From Candidatus Dormiibacterota bacterium (GTDB lineage Bacteria; Chloroflexota; Dormibacteria; Aeolococcales; Bog-877), in the NCBI GenBank assembly GCA_027306655.1, contig DAHUZL010000160.1:1-46956 (forward strand): a stretch of DNA of 46,956 nucleotides, in the 5' to 3' direction. The number at the start of each line of letters is the position of its first letter. Position 1 is the stretch's first letter. Shown here in pieces: positions 1 to 46,956 of the stretch. The notes beneath the pieces are model-generated. The model saw only the letters and a list, made by a program, of their open reading frames with translations, did not search any database and had not been told where the DNA came from. A program made the translations under genes and the position numbers.

Positions 1-1
1 C

Positions 2-574
2 CGCATCCCTCCCGCCCAGTCCCCGGGTCGGGCGACGCGCCCGAGCCCCACCGCCTCCGTCAGGGCACAGGCGTCATCAACCGACGCGCCGCTGGTTTCT
101 GTCGCGCCCGGAGTCGCCGCGCCCGCCGCCGAACTCGTCGCACCGCGGTTCACGGTGAGTCGCCAGTTTCCGCCCCCAGCCGGCACGCCGGTAGGCACCG
201 TGGTCGCCGACTTCATTCGCGACAACTACATCGAGAACGTCGCATTGGAGCGGGCCGACCCGAGGCTGTTGAGGTATGCGGACGGGGGTAACTATCTGCT
301 CGCTGAGCAACAGCTTGTTCTGAACGAAGCACATAGTCACACCAGGCTACTTCGCATCACAGACCAGTTCAGCGCGATTGAGGTAGGGAGGAAGATAGAC
401 CCTGGGGCACCCGCAGTCCACCTAGCGGTGTACGTGGTTGGCATCGAGACGACTCGCAAGGCAACCCCGGGGGGACTGTCTCGGGTGGTCAGCCCATTCC
501 GGGATCTATTCTGGTGTGCGCGAAACCGACTTTCCAGCGGGTACTTGATCGTGGACGACGCGGTGCTCCCGTGA
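2..574 (+). CDS. Hypothetical protein, 5'-truncated by the window edge (possibly NTF2-like domain)
   Basis: The frame of ORF 155..574 stays open upstream to position 2 without a stop; its GTG at 155 may be internal. C-terminus ...SSGYLIVDDAVLP. The stop overlaps the next gene's start (GTGA at 571-574). Confidence 0.55.
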   Translation, partial: RIPPAQSPGRATRPSPTASVRAQASSTDAPLVSVAPGVAAPAAELVAPRFTVSRQFPPPAGTPVGTVVADFIRDNYIENVALERADPRLLRYADGGNYLLAEQQLVLNEAHSHTRLLRITDQFSAIEVGRKIDPGAPAVHLAVYVVGIETTRKATPGGLSRVVSPFRDLFWCARNRLSSGYLIVDDAVLP

Positions 575-1500
575 AGCGTTGCTCGGCGTGCTTCCTCGGC
601 GCGGTGATGGCGATGCTGACGCCCGCTTCGGTGTGGGCTCAAGATCACACGCCTCCGGTGACTGTCCAGTGCCGTGCTGGGACCTATCTTGATGTCTTCG
701 GTGGAGTGTGCTTCCGTCCCCGCTCACCGTCGGCACCGACCCGGCCCGCGTACTTCCATCCGTGGTCCACGAGCCAGCCTGTGAATCGGAAGGGCTGCGT
801 GGCCCACGACCAGATCACGTGGGCGGACGGCACGGCCGCGGTTGGGGGCCCCGAGCCCGGGGGCTACGTCTACTACTTCGGCCTCAAGATCCAGAGGGTC
901 CTGTCAGACCCTCGGACGGACTGGGGATGGAACTGGTTCGTCCCCTGCAATCCCAGGAGATCCATGGCGTTCCTCGGTCTCGTCCATATGGGGAGGGCTC
1001 CCAACCCGTGCGTGACGGGCACGGCCGCCTGCCGCGCCGGCGTGAGCATCCCTGGATTCCTCGCCGCCGCGCGGGGGGCGGTTCCCGTCGAGCGCATCGT
1101 GGTCGACCCGGTGACTGTGGGCGTGGTGAACGTGCGTGTGCTGGCGGCTCTTGACCCCATTCCGATCCCGAAGTCGGTGGAGGTGCGCGTGACCGTGCCG
1201 GACCAGGGCGACCTGGATCTCGGCGAGCGCCTGCACGTCATCTGGGTGGTGACAGCAACGCCGGAGCCATGGGAGTGGCAATGGCCGGACCGCAGCCAGT
1301 CGGCGGAGGGACGATGGGTTCCGCAGCAGGATGAGCAGGGAGGCCACGTCAACGTCGACCTCCAGTACCTCGTGACCGCGGCGGGATACTGGTCGGACGG
1401 GATCACCATTCACGACCTGCCCGGATTCGTGGTGGGGACGATCAGCGTACCGACCACTCGCGCCTACGACGTGCAGCAGGTCCAGCCGGCAACGCTGTAG
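571..1500 (+). CDS. Hypothetical secreted protein
   Basis: GTG at 571 overlaps the upstream stop. The N-terminus VKRCSACFLGAVMAMLTPASVWAQ resembles a signal peptide with an AxA-like cleavage site. Confidence 0.65.
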   Translation: MKRCSACFLGAVMAMLTPASVWAQDHTPPVTVQCRAGTYLDVFGGVCFRPRSPSAPTRPAYFHPWSTSQPVNRKGCVAHDQITWADGTAAVGGPEPGGYVYYFGLKIQRVLSDPRTDWGWNWFVPCNPRRSMAFLGLVHMGRAPNPCVTGTAACRAGVSIPGFLAAARGAVPVERIVVDPVTVGVVNVRVLAALDPIPIPKSVEVRVTVPDQGDLDLGERLHVIWVVTATPEPWEWQWPDRSQSAEGRWVPQQDEQGGHVNVDLQYLVTAAGYWSDGITIHDLPGFVVGTISVPTTRAYDVQQVQPATL

Positions 1501-1568
1501 CGGTCACGAGCGGGGAGGTCGTCCCTGGAAGCGGGGCGGCTGCCCCCCACCGGGCAACGACCGAGGGA

Positions 1569-1574
1569 TAGACT
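1569..1574 (+). promoter_or_regulatory. Putative -10 box TAGACT for tRNA-Val
   Basis: TAGACT 13 nt upstream of the mature tRNA 5' end; the same hexamer precedes rpsF and serA. No good -35. Confidence 0.4.
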
Positions 1575-1587
1575 GGAGCCTGCTCAC

Positions 1588-1664
<77 letters not shown>

Positions 1665-1747
1665 GTGACCACGTGCCCGAGACCGGATGCCGCGGAGCTT
1701 GCCGCTGGCCGCTCGCCCCGGCGTCCCGGCGTGCGATCCTTACCCCC

Positions 1748-2572
1748 ATGCGCAATCCCGGCAGTCGCGAGCTTCGCCGCCGACAGGCCCGCCTGGAGAG
1801 CCAGCGTCGGGCGGAGGTCCAGGAGAAGGTCCAGGCCCACGCCCCCGACCAGCGGGAGCGCCTCCGGCGGGGCGGGCTCTTCCTCGGCCTCGCGCCCAGA
1901 CAGGTGACCCGGCTCGCCCTGGCGGTCACCTCCGGCGCCGTCGTCCTGGTGGCGCTGGGAGCTCTCGCCCTCGTCGTCGAGCTCGGTCAGCACGATCTCC
2001 CCCTGGGGGTGGTGCTCCTGGCCCTCGCGGTCTTCTGCGGCGGTGCCGGAGCCTCGGTCATGGCTCCGGCCGTCCCCCCCGCTCGCCGTGACCGCACGGC
2101 GCCGGTGGAGACAATCCAGGGTCAGCTGGCCGGGGCCAGCGAGGTCTCCGGCACCCCGGGGCTCTGCCTGGTGGCCCTCAACGTCAATCGGGGCATCCAG
2201 GAGTTCCGGGTCCGCCGCGAGCTGTTCGAGAAGCTCCAGGGGGGTGCCGTCACCGTGGGGCTGACGATGACCCCGAACCTCCAGCACGTGACGACCCTGG
2301 CCGTGATCCGGCGGGATCGGATGGCCAAGCTCCAGTCGCCGCCGATCAGCCGGGCGATGCGGATCGGCGTCCTGCTCCCGTACCTCTCGTTCGCCGCCCT
2401 GATCGGCGGCATCGTCCTGGGGGGGGCGATCGGGGCCCTCCTTCCCCTCGGGACCAGCCCCGCGCACGCGCTGGCGGCCCTGCTGCTGGCGGCCGCCATC
2501 GCGGGGGCGGTGGCCCTCGGCCTGCGCCTGTACGCGAAGCGGCTGATGCGGGGGATCGACCTCCCCGCCTGA
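1748..2572 (+). CDS. Hypothetical membrane protein
   Basis: ATG at 1748. Charged N-terminus, then several hydrophobic segments (LALAVTSGAVVLVALGALALVV; IGVLLPYLSFAALIGGIVLGGAIGALL; ALAALLLAAAIAGAVALGL). Confidence 0.7.
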   Translation: MRNPGSRELRRRQARLESQRRAEVQEKVQAHAPDQRERLRRGGLFLGLAPRQVTRLALAVTSGAVVLVALGALALVVELGQHDLPLGVVLLALAVFCGGAGASVMAPAVPPARRDRTAPVETIQGQLAGASEVSGTPGLCLVALNVNRGIQEFRVRRELFEKLQGGAVTVGLTMTPNLQHVTTLAVIRRDRMAKLQSPPISRAMRIGVLLPYLSFAALIGGIVLGGAIGALLPLGTSPAHALAALLLAAAIAGAVALGLRLYAKRLMRGIDLPA

Positions 2573-2623
2573 GCGGGCCACCGGCAGGGAGCGGTCCGGG
2601 TCCGGCCCCGGCGGGCCGCGTGC

Positions 2624-2629
2624 TAGACT
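2624..2629 (+). promoter_or_regulatory. Putative -10 box TAGACT for the rpsF-ssb-rpsR operon
   Basis: TAGACT 67 nt upstream of the rpsF GTG; same hexamer as at the tRNA-Val and serA promoters. Confidence 0.4.
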
Positions 2630-2696
2630 CGCCCGGTCCCCCATCCTGCGTCCGGGGCCACCGGGCGCAATCCCACAGGTTTCGGGAGGTGCGCGC

Positions 2697-3398
2697 GTGG
2701 AGCGCGAATACGAGCTCATGTACATCGTCCGGCCGGATCTGGACGAGGACCAGGTCCGGACCGCCATGGATGAGGTGACCTCGATGGTCGCCGGCAATGG
2801 TGGCGAGGTGCTGAAGTCCTCCCTCTGGGGTCGGCGCCGGCTCGCCTACCTCGTGGGCGGGTTCCACGACGGCTACTACGTGGTGGCCGACACCCGGCTC
2901 CCCGGTGAGCGCCTGGGCGAGATCGAGCGACAGCTGAAGCTGTCTGAAACCGTGATCCGGCACATGCTCACGATCGCGCGGCCGCTTCGTGACGAGGGAG
3001 AGCGCCCGCCTCGGGGCCGCGAGCGCTGGCGTGACCGCGAGCGCGGCCGGGGTCGTCGCGGAGGGGAGCAGGCCGACGCCGCACCGGGCGAGACCCCGGG
3101 GGCGGACGCGGAGGCCACCCCTGCCGAGGCGACCGGGGAGGGTCCCGAAGCGGCCCCAGCACCGGAGCCGGCGGAGGCCCTGGCGGGGGCCGCGGACCAA
3201 GCGGGCACCGTCGAGGGACCTCAGATGGTGGACAGTTCGGCCGCACCCGCGGCCGGCAGGGAGGAGACCGACGTGCCGCACGCCCGTGCCGGTGCCGATG
3301 ACCTGGACGACGACGACAGCGACGACGCCGAGGACGACGACGACGAGGCGCTCGAGGACGAGGACGACGATGACGACGACGACGGCGAGGAGGCGTGA
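2697..3398 (+). CDS. rpsF: 30S ribosomal protein S6 with a long charged C-terminal extension
   Basis: MEREYELMYIVRPDLDEDQVRTAMDEVTSMVAGNGGEVLKSSLWGRRRLAYLVGGFHDGYYVV... is typical S6; synteny with ssb and rpsR. Confidence 0.95.
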   Translation: MEREYELMYIVRPDLDEDQVRTAMDEVTSMVAGNGGEVLKSSLWGRRRLAYLVGGFHDGYYVVADTRLPGERLGEIERQLKLSETVIRHMLTIARPLRDEGERPPRGRERWRDRERGRGRRGGEQADAAPGETPGADAEATPAEATGEGPEAAPAPEPAEALAGAADQAGTVEGPQMVDSSAAPAAGREETDVPHARAGADDLDDDDSDDAEDDDDEALEDEDDDDDDDGEEA

Positions 3399-3856
3399 CC
3401 ATGGCCGGCTCCCTCAACCGCGTCATGCTCATCGGACGGCTCACCGCGGACCCGGAGATGCGCTACCTTCCGAGCGGCCAGCCGGTCACCCAGCTGCGGA
3501 TGGCCACCAACCGCTACGGCACCAGCACCGACGGGGAGCGGCGTGAGTTCACCGACTACCACGACGTCGTGGTCTGGAACATCGGCCAGCGCAAGCTCGC
3601 CGAGATCGCGGGGCAGTACCTCCACAAGGGCAGCTTGGTCTACGTCGAGGGGCGGCTCCAGACGCGCTCCTGGGATGGCCAGGATGGCCAGAAGCGCTAC
3701 CGCACCGAGGTCAATGCCAACGACATCCAGTTCTTGGAGCCGCGCGGCGCCACCGCCGGCGACGGCGAGGATGGCGGAGCACGCCAGCCGGTGGCCGTGC
3801 CCGGGGTGGCTGCCGAGGCGGGCGGCGATGTCGATCCTGACGACATCCCCTTCTGA
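3395..3856 (+). CDS. ssb: Single-stranded DNA-binding protein
   Basis: SLNRVMLIGRLTADPEMRYLPSGQPVTQLRMATNRY..., acidic C-terminal tip DPDDIPF. GTG at 3395 overlaps the rpsF stop; ATG at 3401 is an alternative start. Confidence 0.96.
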   Translation: MTMAGSLNRVMLIGRLTADPEMRYLPSGQPVTQLRMATNRYGTSTDGERREFTDYHDVVVWNIGQRKLAEIAGQYLHKGSLVYVEGRLQTRSWDGQDGQKRYRTEVNANDIQFLEPRGATAGDGEDGGARQPVAVPGVAAEAGGDVDPDDIPF

Positions 3857-3874
3857 TGTGGGGGCTGAGCATTG

Positions 3875-4108
3875 ATGGCTGAGTACGGGCGGCGTCGGCC
3901 GCGCAAGGTCTGCAACTTCTGCCTCGAGCGGATCATCTTCGTCGACCACAAGGAGGTGACCCGCCTGCGCCGCTACATCAGCGAGCGGGGGAAGATCCTG
4001 CCCCGACGGGTCACCGGCACCTGCGCGCTGCACCAGCGCCGCCTCACGGTGGCGCTCAAACGCGCGCGCCACATTGCCCTGCTGCCTTTCACCACTGACC
4101 AGCGCTGA
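3875..4108 (+). CDS. rpsR: 30S ribosomal protein S18 (Cys-containing type)
   Basis: [66 protein letters not shown]. Confidence 0.97.
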
Positions 4109-4242
4109 GGACGGGAGACCGGCACACCACCCCCGGGCGGCCGCGTCGCGATCGTCGGGACCCGGGAGGTGGGCCCGGTTCGACCGGGCGCCCGGGGGAC
4201 GCACGCTGATCATCGAGGGTCGCGCCGCCAGATTGCCCGCCG

Positions 4243-5130
4243 ATGCGGGGCCCTGCGATGGCTGAGCCCTCACCGGAGGTGCGCCGCCTCGCCGCCCGGT
4301 GGCGGGCGCTGGTGCGGAGGCGCGAGGCGCAGGTCGTTCGGGTGGCGGGGGCGGCGACGAGCGGTCCCGGCCACTGGGACCAGCGCGCGGCCGCCTTCGA
4401 CGCCTGCTCGCGGGCGCACGACCTCGAGCACGACCCCCTGTACAGGCTGCTGCTGAGCGTGGTCCCCGGGCGGCGCCTCCTCGACATCGGAGCGGGGGCC
4501 GGGCGGTATGCCGTCCCCCTGGCGGCGACGGCCTCGGCGGTGACCGCGGTCGAGCCGTCGTCGGGGATGCGGGCCCGGCTGTCGGCTCGCCTCGACGAGG
4601 AACGACGGGACAATGTCCGGATCGTGGCGGGCGCGTGGCCGGACGCGGCGGCCGCTGCCGGTCATCACGACGTCGCCCTCGTCTCCCATGCCATCTACGG
4701 GGCCGCCGACCTGGTCGGCTTCCTCGACGCCCTGGAAGCGGCCGCCCCGCTCCGCGTGGTGGCGATCCGGGTCGAGCCGATGGGCTACCCGGTGGCCGGC
4801 CTCTTCGCCCGCCTCCACGGCGAGCCACCGGTGCCCGATCCCACCCTGGCCACCCTCGTGCCGGTCCTCCTCGCCCGCGGGGCGCTGCCGACCGTGCAGT
4901 ACGGGACCTTTGGCGGGGGCTCCCCCTTTGCCACGCTCGCCGACGTCCAGGCCTGGGCGGCGGAGCAGCTGCGGCTTGCCGCGGACGACCCCCGCCGCGG
5001 CGGGCTCGCCGAGCCGATCCGTGCTCTGGTGGCGGAGTCGCCCACGGGCTGGCACTGGCGGGTGCCGCTGCACACCGGGATCGTCGCCTGGGGAGAGGTG
5101 GACGGCTCGCCCTCCCACCTGACCCCGTAG
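4243..5130 (+). CDS. SAM-dependent class I methyltransferase
   Basis: Motif I RRLLDIGAGAGRYAVPLA followed by TAVEPSSGM; later DVALVSHAIYGAADLVGFLDALEAAA. Confidence 0.85.
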   Translation: MRGPAMAEPSPEVRRLAARWRALVRRREAQVVRVAGAATSGPGHWDQRAAAFDACSRAHDLEHDPLYRLLLSVVPGRRLLDIGAGAGRYAVPLAATASAVTAVEPSSGMRARLSARLDEERRDNVRIVAGAWPDAAAAAGHHDVALVSHAIYGAADLVGFLDALEAAAPLRVVAIRVEPMGYPVAGLFARLHGEPPVPDPTLATLVPVLLARGALPTVQYGTFGGGSPFATLADVQAWAAEQLRLAADDPRRGGLAEPIRALVAESPTGWHWRVPLHTGIVAWGEVDGSPSHLTP

Positions 5131-5133
5131 ACT
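5128..5133 (+). promoter_or_regulatory. Putative -10 box TAGACT for serA, overlapping the upstream stop codon
   Basis: TAGACT; its TAG is the methyltransferase stop. Same hexamer as at tRNA-Val and rpsF. Confidence 0.4.
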
Positions 5134-5304
5134 GGACCGGGATCGAGCGGGCGCCGCCGCGGGCGCGGCCCCGCCTCTTGTGCGGAGGTCGCGTGTCCCT
5201 CACGGCGCAGCAGCGAGTGTCGTCACCCCCGCTGAGAGCTGCACCGAGGTGACCGGCGGCAGCGGGCTCGCTCGTCCCGCCCCTGTGGGCCGGCAGCGGA
5301 CGGC

Positions 5305-6900
5305 GTGAGGGTGGAGCCCCCAGATCGCCCGCGCATCCTGGTCGCCGACCCCATCGCCGACGACGGCATCGCCCGGCTCCGCCGCGCCGGGCAGGTCGAC
5401 ATCGGGACCTCGATGTCGTCGGCCGAGCTGATCGCCCGGGTGGGTGACTACGACGCGCTGGTCGTCCGCAGCGAGACCAGGGTGACGGCCGACGTGATCG
5501 CGGCCGGCCGCCGGCTCCGGGTCATCGGCAGGGCCGGCGTCGGCGTCGACAACATCGACGTCGCCGCCGCCAGTGAGCGCGGCATCCTGGTCGTCAATGC
5601 GCCCACCGGCAACACCGTGGCTGCCGCCGAGCACACGATCGCCATGGTGCTGGCCCTGGCCCGCAACATCGCCCCCGCCGCGGCGGCCCTCCGCGCCGGG
5701 TCGTGGGAACGCTCGCGCTTCGTCGGCACCGAGCTCCGCGACAAGACGCTCGCCGTCATCGGCCTCGGCAAGATCGGGTTCGAGGTGGCGCGGATGGCGC
5801 TGGGGCTGCAGATGCGGGTGGTGGCCCATGACCCCCTGGTGGCCCCGGAGCGCGCCGCCCAGGCCGGAGTCCGCCTGGTCGATCTGGACACGGCGCTCGC
5901 CGAGGCCGATGTGCTCACCGTCCACACCCCGCTGACCGACGCTACCCGTGGCCTGATCGGAGCGGCCGAGCTGGCCCGGATGCGTAAGGGGGCACGGGTG
6001 GTCAACGTCGGTCGGGGCGGGATCATCGACGAGTCGGCGCTCGCCGCCGCGGTGGCCAGCGGGCACCTCGCCGGTGCCGCGGTCGATGTCTTCACCACCG
6101 AGCCGCCCCCTCCGGACCACCCGCTCCTGCGGGAGCCGGGGGTCCTGGTGACGCCGCACCTGGGGGCGTCCACGGTGGAGGCACAGGTCTCGGTCGCGAC
6201 CGACGTCGCCGACCAGATCGTCTCCGTCCTCCAGGGCGGCTCGGCGCGGTGGGCGGTCAACGCGCCCCAGCTTGGACCCGAGGAGCTGGCGGAGCTCGAG
6301 CCCTACCGAGTCCTCGCCCGCCGGCTCGGCAGCCTCTACGCCCAGCTCGGTGGCGGTGGCGTGCGCGCGCTCTCGGTCGAGTATCGCGGCGCCGTTGCCG
6401 AGAACGAACCGGCCATCCTCACGGCCGAAATCATCGGCGGGCTGCTGCAGCACTTCACTCAGGACCCCGTCAACGTCGTCAATGCCCGGCTGCTGGCGCG
6501 CCAGCACGGCATCGAGGTGTCCGAGCAGCGGAGCAGCGAGGCGGTCGAGTACGCCAGCTCGATCACCCTGCGGGTGGACGGCAGCGGAGTGCACGAGCTG
6601 ACCGGCACCCTCTCCAACGGCACGCCCCGGGTGGTGCGCCTCGACAGCTTCCACCTCGACCTGGTGCCCGAGGGAACCTTCCTGCTCTTCCACCACACCG
6701 ACCGGCCCGGGATGATCGGGGCGATCGGGAGCTGCCTCGGCCGGGCGGGGGTCAACATCGCCGAGCTCCAGCTCGGCCGCGCCGAGCCTCGCGGCGAGGC
6801 GGTGATGGTGGTGGTGGTCGACGACCCGGTCCCGGAGCCGCTGGTGTCCGAGCTGCGCCGGATCGACGGAGTGCGCTCCCTCTCCGTCGTCGAGCTCTGA
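5305..6900 (+). CDS. serA: D-3-phosphoglycerate dehydrogenase with C-terminal ASB and ACT domains
   Basis: VIGRAGVGVDNIDVAAASERGILVVNAPTGNTVAAAEHTIAM, GLGKIGFEVA, VNVGRGGIIDESAL, and C-terminal ACT (FLLFHHTDRPGMIGAIGSCLGRAGVNIAELQLGR). Confidence 0.96.
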   Translation: MRVEPPDRPRILVADPIADDGIARLRRAGQVDIGTSMSSAELIARVGDYDALVVRSETRVTADVIAAGRRLRVIGRAGVGVDNIDVAAASERGILVVNAPTGNTVAAAEHTIAMVLALARNIAPAAAALRAGSWERSRFVGTELRDKTLAVIGLGKIGFEVARMALGLQMRVVAHDPLVAPERAAQAGVRLVDLDTALAEADVLTVHTPLTDATRGLIGAAELARMRKGARVVNVGRGGIIDESALAAAVASGHLAGAAVDVFTTEPPPPDHPLLREPGVLVTPHLGASTVEAQVSVATDVADQIVSVLQGGSARWAVNAPQLGPEELAELEPYRVLARRLGSLYAQLGGGGVRALSVEYRGAVAENEPAILTAEIIGGLLQHFTQDPVNVVNARLLARQHGIEVSEQRSSEAVEYASSITLRVDGSGVHELTGTLSNGTPRVVRLDSFHLDLVPEGTFLLFHHTDRPGMIGAIGSCLGRAGVNIAELQLGRAEPRGEAVMVVVVDDPVPEPLVSELRRIDGVRSLSVVEL

Positions 6901-6902
6901 GC

Positions 6903-8168
6903 ATGGCCGAGGTCCGGCCATTTCGGGGGCTGCGGTACGACCCCGACGTGGTCGACCTCGCGGCCGTGCTGGCGCCGCCCTACGACGTGATTGACGAGGC
7001 GCAGCAGACCGAGTTGTACGGGCGCGCGATGCAGAACGTCGTCCGCGTCGAGCTCGGGCAGGACCTCCCCGATGACGTCCCGGGCGTCCGTGACCGCTAC
7101 ACCCGTGCCCGCGGCCACCTCGAAGCCTGGCGCCGGACCGGGGCGATGGTGAGCGAGGACCGGGCCGCCCTCTACCTCCATGCCCACGCGTTCCACCCGC
7201 CCGGGGGCGGCTCGCTGGAGCGGCTCGGGGTCTTCGCGGCGGTGACCCCCGAGCCCTGGGAGGCCGGCGGGGTGCTGCGCCACGAGCACACCCTGAGCGG
7301 CCCCAAGCGGGACCGGCTCCAACTCCTGGAGGCGACCGGGGTCCAGGGATCGCCGGTCTTCGCGCTCTGGGAGGAGGGCGACCGCGCGACGGCGGCCCTG
7401 CGGCACCACGCCGCCACCACCCCACCCGCGGCCGAGGCGGTGACCGACGGCGAGAACGGGCACGAGCGCCACCGTCTTTGGGTGCTCGGCGAGGACGGTC
7501 CAACGGCCGCGGTGGTGGCCCAGGTGGTGCAGACACTGGCCGGCTCTCGCCTGGTCGTCGCCGACGGTCACCATCGCTACGAGACCGCCCTCGCCTACGC
7601 GACCGCGCACCCCGAGGCCCCGGCCCGGGTGCTGATGCTGCTCGCCCCGCTCGACGACCAGAGCCACGTGATCCTCGCCACCCACCGGATCGTCCCGCGC
7701 GCGTCCCTCGACGCGGAGGCGCTCCGCACCCGGCTCGCGGCCGCCGGCTACGGGTGGGACCCCGTCGCCGACCCCCGGACGGCGCTACGCCGGATGGCGG
7801 CCCTGCGGGAGCGGGCGCACGCCTTCGGGGTGATCGCCCCCGGCACCACGGCGGTGCTCCAGCGCGGGCGCCGGCCGGCCGCCAGCCCCCGGGCGGGGCT
7901 CGACGTCACGGTCCTTCAGGAGGAGGTGCTGACTGCGCACCTTGGCGTGGACGCCGACGCGGTGGCGGGCGGGCGACTGCGCTTCAGCCGTGACCCGGCC
8001 GCGGTGGCGCACGCTGTCGCGGACACGGACGGCCTCGGCTTCCTCGTGAACCCCACCACCGTGGCCGAGGTGGCCGCCGTCGCCCGCGCGGGTGAGTCGA
8101 TGCCGCAGAAGTCGACCTACTTCTTCCCCAAGGTGCCCACCGGGCTGGTGCTCCTGCCGGTCGACTGA
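6903..8168 (+). CDS. DUF1015 family protein
   Basis: MAEVRPFRGLRYDPDVVDLAAVLAPPYDVID...; LVVADGHHRYETALAYA; C-terminal FFPKVPTGLVLLPVD. Confidence 0.92.
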   Translation: MAEVRPFRGLRYDPDVVDLAAVLAPPYDVIDEAQQTELYGRAMQNVVRVELGQDLPDDVPGVRDRYTRARGHLEAWRRTGAMVSEDRAALYLHAHAFHPPGGGSLERLGVFAAVTPEPWEAGGVLRHEHTLSGPKRDRLQLLEATGVQGSPVFALWEEGDRATAALRHHAATTPPAAEAVTDGENGHERHRLWVLGEDGPTAAVVAQVVQTLAGSRLVVADGHHRYETALAYATAHPEAPARVLMLLAPLDDQSHVILATHRIVPRASLDAEALRTRLAAAGYGWDPVADPRTALRRMAALRERAHAFGVIAPGTTAVLQRGRRPAASPRAGLDVTVLQEEVLTAHLGVDADAVAGGRLRFSRDPAAVAHAVADTDGLGFLVNPTTVAEVAAVARAGESMPQKSTYFFPKVPTGLVLLPVD

Positions 8169-8586
8169 GCCGCCAGCACTGCTTGGGAGCCGGGCATCGT
8201 GACGATGTGACCCGTTCGGGCGTCGCCCCCGAGCCGTGCCGGCGCGATGAAGGTCGCCGCGGTGCGATCAATGGGCGAGCGAGCGGCCGAGTGGCCGGGG
8301 TGCCGGCGGGTGATCAGCTGTGAGCACAGGGTGGAGCAGACGGCGGTGGAGGGGGGTGAGCTCCGCCGGCCCTGGCCCAGGGGCAGCGCGCCGGACCCGG
8401 ACCGGGGGCGGCCGGGAGGGCGGCACGGTCAGGCATGGCGGGCGTCGGCCGCCCCCCCGGGGTGGGCGAAGGGCTGCGGCGGCAACGGCCGCTCCCCGTG
8501 GACGGCGACTCCGATCCGCTCGAGACTGTGCGAGAACAGGGCCATCGAAGGGGTGCTCCTGTGCCGGGGCGCTCGGTTCAATGCCG

Positions 8587-9957
8587 TCAGGACGGCGCGA
8601 GCATCACGGTCCGGGTTTCCGTGTAGAAGTCGCGAGCGGCCAGACCCTGCTCGCGAGGCCCGAAGCTCGACTCCTTCGAGCCTCCGAATGGCGCGTGGAA
8701 ATCGACCCCAGAGGTTGGGGCGTTGACGCGGATCATGCCTGCTTGGACTTGGTTGGTGAGGCGCAGTGCTCGCTCAAGGTCACGGGTGAAGATGGACGTG
8801 ACCAGTCCAAACCGCACCGCGTTGGCGATGAGGATCGCCTCCTGGGACGAGTCGGCTCGGAGCACCGCGGCTACCGGCGCGAAGACCTCCTCACCGGCGA
8901 GGATCCCGGACGGGCTGTCCAACTCGACCAGGGTCGGCGCGAGATAGAAGCCCGGGTGATCCAGGGCCACGCCGCCCGTCAGCAGCCGGCCTCCGGCGCC
9001 CCCGATGGCGTCGAGGGCGGCGGAGCGGGCACGCTCGTCGATGACCGGTCCCACCAGCGTCTTCGCATCGGTCGGATCGACAACCTGGAGCGCCTCCACG
9101 GCGGCCGTGAGGCGCTCGCAGAACGCGGCGTACGCGGGCCGCTCGACGATGACGCGACTCGTCGCGGTGCACTTCTGCCCGGCATATCCCATCGACGCAT
9201 AGGCAATCGCGGTGGCCGCGTGATCGAGATCGGCGTCTGCCAGGACGACTGACGGGTTCTGGCCGCCCATCTCGGCTTGGACCCTCGCGCCGCGGCCAGC
9301 GACCCGGCGCGTGACGTCTCGTCCCACCGCCACCGATCCGGTGAAGGAGACGGCGGCGACGGTGGAGGCCTCCAGCAGGGGACGCGCCGTGTCGGCGCCT
9401 CCCAGCACGACCTGGAAGGCGTGATCCGGGAGGAACGGAGCGATGATCTCGTGGAGCAGGAGGGCGACCCCGGCCGCTGCACTCGCCGGCTTGAGGACAG
9501 TGGCATTGCCACAGGCGAGGCTAGGGGCCGCCTTCCACAGCGGGATCGCCACCGGGAAGTTCCACGGTGTCACGAGGGCGACTACCCCGAGCGGATGGCG
9601 CCGAACCATGAGGAGGGCGTCCGGGTCGGCGGCCGGCAGCGTCTCCCCATCCGGGAGCAGGACCATCTGGGCGTAGTAGCGAAGGATCGCAATCCCGCGG
9701 CTGACCTCTGCCCGGGCCTCGGAGAGAGGCTTGCCCACTTCTCGGACGGTGAGGTCCACGACCTCGTCGGCGCGTTGCTGGAGAGCCGCGGCCGCGTCGT
9801 GGAGAGCCGTGCCTCGACCCGACGCGGGGACGGTCCGCCAGGCGTCCGCCGCCCGCCGGGCCTGGCCGAGAACCGCGTCCACGGCGCGGTCGTCGGCTGC
9901 GGGCCACTCTCCGATGATGTCCGCCGGGTCGTGGGGGTTCACGCTGGTCACGGTCAT
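8587..9957 (-). CDS. NAD(P)-dependent aldehyde dehydrogenase (2-oxoglutarate-semialdehyde dehydrogenase-like)
   Basis: VVALVTPWNFPVAIPLWKAAPSLACGNATVLKPAS, SFTGSVAVGR, EMGGQNPSVVLADADLDHA, GQKCTATSR. Start chosen at MTVTSVNPHDP. Confidence 0.93.
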   Translation of the reverse strand: MTVTSVNPHDPADIIGEWPAADDRAVDAVLGQARRAADAWRTVPASGRGTALHDAAAALQQRADEVVDLTVREVGKPLSEARAEVSRGIAILRYYAQMVLLPDGETLPAADPDALLMVRRHPLGVVALVTPWNFPVAIPLWKAAPSLACGNATVLKPASAAAGVALLLHEIIAPFLPDHAFQVVLGGADTARPLLEASTVAAVSFTGSVAVGRDVTRRVAGRGARVQAEMGGQNPSVVLADADLDHAATAIAYASMGYAGQKCTATSRVIVERPAYAAFCERLTAAVEALQVVDPTDAKTLVGPVIDERARSAALDAIGGAGGRLLTGGVALDHPGFYLAPTLVELDSPSGILAGEEVFAPVAAVLRADSSQEAILIANAVRFGLVTSIFTRDLERALRLTNQVQAGMIRVNAPTSGVDFHAPFGGSKESSFGPREQGLAARDFYTETRTVMLAPS

Positions 9958-10054
9958 CGTGCCACCTCGATTGGTGATGCCATCAACGGCGTCCTGGCGA
10001 CCTCGTGCGGGGGCAGACTGGGGCTCCACCCGAGGGACCGGCGGTCGAGCGAGT

Positions 10055-11077
10055 CTACGTTGTCTGGATGTCGAGGAGCACCTTGCCGCGAGTCCCCTCC
10101 GTGCTACGGAGGGCAGCCACGGCCGCGTCCCACGCCGTCAGCGGGTAGCGGTGCGTGACCAGGAATCCCGGGCGGAGCCGTCCCAAGTTGAGGAGGGTGA
10201 CGGTGTCATGCCAGGCGCTGGATGTGTAGCTGAAGCTGCCCAGGATGGTGAGGTCGCGATTGACGATGTCACTCGGGACGACTGCCGCCGTCTTCCCGTG
10301 CGGCGGCAGCCCCAGCAGCGCGACCGTCCCTCCCCGGCGGGCGGCGGCCAGGGCATCGGCCACCGCATCGACCGAGCCGGCCGCCTCCACGACCAGATCG
10401 AATCCAGACCCCGCGGCTTCGGGAGCGGTTTCGAAGCGGTCGGCCCCCGCCGTCGCCGCCAGACCCGCCTGGGCCGGGCGGCGCCCGAGCACCACCGTCT
10501 CCGCCGGCGACCAGAGCCCGAGCAGGTGCACCGTGAGGAGCGCTACACTTCCGTCCCCGATGATCAGGGCTCGCTGTCCTGGTCCGACGCCGGCCCGGCT
10601 GAGAGCGCGATAGACGACGGCCGCCGGCTCGACGAGTGCGGCGTCTGTGGCGCCCACCGTTGCCTCCACCCGGTGCGCCAGGGTCGAGGGAACCAGCACG
10701 TGCTCCGCGGCCGCGCCATCGCGGGTGAACCCCAGCTCGTCGTAGGTATCGCAGAGGTTGGTCCGTCCGGCGCGGCAGCCGACACAGTGGCCGCAGGGCA
10801 CGACCCCCTCGACCACGACCCGCGTTCCCGCTGGGAAGGCCCCCTGGCCGCCCGCGGCGACGATCCCCGACCACTCATGTCCGAGCACGAGGGGGTACCG
10901 CACGTAGGCGGGATCCAACCGCCCGTCGATGATCTCGAGGTCGGTCCCGCACAGACCGACGACGTCGGGCCGGACCAGGAGCTGCCCCGGCCCGGCCACC
11001 GGGACGTCCCGCTCCAGGAGGAGCGTCTGGCCCGGTGCCCGAACCACAAGGGTCCTGCTTCGGGAGGCGGCCACCTG
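10055..11077 (-). CDS. Zinc-dependent medium-chain alcohol/polyol (sugar) dehydrogenase
   Basis: GLCGTDLEIIDG, LGHEWSGIV, structural-zinc cysteines CGHCVGCRAGRTNLC, NAD-binding region. GTG start 2 nt after the iclR stop. Confidence 0.92.
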   Translation of the reverse strand, partial: QVAASRSRTLVVRAPGQTLLLERDVPVAGPGQLLVRPDVVGLCGTDLEIIDGRLDPAYVRYPLVLGHEWSGIVAAGGQGAFPAGTRVVVEGVVPCGHCVGCRAGRTNLCDTYDELGFTRDGAAAEHVLVPSTLAHRVEATVGATDAALVEPAAVVYRALSRAGVGPGQRALIIGDGSVALLTVHLLGLWSPAETVVLGRRPAQAGLAATAGADRFETAPEAAGSGFDLVVEAAGSVDAVADALAAARRGGTVALLGLPPHGKTAAVVPSDIVNRDLTILGSFSYTSSAWHDTVTLLNLGRLRPGFLVTHRYPLTAWDAAVAALRSTEGTRGKVLLDIQTT

Positions 11078-11079
11078 GG

Positions 11080-11904
11080 TCAGGTGGTGCTGGCGCGGCC
11101 GGTCCTGGCACCGGCGGTGCCACCCAGCAGCTCGGAGATGCGGTCGGCGTACCTCACAACGGTGGCTCCGATCTGCTCGACCCGCCATCCCGGGAGGTCC
11201 CCCTTGATCCCGGTGGCGCTGATCGCACCGGCACAGGCCCCGCCCCGGCCGACGAACGCCGCGCCAGCGCAGAAGACGCCTTCGGCGTCCTCCTCGTCGT
11301 CGATGGCGAAGCCCCGACGCCTCGTCAAGGCGAGGTTCTCGAGCAGCGCCTCCACGTCGGTGATGGTGTGCGATGTTCGCGGGATCAGACCCGTCTGGGC
11401 ACAGACGGCGCGGACCTCGGGCTCGGGCAGCGTGGCCAGGATGGCCTTGCCTGCGGCCGAGGCGTAGGGCACCTCTCGTTGGCCGAGCGGCGTGTAGAAG
11501 CGGACGCTGCCCGGTCCGTCGACGCGCTCGATGAAGACCGGGTACCCGCCCTCGGAGATGGCCACCCGGGCGGTCAGCCGGGTTTCGGCCGCCAGCTGCT
11601 CCAACAGCGGGCGGCAGAGATCGCCGAGCGGAAGCTGCCGGCCAGCGATGTCGCCGAGCCGGATCAGAGCGGTTCCCAACGTGTAGCGCGGCCCCGGCCT
11701 GACGTCGCGGAGATAGCCGAAACGGACGAGGGTGCGTGCAAGGGCCAGGGCAGTGCTTTTGGAGGTCCCGAGCGACTGGGCCAGCTCGCTGAGCGACTGG
11801 CCTTCGCCGGACGCCCCTGCCGCGGACTCGACCAACCTGAGCGCCCGGGCCACGCTCTGGACCGTGTACCGGTCAATCGTCCGCTCGGTCGCCCGCGCCT
11901 CCAC
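11080..11904 (-). CDS. IclR family transcriptional regulator
   Basis: N-terminal wHTH (SLSELAQSLGTSKSTALALARTLVRFGYL) plus IclR effector domain (VPYASAAGKAILATLPEPEVRAV...). Confidence 0.94.
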   Translation of the reverse strand: MEARATERTIDRYTVQSVARALRLVESAAGASGEGQSLSELAQSLGTSKSTALALARTLVRFGYLRDVRPGPRYTLGTALIRLGDIAGRQLPLGDLCRPLLEQLAAETRLTARVAISEGGYPVFIERVDGPGSVRFYTPLGQREVPYASAAGKAILATLPEPEVRAVCAQTGLIPRTSHTITDVEALLENLALTRRRGFAIDDEEDAEGVFCAGAAFVGRGGACAGAISATGIKGDLPGWRVEQIGATVVRYADRISELLGGTAGARTGRASTT

Positions 11905-11922
11905 GAAGACGTTCCCCCAAGT

Positions 11923-11943
11923 GTTCGGTCGGCAGGACCGAAC
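11923..11943. promoter_or_regulatory. Candidate IclR operator (perfect inverted repeat)
   Basis: GTTCGGTC-GGCAG-GACCGAAC: 8-bp perfect arms with a 5-nt spacer, 19 bp upstream of the iclR start in a divergent intergenic region. Confidence 0.6.
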
Positions 11944-12203
11944 CCCACTCTATCACGGTCCTCCGGAGTGCGGCTTGACATTCAGATCATCGGTGTGGTT
12001 GTATACCGCCCGACGATGTTCGCTCCTGCGCAACTCAGGTCCGTCTGGGATGGCTCCCGATGACGGTAGGCACCTTCTCGGGAGAACGGTCGAGGGCCGG
12101 TGGGGGTGCATGGTCCCCGGTGGGCGACTCGTACGAGATGGGTGCCCCCTGCCGGCCCTGTCGGTGAGGCGGCGCTGGTGGACGCCCGAGAGGAGGGGAA
12201 TCG

Positions 12204-13127
12204 ATGACGGGGGCTGAGGTGCTGGCTCGGCACGACATTCCCTCCGAGCTCGCGCCGCCGCCCAGCCGGTGCCGGTTCCCGGATGGGGCCCACTTCCGGA
12301 TCGAGATTCCGAGCGTGGAAGGCCCGACTGTCCTCCGGGCGGTCGTCGAGGCGGCCGCGGCGGCCGGCCTCACGGTCAACCGCGTCTCCCAGGGCAGCGG
12401 GGCGATGCTGCTTTCGGCCGCAGAGCTGAGCGAGATGGCGCGGATCGGAGCGGACGCCGGGCTGGAGGTCTCGCTCTTCGTCGGCCCCCGAGAGGAGTGG
12501 GACCTGGGGGTTCAGTCGCGCGCCGCCGACGGCCCCGCCCTGGCTGGCCGCCTCCGTGGATCACGTCAGCTCCGCTATGCGGTGGACGACGTCCTCCGAG
12601 CCGTCGACCAGGGCATCCGGGGGTTCCTGGTCGCCGACACCGGGATGCTGGAGCTCGTCGCCGGGATGCAGGCGGCCGGCGAGCTTCCGGCCTCGGTGGT
12701 GTGGAAGGTCTCTGCCGTGCTCGCCCCCTCCAACTCGATCAGCCTGTGCCAGCTGGAGCGATTGGGGGGGTCGACCGTCAACGTACCGTCGGACCTCACC
12801 CTGGGGCAATTGGCGGAGCTCCGCGCGGCGACGACCGTCCCCCTCGACCTCTACGTCGAAGCACCGGACGCCATGGGGGGAGTGGTCCGCGGCCACGAGG
12901 CTGCCGACCTGGTCAGAGTGGCGGCTCCCCTCTACGTGAAGTTCGGCCTGCGGAACTCGCCGCTCCTCTACCCCAGCGGCCTGCACCTGGTCGATGAGGC
13001 GATCGCGATCGCGCGGGAGAAGGTGCATCGGGCCAGCGTGGCCCTGGAGTGGATCGACCGCAGCGGCCAGTGCCTGGTCCAGTCCCGCCCGGGAGCTCAA
13101 GGCCTGGGCATACCGGAGCCAGCGTGA
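12204..13127 (+). CDS. TIM-barrel-like protein, possibly U32 peptidase-like, of unknown function
   Basis: Good coding ORF; FRIEIPSVEGPTVLRAVVEAAAAAGLTVNRVSQGSGAMLLS..., LYVEAPDAMGGVV, YVKFGLRNSPLLYPSG suggest a repetitive alpha/beta barrel. First gene divergent from iclR. Confidence 0.6.
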   Translation: MTGAEVLARHDIPSELAPPPSRCRFPDGAHFRIEIPSVEGPTVLRAVVEAAAAAGLTVNRVSQGSGAMLLSAAELSEMARIGADAGLEVSLFVGPREEWDLGVQSRAADGPALAGRLRGSRQLRYAVDDVLRAVDQGIRGFLVADTGMLELVAGMQAAGELPASVVWKVSAVLAPSNSISLCQLERLGGSTVNVPSDLTLGQLAELRAATTVPLDLYVEAPDAMGGVVRGHEAADLVRVAAPLYVKFGLRNSPLLYPSGLHLVDEAIAIAREKVHRASVALEWIDRSGQCLVQSRPGAQGLGIPEPA

Positions 13128-13272
13128 GGTCTGCCCGTCTCCCCAGACTGACCAGCCCGGGGGCGTCTGCCCCAGCCCGTCGCGCCCTCGGGACTCGGCC
13201 ACCGTCACACCTATCGAGCAGCAAGCCGGCGAAATTCGATGCCCATTGCACTGGGATATTGGAGGGGACTTG

Positions 13273-14607
13273 ATGAATCATCGGACTCCAGCGAAGCGGG
13301 TTGGACCCGCGGCGGTGGCCCTGCTCTCGGCAGGAGTTCTGCTCGCCGCCTGTGGCTCTTCGGCCGCAGCCGTCCGCGCGGTCCCTGCGGCGCGAACCCA
13401 GGTCCATCTGACGCTATGGCAGAACTACGGCACCGAGGCCAACGCGACCGCAACCACCAACCTGGTGAATGCCTTCGAAAGGCTGCATCCTGGAATACGG
13501 ATCAGCGTCGTCGGCCAGCCTGCCAGCAACTACTTCTCCCTGCTTCAGGCTGCGGCCATATCCCGGACCGGCCCAGATCTGGCTGTCATGTGGACTGGCC
13601 TCTTCACCCTGCAGTACAAGGGCTATCTGGAGAACCTCAAGTCGTGGGTCCCCAAGGCCGATCTCGCGTCGATGCTCGGGCTGCGCTGGACCGCCAACGG
13701 CTTCAATACGGCCAGCGGTCCGTATGTGATTCCGCTCGAGGACCAGTTCTACATCGGCTTTTACAACAAGAAGCTCTTCGCCAAGGCTGGAATCACCGCG
13801 GTTCCTCGCACCTGGACCCAGCTCTTCTCCGACTGCAACAAGCTCAAGCTGGCCAAGACCACCTGCCTGTACTATGGCGCCGGCTCTCAGAACCTCGGGG
13901 CTGAGTTCTACCCCTGGTATGACCTGAGCTATCTCATGATTGGCCAGTTCTCGCTGACGCAGTGGCAGGGCCTCTTCAACGGAACGATCCCATGGACCAG
14001 TCCGGCGGTGGAAGCCCAGCTGGCCAAGTGGCACGAGCTCTATGCCGACGGGTACACCAACAAGAACGTCATCACCTCGATCGGCTCGCTGGTCGCCTTT
14101 GAGCATGGCAAATCGGCGATGCTCATCAAGGGCAATTGGGACCTAGCTCAACTGTACCAAGCCATGGGCAGCAACCTGGGGACATTTGTCCCGCCGTTCT
14201 CGACCCATCCAGTTAGCGGCGTGGTCCAGTACCCGGGCGATGGCTTTTCGATGACGACCTACTCTCAGCACAAGCCACAGGCTGCTGAGTTTCTCAGGTT
14301 CCTCACCACGCCTCAGGCGGGCCGGATCGTGGCCGCCAGCGGGCTGATCCCCGACGTGCGGGGGGTGGCTTCGACCAACCCCGTCAGTCAGCAGATGCTG
14401 GCCTTCGCAGCCAAGGACGGAATGGCCACCTACCCAATGCTCGACAATGTGACCCAACCCAACGTGGTCAACGCCGGCAGCAAGCTGATGCCGGAGCTAC
14501 TGGCTGGACAGATCTCCGTGAGCAGCGCCGCCAGTCAGTTGGAGCAAGCGTGGCGCCAGCTGCCTTTGAGTGAGCGAGGTCGGACCTGGGGAAGCTACAA
14601 GCCCTGA
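13273..14607 (+). CDS. Sugar ABC transporter substrate-binding lipoprotein (family 1)
   Basis: Lipobox LLAACG; HLTLWQNYGTEAN...LVNAFERLHPGIRISVV; HGKSAMLIKGNWDLAQL; upstream of two permease genes; RBS GGAGGGG. Confidence 0.93.
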   Translation: MNHRTPAKRVGPAAVALLSAGVLLAACGSSAAAVRAVPAARTQVHLTLWQNYGTEANATATTNLVNAFERLHPGIRISVVGQPASNYFSLLQAAAISRTGPDLAVMWTGLFTLQYKGYLENLKSWVPKADLASMLGLRWTANGFNTASGPYVIPLEDQFYIGFYNKKLFAKAGITAVPRTWTQLFSDCNKLKLAKTTCLYYGAGSQNLGAEFYPWYDLSYLMIGQFSLTQWQGLFNGTIPWTSPAVEAQLAKWHELYADGYTNKNVITSIGSLVAFEHGKSAMLIKGNWDLAQLYQAMGSNLGTFVPPFSTHPVSGVVQYPGDGFSMTTYSQHKPQAAEFLRFLTTPQAGRIVAASGLIPDVRGVASTNPVSQQMLAFAAKDGMATYPMLDNVTQPNVVNAGSKLMPELLAGQISVSSAASQLEQAWRQLPLSERGRTWGSYKP

Positions 14608-14622
14608 GTAGGGCTCACCTCG

Positions 14623-14680
14623 CGCCGCCTCGGCGCACGGGGCCTTGCCACCGGCGAGGACCCTGTGCGCTGCGGCGGCG
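14623..14680 (+). other. Large intergenic RNA hairpin between SBP and permease genes
   Basis: Arms 14623-14649 and 14653-14680: 27 positions, one bulged A (14660), one mismatch, a few G-U pairs, loop ACC. Confidence 0.75.
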
Positions 14681-14705
14681 GTAAGAAAGGAGGACGCTGC
14701 CGGCG

Positions 14706-15695
14706 ATGAGACGAGCGCGAGCGGCCCCGGGCGAGGCTGGTGGCCCGGGGCCGATCGTGGCTGCCGTGGGCGCCGTGCCCAGCGGCGCCGGCCTCGACCC
14801 CGTTTCGGCCCCCAACCGGCGGCACCGGTCGGGGCTGCAGAGAACCCGGACTCGGACCAGCCTCCTGCTCACACTGCCAGGGCTGGCGGTGGTCGTGGCC
14901 CTGCTCATCGTCCCGATCGGCGAGGCCGTCTACTACAGCATGACGAACTGGGACGGCCTGACGGCCCAGTGGATCGGGCCGAGCACCTACCTCACGCTCT
15001 TCCAGAATCCCACCTTCTGGCGGGTGCTGGAGAACAACGGGCTGCTGCTGCTGTCAGTCCCCGTCGCGATGATCGTGCCCCTCTGCATCGCCGCCATGTT
15101 GCATGAGCACGTATGGGGCTGGAAAGTCTTCCGCTCGGTGATCTTTCTGCCCACGGCCGTGTCCTGGGTGGTCATCGGCATGGTGGCGGCACGAGTCTTC
15201 GCCCCCGGCGGCGCCGTCAACGGGGTGCTCGGAGCCGTCGGTCTGAGGTCGCTGCAGATTGACTTCCTCGGGCACGAGTACAGTGCCCTGGGCGCCGTCG
15301 CCGCCACCTTCGTCTGGTCGATGGTGGGCACCAACACGATCATCTTCCTCACCGGCATGTCGACCATCGACCCCGCGATCTACGAAGCCGGGAGGATCGA
15401 CGGAGCCTCTCGCCTGACCGCGTTTCTCCGCATCACGATTCCCCTCCTGAAACGATACTTCCAATTCAGCTTCGTGATCACCATGATCACCGCATTCACC
15501 GCGCTCTTCAGCCTGATATTCGTCATGACCGGCGGGGGTCCCGGCTATGGGACGACGACGCTCGAATTCTTTCTCTACCAGCAGGCATTTGACATCGGCC
15601 AGTTCGGCACTGGAGCGTTGATCGGGGTGGTCCTGTTTGTGATCCTCTTCGGGGTGAGTCTGGCGCAGATGCGCTTGCTCCGCGGCGAACACTAG
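14706..15695 (+). CDS. Sugar ABC transporter permease (MalF/UgpA-like)
   Basis: Multiple TM segments; EAGRIDGASRLTAFLRITIPLLKRYFQF (EAA loop). Confidence 0.93.
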   Translation: MRRARAAPGEAGGPGPIVAAVGAVPSGAGLDPVSAPNRRHRSGLQRTRTRTSLLLTLPGLAVVVALLIVPIGEAVYYSMTNWDGLTAQWIGPSTYLTLFQNPTFWRVLENNGLLLLSVPVAMIVPLCIAAMLHEHVWGWKVFRSVIFLPTAVSWVVIGMVAARVFAPGGAVNGVLGAVGLRSLQIDFLGHEYSALGAVAATFVWSMVGTNTIIFLTGMSTIDPAIYEAGRIDGASRLTAFLRITIPLLKRYFQFSFVITMITAFTALFSLIFVMTGGGPGYGTTTLEFFLYQQAFDIGQFGTGALIGVVLFVILFGVSLAQMRLLRGEH

Positions 15696-16624
15696 TGGGC
15701 AGACCGCAGGGTCGGCCACCGAGCTCGGGCTCGGGGCTGTGGCCTGGAGGGGTTCGGCGGGCCCGCGGCCTGGGGACGAGGTCGGCAGCCGAGCAAGGAT
15801 GGCATCGACGGCCGCGACTGCTCCGGGACCCAGGCGCGGTCGCGATCTTCATCGCCCTGGTCCTGGTCAGCGGCGTGATGTGCTACCCGTTCATCTTCAT
15901 GATCGTCAACTCGCTGCGAAGTGAGAACCAATTCCTCAACGGCCAGGGCTTCTCGCTCGCCAGCTGGGGAGCATTGTTCCGGGCTCTGCCGGTGGTGACC
16001 GAGCTGCTCAACTCCACCCTGGTGTGCTCGGCCGCGATCGCCATCATCTTGGTGTGCTCGAGTGCCGCCGGCTTCGCCTTTGCCAAGCTGCGATTCAGAC
16101 GCCAAGCTTTTCTCTTCCTGGCTGTGATCGGGAGCATGATGGTGCCGGTGCAATCGATCATCATCCCTGAGTATGTGAATCTGGCCAACCTGCATCTGGT
16201 AAACAACTATCTGGGCCCGATCATGGTGTACGCGGCCCTGGGCACACCGTTCGCCACCTTCCTGATGACCGCCTTCTTCCGCGGCCTGCCGGACGAGTTG
16301 ATCGAGGCGGGGCTCTGCGACGGAATGAGCCCAGTCGGAGCATTCTGGCGGGTGGCGCTGCCGATGGCCAAGCCGGCGCTGGCGACGGTGGCGGTGCTTC
16401 AATTTATCCAGATCTGGGACGACTTCCTGGTGGGGCTGCTGTTCCTGCAGGAGCCGACCAATCGGACCATCACCGTTGGTCTGGGAGTGCTTTCGTCGGG
16501 GAGGGTGATCAGCATCCCGATTCTGATGGCCGGATCGCTGGTGAGCGCGGTGCCGGCAATTGTCGTCTACCTGACGTTCCAGCGGTACCTGGTCTCGGGG
16601 CTCACGCTGGGGGCGAGCCGGTGA
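15695..16624 (+). CDS. Sugar ABC transporter permease (MalG/UgpE-like)
   Basis: EAGLCDGMSPVGAFWRVALPMAKPALATV (EAA loop). GTG start overlaps the upstream TAG by 1 nt. Confidence 0.93.
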   Translation: MGRPQGRPPSSGSGLWPGGVRRARGLGTRSAAEQGWHRRPRLLRDPGAVAIFIALVLVSGVMCYPFIFMIVNSLRSENQFLNGQGFSLASWGALFRALPVVTELLNSTLVCSAAIAIILVCSSAAGFAFAKLRFRRQAFLFLAVIGSMMVPVQSIIIPEYVNLANLHLVNNYLGPIMVYAALGTPFATFLMTAFFRGLPDELIEAGLCDGMSPVGAFWRVALPMAKPALATVAVLQFIQIWDDFLVGLLFLQEPTNRTITVGLGVLSSGRVISIPILMAGSLVSAVPAIVVYLTFQRYLVSGLTLGASR

Positions 16625-16787
16625 GCGACGCGACGCAACGGATAGCGGGAACGGCGAAGGAGGAATGGACGACGGCCACCGGGAGAGTGCTCGGCGAGGG
16701 GCCGACAGGGTGGTGGCGCCCGCGGTACGGGCGACGTGGACCAGCCACTGGGCGTGCCCTCGGCCTGGGTGGCACCGGAGATTTCAG

Positions 16788-18512
16788 ATGAGCCCACTGC
16801 GCAGCGGCCGGTGGCTGGACGGGGATGACGAGATTGCCGTGCTCCACCGGGTGGCGATGGCCTCGGCGGGGGCGGCCGCTTCCAGTCCTGGCCCCCATCC
16901 GGTGATCGGGATCGCCAATTCAGCCAGCGACCTCAACCCGTGCAATCTGCCGTTGCGCGAGCTGGCGGAGTCGGTCCGCCGCGGTGTCGGTGCTGAAGGT
17001 GGGATCGCGGTGGAATTTCCCACCATCTCGCTGGGTGAGGATCTGATGAAGCCCAGCGCGATGCTCTACCGCAATCTCCTGGCGATGGAAATCGAGGAGA
17101 CGATCCGGGCGTATCCGCTCGACGGGGTTGTGATCCTCGCCAACTGCGACAAGACCGTCCCGGGCGCACTGATGGGTGCGGCCAGTGCTGACGTTCCCAC
17201 CGTGCTTGTCACCGGCGGCGCCCGCGCCCCGGCCACCTTCAGGGGCCGTCGGATCGGCACCGGCACCGACCTCTGGCGACTCTGGGACGCCCGCCGGACG
17301 GGAGACCTGGACGACCAAGCCTGGCACGAGTTGGAGCAGTGCTTGGCCTGTGGCCTCGGAGCCTGCAACACCATGGGCACCGCCTCGACGATGGCCATCC
17401 TGGCTGAGGTCTTGGGGCTCATGCTCCCCGGCGCCAGCACCATCCCATCCGGTGATCCGCGGGCCGGACCAGCGGCGTTTGAAGCGGGGCGCCGGGCGGT
17501 GGCGGCCGCCCAGGAGGGGATCCGGCCAACCGAGATCCTATCGTCGGCGGCCTTCGCCAATGCCACGCGCGTCCTGCACGCGATCGGCGGGTCCACCAAT
17601 GCCGTCATCCATCTGGCCGCGCTCGCCGGACGCGTGGGGATCCCCTACCTGCTCGACGACGTGGGCCGATTGGGACGGGACATCCCAGTGCTGGTCGACG
17701 TCGAGCCGTCGGGCACCGGCCTGGTTCAGGATTTCGACGCCGCTGGCGGCGTGCCCGCCTTGCTCCGCGAGATGACCGGGCTGCTCGACCTCGAGACCCG
17801 TACGGTAGCGGGCGTGACTCTGGCTGACATCGCCGCGGCCGCTCCCGCCGCCACTGGCGCGATCCGACCGCTGGCACGGCCGGTTCGGCCTGGGGGAGCG
17901 CTGACTGTCCTCCGCGGGTCGCTGGCACCCGACGGAGCGATCGTGAAGACATCGGCAGCCACGCCCGGGCTGCTTCGGCATCGCGGTCCGGCGCTCGTCT
18001 TCCGTGGCTACCAGGACATGCGTGACCGGGTCGATGATCCCGATCTGGAGGTGACGGCCGAGACCGTGCTGGTGCTGGCGGGGTGCGGTCCGGTCGGAGC
18101 GCCGGGCATGCCGGAATGGGGGATGATCCCCATCCCCGCCCGGCTCGCGTCGGTGGGAGTTCGGGACATGGTCCGGGTCACGGACGCGCGGATGAGCGGA
18201 ACCGGGTTTGGAACCGTGGCTCTACACGTCGCCCCCGAGGCCGCGATCGGCGGGCCGCTGGCGCTGGTCCACGACGGCGACATGGTGACCATCGATGCCG
18301 AGACCGGCCGGCTCGACCTGGAAGTGACCGCCGAGGAGCTCGCCCGTCGTCGGGCCTTGTGGTCGCCCACCGCCTCTCCCCACCTGCGGGGCTGGCCCGC
18401 CCTCTACCGACGCCACGTGCTGCAGGCGCCGCAGGGGTGCGATCTTGACTTCCTGCAGGCCCCGACTCCGGAGCATCGGCGGTTCATCGAGCCCGTGATC
18501 GGGAGATCCTGA
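16788..18512 (+). CDS. IlvD/Edd family dehydratase (probably sugar-acid dehydratase)
   Basis: VVILANCDKTVPGALMGAAS, CLACGLGACNTMGTASTMAILAEVLGLMLPG, AIGGSTNAVIHL, GPVGAPGMPEWGMI, VTDARMSGTGFGTVALHVAPEA. Confidence 0.93.
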   Translation: MSPLRSGRWLDGDDEIAVLHRVAMASAGAAASSPGPHPVIGIANSASDLNPCNLPLRELAESVRRGVGAEGGIAVEFPTISLGEDLMKPSAMLYRNLLAMEIEETIRAYPLDGVVILANCDKTVPGALMGAASADVPTVLVTGGARAPATFRGRRIGTGTDLWRLWDARRTGDLDDQAWHELEQCLACGLGACNTMGTASTMAILAEVLGLMLPGASTIPSGDPRAGPAAFEAGRRAVAAAQEGIRPTEILSSAAFANATRVLHAIGGSTNAVIHLAALAGRVGIPYLLDDVGRLGRDIPVLVDVEPSGTGLVQDFDAAGGVPALLREMTGLLDLETRTVAGVTLADIAAAAPAATGAIRPLARPVRPGGALTVLRGSLAPDGAIVKTSAATPGLLRHRGPALVFRGYQDMRDRVDDPDLEVTAETVLVLAGCGPVGAPGMPEWGMIPIPARLASVGVRDMVRVTDARMSGTGFGTVALHVAPEAAIGGPLALVHDGDMVTIDAETGRLDLEVTAEELARRRALWSPTASPHLRGWPALYRRHVLQAPQGCDLDFLQAPTPEHRRFIEPVIGRS

Positions 18513-18585
18513 ATTATGAAGAGGCCGGATCGGCGCCCGCGGCCTGCCGCCTCGGCACCACGCGGCCGCGCCGACCCATCCATGC

Positions 18586-19494
18586 GTGGAGTCTGACTCG
18601 AACCGACCCTTGACCCTGTCCGCGGAGGTGGCCCTACCGGCACAGGCCCGTCTGGGCGAGGGCCCACTTTGGGAGAGGGATGAGGCGACCCTGTGGTGGG
18701 TGGACATTCTGGCTGCCCGGGTACATCGATTCTCCCCTCGTTCCGGCACCGACGACAGCTTCGAGACCGGCTCGCCGGTCGGGGCGGTCGGCCTGCGGGC
18801 CGACGGTGGACTGGTCCTCGCACTCGAAGGCAACTTCGCCACCGCCGACCGCGACGGCCGCCGGTTGGAAGCCGTGACCGGCTTCACCGTGGACACCGTC
18901 GCGGTTCGCTTCAACGACGGCAAGGTGGATCCATGGGGAGGATTCTGCGCGGGGACGATGGACCGGTCCGATGAGCGATCACGCGGAGCGCTTTATCGGC
19001 TTGGTCCGGACCTCGCCGTAACCGTGCTGAGGACCGAGGTGGCTTGCTCCAATGGTCTCGACTGGACAGACGACGGCCGTTACCTCTACTACATCGACAC
19101 GCCGACCCGGTCGGTGGATCGCTTCGCGATCGACCCCGAGACCGGAGGGCTGCGGCGGCGCCAGCGAGTGGTGCGGCTGGACGGGCCGGGGATGCCAGAT
19201 GGGATGGCCCTCGACGGAGAAGGATGTGTGTGGGTGGCGCTGTGGGGAGGCGGCCAGGTGCGTCGCTACACCCCAGGGGGCAGGCTGGACCGAGTCATCA
19301 CCTTGCCTGTGTCGCTCGTCACCAGCGTGGCCTTTGGCGGCGACCATCTTGACGAGCTCTACATCACCACCGCCAGCGACGAGCTCTCGGCCCAAGCCCG
19401 CCGCGATGAGCCCCATGCGGGCGACCTGTTCTGGTGCGCCGCCGGGGTCCGGGGACGACCGTCCCACCGCTTCGGCGGTGGAGGAGCGCTATGA
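18586..19494 (+). CDS. SMP-30/gluconolactonase family lactonase
   Basis: LGEGPLWERDEATLWWVDILAARVHRF, NGLDWTDDGRYLYYIDTPTRSVDRFAID, PDGMALDGEGCVWVALWGGGQVRRYTPGG, TSVAFGG. Confidence 0.94.
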   Translation: MESDSNRPLTLSAEVALPAQARLGEGPLWERDEATLWWVDILAARVHRFSPRSGTDDSFETGSPVGAVGLRADGGLVLALEGNFATADRDGRRLEAVTGFTVDTVAVRFNDGKVDPWGGFCAGTMDRSDERSRGALYRLGPDLAVTVLRTEVACSNGLDWTDDGRYLYYIDTPTRSVDRFAIDPETGGLRRRQRVVRLDGPGMPDGMALDGEGCVWVALWGGGQVRRYTPGGRLDRVITLPVSLVTSVAFGGDHLDELYITTASDELSAQARRDEPHAGDLFWCAAGVRGRPSHRFGGGGAL

Positions 19495-19832
19495 GGACGT
19501 GGCCCGGGTCGGTGGAGATCGGGTGGTCCCCCTGAGCGAGGGCACGGCGCGGGGGCCCATCGTCCCCCGCTGTCGCGGCGGGGGGCGGATGGGGGAGCTG
19601 ACCGGAACGTGCGGGCCGGCCGGCCGACCGCTGGCTGGCAGTGCACCGCCGAGCCTGGAGGTTGGGATGGCAGAGGGTTCCGAAGCCGGCGCCGTGGTCG
19701 GGGGCGGTGGGCACCGGTCGGGGGCAGGAGTTCCGCCCAGGCGAGTGCCGAGGCTGCTGGCGCCACGGCCCAGCGCGGCCGGAGGCACCCGGCCGATGGG
19801 TCGGCGGTGACCGAGGAATGCGGGGAGGTTTG

Positions 19833-20978
19833 ATGGTGGACCGAGGGTCGAGGCACGCCCACATCGCCGAGGTCATGGGCCGGATTCGGGGTTGGCTGGC
19901 CGCAACCGGCTGGCCGGGGGTTGTGCTGACTCAGCCGGCCGCGGTGGCCTGGGCGACCGGGGGGATGAACCCCGCGATCGACCGGTGTGCGGCCACCGAC
20001 CTGCTCTGGATTGCGGTCGCCTCCGATCGCTGTGCGGTCATCACCACGGTCATAGAGCGCGACCGAGTGGAGGCGGACTCGGATCCTGCGCGCCACGGCT
20101 TCGAATTGCTGGCGGTGCCGTGGCACGGCGCATCGCAGTTCGTGGATGCGGCTGTGCTCTTCCTCGACCACCCTGCCGCGGCACTCGCCACTGATGGACA
20201 CCCTGCATTCGGGGCCAACGTGGGGGAGGCACTGGTGCGATTGCGGCTGGCCCACACCGTCGCGGCACAGGACGCGATCCGGTCGCTGGGGGCGGACACG
20301 GTCGGTGCGCTCGAAACCGCGCTCACGGCGTGGGTGCCCGGGGAGGTCGACCGCGCGATCCAGGCGCGCATGGTGGCGGAGCTCGAGCAACGAGGAATCG
20401 AGACCGTCGTGGCGTTGGTCTCCGGCGACGACCGTGTCGAGCGGTTCCGGCACCCGATCGCAGCTGACATACCCGTGGCGCGGCTGGTGATGGCGGTGAT
20501 CGTCTCCCGCCGCGACGGGCTGCACGTCGCGGCGACCCGGCTGGCCTGCGCTGGACGGATCGACCCCAAGCTGGCAGGACGGTTGGCCCAGGTCAGAGCC
20601 GTTGAGGCTGCGGTTCTCGACGCGTGCCAGGAGGGATCGACGTACGGGCAGGCGACCGACGGGCTGGAGCGGGCGTACGCGGCCATCGGCGAACCCCAAG
20701 CGTGGCGGGAACACTATCAGGGCGGGCCAATCGGCTACGCCAGCCGGGAGTTCGAGTTCGCGCCACGCGAGCGGACGAACCGCTGGTGGGACTGCCCGGT
20801 GGAGGTCGGTCACGCGCTCGCGTGGAATCCCAGCCTCTCCGGGGGTGCCAAGGTGGAGGACACCTTTCTGGTCGGCCCCCTGGGGCTGGAATGCGTCACC
20901 CGCCCCATCGGCTGGCCGGTAGAGGGAACGGGCGGCGACCGAGGCCAAGAACGTGCGGCAGTCCTCGAGGTGTCCTGA
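19833..20978 (+). CDS. M24 (pita-bread fold) family protein, apparently lacking metal ligands
   Basis: Creatinase-like N-terminal half (GWPGVVLTQPAAVAWATGG) and M24-like C-terminal half (HYQGGPIGYASREF, ALAWNPSLSGGAKVEDTFLV). Start ATG at 19833 after GGGGAGG. Confidence 0.65.
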   Translation: MVDRGSRHAHIAEVMGRIRGWLAATGWPGVVLTQPAAVAWATGGMNPAIDRCAATDLLWIAVASDRCAVITTVIERDRVEADSDPARHGFELLAVPWHGASQFVDAAVLFLDHPAAALATDGHPAFGANVGEALVRLRLAHTVAAQDAIRSLGADTVGALETALTAWVPGEVDRAIQARMVAELEQRGIETVVALVSGDDRVERFRHPIAADIPVARLVMAVIVSRRDGLHVAATRLACAGRIDPKLAGRLAQVRAVEAAVLDACQEGSTYGQATDGLERAYAAIGEPQAWREHYQGGPIGYASREFEFAPRERTNRWWDCPVEVGHALAWNPSLSGGAKVEDTFLVGPLGLECVTRPIGWPVEGTGGDRGQERAAVLEVS

Positions 20979-21381
20979 CCCCGGCATCCGCGCGCCGTCC
21001 AGCGCGGCGGGGCGCCCGGCCCGATGGCTGCGGCCTACGCCCCTCCGCTGGCCGGTGAGGCCGCTCGATCGGGATTGGCACCTGGACTGCCGTCACGGCC
21101 GTCGACGGCGCGGGGCGCCCACAAGCCTGCGGGAGGATCGAGAGGGCAAGGGTCCGGGCGGCTCTGGTGGCCAGCCCTTGCGTCTTCTCCCCTTCGAGGG
21201 ACCTCCCGTGCCGCCCCTCCCCGGCGCCTCTGGAGGCGGCGCGACGCCCCGCCCCGCCTCGACCGCAGGCTCCCTCTGGGGCTTGGGAAGCGAACCGATG
21301 GGCGGCCGAGTCCGGCCCATGCTGGCGGGGCCCGCCCCCGGCGATCGGCGTTTGCCCGCCGGCCCGTTCGGGTACGCTGTG

Positions 21382-21774
21382 ATGGCGATGCCCACGTACG
21401 TGTACCGGTGCGAGGCCGACCACGAGTTCGAGGCGGTCCAGCCCATCGTCGACCGTCCGCTCTCGGTGTGCGCCGTCTGCGAGGCGCCGGTGCGGCGGGT
21501 GGTCATGCCGGTCGGGATCGTCTTCAAGGGCAGCGGCTTCTACAAGACCGACTCGCGGAAGGCGGAGAGCACCCCCGCCGCGAGACCGTCCGAGCCCGCG
21601 GCCAAGCCGGCCGAGTCCACCCCGACCTCGGTCGGGGCGCCCGCGCCCGCCCCCGGCCCGACCGCCCCGACGGCGTCGCCCGCCCCAGCCGGCAGGACGG
21701 GCGCCCGCACCCGCGCGGGCTCGGCGGGCTCATCGGGTGGCGGGGTCGCCACCACCACCCCCGCCAGCGGCTGA
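21382..21774 (+). CDS. FmdB-family zinc-ribbon protein with Pro/Ala-rich tail
   Basis: MPTYVYRCEADHEFEAVQPIVDRPLSVCAVCEAPVRRVVMPVGIVFKGSGFYKTDSR. ATG at 21388 is an equally possible start. Confidence 0.88.
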   Translation: MAMPTYVYRCEADHEFEAVQPIVDRPLSVCAVCEAPVRRVVMPVGIVFKGSGFYKTDSRKAESTPAARPSEPAAKPAESTPTSVGAPAPAPGPTAPTASPAPAGRTGARTRAGSAGSSGGGVATTTPASG

Positions 21775-21801
21775 GCCGCTCCGGCACTCCAGGAGGGCCA
21801 G

Positions 21802-22128
21802 ATGGCCAACCCCACCCACGTCAGCGACGCCGACTTCCAGTCCGAGGTGCTGCAGGCGGAGCAGCCGGTGCTGGTCGACTTCTGGGCGGAGTGGTGCCCG
21901 CCGTGCAAGATGCTGGAGCCGATCGTCGCCGACCTAGCTACCGAGTACGACAATCGGATCAAGGTCGCCAAGCTTGACGTCGATGCCAATCCGGAGACCG
22001 CCGGCAAGTTCGGGGTGATGAGCATCCCCACGCTCATCCTGTTCAAGGACGGCAGTGAGGCGCAGCGGCTGGTCGGCTACAAGCCCAAGTCCGCGCTCAA
22101 GGCCACGCTCGACGCCGCGCTGAACTGA
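21802..22128 (+). CDS. trxA: Thioredoxin (CPPC active site)
   Basis: VLVDFWAEWCPPCKMLEPIVADLA...KLDVDANPETAGKFGVMSIPTLILFKDG. Confidence 0.95.
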   Translation: MANPTHVSDADFQSEVLQAEQPVLVDFWAEWCPPCKMLEPIVADLATEYDNRIKVAKLDVDANPETAGKFGVMSIPTLILFKDGSEAQRLVGYKPKSALKATLDAALN

Positions 22129-22136
22129 CGCCGCGG

Positions 22137-22165
22137 CGCGGGCCCCTCGAGGAGTGCCGCCCGCG
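22137..22165 (+). terminator. Possible terminator-like hairpin after trxA
   Basis: CGCGGGC/GCCCGCG, 7-bp perfect stem 9 nt after the trxA stop. No U-tract. Confidence 0.3.
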
Positions 22166-22218
22166 TCCGCTGCACTGTCCAGCGCCCATCGCCTCGACCG
22201 CGGTGGTGGACCTGGCGG

Positions 22219-22761
22219 TCAGGGGGTGGGGCCGCTCCCGGTCGGCGGGTCGCTCGGCCCCTGCTCACGGGCGCTCTCGACCGCCGTCAGGGCCTGGCGG
22301 AGGCTCTCGATCCAGTCGCCCTGGTGGCGCCCGACCAGCCGCACGCACCACGCCAGTGCGTGGCTGCGGCTGCGCGCCACCCCGGCATCGACCAGGGTGT
22401 CGAGGACCTGCCGCTCCGCCATCCGGAGCCGGGTCATGACCGGGACGCTGAGGGTCGTGAACAGCTGGCGCTCGCCGGCGATCGTCACCCCCCAGGCGAC
22501 GTGGAGGCCGAACCGGTGCCGCGCCTCCTCGGCGATGGTGATGCGGGCGGCCCGCGTCTCCTCTCGGAAGCGCCGGGCCCGGGCCTCCCGGGCGGCGGAG
22601 GCGGCGATGTCGCTCGCGTCCGGGGGCAGCTCGGGCTCGCCGAGCGGGCCCACCACCAGGATCTCCTCCCGGTCCACCGTGATCTCCGCCGGGGCCGTGA
22701 ACCATCCCCCCGGGATGCGGCCGAGGAGCCATCCGTGAATCGCGTCGTGGTTCGTTGTCAT
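22219..22761 (-). CDS. Conserved hypothetical protein
   Basis: Charged globular ORF (MTTNHDAIHGWLLGRIPGGWFTAPAEITVDREEILVVGPLG...). -10-like TAATCT (22769-22774, minus) lies 7 nt before the ATG. Confidence 0.75.
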   Translation of the reverse strand: MTTNHDAIHGWLLGRIPGGWFTAPAEITVDREEILVVGPLGEPELPPDASDIAASAAREARARRFREETRAARITIAEEARHRFGLHVAWGVTIAGERQLFTTLSVPVMTRLRMAERQVLDTLVDAGVARSRSHALAWCVRLVGRHQGDWIESLRQALTAVESAREQGPSDPPTGSGPTP

Positions 22762-22863
22762 GCTTACAAGATTACCACAGCCAGCCGTCGACTGCAGACG
22801 GCCCGTCGGCCGCCCGGAGACGGTCCGGCCAGGGGATGACGTGACTCGGGGAGGGGTGGAGAG

Positions 22864-24282
22864 GTGGGGACCCCCGAGAATGGCGGCATGGGCTCTGAAT
22901 CCCCGTCCCCCGGCTCCCGCAGCCTCTGGCTCGAGACCTCCGGCGATGACCTCACCCCCCGACCGCCGCTGGTGATCGACACCCGCGCCGAGGTGGCGAT
23001 CCTGGGGGCCGGCCTCACCGGCCTCTGGACCGCCTACTACCTCCTGCGACGGACCCCCGGCCTGCGCGTGGTGGTGCTCGAGCGGAGGGTGGCCGGGTTC
23101 GGGGCATCCGGCCGCAATGGCGGCTGGTGCTCGGCCGGCTTCGCCGTGTCACCCGGTGCGATGGCGCGCCGGGTCGGCCCGGCGGCGGCGGTCGCGCTGC
23201 ACCGTGCCATGACGACGACGGTCGACGAGGTCCTGCGGGTTGCCGCCGACGAGCGGATCGCGATCGAGGCCGTCAAGGGAGGGGTCCTCAGGGTGGCTCG
23301 GGGGGCTGGTCAGGTGCCCGCCCTGCACCGGTCGCTCGCGACCGCGACGGCGCTCGGCATCGCCGACGGATGGCGTCTCCTCGACGCCGAGGAGACCCGC
23401 GCCCGGGTGCGCATCGCGGGAGCCGTCGCGGCCCTCCGCAGCCCGGACTGCGCTGTCCTCCACCCCGGGCGGCTGGTGCGCGGGCTGGCGCGAGCGGTCG
23501 AGCGCCTCGGCGGGGTGATCCATGAGGAGACGCCCGTCGTCGACGTCGTCCCCGGCCCGGGGCCGCAGCTGGTGACGCCGCGGGCGGTCGTCCGCGCCGA
23601 CCACGTCGTCCTCGCCGGTGAGGCGTACCTCACCCGCCTGCGCCGGTGGCACCGCCAGCTGATCCCCGTCTACTCGCTCATCGTCGCCACCGAGCCGCTC
23701 GATCCCGGGCGCTGGGCGTCGATCGGCTGGGAGGGCCGGGAGGGGGTCGCGTCCACCCGGCTCTCGATCGACTACCTCTGCCGCACTGCGGACGGGCGGA
23801 TCTGCTTCGGCGGTCGCGGGGCGCCGTACCACCTCGGCTCGCGGATCACTGACGGATTCGACCACCACCCCCAGACCCACGCGATGCTCCGGCGGATGGC
23901 GCGGGAGTGGTTCCCGGAGCTCCGGGGGGTGCGCTTCACCCACGCCTGGGGCGGGCCCCTCGGCGTGAGCCGCGACTGGATGCCGACGATGTCGCTGGAC
24001 CGCGCCACCGGCATCGCCAGCGCCCGCGGCTACGGCGGCCAGGGGGTCGCGACGGCCAACCTCGCGGGCCGCGTCCTCACCGACCTCCTCACCCAGACCG
24101 ACTCGGAGCTGGTGCGGCTGCCGATGGTCGGGCATCGGTCGCCTGACTGGGAGCCCGAGCCCCTGCGCTGGCTCGGCATCCGCTACACCCAGTGGGGGCT
24201 CGCCCAGGCCGATCAGCGGGCGGAGCGGTCGGGGCGCGCCCCCACCGGGCGGACCCTGGCCGAGCGGCTCGGGGCGCACTGA
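22864..24282 (+). CDS. FAD-dependent oxidoreductase, DAO family
   Basis: VAILGAGLTGLWTAYYLLRRTPGLRVVVLERRVAGFGASGRNGGWCSAGF; C-terminal GYGGQGVATANLAGRVLTDLL. Confidence 0.92.
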   Translation: MGTPENGGMGSESPSPGSRSLWLETSGDDLTPRPPLVIDTRAEVAILGAGLTGLWTAYYLLRRTPGLRVVVLERRVAGFGASGRNGGWCSAGFAVSPGAMARRVGPAAAVALHRAMTTTVDEVLRVAADERIAIEAVKGGVLRVARGAGQVPALHRSLATATALGIADGWRLLDAEETRARVRIAGAVAALRSPDCAVLHPGRLVRGLARAVERLGGVIHEETPVVDVVPGPGPQLVTPRAVVRADHVVLAGEAYLTRLRRWHRQLIPVYSLIVATEPLDPGRWASIGWEGREGVASTRLSIDYLCRTADGRICFGGRGAPYHLGSRITDGFDHHPQTHAMLRRMAREWFPELRGVRFTHAWGGPLGVSRDWMPTMSLDRATGIASARGYGGQGVATANLAGRVLTDLLTQTDSELVRLPMVGHRSPDWEPEPLRWLGIRYTQWGLAQADQRAERSGRAPTGRTLAERLGAH

Positions 24283-24446
24283 TGCCCGCCCACAAGGTGG
24301 GAACCCAGCATGTGGTCGAGGACCACGACCTCGCCGCGGTCCAGGCGCAGGTGCTGCCGGTGCCGACCTTCCTCGCCCGGACCTCGACCGGGGAGCCGAT
24401 GCCGGACGTGGTGGCGGTGATCCGCTCCTCCCGCCGCGGGCACTGA
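24282..24446 (+). CDS. Small ORF, possible antitoxin remnant
   Basis: 54 aa MPAHKVGTQHVVEDHDLAAVQAQVLPVPTFLARTSTGEPMPDVVAVIRSSRRGH; ATGA overlap with the upstream gene, 1 nt before the PIN ORF. Confidence 0.4.
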   Translation: MPAHKVGTQHVVEDHDLAAVQAQVLPVPTFLARTSTGEPMPDVVAVIRSSRRGH

Positions 24447-24447
24447 C

Positions 24448-24726
24448 GTGCTGGTCCTCGACGCCAGCGATGGCGTCCAGGCGTGCCTCACTGCCGACGG
24501 CTTCCGGCCGCTCGCGGATGATCTCAGCGCGCCCCCGCTGTGGTGGTCGGAGGTCGTCTCGGGGCTCCACGAGCTCCGCTGGCGCCGGGCGATCACCCGC
24601 GACCTCGCCGATGCGGCCATCGCCCGCCTGCGCCGTGCGCCGGTGCGCGAGCGGACGTTCGCACACCGTCGCTTCGAAGCCTCTGGGCCCGACCGAGCTG
24701 TGATCGTGCCCCGCCCCACCGCTTGA
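24448..24726 (+). pseudogene. Truncated PIN-domain (VapC-like) toxin
   Basis: MLVLDASDGVQACLTADGFRPLADDLSAPPLWWSEVVSGLHELRWRRAITRDLADAAIARL matches a PIN N-terminal half, but the ORF ends at 92 aa without the second acidic cluster. Confidence 0.55.
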
Positions 24727-24751
24727 CCTCCGGACGCGCCCGCCCTACCCT
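24723..24751 (+). promoter_or_regulatory. Putative sigma70-type promoter for the first family-5 SBP
   Basis: TTGACC (24723-24728), 17-bp spacer, TACCCT (24746-24751). Confidence 0.5.
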
Positions 24752-24821
24752 CATCCCGCAGATCTTGAACGGCCGCTCAGGATCCAAAGAGCCCGAGACG
24801 GTCGGCAGATGAGGTTGCGCG

Positions 24822-26720
24822 ATGTTCCAGCCGAGGACCCAGGCGCCTCCCCCCGGCACGGCGGGGACCCACCTCATCCGGGACCCAGTCACCCGGGAAC
24901 CAGCCCGGCGCCGCCCGCGGCTCGCGGCCGGGCTGGCCCTGCTCGCCCTCGGCCTCGCCGCCTGCGGCCAGGTCGGGGCCGGTGGGACCGCCCGGTCCGC
25001 CGCCACCGGGCATGCCGGGCCGTCCGGGGTGGTGCGGGTCGCGGTCCTGCCGGGGTCGTCGGCAGACTACATCTTCCCCCTCTACACCTCGGCGGCCGAC
25101 TACTTCCAGAACTTCTACTGGCTGGAGGCCCTCCTCTGGCGTCCGCTCTACTGGTTCGGGGTGAGCGGCAGGCCCGGCCTCGACCAGAGCCTCAGCCTGG
25201 CCCAGTCGACGGTCTTCTCCGATGGCGGCCGGACCGCCACGATCACGCTGAAACCCTACCGCTGGTCGGATGGGCATCTGGTCACCACCCGAGACCTTCT
25301 CTTCGACTACAACCTGATCCGGGCCAACAAGGCGAGCGTGCCCTCCTATCACGTGGGCGGCTTCCCCGACAACGTCACCAGCTTCACCATCCTCTCCCCG
25401 AGCCGGTTCCGGGTCACCTTCAACCGTGTCTACGGTCGGACCTGGCTGCTCTGGAACGAGCTCGACTACCTCACCCCGCTCCCGCAGCACGCCTGGGACC
25501 GCACCTCTCTGTCGGGCGCGGTCGGCAATGCCGACATGACCCCATCGGGCGCGGTCCGGGTGTACAAGTTCCTCTCCGCGCAATCCAGCCAGGTCGGCAC
25601 CTATGACACCAACCCGCTCTGGAGGGTGGTCGACGGCCCCTGGCGGCTGAAGTCGTTCATCGCGGCGACCGGGTACCTCTCGCTGGTGCCCAATCCCGCC
25701 TACTCGGGGCCGGTCAAGCCGACGATCGCCAAGATCGAGGAGATTCCGTTCACCAGTGGCACCGCCGAGTTCGACGCGCTCCGCGCCGGCGCGGTCGACT
25801 ACGGGTACCTGCCCTTCAGCGACATCAGCCAGGCGAGCTACTTCACCCATCACGGCTACCACATCGTGCCCTGGTGGTGGTACGCGGTGAGCTTCATCGA
25901 GCTCGACTTCACCAACCCCCACACCAAGGCGATCATGGGCCAGCTCTACGTCCGCCAGGCGCTCCAGCATCTGATCGACGAGCCCGCCTACATCAGGGAC
26001 ATCCTCCACGGCTACGGGGTCCAGACCTACGGCCCGGTTCCCAACGACATCAGCTCACAGCTGGCGATCCCGGCGGAGCGTCAGGACCCCTATCCGTACA
26101 GCATCCCCGCGGCGGCGGGCCTGCTCCGCCGCCACGGCTGGTCGGTCCGCCCCAACGGGGTGGACAGCTGCCGGCACCCCGGCTCCGGGGCCGGCGAGTG
26201 CGGCCCGGGGATCGCCCGGGGAACCCAGCTCAGCCTCACGTTCCTGTACCAGGCCGGGACGATCAACACCGTCAACGAGGCGGAGGCGATCCGCTCCAGC
26301 GCCCTGGGCGCGGGCATCCAGCTCAACCTGCGCTCGGTGTCGGCGGCCAGTATCCTCACCCTCAACGGGATCTGCCCCCAGTCGCCGCCCTGCAACTGGG
26401 ACCTCGTCTACTGGTACCCGGGCGGCTGGGATTACGGCACCACCGAGAACTATCCGACCGGCGGCGCGATCTGGGGGGCCGGGCAGTACTACTCGGGCGG
26501 GTTCAATCAACCCCAGATGGCGCAGGCGATCGCGGCCACCCACAGCGGAGGGCTGGCGGCCCTCCACCAGTACGAGGCCTACGTGCGCACCGCCCTGCCG
26601 GTGCTCTGGACCCCGGTCACGCCCCTGCAGATCTCGGTGATCAGCAATCGGCTCCACGGGGTGACCCCCCAGGACCTCTACGGTCAGATCTACCCGGAGG
26701 CCTGGCGCCTGTCGCGGTAG
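24822..26720 (+). CDS. ABC transporter substrate-binding lipoprotein, family 5 (peptide/nickel type)
   Basis: Lipobox-like LGLAACG; ...SDGGRTATITLKPYRWSDGHLVTTRDLLFDYNLI...; RQALQHLIDEPAYIRDILHGYG. Confidence 0.92.
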   Translation: MFQPRTQAPPPGTAGTHLIRDPVTREPARRRPRLAAGLALLALGLAACGQVGAGGTARSAATGHAGPSGVVRVAVLPGSSADYIFPLYTSAADYFQNFYWLEALLWRPLYWFGVSGRPGLDQSLSLAQSTVFSDGGRTATITLKPYRWSDGHLVTTRDLLFDYNLIRANKASVPSYHVGGFPDNVTSFTILSPSRFRVTFNRVYGRTWLLWNELDYLTPLPQHAWDRTSLSGAVGNADMTPSGAVRVYKFLSAQSSQVGTYDTNPLWRVVDGPWRLKSFIAATGYLSLVPNPAYSGPVKPTIAKIEEIPFTSGTAEFDALRAGAVDYGYLPFSDISQASYFTHHGYHIVPWWWYAVSFIELDFTNPHTKAIMGQLYVRQALQHLIDEPAYIRDILHGYGVQTYGPVPNDISSQLAIPAERQDPYPYSIPAAAGLLRRHGWSVRPNGVDSCRHPGSGAGECGPGIARGTQLSLTFLYQAGTINTVNEAEAIRSSALGAGIQLNLRSVSAASILTLNGICPQSPPCNWDLVYWYPGGWDYGTTENYPTGGAIWGAGQYYSGGFNQPQMAQAIAATHSGGLAALHQYEAYVRTALPVLWTPVTPLQISVISNRLHGVTPQDLYGQIYPEAWRLSR

Positions 26721-26783
26721 CCGGGCGCGGGCACCGGCGGCTGCGCTCGCCCGCGCCGCGATGGTCGGAGGTCGCGGTGCCGG

Positions 26784-27017
26784 CTACGCCCCGAGGACCT
26801 GGGTCCCGCTCGATTCCAGGGCGCGGAGCTCAGTGACGATGCGCTCGGCGGCGGCCGCGTCGGCGGTGCCGCGCCCGGTCTGCTCGGCGTAGGCCAGCCG
26901 CCCGAGCTGGCCCAGAAGGTCATCCGCCTTGCGCCGGGCGGCCAGGTCCTGGACCTTGTCCTCGGCGCGTCCCCGGAGCTCCGACGCCTGCTGCTTGGCC
27001 CGGTCCAGGAAGCTCAT
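26784..27017 (-). CDS. Hypothetical small protein, coiled-coil-like
   Basis: MSFLDRAKQQASELRGRAEDKVQDLAARRKADDLLGQLGRLAYAEQTGRGTADAAAAERIVTELRALE. Confidence 0.75.
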   Translation of the reverse strand: MSFLDRAKQQASELRGRAEDKVQDLAARRKADDLLGQLGRLAYAEQTGRGTADAAAAERIVTELRALESSGTQVLGA

Positions 27018-27163
27018 CCGCGTCCCTCCATCACGACCTCCCCGTGGCCGTCGCCGAGATCCGCGAGCCGGGTCGGCGGCGTCGGGGCGGCCCGCCGCCA
27101 TCATCCCACGCGCGGGCCGGACCGGGGGCGGAGCGGCCGCGCCCGATGGGCATGACTGGTTGC

Positions 27164-27192
27164 TTGACAACATGCCCCCGCTGCCCTATAAC
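27164..27192 (+). promoter_or_regulatory. Sigma70-type promoter for gntR-threonine synthase-like unit
   Basis: TTGACA (27164-27169), exactly 17 bp, TATAAC (27187-27192); -10 flanked by GCCC/GGGC arms. Confidence 0.8.
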
Positions 27193-27225
27193 GCGGGCAC
27201 GCCCACCCTGAGGGAGGTCTCATCC

Positions 27226-28020
27226 GTGGCGGTGCGGCCGCTCGCGGCCATCGACCGAGGAGCCCCGGTGGCCCGCCGGGTGGTCGACCAGATCCTGGTC
27301 GGGATCCGGGACGGCAGGTTCCCGATCGGGTGCACGCTCCCCAGCGAGCAGGAGATGGCAACCCTGTGCGAGGTCAGCCGGCCGTCAGTGCGGGAGGCGC
27401 TCAGCGCGCTCCAGTTCGCGGGGTACGTCGAGTCGCGTCGCGGGGCCGCGACGGTGGTGGTGGCGGCGGACCCGCCCCCCGTTGCCGGCCCGTCGGCCCG
27501 GACATCGGCGGACCCCCTCGCGAGCCTGGAGGCGCGCCTGGTGCTGGAACCGGAGGTGGTCGGTCTCGCCGCCCGGGACCCCGACCTGCGCGCCCTCGAC
27601 GCGGCGGCCGCGCTGGTGGGCGGCATGGGGGTGGCGATCGACGACGACGTGCTCCACCCGGAGAGCGACCTGCGGGTGCACGCCGCGGTGCTGGCGATCT
27701 GCCGCAACCCCATCCTGCGGGAGCAGGCGGTCCGGCTTCTGCCCCCGGCGGTGTCCCCGTTCTGGCAGCCGGCCCGCGATCGCGCCTGGTCGGACGGGGC
27801 CCTGCCCCGGCTCTGGGCCGGCCACCACCGCCGGATCTTCGATGCGGTGGCGGCGGGAGACGCCGTCCTCGCCGCGGCCGCGTCGCGGGAGCACCTGCGC
27901 TCGGTCGCGGCAAATCTGCTCGCCAGCGGAAGCCTCAGCCCCTCGGGCCGACGGCGTCTGCGCGACCTCCTCGAGCGGCACGGCGGCGACGCCGCCGCCC
28001 CCCCGCACGGAGTGCCGTGA
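27226..28020 (+). CDS. GntR family (FadR-type) transcriptional regulator
   Basis: ARRVVDQILVGIRDGRFPIGCTLPSEQEMATLCEVSRPSVREALSALQFAGYVESRRG; C-terminal FCD-like helical domain; GTG start after GGGAGGT. Confidence 0.93.
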   Translation: MAVRPLAAIDRGAPVARRVVDQILVGIRDGRFPIGCTLPSEQEMATLCEVSRPSVREALSALQFAGYVESRRGAATVVVAADPPPVAGPSARTSADPLASLEARLVLEPEVVGLAARDPDLRALDAAAALVGGMGVAIDDDVLHPESDLRVHAAVLAICRNPILREQAVRLLPPAVSPFWQPARDRAWSDGALPRLWAGHHRRIFDAVAAGDAVLAAAASREHLRSVAANLLASGSLSPSGRRRLRDLLERHGGDAAAPPHGVP

Positions 28021-29249
28021 GCGCTCGCCACAGCTTCCTCGACCACCTCGCCTGTCCCCGCTGCGCGGCGACCCACGCGGCGGAGGCGCGCCACAACCTC
28101 TGCGACTGCGGCTCGCCGCTGCTCGCCCGCTACGATCTCGCCGGCCTGGGAGCCGCGCTCTCCCGCGACGCCCTCACCAGCCGGCCCCCCGACCTCTGGC
28201 GCTACCACGAGCTGCTGCCGGTCCGGCGCGAGGAGGCGATCGTGAGCCTGGGCGAGCCGATGACGCCGCTGGTGGCACTGCCGGAGCTCGGCCGCGAGCT
28301 CGGCCTGGCGCGGCTTGCGGTCAAGGACGAGGCCCCGCTTCCCACTGGGACCTTCAAGGCTCGCGGCGCGGCGGTCGGGGTCAGCCGCGCGCGTGAGCTC
28401 GGCATCGACCGGATCGCGATGCCCACCAACGGCAACGCCGGGGCCGCGTGGGCCGCCTACGCCGCGCGGGCGCGGATGGGGTGCGTCATCGTGATGCCGG
28501 CCGACGCACCCCTCATCAACCGCGCCGAGTGCATCGTGACCGGGGCCGAGCTCCATCTCGTCGACGGCCTGATCGGCGACGCCGGCGCCATCGTCGCCCG
28601 GACCGTGGCCGCGGGCGACGCCTTCGACGCCTCCACCCTGAAGGAGCCGTACCGCCTGGAGGGCAAGAAGACCCTCGGACTGGAGATCTTCGAGCAGCTC
28701 GGCTGGCGCGCGCCCGACGTCATCATCTACCCCACCGGGGGCGGGGTCGGGCTGCTCGGGATCTGGAAGGCGGCGGCCGAGCTCCGGGAGCTGGGCTGGT
28801 TGACCGGGCCCCTGCCGCGGATGGTGGCGGTGCAGGCATCCGGCTGCGCCCCCATCGTCCGCGCCTTCGACCGCGGTCTGGCCGAGTCCGAGCCCTGGCC
28901 GCGGGCGCGAACGATCGCGTTCGGCATCACGGTGCCGAAGGCGATCGGCGACGTCCAGATCCTGGACGTCCTGAGACAGAGTCGCGGCTGTGCCGTGGCG
29001 GTCGACGACGACGCCATCCTCCGCGGCCAGGCCGCGATCGGTCGGCGCGAGGGCCGGTTCATCTGCCCCGAGGGGGGGGCGACCGTGGCCGCGGCCCGAG
29101 CCCTGCGCCACTCCGGCTGGCTCAAGGGTGACGAGCAGGTGCTGCTCATCAATACCGGGTCCGGGCTCAAGTACCCGGACACGGTCGCGGCGGAGCTGCC
29201 GGTGATGCAGCCGGAGGAGTCGATCGTCCGGGCGCCGGCGCGACCGTGA
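28017..29249 (+). CDS. Threonine synthase-like PLP-dependent enzyme with N-terminal zinc ribbon
   Basis: CPRC...CDCGSPL ribbon; VKDEAPLPTGTFKARGAAVGVSRA; PTNGNAGAAWAAYAARA; YPTGGGVGLLGIWKA. GTGA overlap with gntR. Confidence 0.9.
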   Translation: MSARHSFLDHLACPRCAATHAAEARHNLCDCGSPLLARYDLAGLGAALSRDALTSRPPDLWRYHELLPVRREEAIVSLGEPMTPLVALPELGRELGLARLAVKDEAPLPTGTFKARGAAVGVSRARELGIDRIAMPTNGNAGAAWAAYAARARMGCVIVMPADAPLINRAECIVTGAELHLVDGLIGDAGAIVARTVAAGDAFDASTLKEPYRLEGKKTLGLEIFEQLGWRAPDVIIYPTGGGVGLLGIWKAAAELRELGWLTGPLPRMVAVQASGCAPIVRAFDRGLAESEPWPRARTIAFGITVPKAIGDVQILDVLRQSRGCAVAVDDDAILRGQAAIGRREGRFICPEGGATVAAARALRHSGWLKGDEQVLLINTGSGLKYPDTVAAELPVMQPEESIVRAPARP

Positions 29250-29280
29250 GAGCCAACCGCACACGAGGAGGTCGGTGACG

Positions 29281-31101
29281 ATGAGCGCAGGGGATCGACG
29301 CGGGCGGATCGCCGTGCTCCTGGCGGCCGTCGCCGGGCTGATCCTGGCCGGGTGCGGGTCGACCGCGGCGGTGTCGCGACGGACCGCGTACCGTGGCACC
29401 GTGACCTACGCGCAGGCTCCCGGGGCCGCGCCCAACTTCATCTTCCCCCTCTACTCGCTCGCCTACTACTCCGGCAACAACATCCACATGTTCCAGGGAC
29501 TGATGTTCCCGCCCCTCTACTGGTTCGGCAAGCACGGCCAGCCGGTGATCAACTACACGCGGAGCGCGGCCGGGCCGCCGGTCTTTTCCAATCGGGGCCG
29601 CACCGTCACGATCACGCTCAAGCACCTCGTCTGGTCCGATGGCCACCCCCTCACCACCCGGGACATCCAATTCTGGATGAACCTCTTGATCGCCGATAAG
29701 ACCAACTGGGGCGCCTACGTCCCGGGGGACTTTCCCGACAACATCAGCGCCATCGCCTATCCCTCGGCGACCACACTCCGGATCACCTTCAACCGTGCCT
29801 ACAACCACGGCTGGCTGCTTTACAACGAGCTCAGTCAGATCACGCCGATGCCGCAGCATGCCTGGGACCGGACGTCGGCGAGCGGCCCGGTCGGCAACTA
29901 CGACCGGACCCGTGGGGGCGCCGTCGCCGTCTACAACTTCCTGGTGTCGCAGGCCAAGGACCTCGCCACCTACAGCAGCAATCCCCTCTGGAAGGTGGTC
30001 GACGGTCCCTGGCGGCTGTCGGCCTTTGACCCCGCCACCGGCTACTCCGTCTTCGTCCCCAATCCCCGCTACGACGGCGCGGACCGTCCCCGGATCGCCA
30101 AGGTGATCGAGGTCCCCTTCACCAACGACACCGCCGAGTTCGACGCCCTCCGCTCGGGTGCGCTCGACTACGGCTACCTTCCCGTCCAGGACCTTCCCGA
30201 GCGCTCGCTGATGGCGGCCAAGGGATACCGCCTGGATCCCTGGATCCTCTGGGGGATCACCTACTTCCCGATGAACTTCACCAACCCGGTGACGGGGCCC
30301 ATGTTCCGGCAGCTCTACCTGCGCCAGGCGATGCAGCACCTGGTGAATCAGCCGCAGTACATCAAGGACATCTTCAAGGGGTTCGCCGCTCCCACCTACG
30401 GTCCGGTCCCGATCGCGCCTCCCAATCCCTTTGTCAGCCGCTACGAGCGCGACAACCCGTACCCCTACAGCGTCGCCGCCGCCCGGCGGCTGCTGCAGGC
30501 CCACGGGTGGCGGGTGATCCCCAACGGCGCCTCGGTCTGCGTCCGTGCCGGATCGGCCCCCACCCGCTGCGGATCCGGGATCCGCTCCGGCGCCCGGCTG
30601 GACTTCAGCCTCACCTATGCGGCCGGCGTGGTGACGGTGGCCGAGGAGATGCAGGCGCTGAAGTCGGCATTCTCGTCGGTGGGCATCGAGATCAACCTGT
30701 CGGTGGCTCCTGCCAGCACGGTGATCGCCGATGCAACCCCCTGTGATCGGAGCACCGGGTCCGGGTGCCGGTGGGACTTCCTCAACTGGGGCGGCGGATG
30801 GGGCTACTCGATCGACTACTATCCGTCGGGCGGCGAGATCTTTGCCTGCGGCGCCAGCTCCAACCCCGGCGACTACTGCAACGCGACCACGGACCGGTAC
30901 ATCGCCGACACCCACTCCCAGCCCGGGGCCCAGACGATGGTCACCTACGAGAACTGGGTGGCCCAGCAGGTCCCGGTCCTCTGGGCTCCCACCCCGGCCC
31001 TGCAGCTCTCCGAGATCAGCCGCCAGCTCCAGGGGGCGATTCCGCAGCCGGCGATCCGGTACGAGATCACGCCCCAGAGCTGGACGCTCCGGCGCGGATG
31101 A
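29281..31101 (+). CDS. ABC transporter substrate-binding lipoprotein, family 5 (paralog of 24822..26720)
   Basis: Lipobox LILAGCG; NFIFPLYS...FPPLYWFGKHGQPVINY...TVTITLKHLVWSDGHPLTTRDIQFWMNLL parallels the first SBP. Confidence 0.92.
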   Translation: MSAGDRRGRIAVLLAAVAGLILAGCGSTAAVSRRTAYRGTVTYAQAPGAAPNFIFPLYSLAYYSGNNIHMFQGLMFPPLYWFGKHGQPVINYTRSAAGPPVFSNRGRTVTITLKHLVWSDGHPLTTRDIQFWMNLLIADKTNWGAYVPGDFPDNISAIAYPSATTLRITFNRAYNHGWLLYNELSQITPMPQHAWDRTSASGPVGNYDRTRGGAVAVYNFLVSQAKDLATYSSNPLWKVVDGPWRLSAFDPATGYSVFVPNPRYDGADRPRIAKVIEVPFTNDTAEFDALRSGALDYGYLPVQDLPERSLMAAKGYRLDPWILWGITYFPMNFTNPVTGPMFRQLYLRQAMQHLVNQPQYIKDIFKGFAAPTYGPVPIAPPNPFVSRYERDNPYPYSVAAARRLLQAHGWRVIPNGASVCVRAGSAPTRCGSGIRSGARLDFSLTYAAGVVTVAEEMQALKSAFSSVGIEINLSVAPASTVIADATPCDRSTGSGCRWDFLNWGGGWGYSIDYYPSGGEIFACGASSNPGDYCNATTDRYIADTHSQPGAQTMVTYENWVAQQVPVLWAPTPALQLSEISRQLQGAIPQPAIRYEITPQSWTLRRG

Positions 31102-32057
31102 GCGGCCAGCGCCGGTCGCGCGCGCGACCGGCGCAGACCGGCGCCACCGTGTCCGGGTCCAGCGGCTCGCCCAGCTCGAGGGGCCGACCGACCAGCAGGT
31201 GGCGTTCGAAGGACGGATCCTGCAGGCGCCCGCCCACCCGCTCGTCGTCGATGATCTGCCCGCGGTCCTCCAGCTGACGGCGGGCGCGCTGGGCGCTGGA
31301 TTTGGCCAGGTCGGCTCGCTCCAGGAACGGCTTGGAGTCCGGCTCCCGAGTGGGATGGCCGGCGAGGGCGTCCACGAGCTGCTTCTGGCTGGGCCTGTAT
31401 CCATCGAAGCGGTCGGCCAGCGCGCCGCGCTGGGCGACGAGCCCGTCCACCAGGGCGCGCTGCACCTGCGGGATGTCGATCACCGGGTCCTCCCGAACCA
31501 GGAAGGCCGCCATCGCGTCCTGGTTGATCACCGGCAGGGCGAGGAGGTCGCCGACGTTCTGCAGGGGGGCGGCGACCCCCACGAACAATCGCTCCATCAT
31601 GTGCCGGCGCGAACCGCAGAACCCGAGGGATACCTCGGGGAGGTCATCGGTGATCGCCGTGAAGGCGCCGCCCAGGGCGTCGTCGATCTCGGCCACCTGC
31701 TGGAACTCGTCAAGGATGAGGGCGACGGGGTGCCGGGACCGAGCGGCGCGGGCCAGCAGCTCGACCGGCCGGCGGATCTTCTCGACGAAGTCGCTGTCGG
31801 AGGGGTGAGCTCCAGCGAGTACGTCCAGCCGTCGTGCTGGAGCTGGGGCCGGACCCCGGGCAGGCCGCGCCGCCCGTGCGCGCTGTCTCCGCCGCCCGGA
31901 TCAGGAGGGAGGACTTGCCGTAGCGGCGCGGGGAGATGACAAAGGCGTTCTGCCCGTCGAGGAGCCGGCGCACCAGCCAGGCGACCTCCCTCTCGCGGTC
32001 GCCGGAGCGCTCCCCGCGGACCGGACTGCCGGACAGGAACGGGTTGGGCCCCTCATG
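31067..32057 (-). pseudogene. Decayed AAA/STAND-type ATPase (Walker A and Walker B in different frames)
   Basis: Block 1 (ORF 31710..32159): NPFLSGSPVRGERSGDREREVAWLVRRLLDGQNAFVISPRRYGKSSLLIRAAE. Block 2 (open frame upstream of 31696): SDSDFVEKIRRPVELLARAARSRHPVALILDEFQQVAEIDDALGGAFTAITDDLPEVSLGFCGSRRHMMERLFVG. Different reading frames. Confidence 0.85.
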
Positions 32058-32070
32058 AGCAGACGGAGAC

Positions 32071-32126
32071 CGCAGATCGCGGACCGCACACTGCGGTCCG
32101 CACACTGCGGTCCGCAGTGTGCCGTC
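32071..32126. repeat. Four tandem 14-bp units forming overlapping palindromes
   Basis: CGCAGATCGCGGAC / CGCACACTGCGGTC / CGCACACTGCGGTC / CGCAGTGTGCCGTC. Palindromes 32079-32101 and 32101-32121. Confidence 0.9.
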
Positions 32127-32189
32127 TCTGGAAGCGGTCGGACCGAGGGTCCCGGGCACCCCCCGGGGCAGGTGCGGGGCCCGTTCGCC

Positions 32190-34304
32190 TCAGCGGGGCC
32201 CGCCGACTGCCGTCCCCTCCGGCACCACCAGGGCATCGACCGCGAGACAGCCCGAGGGGCCGGCGACGAGCGGATTGACGTCGAGCGCGGCGATCAGGTC
32301 GCCCAGGTCAGAGGCGAGGACGCCGAGCCGGCTGACGGCGAGGGCGACGGCGCCGACATCGGCCGGGGGCCGCCCCCGCACGCCGCCCAGCAGGGGTCGG
32401 ATGCGGAGCCGGTCGAGCAGCCGGCGCACCCTGTCCGGGTCCACCGGGGGCAGCGCCAGCTGGCGGTCCTGGAGGAGCTCGACCAGGACCCCGCCCGCCG
32501 CCACCAGCACCGCGGGACCGAACTGGGGGTCGCGGACGAGTCCCAGGTGGAGCTCGACCCCGGGCCCCGCCATCCGGGCCACCAGCACGCGGGGGCCCAA
32601 CCGTGTCTCCAGGTCGCGGTAGGCGCGCGTGAGCGCCCGGGCCCCGGCCAGGCCGAGGTGGACCCCCCCCACCTCGGACTTGTGGAGCGCGCCCGGGGCC
32701 GCGGTCTTGCAGGCGACCGGCCAGCCCAGCCGCCCCGCGGCGGCGACCGCGGCGGCCGCCGAGTCCACCACCTCGTGTCCGACGGCGGGCACCCCGTAGT
32801 CAGCGAGGAGCCTCAGCGCCGCCGCCTCGTCCCACCCCGTCCCGTCGGTGAGCCGCTCCCGCCAGCGGGCCCGCACCGCCAGCGCCACCGGCGGGGACGG
32901 CGCGACCGGCGGCCGCCCGAGCCAGTCGCGCCACGCGAGGGCGGCGCGCAGGGCGGTGAGTCCGCTCACCGTCCCCTCCAGGACCGGGATCCCCGCCTCC
33001 CGCAGCCGCGCGGCCGCGACCGGGTCGATGGCGCTGGCGCAGTTGCTGAGGAGCGCAACCGGCCGCTCGGTCGTGGGTGCCACCCGGAGCAGGGTGCCGG
33101 CGTACTCATGGTTGGGGTCCTGCTCGTGGGTGAGGTCGACGACGAGGGCGAGCAGGGCGGTGGCGGGATCGTCGAGGAGGATCGTGCAGCACTCCTGGTA
33201 GAGGGTGTCGGCGGCGTTGCCGGTGCCCCACGCGTCGAGCGGGTTCACCGCCGGCAGGCCCGGCTCCAGCACCGCCGCCAGGCGGGCGCGGGTGGTGTCG
33301 CTGATCGACGCGAAGGGGACGTCGACCCGGGCGGCGGCGTCGATCAGCATCGCCCGCTCGCCGCCGGAGTCGTGCACCGCCGCCAGACCGCCGGGCCCGG
33401 CCCGCCGACCCGCGGCGAGCAGCTCCACCGTGTCCAGCATCGCGTCGAGGGAGTCGACCCGGAGCACCCCGTGGGCGTCGCAGAGCGCGTCGAACACGCC
33501 GTCGGCACCGGCCAGCGCGCCGGAGTGGGCGGTCACCATCTCCTGGGCGAGGGCTTCGCGCCCCACCTTGAGCGCCACCACCGGCACCTCCCGGCGGGCG
33601 GCCAGGTCGAGGGCCTGGCGGAAGCGCGAGGGATCGCGCACCGTCTCCAGGAAGAGCGCCACCACCCGGGTCGACGCGCGGCCGAGCGACCAGGCGAGGT
33701 AGTCGGCCATGGTGGTGACCAGCTCCTGCCCGCAGGAGACGGCGAGGTTGAAGCGGAGGCGACGGCGGTTGTGGAGGAGGGCGGAGAAGGCGGAGCCGGA
33801 GTGGGTGAGGAATGTCACCGGTCCGGGGACGAGGTCCAGCGGCTCGTGGAAGCCGCAGGCGCGCACGCCTGCCTCCACGTGGACGAACCCCATCCCGTTG
33901 ACGCCGCAGACGGCCATCCCCGCGTCGCGCGCGATCGTCCGGAGGCGATCGATCAGCGCCGGGACGCCGGCGCGGGAGTCCTCATGTCCGCTGGCGAAGA
34001 TGGCGGCGCTGCGGGCGCCCCGGTCGGCGGCCATCCGCAGCTGGGGCTCGAGCAGGCGGTTGGGGACGCCGAGGATGGCGAGGTCGACCGGCTCCGGCAC
34101 CGCGTCGAGGCTGGCGTGACAGGCGTGGCCCATCACCGCGGTCCGGGTCGGGTGGACTGGGTACACGCGCCCGTGGAATCCGCCCTCGAGCAGCTGGGTC
34201 ATCATCTGCCAGCCGAACGACCCGGGGACGTCGCTGGCCCCGACCACCGCCACCGCGTGGGGCTCGAGCATGGCCGTGAGCGCGTCGTCGGCCCCACCCG
34301 CCAT
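32190..34304 (-). CDS. NDP-forming acyl-CoA synthetase-like protein (CoA-binding + ATP-grasp)
   Basis: AVAVVGASDVPGSFGWQMMTQLLEGGFHGRVYPVHPTR; VTFLTHSGSAFSALL; ATP-grasp LGWPVACKTAAPGALHKSEVGGVHLGL. Confidence 0.9.
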   Translation of the reverse strand: MAGGADDALTAMLEPHAVAVVGASDVPGSFGWQMMTQLLEGGFHGRVYPVHPTRTAVMGHACHASLDAVPEPVDLAILGVPNRLLEPQLRMAADRGARSAAIFASGHEDSRAGVPALIDRLRTIARDAGMAVCGVNGMGFVHVEAGVRACGFHEPLDLVPGPVTFLTHSGSAFSALLHNRRRLRFNLAVSCGQELVTTMADYLAWSLGRASTRVVALFLETVRDPSRFRQALDLAARREVPVVALKVGREALAQEMVTAHSGALAGADGVFDALCDAHGVLRVDSLDAMLDTVELLAAGRRAGPGGLAAVHDSGGERAMLIDAAARVDVPFASISDTTRARLAAVLEPGLPAVNPLDAWGTGNAADTLYQECCTILLDDPATALLALVVDLTHEQDPNHEYAGTLLRVAPTTERPVALLSNCASAIDPVAAARLREAGIPVLEGTVSGLTALRAALAWRDWLGRPPVAPSPPVALAVRARWRERLTDGTGWDEAAALRLLADYGVPAVGHEVVDSAAAAVAAAGRLGWPVACKTAAPGALHKSEVGGVHLGLAGARALTRAYRDLETRLGPRVLVARMAGPGVELHLGLVRDPQFGPAVLVAAGGVLVELLQDRQLALPPVDPDRVRRLLDRLRIRPLLGGVRGRPPADVGAVALAVSRLGVLASDLGDLIAALDVNPLVAGPSGCLAVDALVVPEGTAVGGPR

Positions 34305-34318
34305 GCCGAGGGCTCGGC

Positions 34319-35980
34319 TCAGGCGCCCAGGTCGGGATCGGGGTCGCCGCGTCGCAGGATCCGCCGGCGCCAGCGCTCACGGCGCTGGTCCCTCTCGATC
34401 TGACGCACCGCCAGCGCGGCCGGGATGCCGCAGACGCCGCCGCCGCCGTGGGTCGCCGAGCTGGCGTGGTAGAGGCCGCGCAGCGGGGTGCGGAAGTCGG
34501 CGTAGCCGGGGGCCGGCCGCATGTGGAAGAGCTGGTCCAGCGACAGCTCGCCATGGAAGATGTTGCCGCCGATGAGGCCCAGCTCCTGCTCCATGTCGTG
34601 GGGGCCGATCACCTGGCGGGCGATGATCGCACCCTTGAGATTGGGGGCCAGCTCGGTGTAGAGGTCGATGATCCGGTCCGCGTACGCCTCCAGCTCCTCC
34701 CGGTGCGGCTGCTGCGTCCAGGTGTGGGGCACCCACTGGGTGAACATCGAGAACACATGGACGCCCTCGGGGGCGAGGGTGCGATCGAACACGGTGGGGA
34801 TCACGCCGTCGACGAACGGCCGCGCCGCCGGACGGCCCTCGCGGGCGTCCTGGAAGGCGCGCTCCGCGTACGCGGGCGAGAAGCACAGCTCCACCGACCC
34901 GGTGTGATGGTCCTGGACCTGGCGCCCGGGGTCAGCGGTGAAGTCAGGCAGCTCGGCGAGGGCGAGATTGATCTTGACCACGCCGCTTCGGCTCTTCCAG
35001 GTGGCGATGGCGCGACGGAAGCCGTCCGGCAGCTCGTGGGCGGGGACGAGCTGCTCGAACATGGTCTTGGGATGGATGCAGCTCACCACCACCGGAGCCT
35101 GCAGCTCCTCGCCGCCATCGAGGACGACGCCGACGGCGGCGCCGTTCCGGGTGAGGACCGTGGTCACCCGGGCGTCGGTGCGGACCTCGGCCCCGAAGGC
35201 CTCCGCGGCACGGCGGCAGGCGTCGCTGACCGCACCCATCCCCCCCTCGGGGAAGCCCCAGCTGCCGAGGTGGCCGTCGCCGACGTCGCCGATCGAGTGA
35301 TGCGCCATCACGTAGGCGGTGCCGGGCTCGTCGGGGCCCGCCCAGGTGCCGATCACGCCGTTCACCGCCAGCGATGCCTTCACCTCCTCGGACTCGAACC
35401 AGTCGTCGAGCAGGTCGGTGATGCTCATCGTGAACAGGCGGGTGAGGTCGCCCACCGCCCCCGGGTCGAGGCCGCGCAGACGCCAGGCCAGCTGGGCCTG
35501 GTCGCGCAGGTCGCGGGGCCGGGTCGAGCCCAATCGGGGCGGGACGCTCATCAGCAAGGGCCCCATCACCTTGGCGAGGCGCGCCAGCCAAGCGTCCCAG
35601 CGCGGCATCGCGCGCGCGTCGGCGGCGGAGAAGCGCGCGATCGCATCGTGGTTGGTCCGGGCGTTGTCCGCGTAGAGCTTGAGCGAGCGGCCGTCGGGCC
35701 AGGCCTGGTAGTAGGGCCCCATCGGGAAGACCCGGTAGCCGTGCCGCTCCAGCTGCAGGTCGTGGATGATGGTCGACGGCATCAGGCTCATCACGTAGGA
35801 ATAGGTGGTGACCCTGATGTCGGGGTGGTCCGGCCAGGGGGCGCTGGTGTCGGCGGCGCCCCCGGTCTTGGGACGAGCCTCCAGCACCACCGTGCGCCGT
35901 CCGGCGCGCGCCAGATAGGCGCCCGCGACCAGGCCGTTGTGACCCCCGCCGATGACGATGGCGTCGTAGGGAATCGCCAT
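34319..35980 (-). CDS. FAD-dependent oxidoreductase, phytoene dehydrogenase-like (PYROXD2-type)
   Basis: YDAIVIGGGHNGLVAGAYLARAGRRTVVLEARPKTGGAADT; PEGGMGAVSDACRRAAEAFGAEVRTDARV; GLYHASSATHGGGGVCGIPA. Confidence 0.93.
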   Translation of the reverse strand: MAIPYDAIVIGGGHNGLVAGAYLARAGRRTVVLEARPKTGGAADTSAPWPDHPDIRVTTYSYVMSLMPSTIIHDLQLERHGYRVFPMGPYYQAWPDGRSLKLYADNARTNHDAIARFSAADARAMPRWDAWLARLAKVMGPLLMSVPPRLGSTRPRDLRDQAQLAWRLRGLDPGAVGDLTRLFTMSITDLLDDWFESEEVKASLAVNGVIGTWAGPDEPGTAYVMAHHSIGDVGDGHLGSWGFPEGGMGAVSDACRRAAEAFGAEVRTDARVTTVLTRNGAAVGVVLDGGEELQAPVVVSCIHPKTMFEQLVPAHELPDGFRRAIATWKSRSGVVKINLALAELPDFTADPGRQVQDHHTGSVELCFSPAYAERAFQDAREGRPAARPFVDGVIPTVFDRTLAPEGVHVFSMFTQWVPHTWTQQPHREELEAYADRIIDLYTELAPNLKGAIIARQVIGPHDMEQELGLIGGNIFHGELSLDQLFHMRPAPGYADFRTPLRGLYHASSATHGGGGVCGIPAALAVRQIERDQRRERWRRRILRRGDPDPDLGA

Positions 35981-36174
35981 GATCCGCCCTCGTGTGCGGG
36001 ACGCTCTGGTGTCGGCGCGCCCAGCGCTCGCGGGGCCGGTCTGGTCAGACCGGGGCGCGGCAGCCGCGAGTTGTGTGCGGCGCGCACGCCCGGGGCGTCG
36101 GTGACGGGAGCCGTCCCGCGTGGTCGACGGGCCAGATCTCGTCAGCCCGTCGCGATACGCTCGATCGTCGCCCC

Positions 36175-36203
36175 TTGACAGTGGATGAGCGGCTACGTAT
36201 TGT
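36175..36203 (+). promoter_or_regulatory. Putative sigma70-type promoter for the DAO gene
   Basis: TTGACA (36175-36180), 17-bp spacer, TATTGT (36198-36203). Confidence 0.65.
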
Positions 36204-36245
36204 GGGCAATTCTATGCCACCGGTCGCGGGCGCCGCAACTCGGCT

Positions 36246-37508
36246 GTGGCCGCGGCGGAGGCGGCTCCGGCGCCGTCGCGCCGCCCCGTGACCCTCCCCG
36301 CCGAGGCCGACCTGGTCGTGGTGGGGGCCGGCACCATCGGCGGCTGGGCCGCCCACTTCGCCGCCGCCGACGGCACCGCGCGGGTGGTGGTGGTGGAGCG
36401 CGGGCTGGTCGGCCAGGGGGCCAGCAGCCGTGCCGCCGGGATGGTGCGGGCGCAGGCCGGCACCGCGGTGGCGACCGCGCTGGGGCGCTGGTCGATCGAC
36501 TTCTATGCCGGCCAGTCCGCCGGCCTCGGCACCGATTCCGGCTTCCGTCCCCTCGGCTACCTGCTCCTGGCCACCCGGGCCCGCGACGTCCGTGAGGGCC
36601 GGGCCCGGGCGGCGGTCCAGCGGGAGCTGGGGCTGGACGTTCGCTGGCTCGACCCGGAGGAGGCCAGCCGGGCGGTCCCGCTGCTGGCGCCGAGCGGTCA
36701 CCGGGGAGGCACCTACCACGCCGGCGACGGATGCATCGACCCGGTCCGCAACGTGAGGGCGTACACCCTGGCGATGGCGCGAACGGGCGTCCGGGTCCTG
36801 GAGCGCACCGAGCTGGTCGGCCTGCGCACCGAGGCCGGCGACGCCGGGTCACGCGTCACCGGGGTCACAACTCCCCGGGGGACGATCGCCACCCAGCGCG
36901 TCCTGCTCACCGGCGGTCCCCAGCTGGCCGAGCTCGGCCGCCGCTGCGGTCAGCGCATCCCTGTCGGTGGCGTCCGCCACCAGGTGGCGGTGACGGCGCC
37001 CCACCCCGCCTTCGCGGAGGGGCCCCAGACGATGGTGTACGACCTCGCCCGGGGGCTCTACTGGCGGGAGGAGGAGGGCGGTCTCCTGTTCGGGATGAGC
37101 AATCCCCAGGAGGCGCCGGGGCCGGCCACCGCGGTCGACTGGCGGTACCTCGACCGGATGCGCCGCCGCCTGGCCGGGTGGGTGCCGGTCACCCGCGGAC
37201 TGGAGCTTCGCAAGGTCTGGGCGGCCACGATCGACTACACCGCTGACCACCTGCCGATCCTCGGCCCGGGGCTGGACGACCGCGGCCGGCCGGTGGCGGG
37301 CCTCACCATCGCCGCTCCCGGCGGCCACGGCATGATGTGGGGTCCGGCGGTGGCCCGGGCCGGGGCGGACCTCGCGCTGCGCGGCCACACCGACGTCGTC
37401 GACGTCGGCGACCTCGGCCTCGACCGCTTCGACCCGCGGCGTCGCCGCCCGGTCGCGGGCGAGCCGATCGCGCTGCCCTTCCCGGTCATGGTCGAGGAAT
37501 CAGCGTAG
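36246..37508 (+). CDS. FAD-dependent oxidoreductase, DAO family
   Basis: ADLVVVGAGTIGGWAAHFAAADGTARVVVVERGLVGQGASSRAAGMVR; C-terminal TADHLPILGPG...IAAPGGHGMMWGPAVA. Confidence 0.92.
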   Translation: MAAAEAAPAPSRRPVTLPAEADLVVVGAGTIGGWAAHFAAADGTARVVVVERGLVGQGASSRAAGMVRAQAGTAVATALGRWSIDFYAGQSAGLGTDSGFRPLGYLLLATRARDVREGRARAAVQRELGLDVRWLDPEEASRAVPLLAPSGHRGGTYHAGDGCIDPVRNVRAYTLAMARTGVRVLERTELVGLRTEAGDAGSRVTGVTTPRGTIATQRVLLTGGPQLAELGRRCGQRIPVGGVRHQVAVTAPHPAFAEGPQTMVYDLARGLYWREEEGGLLFGMSNPQEAPGPATAVDWRYLDRMRRRLAGWVPVTRGLELRKVWAATIDYTADHLPILGPGLDDRGRPVAGLTIAAPGGHGMMWGPAVARAGADLALRGHTDVVDVGDLGLDRFDPRRRRPVAGEPIALPFPVMVEESA

Positions 37509-38868
37509 CCCGGGGGGCCGCCCGAGCCGGCACCCGGCGGCTCCGGGACCGGCCGGACGGGCAGCCGCAGCGGCGGCCGTGGCCCGAGGGCACCCTGCCC
37601 GGGAGCGGTCGGGCCGCGCGCTCTCCGACGGCCACGGCGGTCGGAGCGGTCGCCCCCTCCGCCGCCGGCGCGCGGCGGTCCGCTCCCAGCCCGCGCCAGA
37701 GCCAGGGCAGGAGCGCGACCGCGCCGAGGGCGAGTGCGCCGCTGACCACGAACGGGACCACGTCGCCGACCGCGAAGAGGAACCCGCCCACCGCCGCGCC
37801 GACCGCGGCCGCCCCCGTCTGCACGCTGGCGTACAGGCCCTGGCCGCGACCGGCCGCGCCGGGGCCGACGGCGCGCGCCAGCAGCGAGAGGGTGGCGGGA
37901 TAGCCGGCCGCCGAGAGGGTCGCCTCCACCGCGCTGAACGCGATCAGGAGCGCTGCCGACGGCAGGAACGGGTAGACGGCGGCGCAGCCGGCGGCCGCGG
38001 CCAGCGCGCTTCCGGCCAGCCAGCGCCGGTGGCCGTGGTCGGCCAGCCACCCGGCCGGCCCGCTCAGAAGGACCAGCGGGAGGGCGTAGAGCGCGAAGGA
38101 GATCCCGATCTCCCACCCGCTCGCGCCCCGGCTGTGCATGAGGAGGGTCCAGTCGGCCTCGTAGACGCCGAGCAGGAGCCCGCCCCCTGCGCCGACCGCC
38201 AGCACCCCGCGGAGGAGCCTCCAGTCGGGTGCCCACGCCGCTGCCGGCGCGGACCGCGCCCGCGCCCGGCGGCGGTGGGGCAGGGTCGCGTGCAGGACCA
38301 GGGCCGCCGCCACGGCGGCCGCCGCCCCCACGATGAAGACCAGGCTCACCGCGACGCCGGCCAGGAGGCTGCCGGCGATCGGCCCGACCACCATCCCGCC
38401 CATCTGGGCGGCCGACAGCTTCGCGTACGCGCGCCCGTGGCGGCGGGCGGGGACGAGGTCCACCACCAGCGCCTGGGCGGCGACGTCGGCGCCGCCCGCG
38501 GCCACGCCCTGCAGGGACCGCAGCAGGACGGCCAGCAGGGGCGAGCCGCCGAGCAGGAACCCGAGGGTCGCCAGCGCGTAGAGCCAGAGGCTGGCCTGGA
38601 GCAGCCGCCCCCGACCGATCCGGTCGGCGACCCGTCCGAGCGGGTACTGGGTGAGGAAGCTGGCCCCCAGGAAGGCGGCCATGGTGATGCCCACCATCCC
38701 CACCGGGACCCCGCGGTGGCGGAGGAGGAGGGGCAGGATCGGCAGGATCGCGGTCGCGCCGGCCCATTCGACGGCGACCGCCGTCATCAACCCGAGCAGC
38801 CCGAAGCCGCCGCGGCTGCCCACGGAGGCACCGCGGTCGGAACGAGGGGTCGACCACGGGGAGGTCAT
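37486..38868 (-). CDS. MFS transporter
   Basis: About 12 hydrophobic segments; MFS loop-2 motif GRVADRIGRGRLLQ. 3' end overlaps the convergent DAO gene by 23 bp. Confidence 0.9.
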   Translation of the reverse strand: MTSPWSTPRSDRGASVGSRGGFGLLGLMTAVAVEWAGATAILPILPLLLRHRGVPVGMVGITMAAFLGASFLTQYPLGRVADRIGRGRLLQASLWLYALATLGFLLGGSPLLAVLLRSLQGVAAGGADVAAQALVVDLVPARRHGRAYAKLSAAQMGGMVVGPIAGSLLAGVAVSLVFIVGAAAAVAAALVLHATLPHRRRARARSAPAAAWAPDWRLLRGVLAVGAGGGLLLGVYEADWTLLMHSRGASGWEIGISFALYALPLVLLSGPAGWLADHGHRRWLAGSALAAAAGCAAVYPFLPSAALLIAFSAVEATLSAAGYPATLSLLARAVGPGAAGRGQGLYASVQTGAAAVGAAVGGFLFAVGDVVPFVVSGALALGAVALLPWLWRGLGADRRAPAAEGATAPTAVAVGERAARPLPGRVPSGHGRRCGCPSGRSRSRRVPARAAPRATLIPRP

Positions 38869-39089
38869 GGGGCACCTTGGGTGATTCACGGAGAGGGGGT
38901 CGGGAGGCGGGGGTGCGGGCACCGGTCCCCCGCCCGCCGGGCGCGAGGGCGCCCGGCGCGGAGGACCGGGACCCCGGCCGGTGTGGGTGGCGTCGGGGCG
39001 GCTGCCCTGTCGGGTCAGCCGCCGCTCGAGCGCTCTCCGGTGACGGCGCGACGGTCGCGCGTCAGCCGGAAGTCACACGTGCGCCGGGG

Positions 39090-39266
39090 TCAGCCAGCTG
39101 GGCCGGGGTCGGGCACGTCGGACCGGGCCGTGTAGGGGGCCAGCCGGAGATCCCTCACCGGGGCCGAGAGGCTCGAGCGGACCCTCTGGACGCGGCTCTC
39201 CACCGCACGGAGACGCCCGCGCATGCGGGATCCGCTGACGATCGGGGTCGGGGTGGAGGACTGCAT
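39090..39266 (-). CDS. Possible small ORF (58 aa) upstream of the MFS gene
   Basis: MQSSTPTPIVSGSRMRGRLRAVESRVQRVRSSLSAPVRDLRLAPYTARSDVPDPGPAG, between the minus-strand promoter and the MFS gene. Confidence 0.35.
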   Translation of the reverse strand: MQSSTPTPIVSGSRMRGRLRAVESRVQRVRSSLSAPVRDLRLAPYTARSDVPDPGPAG

Positions 39267-39321
39267 GGGTCGGTGCCCGGCGGGTGCGGCCCCCGGGGGG
39301 CCGATCCGGTGGTGCCGTACG

Positions 39322-39333
39322 TATTTGTGAATA
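39322..39333. promoter_or_regulatory. Candidate MarR operator half-site pair TATT-TGTG-AATA
   Basis: Inverted TATT/AATA inside a rare AT-rich island abutting the minus-strand -10. Confidence 0.4.
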
Positions 39334-39361
39334 GTATACCCGTATCGGGCCCGTTTGGCAA
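39333..39361 (-). promoter_or_regulatory. Putative sigma70-type promoter (minus strand) toward the small ORF and MFS gene
   Basis: On the minus strand: TTGCCA, 17 bp, TATACT. Confidence 0.6.
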
Positions 39362-39388
39362 CCGACGGGGGCCGGGGCTCTTCCGGGT

Positions 39389-39907
39389 TCAGGCCGAGGC
39401 GGTGGCGGTCTCCCGCTCGGATCCGGAGGGCCGATCCGCCCGCCGGCGGGTGACCCTCGACGCCGTGCCCCCCGTCAGCCGGACCAGCACCGTGGTCAGG
39501 GCCTCGCGTTCGGCGCCACTCAGCGCGCCGAGCCACTCGTCCTCCGCGGCGACCACGGCCTGGTGGCAGCGCCGCCGCTCGGACCGTCCGGCCCGGGTCA
39601 GGGTGATCCGGTGGCGGCGGCGGTCGTCGAGGTCCGGGTCGCGCCGGACCAGGTCCCGGTGCTCCAGCTGGTCGAGCAGCCGGACCAGGTCGCCGGGATC
39701 CAGCCCCAGTGCCTCGCCCAGCTCTCGCTGGCAGCGGGGGCCGTGGCGGTCGAGCCAGGTCAGGATCGCGTACAGGGACAACCCCACGCCGCGGGCGGCG
39801 AGGTGGTGCGCGATCCGGCGGTGCGCCTCGGCCCCGACCCGATCGATGAGGGCGATGGGGTGGCCGACGACCTCCGCCGGCGGTCGACCGGAGCGGGCGA
39901 TCGGCAC
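39389..39907 (-). CDS. MarR family transcriptional regulator
   Basis: LYAILTWLDRHGPRCQRELGEALGLDPGDLVRLLDQLEHRDLVRRDPDLDDRRRHRITLTRAGR. GTG start inferred (VPIARSGRPP). Confidence 0.88.
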   Translation of the reverse strand: MPIARSGRPPAEVVGHPIALIDRVGAEAHRRIAHHLAARGVGLSLYAILTWLDRHGPRCQRELGEALGLDPGDLVRLLDQLEHRDLVRRDPDLDDRRRHRITLTRAGRSERRRCHQAVVAAEDEWLGALSGAEREALTTVLVRLTGGTASRVTRRRADRPSGSERETATASA

Positions 39908-40031
39908 AGGAGGGAGTCTACGGCCGGCGGGTACGGCTGCCAATGTCCCGGCGGCGGGCCCGGGCTGAGGACTCGCCACCGTTCCCGGACCGCCGCGCCG
40001 CGGGTGGGCCCCGGTGCTACGATCGCCGGCC

Positions 40032-41948
40032 ATGCCCGATCTGGCGTCCGAGTTCGCCCACGCCCTGGCCCGAGCGGCGGCCGCACTGGGAGCCCCCGAC
40101 GGGGTGGACATCGGCGTGGAGCCGTCGGGAGAGCCCACCGCCGGGGACCTCTCGTCGCCGGTGGCGCAGCGGCTCGCCCGCCACCTCCGCCGGCCGCCGA
40201 TCGTGATCGCTGCCGAGCTCGCCGAGGCGGTGACCGCGGCCGGGATCCCCCACGTCGCCCTGGTGACCGTGAGCGGCCCCGGCTACGTGAACCTCCGTCT
40301 CGACGACGCCACCTATGCCCCCGCCGTGATCGCCGAGGCGCTGGCGCCCGCGGACGAGCGTCTGCTGGCGCCGGCCCGGGAGCGGGCCGGCAAGACCATC
40401 GTCGAGCACACCCAGGTCAACCCCAACAAGGCGGCCCACGTGGGCCATCTCCGCAATGCCTGCATCGGCGACACCATCACCCGCGTGCTGCGGGCGCGGG
40501 GGGTGCCGGTGGAGGTGCAGAACTACATCGACGACACCGGGGTGCAGGTGGCCGACGTGGTGGTCGGCCTCCGGCGGCTCGCCCTCAGCCAGGGCCGGGA
40601 TGAGCCGTTCGACCAGTTCTGCTCTCGGGTGTACGTCGAGATCTGCCGGCGCTACGAGGCCGAACCGGCGCTGGTGGAGGAGCGCCGTCGGACGCTCCAG
40701 GCGATCGAGGCCCGGGAGCAGCCGATCGCCGCGGAGGCGCGCGCGGTCACCACCCGGATCGTGGAGGCCAACCTCGCCACCATGGCGCGCCTCGGCATCG
40801 ACTACGACCTCCTCACCTGGGAGTCCGACATCCTGGAGCTCGGCTTCTGGCGGGCCGCCTTCGCCGAGATGCGGCGCGCCGAGATCCTGGAGCACCCGCT
40901 GGTCGGTCCGCTGGCCGGATGCTGGGTGCTGCCCAGGTCGGCGGTCGGCGAGTCCGGCGACGACGACGCCGGCGAATCCGGCGACAGCGCGAGCGGGGGC
41001 CCGGGGGCGGCGCGGGTGCTCGTCAAGAGCGACGGGGTCGCCACCTACACCGCCAAGGACGTCGCCAACCATCTGTGGAAGTTCGGCCTCCTGGAACAGG
41101 ACTTCCACTATCGCCGGTGGGCCCCGGGCGGGCCCGCCACCAGCAGCGCGGTGGCCGCCGACGGTGACCTGCCGGGCGGTCGGTTCGGCCACGGCGATCG
41201 AGTCGTCAACGTCATCGACCAGCGCCAGAGCGCCCCCCAGCTGGCGGTCCGAGAGGCGCTGCGGCGGCTCGGCCACCGCGCTCAGGCCGACGCCCTCCAC
41301 CACCTCGCCTATGAGGTCGTCGCCCTCTCCCCCGCCGCCGCTCGCAGCCTCGGCGTCGACACCGACGACGGCCGGTCGATGTATGCGATGAGTGGCCGTC
41401 GGGGAGCGGACGTCCGCGCCGACGCTCTGATCGACGAGGTGGGTCGGCGGGTGCGGGCGAAGGCCGGCGACGAGCGCACCGCCAACCGGCTGGCGGCGGC
41501 GGCGGTCCGCTACTACCTGCTCCGCTTCAGCCTCGGGGCGATCATCACCTTCGACTTCGACGAGGCGCTCCGCACCACCGGGAACACCGGCGTGTACCTC
41601 CAGTACGCCCACGCCCGGGCCTGCGGCATCCTCACCCGGGTCGCCCCCCTGAGCCTGCCCGAGCGGGCTCCCGCGCTGTCGGGACCGGAGCGCGAGCTGG
41701 TGAAGTGCATCGATCGCCTGCCGCAGGTGGTGGCGGCGGCGCATCGGTCCCTGGCGCCGGGCCTGGTGGCCACCTACGCGTTCCAGCTGGCAACCGCGTT
41801 CAACGACTTCTACGAGCACACCGGGCGGATCTACCGGATCGCGGACCCGGAGCTGCGCGGGTTCCGACGCGGCCTCGCCGACGCCGCCCGGGCGACCCTC
41901 GCCCGAGCCCTGGGCCTGCTCGGGATCGTCCCGCTCGACCGAATCTGA
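40032..41948 (+). CDS. argS: Arginyl-tRNA synthetase
   Basis: TIVEHTQVNPNKAAHVGHLRNACIGDTITRVLRARG; VQNYIDDTGVQVADVVVGL; C-terminal anticodon-binding region LATAFNDFYEHTGRIYR. Confidence 0.95.
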   Translation: MPDLASEFAHALARAAAALGAPDGVDIGVEPSGEPTAGDLSSPVAQRLARHLRRPPIVIAAELAEAVTAAGIPHVALVTVSGPGYVNLRLDDATYAPAVIAEALAPADERLLAPARERAGKTIVEHTQVNPNKAAHVGHLRNACIGDTITRVLRARGVPVEVQNYIDDTGVQVADVVVGLRRLALSQGRDEPFDQFCSRVYVEICRRYEAEPALVEERRRTLQAIEAREQPIAAEARAVTTRIVEANLATMARLGIDYDLLTWESDILELGFWRAAFAEMRRAEILEHPLVGPLAGCWVLPRSAVGESGDDDAGESGDSASGGPGAARVLVKSDGVATYTAKDVANHLWKFGLLEQDFHYRRWAPGGPATSSAVAADGDLPGGRFGHGDRVVNVIDQRQSAPQLAVREALRRLGHRAQADALHHLAYEVVALSPAAARSLGVDTDDGRSMYAMSGRRGADVRADALIDEVGRRVRAKAGDERTANRLAAAAVRYYLLRFSLGAIITFDFDEALRTTGNTGVYLQYAHARACGILTRVAPLSLPERAPALSGPERELVKCIDRLPQVVAAAHRSLAPGLVATYAFQLATAFNDFYEHTGRIYRIADPELRGFRRGLADAARATLARALGLLGIVPLDRI

Positions 41949-42012
41949 TCCTCGGCCGGGTCCCCTGCTGGTGAGCCGGGGGGGCGACCGCCGCGGTGCA
42001 TACTCTCCCGCG

Positions 42013-42669
42013 ATGCCGGAGATCGCCCTGTTCCCGCTCCACGTGGTGCTCTTCCCCCACATGCCCCTGGAGCTGCACGTGTTCGAGCCCCGCTATCGTT
42101 CGATGCTGCGCGACTGCGAGGACAACGGCTCCAGCTTCGGGGTGATCGCGATCCGCCGCGGCTCCGAGGTGGGCGGGCCGGCCGACCCGCACCGGGTGGG
42201 GACGCTGGCCCGCATCGAGGGGGTGGAGCGGCGCGCCTCGGGGTCGATCACGGTCCAGGTGGCGGGCAGCGCCCGCTTCGAGGTGGTCCGCCTCGACCGG
42301 CGCCGGCCGTACTTGACGGCCGAGGTCGCCTACCTGCGCGATCGCCTCGACGACGAGGGCGAGGCCCGCGCCGTGGCCCGGGCCGCCCTGCACAGCTTCG
42401 CCGCCTACGCCCGCATCCTCCGGCAGCTGGCGAGCCGGCCGGAGGGGCCGATCGACCTGCCCGATGACCCCGAGTTGCTCTCGTACCTCATCCCCGCCAC
42501 CCTGGCGATCGAGCTGCCGGCCAAGCAGCGGCTGCTGGAGATGGACGGCACGGTGGAGCGGCTGCGTGAGGCCCTGCGCCTGCTCCGCCGCGAGCGTGCG
42601 CTTCTCGACCATCAGCTCGCGCCCCCGGTCCTGACCGCGATCCGACCCTCACGGCAGAGCGCCAACTGA
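42013..42669 (+). CDS. LON substrate-binding domain protein
   Basis: MPEIALFPLHVVLFPHMPLELHVFEPRYRSMLRDCEDNGSSFGVIAIRRGSEVG. Confidence 0.94.
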   Translation: MPEIALFPLHVVLFPHMPLELHVFEPRYRSMLRDCEDNGSSFGVIAIRRGSEVGGPADPHRVGTLARIEGVERRASGSITVQVAGSARFEVVRLDRRRPYLTAEVAYLRDRLDDEGEARAVARAALHSFAAYARILRQLASRPEGPIDLPDDPELLSYLIPATLAIELPAKQRLLEMDGTVERLREALRLLRRERALLDHQLAPPVLTAIRPSRQSAN

Positions 42670-42714
42670 TCCCGGCCGGGATGCCCGGTCGCCCCCGGGG
42701 CAGGCGTCTCGCGG

Positions 42715-44223
42715 TCAGTGCAGGATGAGGATGAGGCGTTCCCCGGCCGGTCCCGTGAGGCTGCCGGGGAGGTACGACGGGCTCACCTGCACGGCGCGCG
42801 TCAGGTGCAGCGCGTACACGGCGGTGGCCCCGGTACCCCCGGTGGTCACCCCGGTGACCACCAGGCCCGGCGGGGGCGCCGGCACCGGGGTGCCGGGGCG
42901 GACTCCCTGGAGCTCCACGTCGAGCGTGGTGGCCCCGGCGAACCCGACCGTCGCCCGGGGGGCGCCCTGGCTGCCGATCAGCTGGAAGACGACCCAGAGT
43001 CCGTCGGGGTGCTCGCCGTATCGGGCGGTCTGGACGGTGTAGCCGGTGGCGGCGCCCCCCAGCGTGGTGGTGGCGGTGAGGGCGGGCAGGCTGCCCGCCC
43101 CGGGACCGGGACCCGTGGCGGGGGAGGTCGCCGCGGTCGGGGAGCTGCGGGCGGGGGAGGGAGCGGTGGTCGGCGAGGCGGCCGGGGGAGAGATGGCCGG
43201 GGTCGTCGCCACCGGGGGCCGACTCGGGTGGGTCGGGGGCCGCGTGGCGGGGTGGGACCGGGGCAGGGCCACGTGGAGGACGAGGAAGACCACCGCGAGC
43301 GCCACCGCCGCCGACGCGCCGACCCGCACCCCGGCGCTCTCGAGCAGGGCCGGCCGTCGACGCGGGGCCCGCCGGGGCGCCGTGGGGGCGCCGCGGCCGG
43401 GTCGATCGGGGCCGCCGCCCGCACCGCCGCCCGAGCCGCCACCGGCGCCGCTGGCGGATCCGCCGCCCGCAGCGCTGACCGGCGCCGCCTCCGTGGGACG
43501 GTCGCTCCGGCCCGCGGTCCTGGGAACCGCCTCCCTGGACCTCGCCCCCGGGCGGGCGCTGGCGACCACGATGGCGTCCGCGCCCGCCCCGGCCGCCGCG
43601 GCGATCCCGGTCTCCGCCGGCTCGGCGCGCGTCGGCGGCGTGTCGGCCGGGCGCTCGGCCGACGGGGGCGGGGGCGGGCTGGGGGCCACGGCCGCGGGGA
43701 AGGTCTCGGCCCGCGGGACGGCCGCCGCCGGGCGGAGGGGGTCATCCGGTACCGCGGGGGCGTGGAGGCCGTCCCCGAGCTCCGGCGCCGGCACCGGTGA
43801 CGGAGCGCGCCCTGCCCCCGCCGGCCGCCCCCGCACCTCCACCTCGACCCCGGGCGCGCCATCCGCCCCGTCTCCCGAGCGGTCGGTGAGGGCTCCGGCG
43901 AGGCTCGGGGGGTGCGGCGGGGGGGCGACCGAGGGGGCGGCCCGGTCCCGGGGGGCGGAGCGGGCCGCGCCGTCGACCACCGGCGCCGTACCCGTCGGCT
44001 CCGCCACCACCCGCGTCCGCTGGAGGAGGGCGTCGACGGTGCCGCCGGGCAGATGGATCCGCGGCAGGTTGGCGATCCGCTCGGTCTCCTCGCGCAGGTA
44101 CTGGAGGCCGATCTTGCAGCGCTCGCAGCCGACCAGATGGCTTTCCAGCTCCGCCTGGGTGGAGGTCGCCAGCTCCCCGTCGAGGGCACAGCTCAACGTC
44201 AGCAGGCTGCACTTGACGGTCAT
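42715..44223 (-). CDS. Anti-sigma factor-like membrane protein with zinc finger, long Pro/Ala/Gly linker and C-terminal AMIN-like domain
   Basis: LSCALDGELATSTQAELESHLVGCERC; TM ASAAVALAVVFLVLHVAL; C-terminal VVFQLIGSQGAPRATVGFAGATTLDVELQGVRPGTPVP. Start overlaps the sigma gene stop (ATGA). Confidence 0.8.
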   Translation of the reverse strand: MTVKCSLLTLSCALDGELATSTQAELESHLVGCERCKIGLQYLREETERIANLPRIHLPGGTVDALLQRTRVVAEPTGTAPVVDGAARSAPRDRAAPSVAPPPHPPSLAGALTDRSGDGADGAPGVEVEVRGRPAGAGRAPSPVPAPELGDGLHAPAVPDDPLRPAAAVPRAETFPAAVAPSPPPPPSAERPADTPPTRAEPAETGIAAAAGAGADAIVVASARPGARSREAVPRTAGRSDRPTEAAPVSAAGGGSASGAGGGSGGGAGGGPDRPGRGAPTAPRRAPRRRPALLESAGVRVGASAAVALAVVFLVLHVALPRSHPATRPPTHPSRPPVATTPAISPPAASPTTAPSPARSSPTAATSPATGPGPGAGSLPALTATTTLGGAATGYTVQTARYGEHPDGLWVVFQLIGSQGAPRATVGFAGATTLDVELQGVRPGTPVPAPPPGLVVTGVTTGGTGATAVYALHLTRAVQVSPSYLPGSLTGPAGERLILILH

Positions 44224-44744
44224 CAGAAGGCGATGTCCCGGTAGATCCCGCCGAATTCCCGTCGGGCCGCCGCGACCAGCCGGGCCGCGGTCTCCGGGGA
44301 GCACTCGAGGGCGATCCCCACGCCCTTGTAGTCGAGGCCGGCGAGGTCACGCAGGAGGAGCGCGGCGCGGCGGTCGACCGCCGTCGCCATCAGGGCCCGC
44401 TTGACGGTGTTCACGCGCGCCGCGGTGGCCACGTCGGCGCCCAGGCTGAGGAGCGGCACCGGCTTGCGGAACAGCTTGGCGATCCCCCGAGGTTCGGGGG
44501 GGAAGCGCTGCCGCTGCCGGCAGGCCCGGGTCACCGCCCGGAACAGGACGGCGACGCCCTCCCGCTCCAGGCTGGCCGAGGGGAATCGGCGCGCCTGGTG
44601 GATCCCGGCGGCGACGTAGTCGATCGCCTCCTGGGGATCCCCCACCAGATGGGTGGCGAAGGTCACCAGGGTGTCGACATGCTGGCGGACGAGGGCCTCC
44701 AGCGTGCTCGCGGCGGTCTCGGGCGGAGCTAGGACGGTGTTCAT
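44223..44744 (-). CDS. ECF-like RNA polymerase sigma factor (divergent)
   Basis: Sigma-4-like C-terminus RRAALLLRDLAGLDYKGVGIALECSPETAARLVAAARREF; coupled to the anti-sigma-like gene. Confidence 0.7.
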   Translation of the reverse strand: MNTVLAPPETAASTLEALVRQHVDTLVTFATHLVGDPQEAIDYVAAGIHQARRFPSASLEREGVAVLFRAVTRACRQRQRFPPEPRGIAKLFRKPVPLLSLGADVATAARVNTVKRALMATAVDRRAALLLRDLAGLDYKGVGIALECSPETAARLVAAARREFGGIYRDIAF

Positions 44745-44841
44745 GACGGAGCGTGCGGTGGCACGCGAGCTCGGGCGCAGCATACCCAGCCCGAGGGCGG
44801 CGCGCAACCCGGGGCCGGGTCCGACACCGTCCTCCGGGGCG

Positions 44842-45588
44842 TCATGGGCGCTCGATGACGACCCATTCACCGTCGGCGAGGGCCGGCGCGGCGGCCCCGA
44901 CGGCCGCGAACGCCGCCGCCGGGATCCCGATGTCGGCGAGCCAGCAGACGCCCGTGACCCCCGCCGCCGCCGCCCGCAGGCACCCCGTCTTGGCCGCTCC
45001 GAGCATGGCCGTATCGGTGGCGGTGACGCAGGGGTCGCCGGGAGCGCCGCTGCCGGCATCCAGCCCGCTGGGCAGGTCGATGCTGAGAACCCTCGGGGGC
45101 CGGGCCCGGTTGAGGCAGCGGATGGCGGTCGCCTCCGGCTCCCGGGGATCACCCCGGCCCCCGGTGCCGAGGAGCCCATCGACCGCGACCCGGGCCCCCG
45201 CCAGCGCCGCGTCCACCGCGGCGCCGACGCCATCCCCCGCCACCGCCCAGTGGGCGTCGAGCGGGCCGCTCCGGGCGGCGGCCCAGTGCCCGGCGGCCGG
45301 CGGGGCCAGCCGACCCGGGTCTCCGACCAGGACCAGGCGGACGGGAACGCCCCAGCCGGCGAGGTGGCGGGCGGCCACCAGCGCATCGCCCCCGTTGTTC
45401 CCGCGGCCGGCCAGGACGGCCACCGGGCCCCCACCGGCCTCGGCGCGGATCCGGTGGGCGAGCCGGGCACACTGGAATCCGGCCACCGCCATCAGCCCGT
45501 CGGTGGCGACGCCCAGGTCGGCGGCGGCCCGGTCGAGGCCGGCGGCCTGGGCCGCATCGACCGACGTCGTCCGGGCGGGGCGGCTCAG
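44842..45588 (-). CDS. nnrE: NAD(P)H-hydrate epimerase-like (YjeF N-terminal domain)
   Basis: PVAVLAGRGNNGGDALVAARHLAGWGVPVRLVLVG; VDGLLGTGGRG; RVLSIDLPSGLDAGSG...VTATDTAMLGAAKTG. Start uncertain: first in-frame candidate is CTG overlapping the upstream TGA. Confidence 0.85.
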   Translation of the reverse strand: MSRPARTTSVDAAQAAGLDRAAADLGVATDGLMAVAGFQCARLAHRIRAEAGGGPVAVLAGRGNNGGDALVAARHLAGWGVPVRLVLVGDPGRLAPPAAGHWAAARSGPLDAHWAVAGDGVGAAVDAALAGARVAVDGLLGTGGRGDPREPEATAIRCLNRARPPRVLSIDLPSGLDAGSGAPGDPCVTATDTAMLGAAKTGCLRAAAAGVTGVCWLADIGIPAAAFAAVGAAAPALADGEWVVIERP

Positions 45589-46439
45589 CGCCGAGCGCCC
45601 ATCGTCGTGGCCACCCACGCCGGAACGTCCGGCCGGGGGTCCTCGACCGCCCCCGCCCACTCCACCCGGACCGGGTCCCCGATCCGAAGCCCGAGGGCGG
45701 CCGCGGCGCTCACCCCGTTGCCGGCGATCTCGAGGTGGCCGGCCTGGTTCCACACCAGGGCGAACCCGCGGGGGATGGCGGCATAGCTGGCGGCGACCCC
45801 GGCGACCCGGCGTCCGTCCTCCAGGGTGGCCGCGATCGGCACCGGCTCGTACCAGGGGGTGCGGGTGACGCTGAGGATGGCGTTGCCGAAGTGGTCGACC
45901 ACGAGGATGCGCGCCTCGGTGCCGAGGGCGTCGCCGCGGTCGCGGGAGCCCGGGAGCCCGACCGGGGCGGCCAGCGGCGGGCCGAGCTCCTCGAGTCGGA
46001 TCTCGCCGACGGCCAGCCGGGCTCCGATCGGAACGATCAGACCTCGGGCCGGGTCCGGGTCGGGGCCCGCGGGCCCCGGGGGGCGCAGGCGGATCGATTC
46101 CACCCGGACCGCGCGGCGGCGGCTGCCGCGGGTCCAGACATGGTGGAGGAGGCCGTTGTCGGGCGCCACCAGCAGCTGACGGTCCACCTCGGCCGCCACG
46201 ACGGGCCGATCGGTCCCCGCCCCGGGGTCGATGATCGCGCAGTGGACGGTGCCGGGGGGGAAGGCATGGACGGTGGCGGCGAGCCAGTAGGCCCCCACCG
46301 CCACGTTTCCGGGGGGGACGTCGTGGGTGAGCGTGACGACCTGGATCCCGGGCGCCGCCCGCCAGGCCTGACCGACCAGGGCGCCGGCGTAGCCGTCGCT
46401 GGTCCCGAAGTCCGTCAGCAGCGTGAGGCCGGCCGCCAT
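45585..46439 (-). CDS. SAM hydroxide adenosyltransferase (DUF62 family)
   Basis: LTLLTDFGTSDGYAGALVGQAWRAAPGIQVVTLTHDVPPGNVAVGAYWLAATVHAFPPGTVHCAIIDPGAGTDRPVVAAEV; APDNGLL; VDHFGNAILSV. Confidence 0.94.
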   Translation of the reverse strand: MAAGLTLLTDFGTSDGYAGALVGQAWRAAPGIQVVTLTHDVPPGNVAVGAYWLAATVHAFPPGTVHCAIIDPGAGTDRPVVAAEVDRQLLVAPDNGLLHHVWTRGSRRRAVRVESIRLRPPGPAGPDPDPARGLIVPIGARLAVGEIRLEELGPPLAAPVGLPGSRDRGDALGTEARILVVDHFGNAILSVTRTPWYEPVPIAATLEDGRRVAGVAASYAAIPRGFALVWNQAGHLEIAGNGVSAAAALGLRIGDPVRVEWAGAVEDPRPDVPAWVATTMGARR

Positions 46440-46481
46440 ACGCGGACATTGTCAGGCACCGCCGCCGGGTTCGATCCCCCC

Positions 46482-46956
46482 TCAGGCGGTTCCGCCGACC
46501 CTGACCAGGACGGTGGCGGCGGCCAGCGTCCCCGGCAGCCGGACCAGAACCCGATAGGTGCCGGCGGGCAGCGCCCGTCCCGACCGCAGCCGGCCGGTCC
46601 ACCGGATGACAAAGCGCGACGATCGGGAGGGGGAGGCCGTGAGACCGAGGGCCCGATGCAGGGCCGGAGCCGGATCGACCGCCAGCCGCCCCGGCGTCAG
46701 CCCCGGCCCCTCCAGGGTCGCGGTGGGGACTCGACCGGCCGCGCATCCCCCGGTCGCCGCCAGCGCGATCGTCGTCGCCCGTCCGGCGGTGACCGTCACC
46801 CGGACGGGGGCGACCAGGTCGGCGCGGGGTGGCCCGCCCGGGCAGGCGTCGCGGGCCTTCGTCGCGCCGCCCGGGGCCGGCGCGACCGCCGCCGCGCTGA
46901 CCGGAGTCGGGTGGGACGCGGGACGGCGGGGACTCTGGGCCAGGGCACGCGGGGGC
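46482..46956 (-). CDS. Hypothetical secreted protein, truncated at window edge
   Basis: Frame of ORF 46482..46799 stays open to the window end (PPRALAQSPRRPASHPTPVSAAAVAPAPGGATKARDACPGGPPRADLVAPVRVTVTAG...), with a signal-peptidase-like ALA|Q. Confidence 0.55.
   Translation of the reverse strand, partial: PPRALAQSPRRPASHPTPVSAAAVAPAPGGATKARDACPGGPPRADLVAPVRVTVTAGRATTIALAATGGCAAGRVPTATLEGPGLTPGRLAVDPAPALHRALGLTASPSRSSRFVIRWTGRLRSGRALPAGTYRVLVRLPGTLAAATVLVRVGGTA

Follow-up and report, generated by a model that had tools for sequence, protein, structure and literature searches.

A decayed ATPase gene preceded by a palindromic repeat array

The window, by which we mean the whole 46,956-bp stretch of DNA analysed here, contains a decayed gene for an AAA+ ATPase with a C-terminal winged helix, preceded by an array of short repeats (Table 1). 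The gene has undergone frame changes and an internal loss, and three separate profile-matching pieces remain on the minus strand (31205-32048), with the missing part between the first two. The frame shifts soon after an ATG that, judging from where homologues start, is the likely ancestral start codon. The P-loop, DEFQ Walker B motif and winged helix that characterise the family are seen here only as broken pieces, and the gene is of a standalone form, not fused to other domains.

An earlier note, made from the sequence alone, had described four 14-bp tandem units of which the middle two are identical, two perfect palindromes sharing one base and an enclosing AGACGG/CCGTCT pair, all on the 5' side of the decayed ATPase. 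Every element of this description is present at the stated coordinates, the shared base being position 32101. On the minus strand, 4 bp lie between the end of the array and the likely ancestral ATG. Its direct-repeat score is 25 (best shuffle, 11) and its inverted-repeat score is 16 (best shuffle, 12), and neither value was reached by any of 1000 dinucleotide shuffles. Nowhere else in the window does the direct-repeat score reach 20 or more.

Table 1. Coordinates of the repeat array and the decayed ATPase gene in the window. Repeat units 1 to 4 are numbered in minus-strand order.
Feature	Position	Strand	Remarks
Whole repeat array	32061-32127	-	67 bp; read as promoter/operator region of the ATPase gene
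Repeat unit 1	32103-32116	-	TGCGGACCGCAGTG; 11-bp palindrome plus 3-bp spacer
Repeat unit 2	32089-32102	-	TGCGGACCGCAGTG; same as unit 1
Repeat unit 3	32075-32088	-	TGCGGTCCGCGATC; 10/14 identity to unit 1
Repeat unit 4	32061-32074	-	TGCGGTCTCCGTCT; degenerate, 4 bp from the likely ancestral ATG
14-bp units, plus-strand register	32071-32084, 32085-32098, 32099-32112, 32113-32126	+	middle two identical, CGCACACTGCGGTC
23-bp palindrome	32079-32101		GCGGACCGCA-CAC-TGCGGTCCGC; 10-bp arms, 3-bp spacer
21-bp palindrome	32101-32121		CACACTGCGG-T-CCGCAGTGTG; 10-bp arms, 1-bp centre
Flank AGACGG	32061-32066		
Flank CCGTCT	32122-32127		
Decayed AAA+ ATPase gene	31205-32056	-	C-terminal winged helix; profile-matching pieces
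Likely ancestral ATG	32054-32056	-	
ATPase piece 1	31869-32048	-	profile positions 4-63
ATPase piece 2	31493-31807	-	profile positions 131-235
ATPase piece 3	31205-31480	-	profile positions 278-369
26-bp perfect palindrome	31109-31134		GCGCCGGTCGCGCGCGCGACCGGCGC

The 70 bp upstream of the window ATPase contain no TA dinucleotide and no recognisable -10 element, which fits a dead promoter. With its gene broken and no -10-like element beside it, the window array is now a relic. In a congener (G001), neither the ATPase nor the array is found beside the CoA-ligase gene. The neighbourhood is rearranged in that genome, with a VOC-like gene and a solute-binding protein paralogue beside the CoA ligase, so that no simple insertion boundary (a clean empty site) could be drawn. 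A separate perfect 26-bp palindrome lies in the window directly past the stop codon of a solute-binding protein gene and before the decayed ATPase; it is terminator-like but lacks a T run.

The earlier note had also raised the possibility of a recombination site or the root of a REP/MITE-like element. The palindromic structure of the array would suit such a dispersed or recombining element, but REP/MITE elements require many dispersed copies per genome, and the 2.8-Mb genome contains no further exact copy of CGCACACTGCGGTC. Allowing up to one mismatch, a search of this genome recovered the array and two single-mismatch matches, against one for a reversed control. No DNA similar to the array was found in plasmids. 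Since the array sequence is unique in its genome, we set the REP/MITE identification aside, and found no support for a recombination site either; we consider this whole class of explanation almost certainly wrong.

Repeat arrays of constant pitch precede homologous genes

Intact homologues of the ATPase were taken from related genomes and from across bacteria, their records being labelled as Dormiibacterota, Chloroflexi, Actinomycetota, Elusimicrobia, Desulfobacterales, Bacteroidales, Neomarinimicrobiota and others. In homologues from many phyla, short repeats precede the start codon at the same site, each with a different sequence. Upstream of one intact homologue (L007) lies GCGTACCGCA-ATG-TGCGGTACGC, which has the 10-3-10 palindrome layout of the window, while others carry ATAGCGAAGCGCAT in tandem (L134) or repeats of TTGCGTAACGCAACTTGCGTAA (L136), AGCGTGTAAAGGTAAAGCGTGTAAA (L042) and GGTACCGTAGCAATCGGTACCGTACC (L062). 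The earlier proposal that copies might precede intact ATPase genes therefore held for the architecture and failed for the sequence.

For 57 non-redundant homologues (<60% amino-acid identity), we scored direct-repeat lags from 6 to 40 within 80 bp upstream of the start codon and recorded the best one. The best lag was 14 or 15 bp in 34 of the 57 (60%; the other roughly 40% had a different best lag). Of 1140 control windows drawn from these loci, 8.9% had such a lag (p = 1.1e-21), as did 4.1% of 122 other gene starts there. The mean excess lies at lags of 14 and 15 bp, and there is a smaller rise around 30; the signal peaks in, and is confined to, roughly the 60 bp that end at the start codon. 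When homologues were weighted by repeat-sequence class, the 14/15 share was 0.56-0.60 where the threshold yielded 18 or 35 classes and 0.44 where it yielded 6.

In held-out genomes the pitch signal was partly replicated, with a lag of 14/15 in 8 of 26 (control 10%, p = 0.003). Splitting this set after seeing the data, the closer Bacteroidota members had this lag in 8/12 cases, and a distant actinobacterial subfamily instead had a lag of 22-23 bp in 8/13 (versus 4%). This subfamily (L226, L227, L228, L232-L234, L236 and L245, also L027) has an SPFxxxGPLxPE.. N-terminus, and its longer pitch is a post hoc observation. Five further plasmid loci, none of them used earlier, include a Vibrio locus with a clear 14-bp array and another that ties at 15. 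The former is on a plasmid of the culturable Vibrio sp. SCSIO 43186 (L183), where three CTAAATACT units at 14-bp pitch stand before the homologue gene.

Significant short palindromes were found in only 7 of 35 arrays. We therefore dropped palindromic units as a general rule; the conserved feature is the direct-repeat pitch, and the perfect palindromes of the window are its unusual part. In another branch (L143-L145), there is no tandem repeat upstream and a single palindrome of the type ATACATNNNATGTAT lies near the start codon.

These comparisons bear on whether the window array is a functionless product of local slippage that lies beside a pseudogene by coincidence. Its two identical units and the decayed gene make a recent change in copy number by slippage likely in the window copy, which was possibly reshaped in this way. 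However, intact homologues have arrays at the same place and pitch, in one case (L007) even with the same palindrome layout, and we regard coincidental slippage as a very doubtful account of the array itself.

The arrays tested are private to their genes

Three repeat types were searched for in 11 genomes, and each occurs at one place per genome, at the ATPase. The array pattern of genera g5 and g2, which belong to the family of the window genome, has its one place at the ATPase promoter in six genomes with the gene and no match in four congeners without it. For the other two types, matches on both strands of a palindromic site were taken as one place: arrays of the GCGTWACGC type occupy a single place per genome in four genomes, and the AACCTWTAGG array occupies one place in G455. 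Paralogues within a single genome carry different arrays (four in G455; two each in G179, G249 and G452). Both the search of the window genome and those with the three repeat types thus found the site to be specific to its own gene, as is expected of an operator.

Location over a promoter would suit any repressor, and in principle the ATPase genes could be controlled by some other regulator of the host, with the array as its operator. Such regulators usually act on several targets, and one of them would not follow a single gene family through many phyla. The repeats, however, differ from lineage to lineage and among the paralogues of a genome, occur at one place per tested genome and, for one type, are absent from four congeners without the gene. 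Nor did we find a recurrent neighbour able to encode a separate regulator, recurrence being limited to close relatives or a few scattered loci. Control by another host protein is unlikely on these grounds. A convergent PadR-like gene adjoins the ATPase in close relatives from one genus of the window's class (L112, L128-L132).

Arrays of GC-rich members overlie promoters

Among GC-rich homologues, 23/35 genes (2% expected) have a TANNNT motif between -20 and -9 relative to the start codon, and RBS-like sequences are few. This suggests that the genes of GC-rich members are probably leaderless. The arrays of intact GC-rich homologues overlie the -35/-10 region, the -10 lying inside the array or downstream of it; overlap with the gene's own promoter, a further property of operators, is therefore seen in intact homologues, while the window copy has no recognisable -10.

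The position of the -10, almost touching the start codon, argues that the array of GC-rich members is promoter DNA rather than an RNA leader. As folded single-stranded DNA, the window array is far more stable than shuffles (z = -5.4), as would be expected if the ATPase mRNA had a hairpin or attenuator in its 5' leader. Against this, many homologues have direct repeats without palindromes, the GC-rich promoters look leaderless, and an Rfam search of the array gave only sub-threshold chance matches and none at the gathering score. We judge an RNA element to be extremely unlikely.

The ATPase is a candidate DNA-binding protein

The structure of an intact homologue (L036) was predicted using AlphaFold2 from a 72-row alignment with a pLDDT of 95.8, and comprises an AAA+ core and a C-terminal winged helix. 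The best solved Foldseek matches of this predicted fold are the archaeal ATPases 2qen and 2fna (SSO1545), followed by Orc1/Cdc6 proteins, including DNA-bound forms. The ATPase_2 family was matched by 62 of the 72 homologues, and the P-loop, DEFQ Walker B motif and C-terminal winged helix expected of ATPase_2 / archaeal AAA+ ATPases are found in the homologues. PADLOC and NCBIfam searches of intact homologues gave weak matches only, and a sequence search of the PDB gave nothing useful. The winged helix, predicted at high confidence, makes the ATPase a candidate DNA-binding protein. Covariation between the winged helix and the repeat was slight (partial r about 0.06), and a control region was also correlated.

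The resemblance to Orc1/Cdc6 raises the possibility that the ATPase is a replication initiator and the array an ORB- or iteron-like origin. In Haloarcula, each origin depends on a co-located cdc6 gene (PMC3936714). A private site next to each gene and the presence of family members on some plasmids agree with such a role. The arrays, however, are short and overlie a promoter whose -10 is near the start codon. Genomes have several different copies, and the neighbourhoods show no recurrent plasmid or replication genes. We strongly doubt an origin function; of the iteron-like site proposed earlier, the link to an Orc1/Cdc6-related fold stands, whereas the overlap with promoters points to an operator.

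In genomes of the Bacteroidota phylum, the AAA+ winged-helix module forms the N-terminus of proteins of 1300-1900 aa (L250-L253, from L191-L198). Further regions of these fusion proteins are TIR, NACHT-like NTPase, pentapeptide and WD40, hinting at a role in defence. A lag of 14 was found upstream of 3 of 6 fusion genes from this phylum, where the array may serve to silence an immune-type protein that could be toxic.

A proposed private autoregulatory operator

We propose, with a probability of roughly 0.7, that the array is a promoter-embedded, private autoregulatory operator of the minus-strand ATPase gene, with the ATPase as its candidate binder. Of the roles suggested in the earlier note, a multi-site regulator operator is the one strongly supported, as intact homologues carry arrays over the promoter at a pitch of 14-15 bp. 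Repeats at the same site and with near-constant spacing, yet with a different sequence for each gene, suggest that each ATPase controls its own gene. Within some 60 bp upstream of its start codon, each gene of the family would have private tandem sites of its own at this pitch, extending from the -35 to the -10 of a promoter that is mostly leaderless. The ATPase would most likely bind its own sites through the winged helix, one protomer per 14-15 bp unit in a head-to-tail arrangement, and we infer that the bound protein would repress or gate its own transcription. Switching would plausibly follow the nucleotide or signal state, with a presumed dependence on ATP.

A wider and more tentative generalisation, which we would not ourselves bet on, is that the widespread AAA+ winged-helix NTPases are private, self-addressed units, in which the gene's own product controls it through a tandem array. 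How the ATPase oligomer is arranged on DNA would then fix the pitch (14-15 bp, or 22-23 bp in the distant subfamily), whereas the sequence would drift from gene to gene. TIR-NACHT immune-type proteins would have incorporated the unit, where it would serve as a transcriptional safety switch.

Archaeal-type AAA+ winged-helix ATPases are common, often in several copies, and we know of no function for them. A conserved, private array of constant pitch offers these proteins a concrete possible role as sequence-specific self-regulators, and links them to TIR-NACHT conflict proteins. No description of conserved private repeat arrays at ATPase_2-family promoters was found in the literature searched.

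Comparison with known systems

PAB2304 (2qen), SSO1545 (2fna) and the Pfam families ATPase_2 / AAA_16 have the same overall fold, including the C-terminal winged helix, but the members described here are bacterial. TIR-NACHT-WD40 conflict proteins of the STAND type share the same ATPase module at their N-terminus, some with a 14-bp lag upstream, whereas the window gene is standalone.

Orc1/Cdc6 proteins with their ORB boxes, Orc1-2 (PMC9738581) and the Haloarcula cdc6/origin pairs (PMC3936714) likewise combine AAA+ and winged-helix domains with private DNA sites adjacent to the gene. Archaeal Orc1-2, a regulator with both domains, has been reported to bind a motif within its own promoter (PMC9738581), which is a precedent for autoregulation. 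Unlike those systems, the arrays described here overlap promoters at a pitch of 14-15 bp, with no evidence of an origin. A regulator reading tandem direct repeats of variable number is known in BldC, which binds direct repeats as head-to-tail multimers (PMC5859096), although BldC is an unrelated, MerR-like protein.
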